From the NCBI GenBank assembly GCA_016209155.1, contig JACQWU010000180.1, forward strand, positions 1 through 7,132: 7,132 bases of DNA, read 5' to 3'. The translations under genes were made by a program, and so were the position numbers. The notes beneath the pieces were generated by a model, which saw only the letters and a program-made list of their open reading frames with translations, searched no databases and was not told where the DNA came from. Origin of the DNA: Candidatus Desantisiibacteriota bacterium (lineage in GTDB: Bacteria; JACRDZ01). Shown here one piece after another: positions 1 through 7,132 of the stretch. Every line of letters starts with the position of its first letter. The first letter of the stretch is position 1.

Positions 1-646
1 CCGTGTACAGGCAAATGGTACTGTAACAAAAATTGCGCCTGCTTATAATTTTTCCAATCCTAACGCTCTGTCATTTGATTCAAATAATAGATTACTTGTA
101 GCAGAAGCAGGAAATAGCATATTACGTATAGATCTTAATACAAATAATGTGGAAACATTAGCAACAGGATTTGGGATCCCCCAAGCGGTTCTGGAATATA
201 ATAATAATATTTATTTTACGGATAATCAGGGATACTTATACAGAATTCAGCCGTCTGATATATTACCAATAACTTTTCCGGCTATATCTAATCGTTATAT
301 TTCTTATCTGATTGTTGGAGGAAGTCAGGGAGGAATGGTTATTCATCCGAATGGAAATATATATGCATCTGATTATAATGGAAATGTTGTTATGGTATCG
401 ATAAATACAAAAACTGTTACAGTTATCTTCAATTATCCCGGTTTTCAAACCAGAGGATTAGCTTTAAGTCCTGATAAAATGACTTTGATCGTTACCGGAT
501 ATAATTCAAACGAAATAGCCGAGATTGATTTGCTGAGCAATTATGCTTCAATTCTTACAAATAATTCAGTAGCTTCCAATAAACTGGCAGGTCCATTTGG
601 CATAGTTGTAAGCAATATAAATTTTCCAAATTTTATTAAACCATAA
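1..646 (+). CDS. beta-propeller (NHL/YncE-like) protein, C-terminal part, cut by the left edge
   Basis: The reading frame is open from base 2 to the TAA at 644-646, giving 214 visible residues; the start lies outside the window. A GTG at 149 is only an internal codon, since the same repeat-like protein sequence continues upstream of it. The protein shows repeated propeller-blade patterns: NALSFDSNNRLLVAEAGNS near visible residues 21-39, GGMVIHPNGNIYASDYNGN near 110-128, and GLALSPDKMTLIVTGYNSN near 152-170. Each is a hydrophobic strand, an (S/P)(D/N)-type turn, a second strand and then an aspartate/asparagine-rich loop, as in NHL and YncE-like propellers. Such domains usually serve as binding or scaffold surfaces, often outside the cytoplasm. 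No catalytic motif is visible, and with the N-terminus missing I cannot say whether it is secreted. It converges with the NHL-cytochrome gene, leaving a 12-bp gap. The fold is fairly sure; the function is unknown. Confidence 0.75.
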   Translation, partial: RVQANGTVTKIAPAYNFSNPNALSFDSNNRLLVAEAGNSILRIDLNTNNVETLATGFGIPQAVLEYNNNIYFTDNQGYLYRIQPSDILPITFPAISNRYISYLIVGGSQGGMVIHPNGNIYASDYNGNVVMVSINTKTVTVIFNYPGFQTRGLALSPDKMTLIVTGYNSNEIAEIDLLSNYASILTNNSVASNKLAGPFGIVVSNINFPNFIKP

Positions 647-658
647 CATAGGAATAGG

Positions 659-2380
659 TTAATTATTTCCACCTGTATGACATTTTGAGCATAATTCTCC
701 TTTAGGAAAACTTAGACAGGGCTTGTTCTGATTACTATGTACATTATGGCAGGTATAGCAAACTATCTTACCTTCCCGGCTCAAGAGAAGAAAATCAGCA
801 GATATTTTTATTTTCCGGGAAGGAGTTACATCTACTTTATGCTGATGATTTATTTTGCTAAAATCATGACACAAATAACAAAGGCGCTGACCGCTCTTGA
901 TTAAATTAAATTCATTAATAGAACCATGCGGTACATGACAAATTAAACATTCATTTTTCTTCCCATTTATAACATTAGCTAATTTTTCCTTTATTTCAAC
1001 TGAAACAAGATTCATATTGTGCGGAATATCCAGGTTAAGTTTATGACAGTTATTGCAAATATGATCCTTTTCTGCAATATATTTCACACCATTTCCTTCT
1101 TTCACATGACATGAATTACATTTTAATATTTCACCATGCTGCATTAACAGAAGTTTATCTTTATCAGCGGCATGCGGTGAATGACAGCCAATACATTCAA
1201 TATTAGTTACAGGGAAATCCTGGTGTTTTTTCATAAAGTCTTTATCCGCTGTATCATGGCATTTATAACATATCTCATTCCCTTTAGCTTCGAAAATTTC
1301 TTCTTTTGATAATACTTTTTCATCCATTGAATGTCTTTTATGGCAATCCTCACAATTCTCCTCAAACGGGGAATGAATTACTTTCGCTGTCTTAAGTAAT
1401 TTTTCTTTATCCACATGACAGAAAAGGCAGCTTGCATGATTTTGGATTAAATTACAAAAAATTTGCACCCTGTTATTTTCAGAATCTGCAACTAAAATTT
1501 TATTTTCATAAAATTTTATTTTTCCGGGGGAATTAAATTGTTCCGGATTTTTTCCTATATCACCAAATTTAAACATAAATCTTCCATCATTACTAAAAAC
1601 CTGAATACGATTATTTCCCCTGTCCGGCACATAAATATTCCCTTTTTTATCAAGAGTGATACCTTCCGGTGAATTCATATCTCCGTCACCGGAACCTGCT
1701 CTCCCAAATTTTCTTATATATTTTCCCTTGTTTGAAAATACTTGAATACGTGAATTTTTTGTATCAGCAATATAAATATTTCCATCCTGTCCAAGCTCAA
1801 TTCCCATTGGACTATTTAGCTGTCCGTCTTTTACTCCCGATTCACCAAACTGAAAAAGAAATTTACCTTTTATTACCTGTACAATATTATTTCCTGTATC
1901 AACAATATATATAAATCCATCCTGACTTATTGCTAAATCAAATGGCATACTAAATTTTCCTTCTCCTTTTCCTTCTCCCCCAAACTGAGTCAAAAAATTT
2001 CCATCCTGTTCAAACACATGTATTCTGTGCTGACCTATATCTGTAACAAAGAGATATCCTTTATTATCCATGGCAATTCCTGATGGAAGCATAAACTCTC
2101 CTCCGCCCATCCCGCTTTTGCCGATAAAATATAAAAACTCTCCTTTTTCATTAAATACCTGAACTCTTGTATTTAAAGAATCAACTATAAAAATTTTACC
2201 ATCCTTGCCTACAACTATACCCGCAGGATTTGCAAAACCGCCATTTTTATCTGATGAACCCTTTAATATCATCTCCAGAGATTTTTCTTTTGCACTTAAA
2301 GACTTTGAAAAACAATTAATTATTAATAATACTTTCAATATTATAATTATTTTATTATTAACTGTATATTTATATTTCAT
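659..2380 (-). CDS. secreted NHL-repeat decaheme c-type cytochrome
   Basis: This 573-residue protein has three parts. Residues 1-30 look like a Sec signal peptide (hydrophobic run IIIILKVLLII, likely cleavage after SLSA, residue 30). Residues ~47-308 hold six NHL units, each with a (N/S)P-x-G-I strand, a D-G/K-G-x-(I/L)-(Y/F)-(I/V)-x-D strand and an N-x-R-(I/V)-Q-V-F strand, enough for a six-bladed propeller. Residues 318-568 hold ten CXXCH heme c motifs, at 318, 343, 371, 396, 421, 442, 478, 501, 541 and 564. Several read CXXCHxxH (CEDCHKRH, CIGCHSPH, CLICHVPH, CYTCHNVH), the doubled-CXXCH pattern of bis-histidine multiheme cytochromes. The expected place is the periplasm or outside, with a role in electron transfer; the propeller may dock a partner or anchor the protein. 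The ATG at 2380 is preceded by AGGG at a spacing of about 7 nt. The partner and redox substrate cannot be read from the sequence. It lies divergent to the alkD-like gene. Confidence 0.92.
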   Translation of the reverse strand: MKYKYTVNNKIIIILKVLLIINCFSKSLSAKEKSLEMILKGSSDKNGGFANPAGIVVGKDGKIFIVDSLNTRVQVFNEKGEFLYFIGKSGMGGGEFMLPSGIAMDNKGYLFVTDIGQHRIHVFEQDGNFLTQFGGEGKGEGKFSMPFDLAISQDGFIYIVDTGNNIVQVIKGKFLFQFGESGVKDGQLNSPMGIELGQDGNIYIADTKNSRIQVFSNKGKYIRKFGRAGSGDGDMNSPEGITLDKKGNIYVPDRGNNRIQVFSNDGRFMFKFGDIGKNPEQFNSPGKIKFYENKILVADSENNRVQIFCNLIQNHASCLFCHVDKEKLLKTAKVIHSPFEENCEDCHKRHSMDEKVLSKEEIFEAKGNEICYKCHDTADKDFMKKHQDFPVTNIECIGCHSPHAADKDKLLLMQHGEILKCNSCHVKEGNGVKYIAEKDHICNNCHKLNLDIPHNMNLVSVEIKEKLANVINGKKNECLICHVPHGSINEFNLIKSGQRLCYLCHDFSKINHQHKVDVTPSRKIKISADFLLLSREGKIVCYTCHNVHSNQNKPCLSFPKGELCSKCHTGGNN

Positions 2381-2518
2381 TTTATATCCCTAATTATGAA
2401 TGAAACCATTTTTCACAGCAATTTATAAATATAGTATTATATATATTTCGGCTGTTTCATCGTTTTATTTAATCCGTATTTTGGATTTACAAATACTAAG
2501 GATGCACCCAATTGACGA

Positions 2519-2547
2519 TTGAATATTGAGCCCTGACAAGTTATAAT
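2519..2547 (+). promoter_or_regulatory. putative sigma-70 promoter for the alkD-like gene
   Basis: TTGAAT at 2519-2524 and a perfect TATAAT at 2542-2547 are separated by 17 bp. Transcription would begin near 2554, leaving a leader of roughly 55 nt before the ATG at 2610. The region is very AT-rich, so chance matches are possible. The remaining divergent region (2381-2518) contains a TATAAT on the minus strand (2441-2436) that could serve the cytochrome gene, but I see no convincing -35 box for it. Confidence 0.5.
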
Positions 2548-2609
2548 ATATAATTATTTATCAACTATAAAATTTATCTGGAAGCTTCATATAATTGCCA
2601 AAGGTCATA

Positions 2610-3317
2610 ATGAAAAATATAATTGATGAAATTCGTAAAGAACTAAAGCAAAACGCAGATGAAAAGACAAAAAAAACAGGACAAAACTTTTTTAAAGAAA
2701 AGATTAAGCTCTATGGGGTAAAAACAGCTATTGTCAATGAGATTGGGAAGAGATATTTTAAAAATATTAAAAATAAAAGTAAAGTTGAAATTTTTAACCT
2801 CTGCGAAAAACTTTTACAATCAGGATATTTGGAAGAAGCTTTTATTGCTTACAATTGGGCGTATTACATTCATAAATATTATACCCCGGATGATTTTGAA
2901 ATTTTCGAAAAATGGGTTAATAATTATGTCAGTAACTGGGCGGAATGTGATACTCTCTCTAATCATGCAATCGGTTCATTTATTTTAATGTTTCCGGAAT
3001 ATGTAAAAAAGTTAAAAACATGGACAAAATCGGTAAATAGATGGGTAAAGCGCTCTTCAGCTGTGACTCTTATTTTACCGGCTAAAAAAGGAATGTTTCT
3101 TGATGATATATTTAGCATCTCTGATAGTTTAATGACAGATGCGGATGATCTGGTTCAAAAGGGGTACGGTTGGATGCTCAAAGAATCAAGCAAACAGCAT
3201 CAACAAAAAGTTTTTGATTATATCATAAAACACAAAAAAGTTATGCCGCGCACAGCGTTACGATATGCTATTGAAAAGATGCCTGAAAATCTAAAAAAAG
3301 AAGCAATGAAAAAATGA
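2610..3317 (+). CDS. AlkD-family DNA alkylation repair glycosylase
   Basis: AlkD enzymes remove bulky or positively charged alkylated bases (3-methyladenine, 7-methylguanine) from DNA using a HEAT-like helical repeat fold. The product is 235 residues when read from the ATG at 2610, close to the roughly 237 of Bacillus cereus AlkD. Family hallmarks are visible: NWAECDTLSNHAIG, with W110 and D114 matching the catalytic Trp109/Asp113 pair, VKRSSAV with R148 matching Arg148, then DLVQKGYGWMLKE and the C-terminal MPRTALRYAIEKMPE. I chose ATG 2610 over the in-frame TTG at 2595 because AAAGG lies about 5 nt upstream and the residue numbering then fits AlkD. A likely sigma-70 promoter lies at 2519-2547. 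The gene ends 1 bp from the convergent P-II-like gene and has no obvious link to the nitrogen genes. The family call is strong; the exact lesion preference is not visible. Confidence 0.9.
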   Translation: MKNIIDEIRKELKQNADEKTKKTGQNFFKEKIKLYGVKTAIVNEIGKRYFKNIKNKSKVEIFNLCEKLLQSGYLEEAFIAYNWAYYIHKYYTPDDFEIFEKWVNNYVSNWAECDTLSNHAIGSFILMFPEYVKKLKTWTKSVNRWVKRSSAVTLILPAKKGMFLDDIFSISDSLMTDADDLVQKGYGWMLKESSKQHQQKVFDYIIKHKKVMPRTALRYAIEKMPENLKKEAMKK

Positions 3318-3318
3318 T

Positions 3319-3612
3319 TCAATCTGCAGAATGAATAAATATCTTATTATCTCCTATTTCTCCAATATCGCTATTTTTGACTATTGTTTTTACTATGCGC
3401 TCCACTTCACTATCCTCAACTAGAAGCTCAACCATGATTTTAGGAACAATTCCTATTGTGAAGTTTTCATTACGATTTTTTTTCATAGTATATTTTTGCT
3501 TATCATTTCCTTTTTTCTTCTCAATCCCAGAACATAAGTATCCAAACTTTTTTAATGCACACCGTACCTTATCTGCTTTTTCAGGATGTATTATTGCTAC
3601 TATCTTTTTCAT
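3319..3612 (-). CDS. degenerate P-II (GlnB/GlnK-like) signal protein, tyrosine-less and C-terminally short
   Basis: The 97-residue product aligns without gaps to the canonical P-II at 4191-4529. It keeps MKK-I-x-AII-x-P at the N-terminus, Q39, K40, K58 and the G84/G87-D88/K90-IF core. It departs at key places: Phe replaces the uridylylated Tyr51, the GHGKQKG stretch that shapes the 2-oxoglutarate site becomes GNDKQKY (G37D, G41Y), Arg82 becomes Asp, Gly89 becomes Asn, and the protein stops at residue 97, so the RIR arginines (101/103) that contact ATP phosphates in P-II are missing. I infer it may not be uridylylated and may bind ATP/2-oxoglutarate poorly, perhaps modulating GlnK through mixed trimers or binding other partners. 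The start at 3612 is supported by AGAGG 7 nt upstream, whose 20-nt leader nearly matches that of glnK; an in-frame ATG at 3645 would add 11 unrelated residues. Its apparent sigma-54 promoter lies ~400 bp upstream beyond a repeat element. Confidence 0.85.
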   Translation of the reverse strand: MKKIVAIIHPEKADKVRCALKKFGYLCSGIEKKKGNDKQKYTMKKNRNENFTIGIVPKIMVELLVEDSEVERIVKTIVKNSDIGEIGDNKIFIHSAD

Positions 3613-3688
3613 TTTCAATCCTCTTTGTAAACTCGGTAATGTCAAAACTTAACCACAGACACTGAGAAAACCTTGAAAATTAATTATT

Positions 3689-3716
3689 GTAGAGACGCAA
3701 AATTTTGCGTCTCTAC
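3689..3716. repeat. 28-bp perfect palindrome
   Basis: Two 14-bp arms (GTAGAGACGCAAAA and its exact complement) meet with no loop bases. The flanking base pair (3688/3717) does not extend it. In RNA it would form a long hairpin with an A/U-rich tip; in DNA it could form a cruciform or serve as a REP-like site. It lies inside the ~300-bp repeat element and belongs to a style of dispersed palindrome common in repeat-rich genomes. No T-run follows directly on either strand, so it is not a standard terminator. Confidence 0.85.
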
Positions 3717-3779
3717 TCTGTGTTCCCGTATCAATTTTTTTATAATTCTTTTGCATTTTATATTAAAATTTAATGAAGA

Positions 3780-3803
3780 ACCCTGCGGCAGAGACCGCAG
3801 GGT
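3780..3803. repeat. GC-rich hairpin, 9-bp stem and 6-nt loop
   Basis: ACCCTGCGG and CCGCAGGGT pair perfectly around the loop CAGAGA. The stem stands out in an AT-rich surround. On the minus strand it is followed by TTCTTCATT, a weak T-rich tail, so it might slow or end transcription coming from the sigma-54 promoter at 4010-4025 before the P-II-like gene. It fits equally well as part of the repeat element around it. Confidence 0.65.
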
Positions 3804-3998
3804 ATCTCCTGTCTCTGATAGGAATTCTTTATTATTTATTTTTGTGCCAATTCATCCCTGCCTTAGAGTATTAATGGCACATCCAGATAAATGAATTTTT
3901 TTTGAGAACACTGAGAACTCATTATCTTTTCTCTCTAGTTCTCTGTGGTTCATTTTTTTATCCTTTTTTCATGTTACTTTTGACAGTACCATAGACTC

Positions 3999-4108
3999 TT
4001 AATACTATTAGCAATAATTATGCCAAATTAGAACTCCTGATTAAATGTTGATTTTAAAAGAAAAATATCAAATTATATGCTACACATGCTACATTTATGT
4101 ATTATTAT
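3999..4108 (-). repeat. promoter module, copy A (110 bp), upstream of the P-II-like gene
   Basis: This stretch aligns with 6200-6310 over its whole length with a single 1-nt indel. Three blocks are strongly conserved: the sigma-54 core with flanks (28 of 29 bases at 3999-4027), a middle block close to TTTTTCTTTAAAATCAA on the minus strand (around 4050-4068), and a distal block, ATAATAATACATAAATGT on the minus strand, around 4091-4108. The sequence between blocks has diverged. That is the pattern of preserved regulatory sites: a core promoter, a possible bending site and an activator site. Copy A also carries a private direct repeat, ATGCTACA, at 4077-4084 and 4086-4093. Confidence 0.8.
4010..4025 (-). 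promoter_or_regulatory. sigma-54 (-24/-12) promoter, copy A
   Basis: Read on the minus strand the site is TGGCATAATTATTGCT, matching the consensus TGGCAC-N5-TTGCW at every position except C to T at the sixth base, with correct GG-to-GC spacing. Transcription would start near 3999, heading toward the P-II-like gene at 3612, with the repeat element 3651-3950 in the leader. The site lies downstream of glnK, so it cannot serve glnK. Sigma-54 promoters need an AAA+ activator bound upstream; the shared distal block near 4091-4108 is the candidate site. Confidence 0.8.
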
Positions 4109-4190
4109 CTCCATATAGATAGACAAATCTCTTGACAACCCTATTTTTATGTGGTTAAGTTTGATTATTCAATTTTGATTTTACTATCTA

Positions 4191-4529
4191 TTAAATCGCA
4201 ATATCCCCTTCTTCACCTGTACGGATTCGGATGCAATTATCTATTGAGTAAACAAATATTTTGCCGTCACCTACTTCTCCTGTTCTTGCACTTTCAACGA
4301 TGGTTTTTACGATTTTTTTAACTTCATCATCTTTTGAAATAATTTCCAGTTTTATTTTTGGCAAAAACTCAACCTTATATTGTTCACCCCTCCATTGCTG
4401 TATCACACCTTTTTGTTTGCCGTGCCCTTCTATCTCTGTTATCATAATACCTGAATAACCTACTTTTTCTAATTCCTGCTTTACTACATCCAGATTTTCC
4501 GGACGTATTATTGCTTCAATTTTTTTCAT
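4191..4529 (-). CDS. glnK: P-II nitrogen regulatory protein, GlnK type
   Basis: P-II proteins are trimers that read ATP/ADP and 2-oxoglutarate, and the GlnK type binds and closes AmtB when ammonium is plentiful. This 112-residue protein has the usual length and every key residue: T-loop Tyr51 (RGEQYKVEFLPK), Q39, K40, G41 and K58 for 2-oxoglutarate, the B-loop ARTGEVGDGKIF (82-92), and the C-loop RIRTGEEG with R101 and R103. The intact tyrosine allows uridylylation where GlnD is present. The start at 4529 follows GGAGG at 7 nt spacing. The gene begins 26 bp after amtB on the same strand, the classic amtB-glnK pairing (order amtB first), so I use glnK rather than glnB, though sequence alone does not separate these. 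Transcription probably comes from the sigma-54 promoter at 6211-6226. Confidence 0.95.
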   Translation of the reverse strand: MKKIEAIIRPENLDVVKQELEKVGYSGIMITEIEGHGKQKGVIQQWRGEQYKVEFLPKIKLEIISKDDEVKKIVKTIVESARTGEVGDGKIFVYSIDNCIRIRTGEEGDIAI

Positions 4530-4555
4530 TTTTAATCCTCCTTGTATAATATTGA

Positions 4556-5875
4556 TTATTTCTTCTCTAAAAATGAATATCCCTGTTTACGATTTATAAA
4601 TTCAGGATATGCGGAATTTCCATGCTCTCCAATATCCAAACCTTCTATTTCTTCATGCAGGCTTACGCGTAACCCCATTACTTTTTTTAATATCTGCCAG
4701 GTAATATATGATGTTAAAAAAGTAAATATCCCGACACTAACAACTCCTGTCAATTGAGAAAATAGCAATTTAGTTCCACCTCCAAATAAAAGACCATTTC
4801 CCGTAGCTACACCGGCTATTTTATCCTGTGCAAATAAACCAACACATATTGTTCCAAAAATACCGTTTACAAGATGAACCGATGTTGCACCAACTGGGTC
4901 GTCTATTTTTAATTTATCAAACCAGATTACTGCAAAAACCACTATAATACCGGCTATAGTCCCAATTATAAAAGAACTTCCAATACTAACAAAAGCGCAA
5001 GGCGCTGTGATAGCAACTAATCCCGCTAAACATCCATTTAATGTCATTCCCAGATCAGGTTTGCCTAAATAAATCCATGAAAGTATTGTAGAACTCATTA
5101 TTGCTGCTGCAGCTGATGTATTAGTAGTAACGGCAATGTGGCTAATTGCATCAGGGATTAATGCCATGGTTGATCCGGGATTAAATCCAAACCATCCAAA
5201 CCAAAGTACAAATGTACCAATAGTTGCGATTGTCAAATTATGCCCTAATATTGGATTCATACTGCCGTCTTTATTATATTTACCAAATCGCGGACCAAGC
5301 ACAAGTATCCCTGAAAGAGCTGACCATCCTCCTACTGAATGTATCACAGTAGAACCGGAAAAATCAAACATCCCCTGTTGGGCAAGCCATCCGCCACCCC
5401 AGATCCAATGCCCGACTACCGGGTAAATAAACATTGTTATTACAAAGGAAAATACTATAAAAGTTTTATATTTAATTCTTTCTGCTACTGCTCCTGAAAC
5501 TATTGTTGCTGCTGTTCCGCAAAATACAAGCTGAAAGAAAAATTTTGCAAGAAGAGGAACACCTGTCCATGATAATGACGAATAAACACCTTTATATGCT
5601 TCCCCAATCGCAGGAGAATTATCTGCGCCGGTTAAAAAAAACAATCCTTTCAGCCCAATAAAAGAATTTCCATCCCCAAACATAAGTCCCCATCCGATAA
5701 ATAAAAATCCCAATGATGAAACAGCAAATACAACAAAATTCTTAGACAGAATATTCACACAGTTTTTAACCCTGGCAAAACCCGCTTCAACCATTGCAAA
5801 TCCTAAATTCATAAAAAACACAAGCATTGCTGTTATTAAAACCCATAAAGTATCTACTGCTATTTTTGCATCCAT
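4556..5875 (-). CDS. amtB: ammonium transporter AmtB
   Basis: AmtB is a trimeric inner-membrane channel for ammonium/ammonia. The 439-residue product is rich in hydrophobic segments that fit the 11 membrane helices of the family. Visible hallmarks are FFMNLGFAMVEAGFARVKN (20-38), SGAVAERIKYK (127-137), GHWIWGGGWL (155-164), the family signature DFSGSTVIHSVGG (171-183), the twin pore histidines H179 and H334 (SVHLVNGIFGT), and the gate phenylalanines F118 and F231 (GWFGFN). The cytoplasmic tail GLRVSLHEEIEGLDIGEHG (401-419) is the conserved region that responds to GlnK docking. No cleavable signal peptide is apparent, because the N-terminus enters directly into the first membrane helix. The ATG at 5875 follows a very strong AAGGAG. 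It sits between the small helix-turn-helix gene (75 bp upstream) and glnK (26 bp downstream), probably one operon. Confidence 0.97.
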   Translation of the reverse strand: MDAKIAVDTLWVLITAMLVFFMNLGFAMVEAGFARVKNCVNILSKNFVVFAVSSLGFLFIGWGLMFGDGNSFIGLKGLFFLTGADNSPAIGEAYKGVYSSLSWTGVPLLAKFFFQLVFCGTAATIVSGAVAERIKYKTFIVFSFVITMFIYPVVGHWIWGGGWLAQQGMFDFSGSTVIHSVGGWSALSGILVLGPRFGKYNKDGSMNPILGHNLTIATIGTFVLWFGWFGFNPGSTMALIPDAISHIAVTTNTSAAAAIMSSTILSWIYLGKPDLGMTLNGCLAGLVAITAPCAFVSIGSSFIIGTIAGIIVVFAVIWFDKLKIDDPVGATSVHLVNGIFGTICVGLFAQDKIAGVATGNGLLFGGGTKLLFSQLTGVVSVGIFTFLTSYITWQILKKVMGLRVSLHEEIEGLDIGEHGNSAYPEFINRKQGYSFLEKK

Positions 5876-5950
5876 TTTTATTTCTCCTTACTGTTATTCT
5901 TTTGTCTATTCAATTGAATAAAATTATTCAAAAAAAATATATTGTAACTT

Positions 5951-6130
5951 TTAGTTTATCTGCAATATCTTCTTAACTGTCTCGGCATATACTTTATTTA
6001 TACGATTTGTTTTAAACCATCTCTCTATGGTGGTAACCTGAATATCAAGTTGTTTTGATAAATCATGTAAGGTATACCCCCTTTCCTGCTTAAATTTTTT
6101 AATTTTCCCAATGAGTTCTTCATTAATCAT
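5951..6130 (-). CDS. 59-residue helix-turn-helix DNA-binding protein
   Basis: A small gene reads from ATG (6130) to TAA (5951-5953) and gives 59 residues. After a basic first helix (EELIGKIKKFKQERG) comes a XRE-like helix-turn-helix: YTLHDLSKQLDIQVTTIERW at residues 19-38, in which LHDLSKQL is the support helix, DIQ the turn and VTTIERWFK the recognition helix. A last helix, AETVKKIL (49-56), completes the minimal domain. The pattern resembles 'LT-x-x-LA-x-x-L-G-V-x-x-x-T-I-x-R-W', so the product is probably a one-domain transcription factor acting as a dimer. An in-frame TAA at 6167-6169 fixes ATG 6130 as the only usual start; its ribosome site is weak (AAAGAAAG). It lies ~70 nt below the sigma-54 start and 75 bp before amtB, so I infer it is the first gene of the amtB-glnK operon. 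The target is unknown; autoregulation or control of nif/amt genes is a guess. Confidence 0.75.
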   Translation of the reverse strand: MINEELIGKIKKFKQERGYTLHDLSKQLDIQVTTIERWFKTNRINKVYAETVKKILQIN

Positions 6131-6199
6131 TTGTTTAGCTTTCTTTAATATATTTTGGACACAGACTTATTCTTTATAATACGCTGATATTTGAATTCA

Positions 6200-6310
6200 T
6201 TAATATTATTAGCAATAATTATGCCAAAACATAACTTCTTATTGCTCCTTGATTTTTAAAGAAAAATTTCAGATTTGGGATTCATTCATATAACATTTAT
6301 GTATTATTAT
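6200..6310 (-). repeat. promoter module, copy B (111 bp), upstream of the helix-turn-helix/amtB/glnK genes
   Basis: This is the second copy of the module at 3999-4108, with the same three conserved blocks in the same order: the sigma-54 core at 6200-6228, the middle TTTTTCTTTA-type block near 6249-6268 and the distal ACATAAATGT-containing block near 6293-6310 (minus-strand reading). The distal block contains inverted arms ACAT and ATGT around AA, a plausible dimer site for a sigma-54 activator. I do not see the NifA pattern TGT-N10-ACA or a convincing NtrC site. The middle block contains AATCAA, half of the IHF consensus, but the downstream half is not matched. Confidence 0.8.
6211..6226 (-). 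promoter_or_regulatory. sigma-54 (-24/-12) promoter, copy B
   Basis: The minus strand reads TGGCATAATTATTGCT, identical to copy A and differing from TGGCAC-N5-TTGCW only at the sixth base. Transcription should begin near 6200 and run into the helix-turn-helix gene (start 6130), amtB and glnK. Nitrogen-regulated sigma-54 control is well established for glnK-amtB operons in other bacteria, which supports the call. The other bases between nifB and the helix-turn-helix gene (6311-6407) show no gene and no clear terminator. Confidence 0.82.
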
Positions 6311-6407
6311 TTTCATTTATGTTGCAGGATAAACTTTTAAGGGGTACATCAGGTGTATTGCAGCCCAAAATATATGAGATGTAGTAAAGAGCTAAAACCC
6401 ATAGGTG

Positions 6408-7132
6408 TTAAATTAAGAATATATGATGAGAAACAAGTTCATAATTTTCACGTATAGCTTCTTCTATCCGGTTATATGTCATATTCACGTAAAGACCATT
6501 TTCTTCCAGTATCCTGCGCGGTACATCGCCAATACGCATTACAAGGATAGCCTGACAATCGGATAGTTTTTCTTTGATTATTTTCATTCTTTCTTCCGGG
6601 TCTATACAATCTTCTTTCCCTGAACAATATTTGTTAATATCTCTTCTTTCAATGAATTTTATTTCAGAAGAAAAAACGTCATAAATAAGTAAATCTTTTG
6701 CATGTCCAAAATGCTGATCAACTATATATCCGTTTGAAGATGTCACTGCGAAACGAATAGCTTTCTCTTTTGCTTTTCCCGGGATTTCATCTTTTGAAAA
6801 GCAATTAGGAATCTCCTTAATTATACTTTTATCAATAAAAATAGTTGTTTCATCAGAGATAACCTTCCCCACAGCATCTGCTCTGCATTGCCGGCAATGC
6901 ATCATTTGAGGCAATATCTCGGACATTTTTTGACGTATATCCCTGAGTGTTATACGGCTTACCATCGGGAAATTTTGAAAATAAGTGCCCTGTGTAGGAA
7001 TAAAAGGCATAATATTTACCAATTCCGCTCCTTTTTGTTTTACAAAACGCACAATATTTTCTATCTCAAAATCATTAACCCCGGGGATATAAACAATATT
7101 TATTTTTAAATGTATATTTAATTGTTTAAGAA
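6408..7132 (-). CDS. nifB: nitrogenase cofactor biosynthesis protein NifB, C-terminal part with NifX-like domain, cut by the right edge
   Basis: NifB is the radical-SAM enzyme that makes the NifB-cofactor (8Fe-9S-C core) for nitrogenase. The frame stays open to the right edge: 240 residues are visible, and the GTG at 7052 is an internal valine codon, since IHLKINIVYIPGVND, typical of the NifB barrel, precedes it. The end of the radical-SAM domain is seen as NIMPFIPTQGTYF (visible residues 39-51) and HCRQCRADAVG (78-88), the C-x2-CRxDAxG motif characteristic of NifB. A NifX/NafY-type cofactor-binding domain follows (about 123-231), with FAVTSSNGYIVDQHFGHAKDL and YCSGKEDC. The CX3CX2C SAM cluster motif would lie outside the window. 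The gene is upstream of, and co-directional with, the helix-turn-helix/amtB/glnK genes, 277 bp away. It ends normally at TAA 6408-6410. The call is very strong because both domains match in the right order. Confidence 0.95.
   Translation of the reverse strand, partial: LKQLNIHLKINIVYIPGVNDFEIENIVRFVKQKGAELVNIMPFIPTQGTYFQNFPMVSRITLRDIRQKMSEILPQMMHCRQCRADAVGKVISDETTIFIDKSIIKEIPNCFSKDEIPGKAKEKAIRFAVTSSNGYIVDQHFGHAKDLLIYDVFSSEIKFIERRDINKYCSGKEDCIDPEERMKIIKEKLSDCQAILVMRIGDVPRRILEENGLYVNMTYNRIEEAIRENYELVSHHIFLI

Follow-up and report, generated by a model that had tools for sequence, protein, structure and literature searches.

Dedicated control of ammonium uptake is known from AmtR of Corynebacterium glutamicum, a TetR-type protein that controls a regulon of at least 35 genes, carries a large C-terminal domain and has a palindromic operator upstream of amtB (PMC2723105), and for which adenylylated GlnK has been proposed as the inducer (PMC7919409). 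The system that we propose here from sequence, in a stretch of 7,132 nt (the window, i.e. the whole of the DNA analysed), is similar in placing amt and glnK under dedicated DNA-binding control, but would employ a bare 59-residue Cro/CI-type domain and a different operator, the strict pattern of which occurs at amt only. The helix-turn-helix (HTH) protein is not itself an AmtR: it is 59 residues long, and neither Pfam nor NCBIfam gives a TetR match.

Nitrogen status is also conveyed through P-II proteins or glutamine synthetase to transcription factors by TnrA/GlnR with GlnK or glutamine synthetase in Bacillus, and by NtcA-PipX-P-II in cyanobacteria, where PipX is likewise very small. These factors are of the MerR and CRP types, with other operators, and to our knowledge are not encoded between glnK and amt; the present system further differs from them in that an interaction of the HTH protein with P-II is a candidate only. 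Sigma-54 and NtrC control glnK-amtB in Escherichia coli, and the window operon resembles this arrangement in possessing an upstream -24/-12 core (TGGCATAATTATTGCT, 6211-6226), but this promoter is not conserved in relatives, most of which have no sigma-54 core at the locus. Nor is the HTH protein a bacterial enhancer-binding protein.

The features of the window described here all lie on the minus strand. The terminal part of a nifB-like gene (6408-7130) is located upstream of the sigma-54 core, which is followed by the HTH gene (5951-6130), the conserved element proposed as its operator (5894-5937), a Shine-Dalgarno-like AAGGAG (5884-5889) just downstream of the element, the presumed target, an amtB-type ammonium transporter gene of the amt2 class (4556-5875; PF00909, 1.8e-119; TIGR00836, 1.1e-126), and glnK, encoding a P-II protein (4191-4529; PF00543, 3e-29). 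A second core, identical in sequence (4010-4025), lies upstream of a second, divergent P-II-like gene (3319-3645; PF00543, 2.9e-11) that follows the operon and whose product is altered in the T-loop and shortened at the C-terminus. The two promoter regions (4010-4130 and 6211-6330) are duplicates (78% identity over 121 bp in a comparison with 6131-6420) and have in common a ATAATACATAAATGT block, a possible enhancer site, that lies approximately 80-100 bp upstream of the core. Elsewhere in the window, 659-2380 encodes an NHL-repeat beta-propeller fused to a multihaem c-type cytochrome domain with several CXXCH motifs.

The helix-turn-helix gene and its genomic context

The complete 59-residue HTH gene proposed in a first-pass annotation of the window is borne out by its open reading frame (ATG to stop), by Pfam and by structure prediction. 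The product matches HTH_26 (Cro/C1-type) at 25.6 bits, above the cut-off of 22, and HTH_3 at 19.3 bits, below the cut-off of 23. The AlphaFold2 model (pLDDT 87.8) contains four helices (residues 3-17, 21-28, 32-41 and 46-56) and conforms to the four- to five-helix Cro/CI fold with helix 3 as the recognition helix. Its nearest solved folds are the DNA-binding Cro/CI proteins C.Esp1396I, SinR and HipB: the top rows of a Foldseek search were C.Esp1396I and SinR with TMq values of 0.66-0.79, but with E-values of 0.04 or worse, VIA gave Z values of up to 8.6, and a sequence search of the PDB returned weak matches only (homeodomain, SinR/HipB). As modelled, the protein is a DNA-binding domain alone, with no room for a sensor domain.

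The likeness to C.Esp1396I (and other restriction-modification controllers), HipB and SinR lies in the fold; these proteins are longer, share at most 24% identity with the HTH protein, and are accompanied by restriction genes, the HipA toxin and SinI, respectively. Assignment as a HipB-type antitoxin was rejected on the NCBIfam HipB score (14.9 bits against a cut-off of 79) and on the neighbours, which are amt or glnK in all 59 strong copies, with no toxin. A small regulator of phage or plasmid type was likewise rejected, no relatives having been found on viral contigs or on plasmids.

Scanning of 84,980 species genomes yielded 23 relatives of the HTH protein, in records that are all labelled Omnitrophota except for two unassigned bacterial ones. 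The homologues (57-72% identity, 58-59 residues) have a common frame and start, so that the frame conservation on which the first-pass proposal was to stand or fall is indeed found. Residues R43-I44-N45 and Y48-A49 are conserved. Strong copies (E <= 8e-23), separated by a clear gap from weaker relatives, are present in 47 of 384 sampled Omnitrophota genomes; Amt is encoded by 283 of the 384, and by 46 of the 47. Of three other genomes surveyed from the window's own small phylum, two also contain the gene, and the window's genome has a single copy. Outside both phyla it was found in one of approximately 382 sampled genomes (G758), which has the same amt/glnK context and is possibly also from Omnitrophota. 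Many of the genomes surveyed are fragmentary assemblies. Close pairs of HTH genes give dN/dS values of 0.03-0.11 (Nei-Gojobori), indicating strong purifying selection, and since the homologues retain both frame and length and dN/dS is low, the sequences argue for a real gene, far above chance. One interrupted strong copy was seen, that of L095 (genome G338), which is broken by a TGA codon.

Conserved linkage to amtB-glnK, named as a check on first reading of the window, is evident throughout: for each of the 59 strong copies from Omnitrophota and the window's phylum, amt or glnK lies no more than 750 nt away on the same strand, and the copies are not scattered at random as part of a mobile repeat. 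The next gene downstream is amt in 54 of the 59; glnK lies directly upstream in 46, with a gap of no more than 20 nt in 28 of these, and in the shortest cases the two genes abut or overlap by 1 nt. The commonest order is amt1-glnK1-HTH-amt2-glnK2, sometimes extended by amt3-glnK3. The HTH gene was originally described as heading its operon behind a sigma-54 promoter, which holds for the window but is the exception, as elsewhere the gene is generally third (amt1-glnK1-HTH) and no sigma-54 core was found in the HTH-amt gaps. The window's genome does encode rpoN; of the 53 HTH-bearing Omnitrophota genomes, many of them possibly incomplete, just 15 yielded it. Because the gaps contain no core and rpoN is this infrequent, sigma-54 is, on comparative grounds, outside the conserved HTH-amt system.

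The weaker relatives (29-62 bits) lie away from amt/glnK clusters, several of them approximately 0.4 kb upstream of tyrosine recombinases. Those at L098, L099, L101 and L102 encode 58-60 residues; at L098 another gene intervenes before the recombinase. These distant relatives are possibly excisionase-like regulators, and their position upstream of tyrosine recombinases suggests that the HTH family was recruited from regulators of mobile elements.

The element upstream of amt2

Gibbs sampling of the gaps between the HTH gene and amt2 recovered a motif of 19.6 bits, as against 8.1-8.3 bits in shuffled gaps. The element spans 30-40 bp and consists of a T-tract and, about 21 nt on from where the tract starts, yCAATTGnnTAAnCArwTGnnTAA; it is followed by the amt ribosome-binding site, the Shine-Dalgarno sequence of which it abuts in compact cases. 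Where a T-tract is present, the distance from its start to CAATTG is nearly fixed at 17-22 nt. CAATTG and the TTA and TAA on either side of it form a dyad, and a second CArwTG follows 12 bp further on, such that two sites overlap; this arrangement is comparable to that of C.Esp1396I, which according to the title of structure 3clc is a tetramer when bound to its natural operator. In the window, where motif discovery, control scoring and the strict pattern all identify the element, the T8 tract occupies 5930-5937, CAATTG 5911-5916 and the partner half-site 5899-5904, and the scored 20-mer (5903-5922) reaches 22.4 bits, the sole match of at least 13 bits in the whole window. The regions first suggested as binding targets (6131-6310 and 3952-4108) do not contain the element, and the likely target is instead 5894-5937. 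The element was also considered as a short protein-coding frame or the product of a frameshift, and this was discarded, as frames vary among loci and are interrupted by stops.

In leave-one-out scoring, 48 of 51 HTH-amt gaps reach at least 10 bits. The amt genes further along in these clusters, which were outside the training set, are positive in 13 of 13 cases (17.4-23.1 bits), whilst the element is found at none of 34 amt genes that precede the HTH gene, and at none of 43 amt genes in Omnitrophota that do not have the HTH gene, several of which are tandem amt pairs. It is also present at four unlinked amt genes in HTH-bearing genomes (L220, L221, L222 and L229); other unlinked amt genes are without it, some resembling the amt1 kind (L224-L227) and some not clearly so (L223, L228 and L230). 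Given the positive later and unlinked genes, together with the absence from amt1, shared descent of the neighbouring DNA offers no easy explanation. L229 lies in the window's own genome (contig C200); its amt gene is apparently broken into two frames and is accompanied by a sigma-54 core (TGGCATTGAAGTTGCA) and, next to this on the other strand, by a weaker copy of the element. No element was found within 400 nt of six of 53 first-downstream amt genes; in three of these six the gap is a mere 30-36 nt, and in one the element stands before the HTH gene instead.

Of 56 genomes with the HTH gene, 29 contain the pattern TTTTTN{9,18}CANTTGNNTAANCA, as against five of 56 without the gene. The strict pattern CANTTGNNTANNCANNTGNNTA is matched 27 times across 57 genomes (approximately 96 Mb), each time 14-240 nt upstream of amt, and its reversed control not once. 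Accordingly, the early suggestion that the HTH protein might control nif genes is unsupported. A wider regulon was considered and rejected, since with a looser pattern the matches away from amt in HTH genomes are roughly as scarce as matches of any kind in genomes that do not have the gene. In one Omnitrophota genome (G119), element-like sites (L215:409 and L215:2296) flank the glutamate dehydrogenase gene gdhA, for which a wider nitrogen regulon is possible.

Proposed regulation of amt2 and competing readings

With a bare DNA-binding domain encoded near amt, an element confined to amt, and co-occurrence of the two, we read the pair as regulator and operator on evidence that is comparative throughout. 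We consider it likely that the HTH protein binds the element, and probable that it is a minimal local regulator dedicated to ammonium uptake, most plausibly a repressor of amt2-type operons. Acting as one dimer or two, the protein would occupy the two overlapping half-site pairs, a geometry that we infer, directly upstream of amt2-type genes, whether these belong to the linked cluster or are located elsewhere in the genome. As the element is situated between the T-tract and the amt Shine-Dalgarno site, a block of transcription initiation, and hence repression of amt-glnK, would be the most likely consequence; judged from position alone, repression is the likelier sign of control. In the window, the sigma-54 promoter would drive the HTH gene together with amtB, generating a feedback loop.

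The nearly fixed 17-22 nt between T-tract and CAATTG, reminiscent of a promoter pair, would also suit a protein that binds the element but activates amt2, the T-tract and TAAnCA then being parts of an activator-dependent promoter, and such a reading is compatible with absence of the element where the HTH gene is missing. We regard activation as unlikely, however, as the element is very near the Shine-Dalgarno site, an unusual place for an activator to bind, and TAAnCA makes a poor -10 box.

Neighbourhood is no proof of binding, and the element could serve another regulator co-occurring with the HTH gene, the HTH protein being otherwise occupied, e.g. in autoregulation or as a GlnK adaptor; a nitrogen-specific regulator of this kind would equally be expected to have strict sites solely before amt. 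Such an arrangement appears improbable when set against the contrast between HTH-less genomes, in which none of 43 amt genes has the element, and HTH genomes, in which some unlinked amt genes do. The top residue-base covariation, between recognition-helix residue 35 and element position 16, also argues against it, although this signal is uncorrected for descent and only suggestive.

Position just upstream of the ribosome-binding site, in an orientation to amt conserved in nearly all cases, might alternatively indicate that the element works in the mRNA leader, on the translation of amt, and is not an operator in the DNA. Folding of four stretches read on the correct strand, with L068 left out, revealed no significant structure (z -1.4 to +1.7), Rfam contained no family at the gathering threshold, and the overlapping dyads, the distances to amt of 150-240 nt at some loci and the opposite strand in L229 better fit DNA, making this a decidedly remote prospect. 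That the gene is a chance frame or the decaying remnant of a mobile-element regulator, as the small distant relatives near Omnitrophota recombinases might hint, can be dismissed in view of its fixed linkage, strong purifying selection and lack of phage or plasmid relatives; a mobile-element regulator is thus refuted as the full explanation, but plausible as the origin of the family.

Returning to repression by the HTH protein, sensing would have to come from a partner or from the expression level. A P-II protein reporting nitrogen status would be the likely means of setting activity, because the HTH protein has no sensor domain and its gene mostly directly follows glnK; as glnK abuts the HTH gene, P-II is the first candidate partner, as proposed for AmtR (PMC7919409). 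Adjacency to glnK may, however, reflect co-expression rather than interaction, and we advance control by GlnK only tentatively. A fuller circuit, in which GlnK engages the 59-residue Cro/CI domain directly and so gates both Amt and, via the CAATTGnnTAAnCA operator, amt-glnK transcription, largely without sigma-54/NtrC, is more doubtful still.

Implications for nitrogen control in Omnitrophota

In the open-access literature searched we found neither the HTH family, nor the operator, nor a placement between glnK and amt, and no account of nitrogen control in Omnitrophota, which is apparently undescribed. The family and operator are thus new, whilst the fold and the logic of a dedicated amt regulator are known. 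For a large uncultured phylum, the locus supplies a concrete candidate for the regulator of ammonium uptake and for its operator, both small enough for synthesis and direct testing, and few candidate partners of P-II proteins are smaller than the HTH protein. More broadly, it illustrates that a gene below the usual size cut-offs, and easily missed by annotation, can be a conserved regulator.
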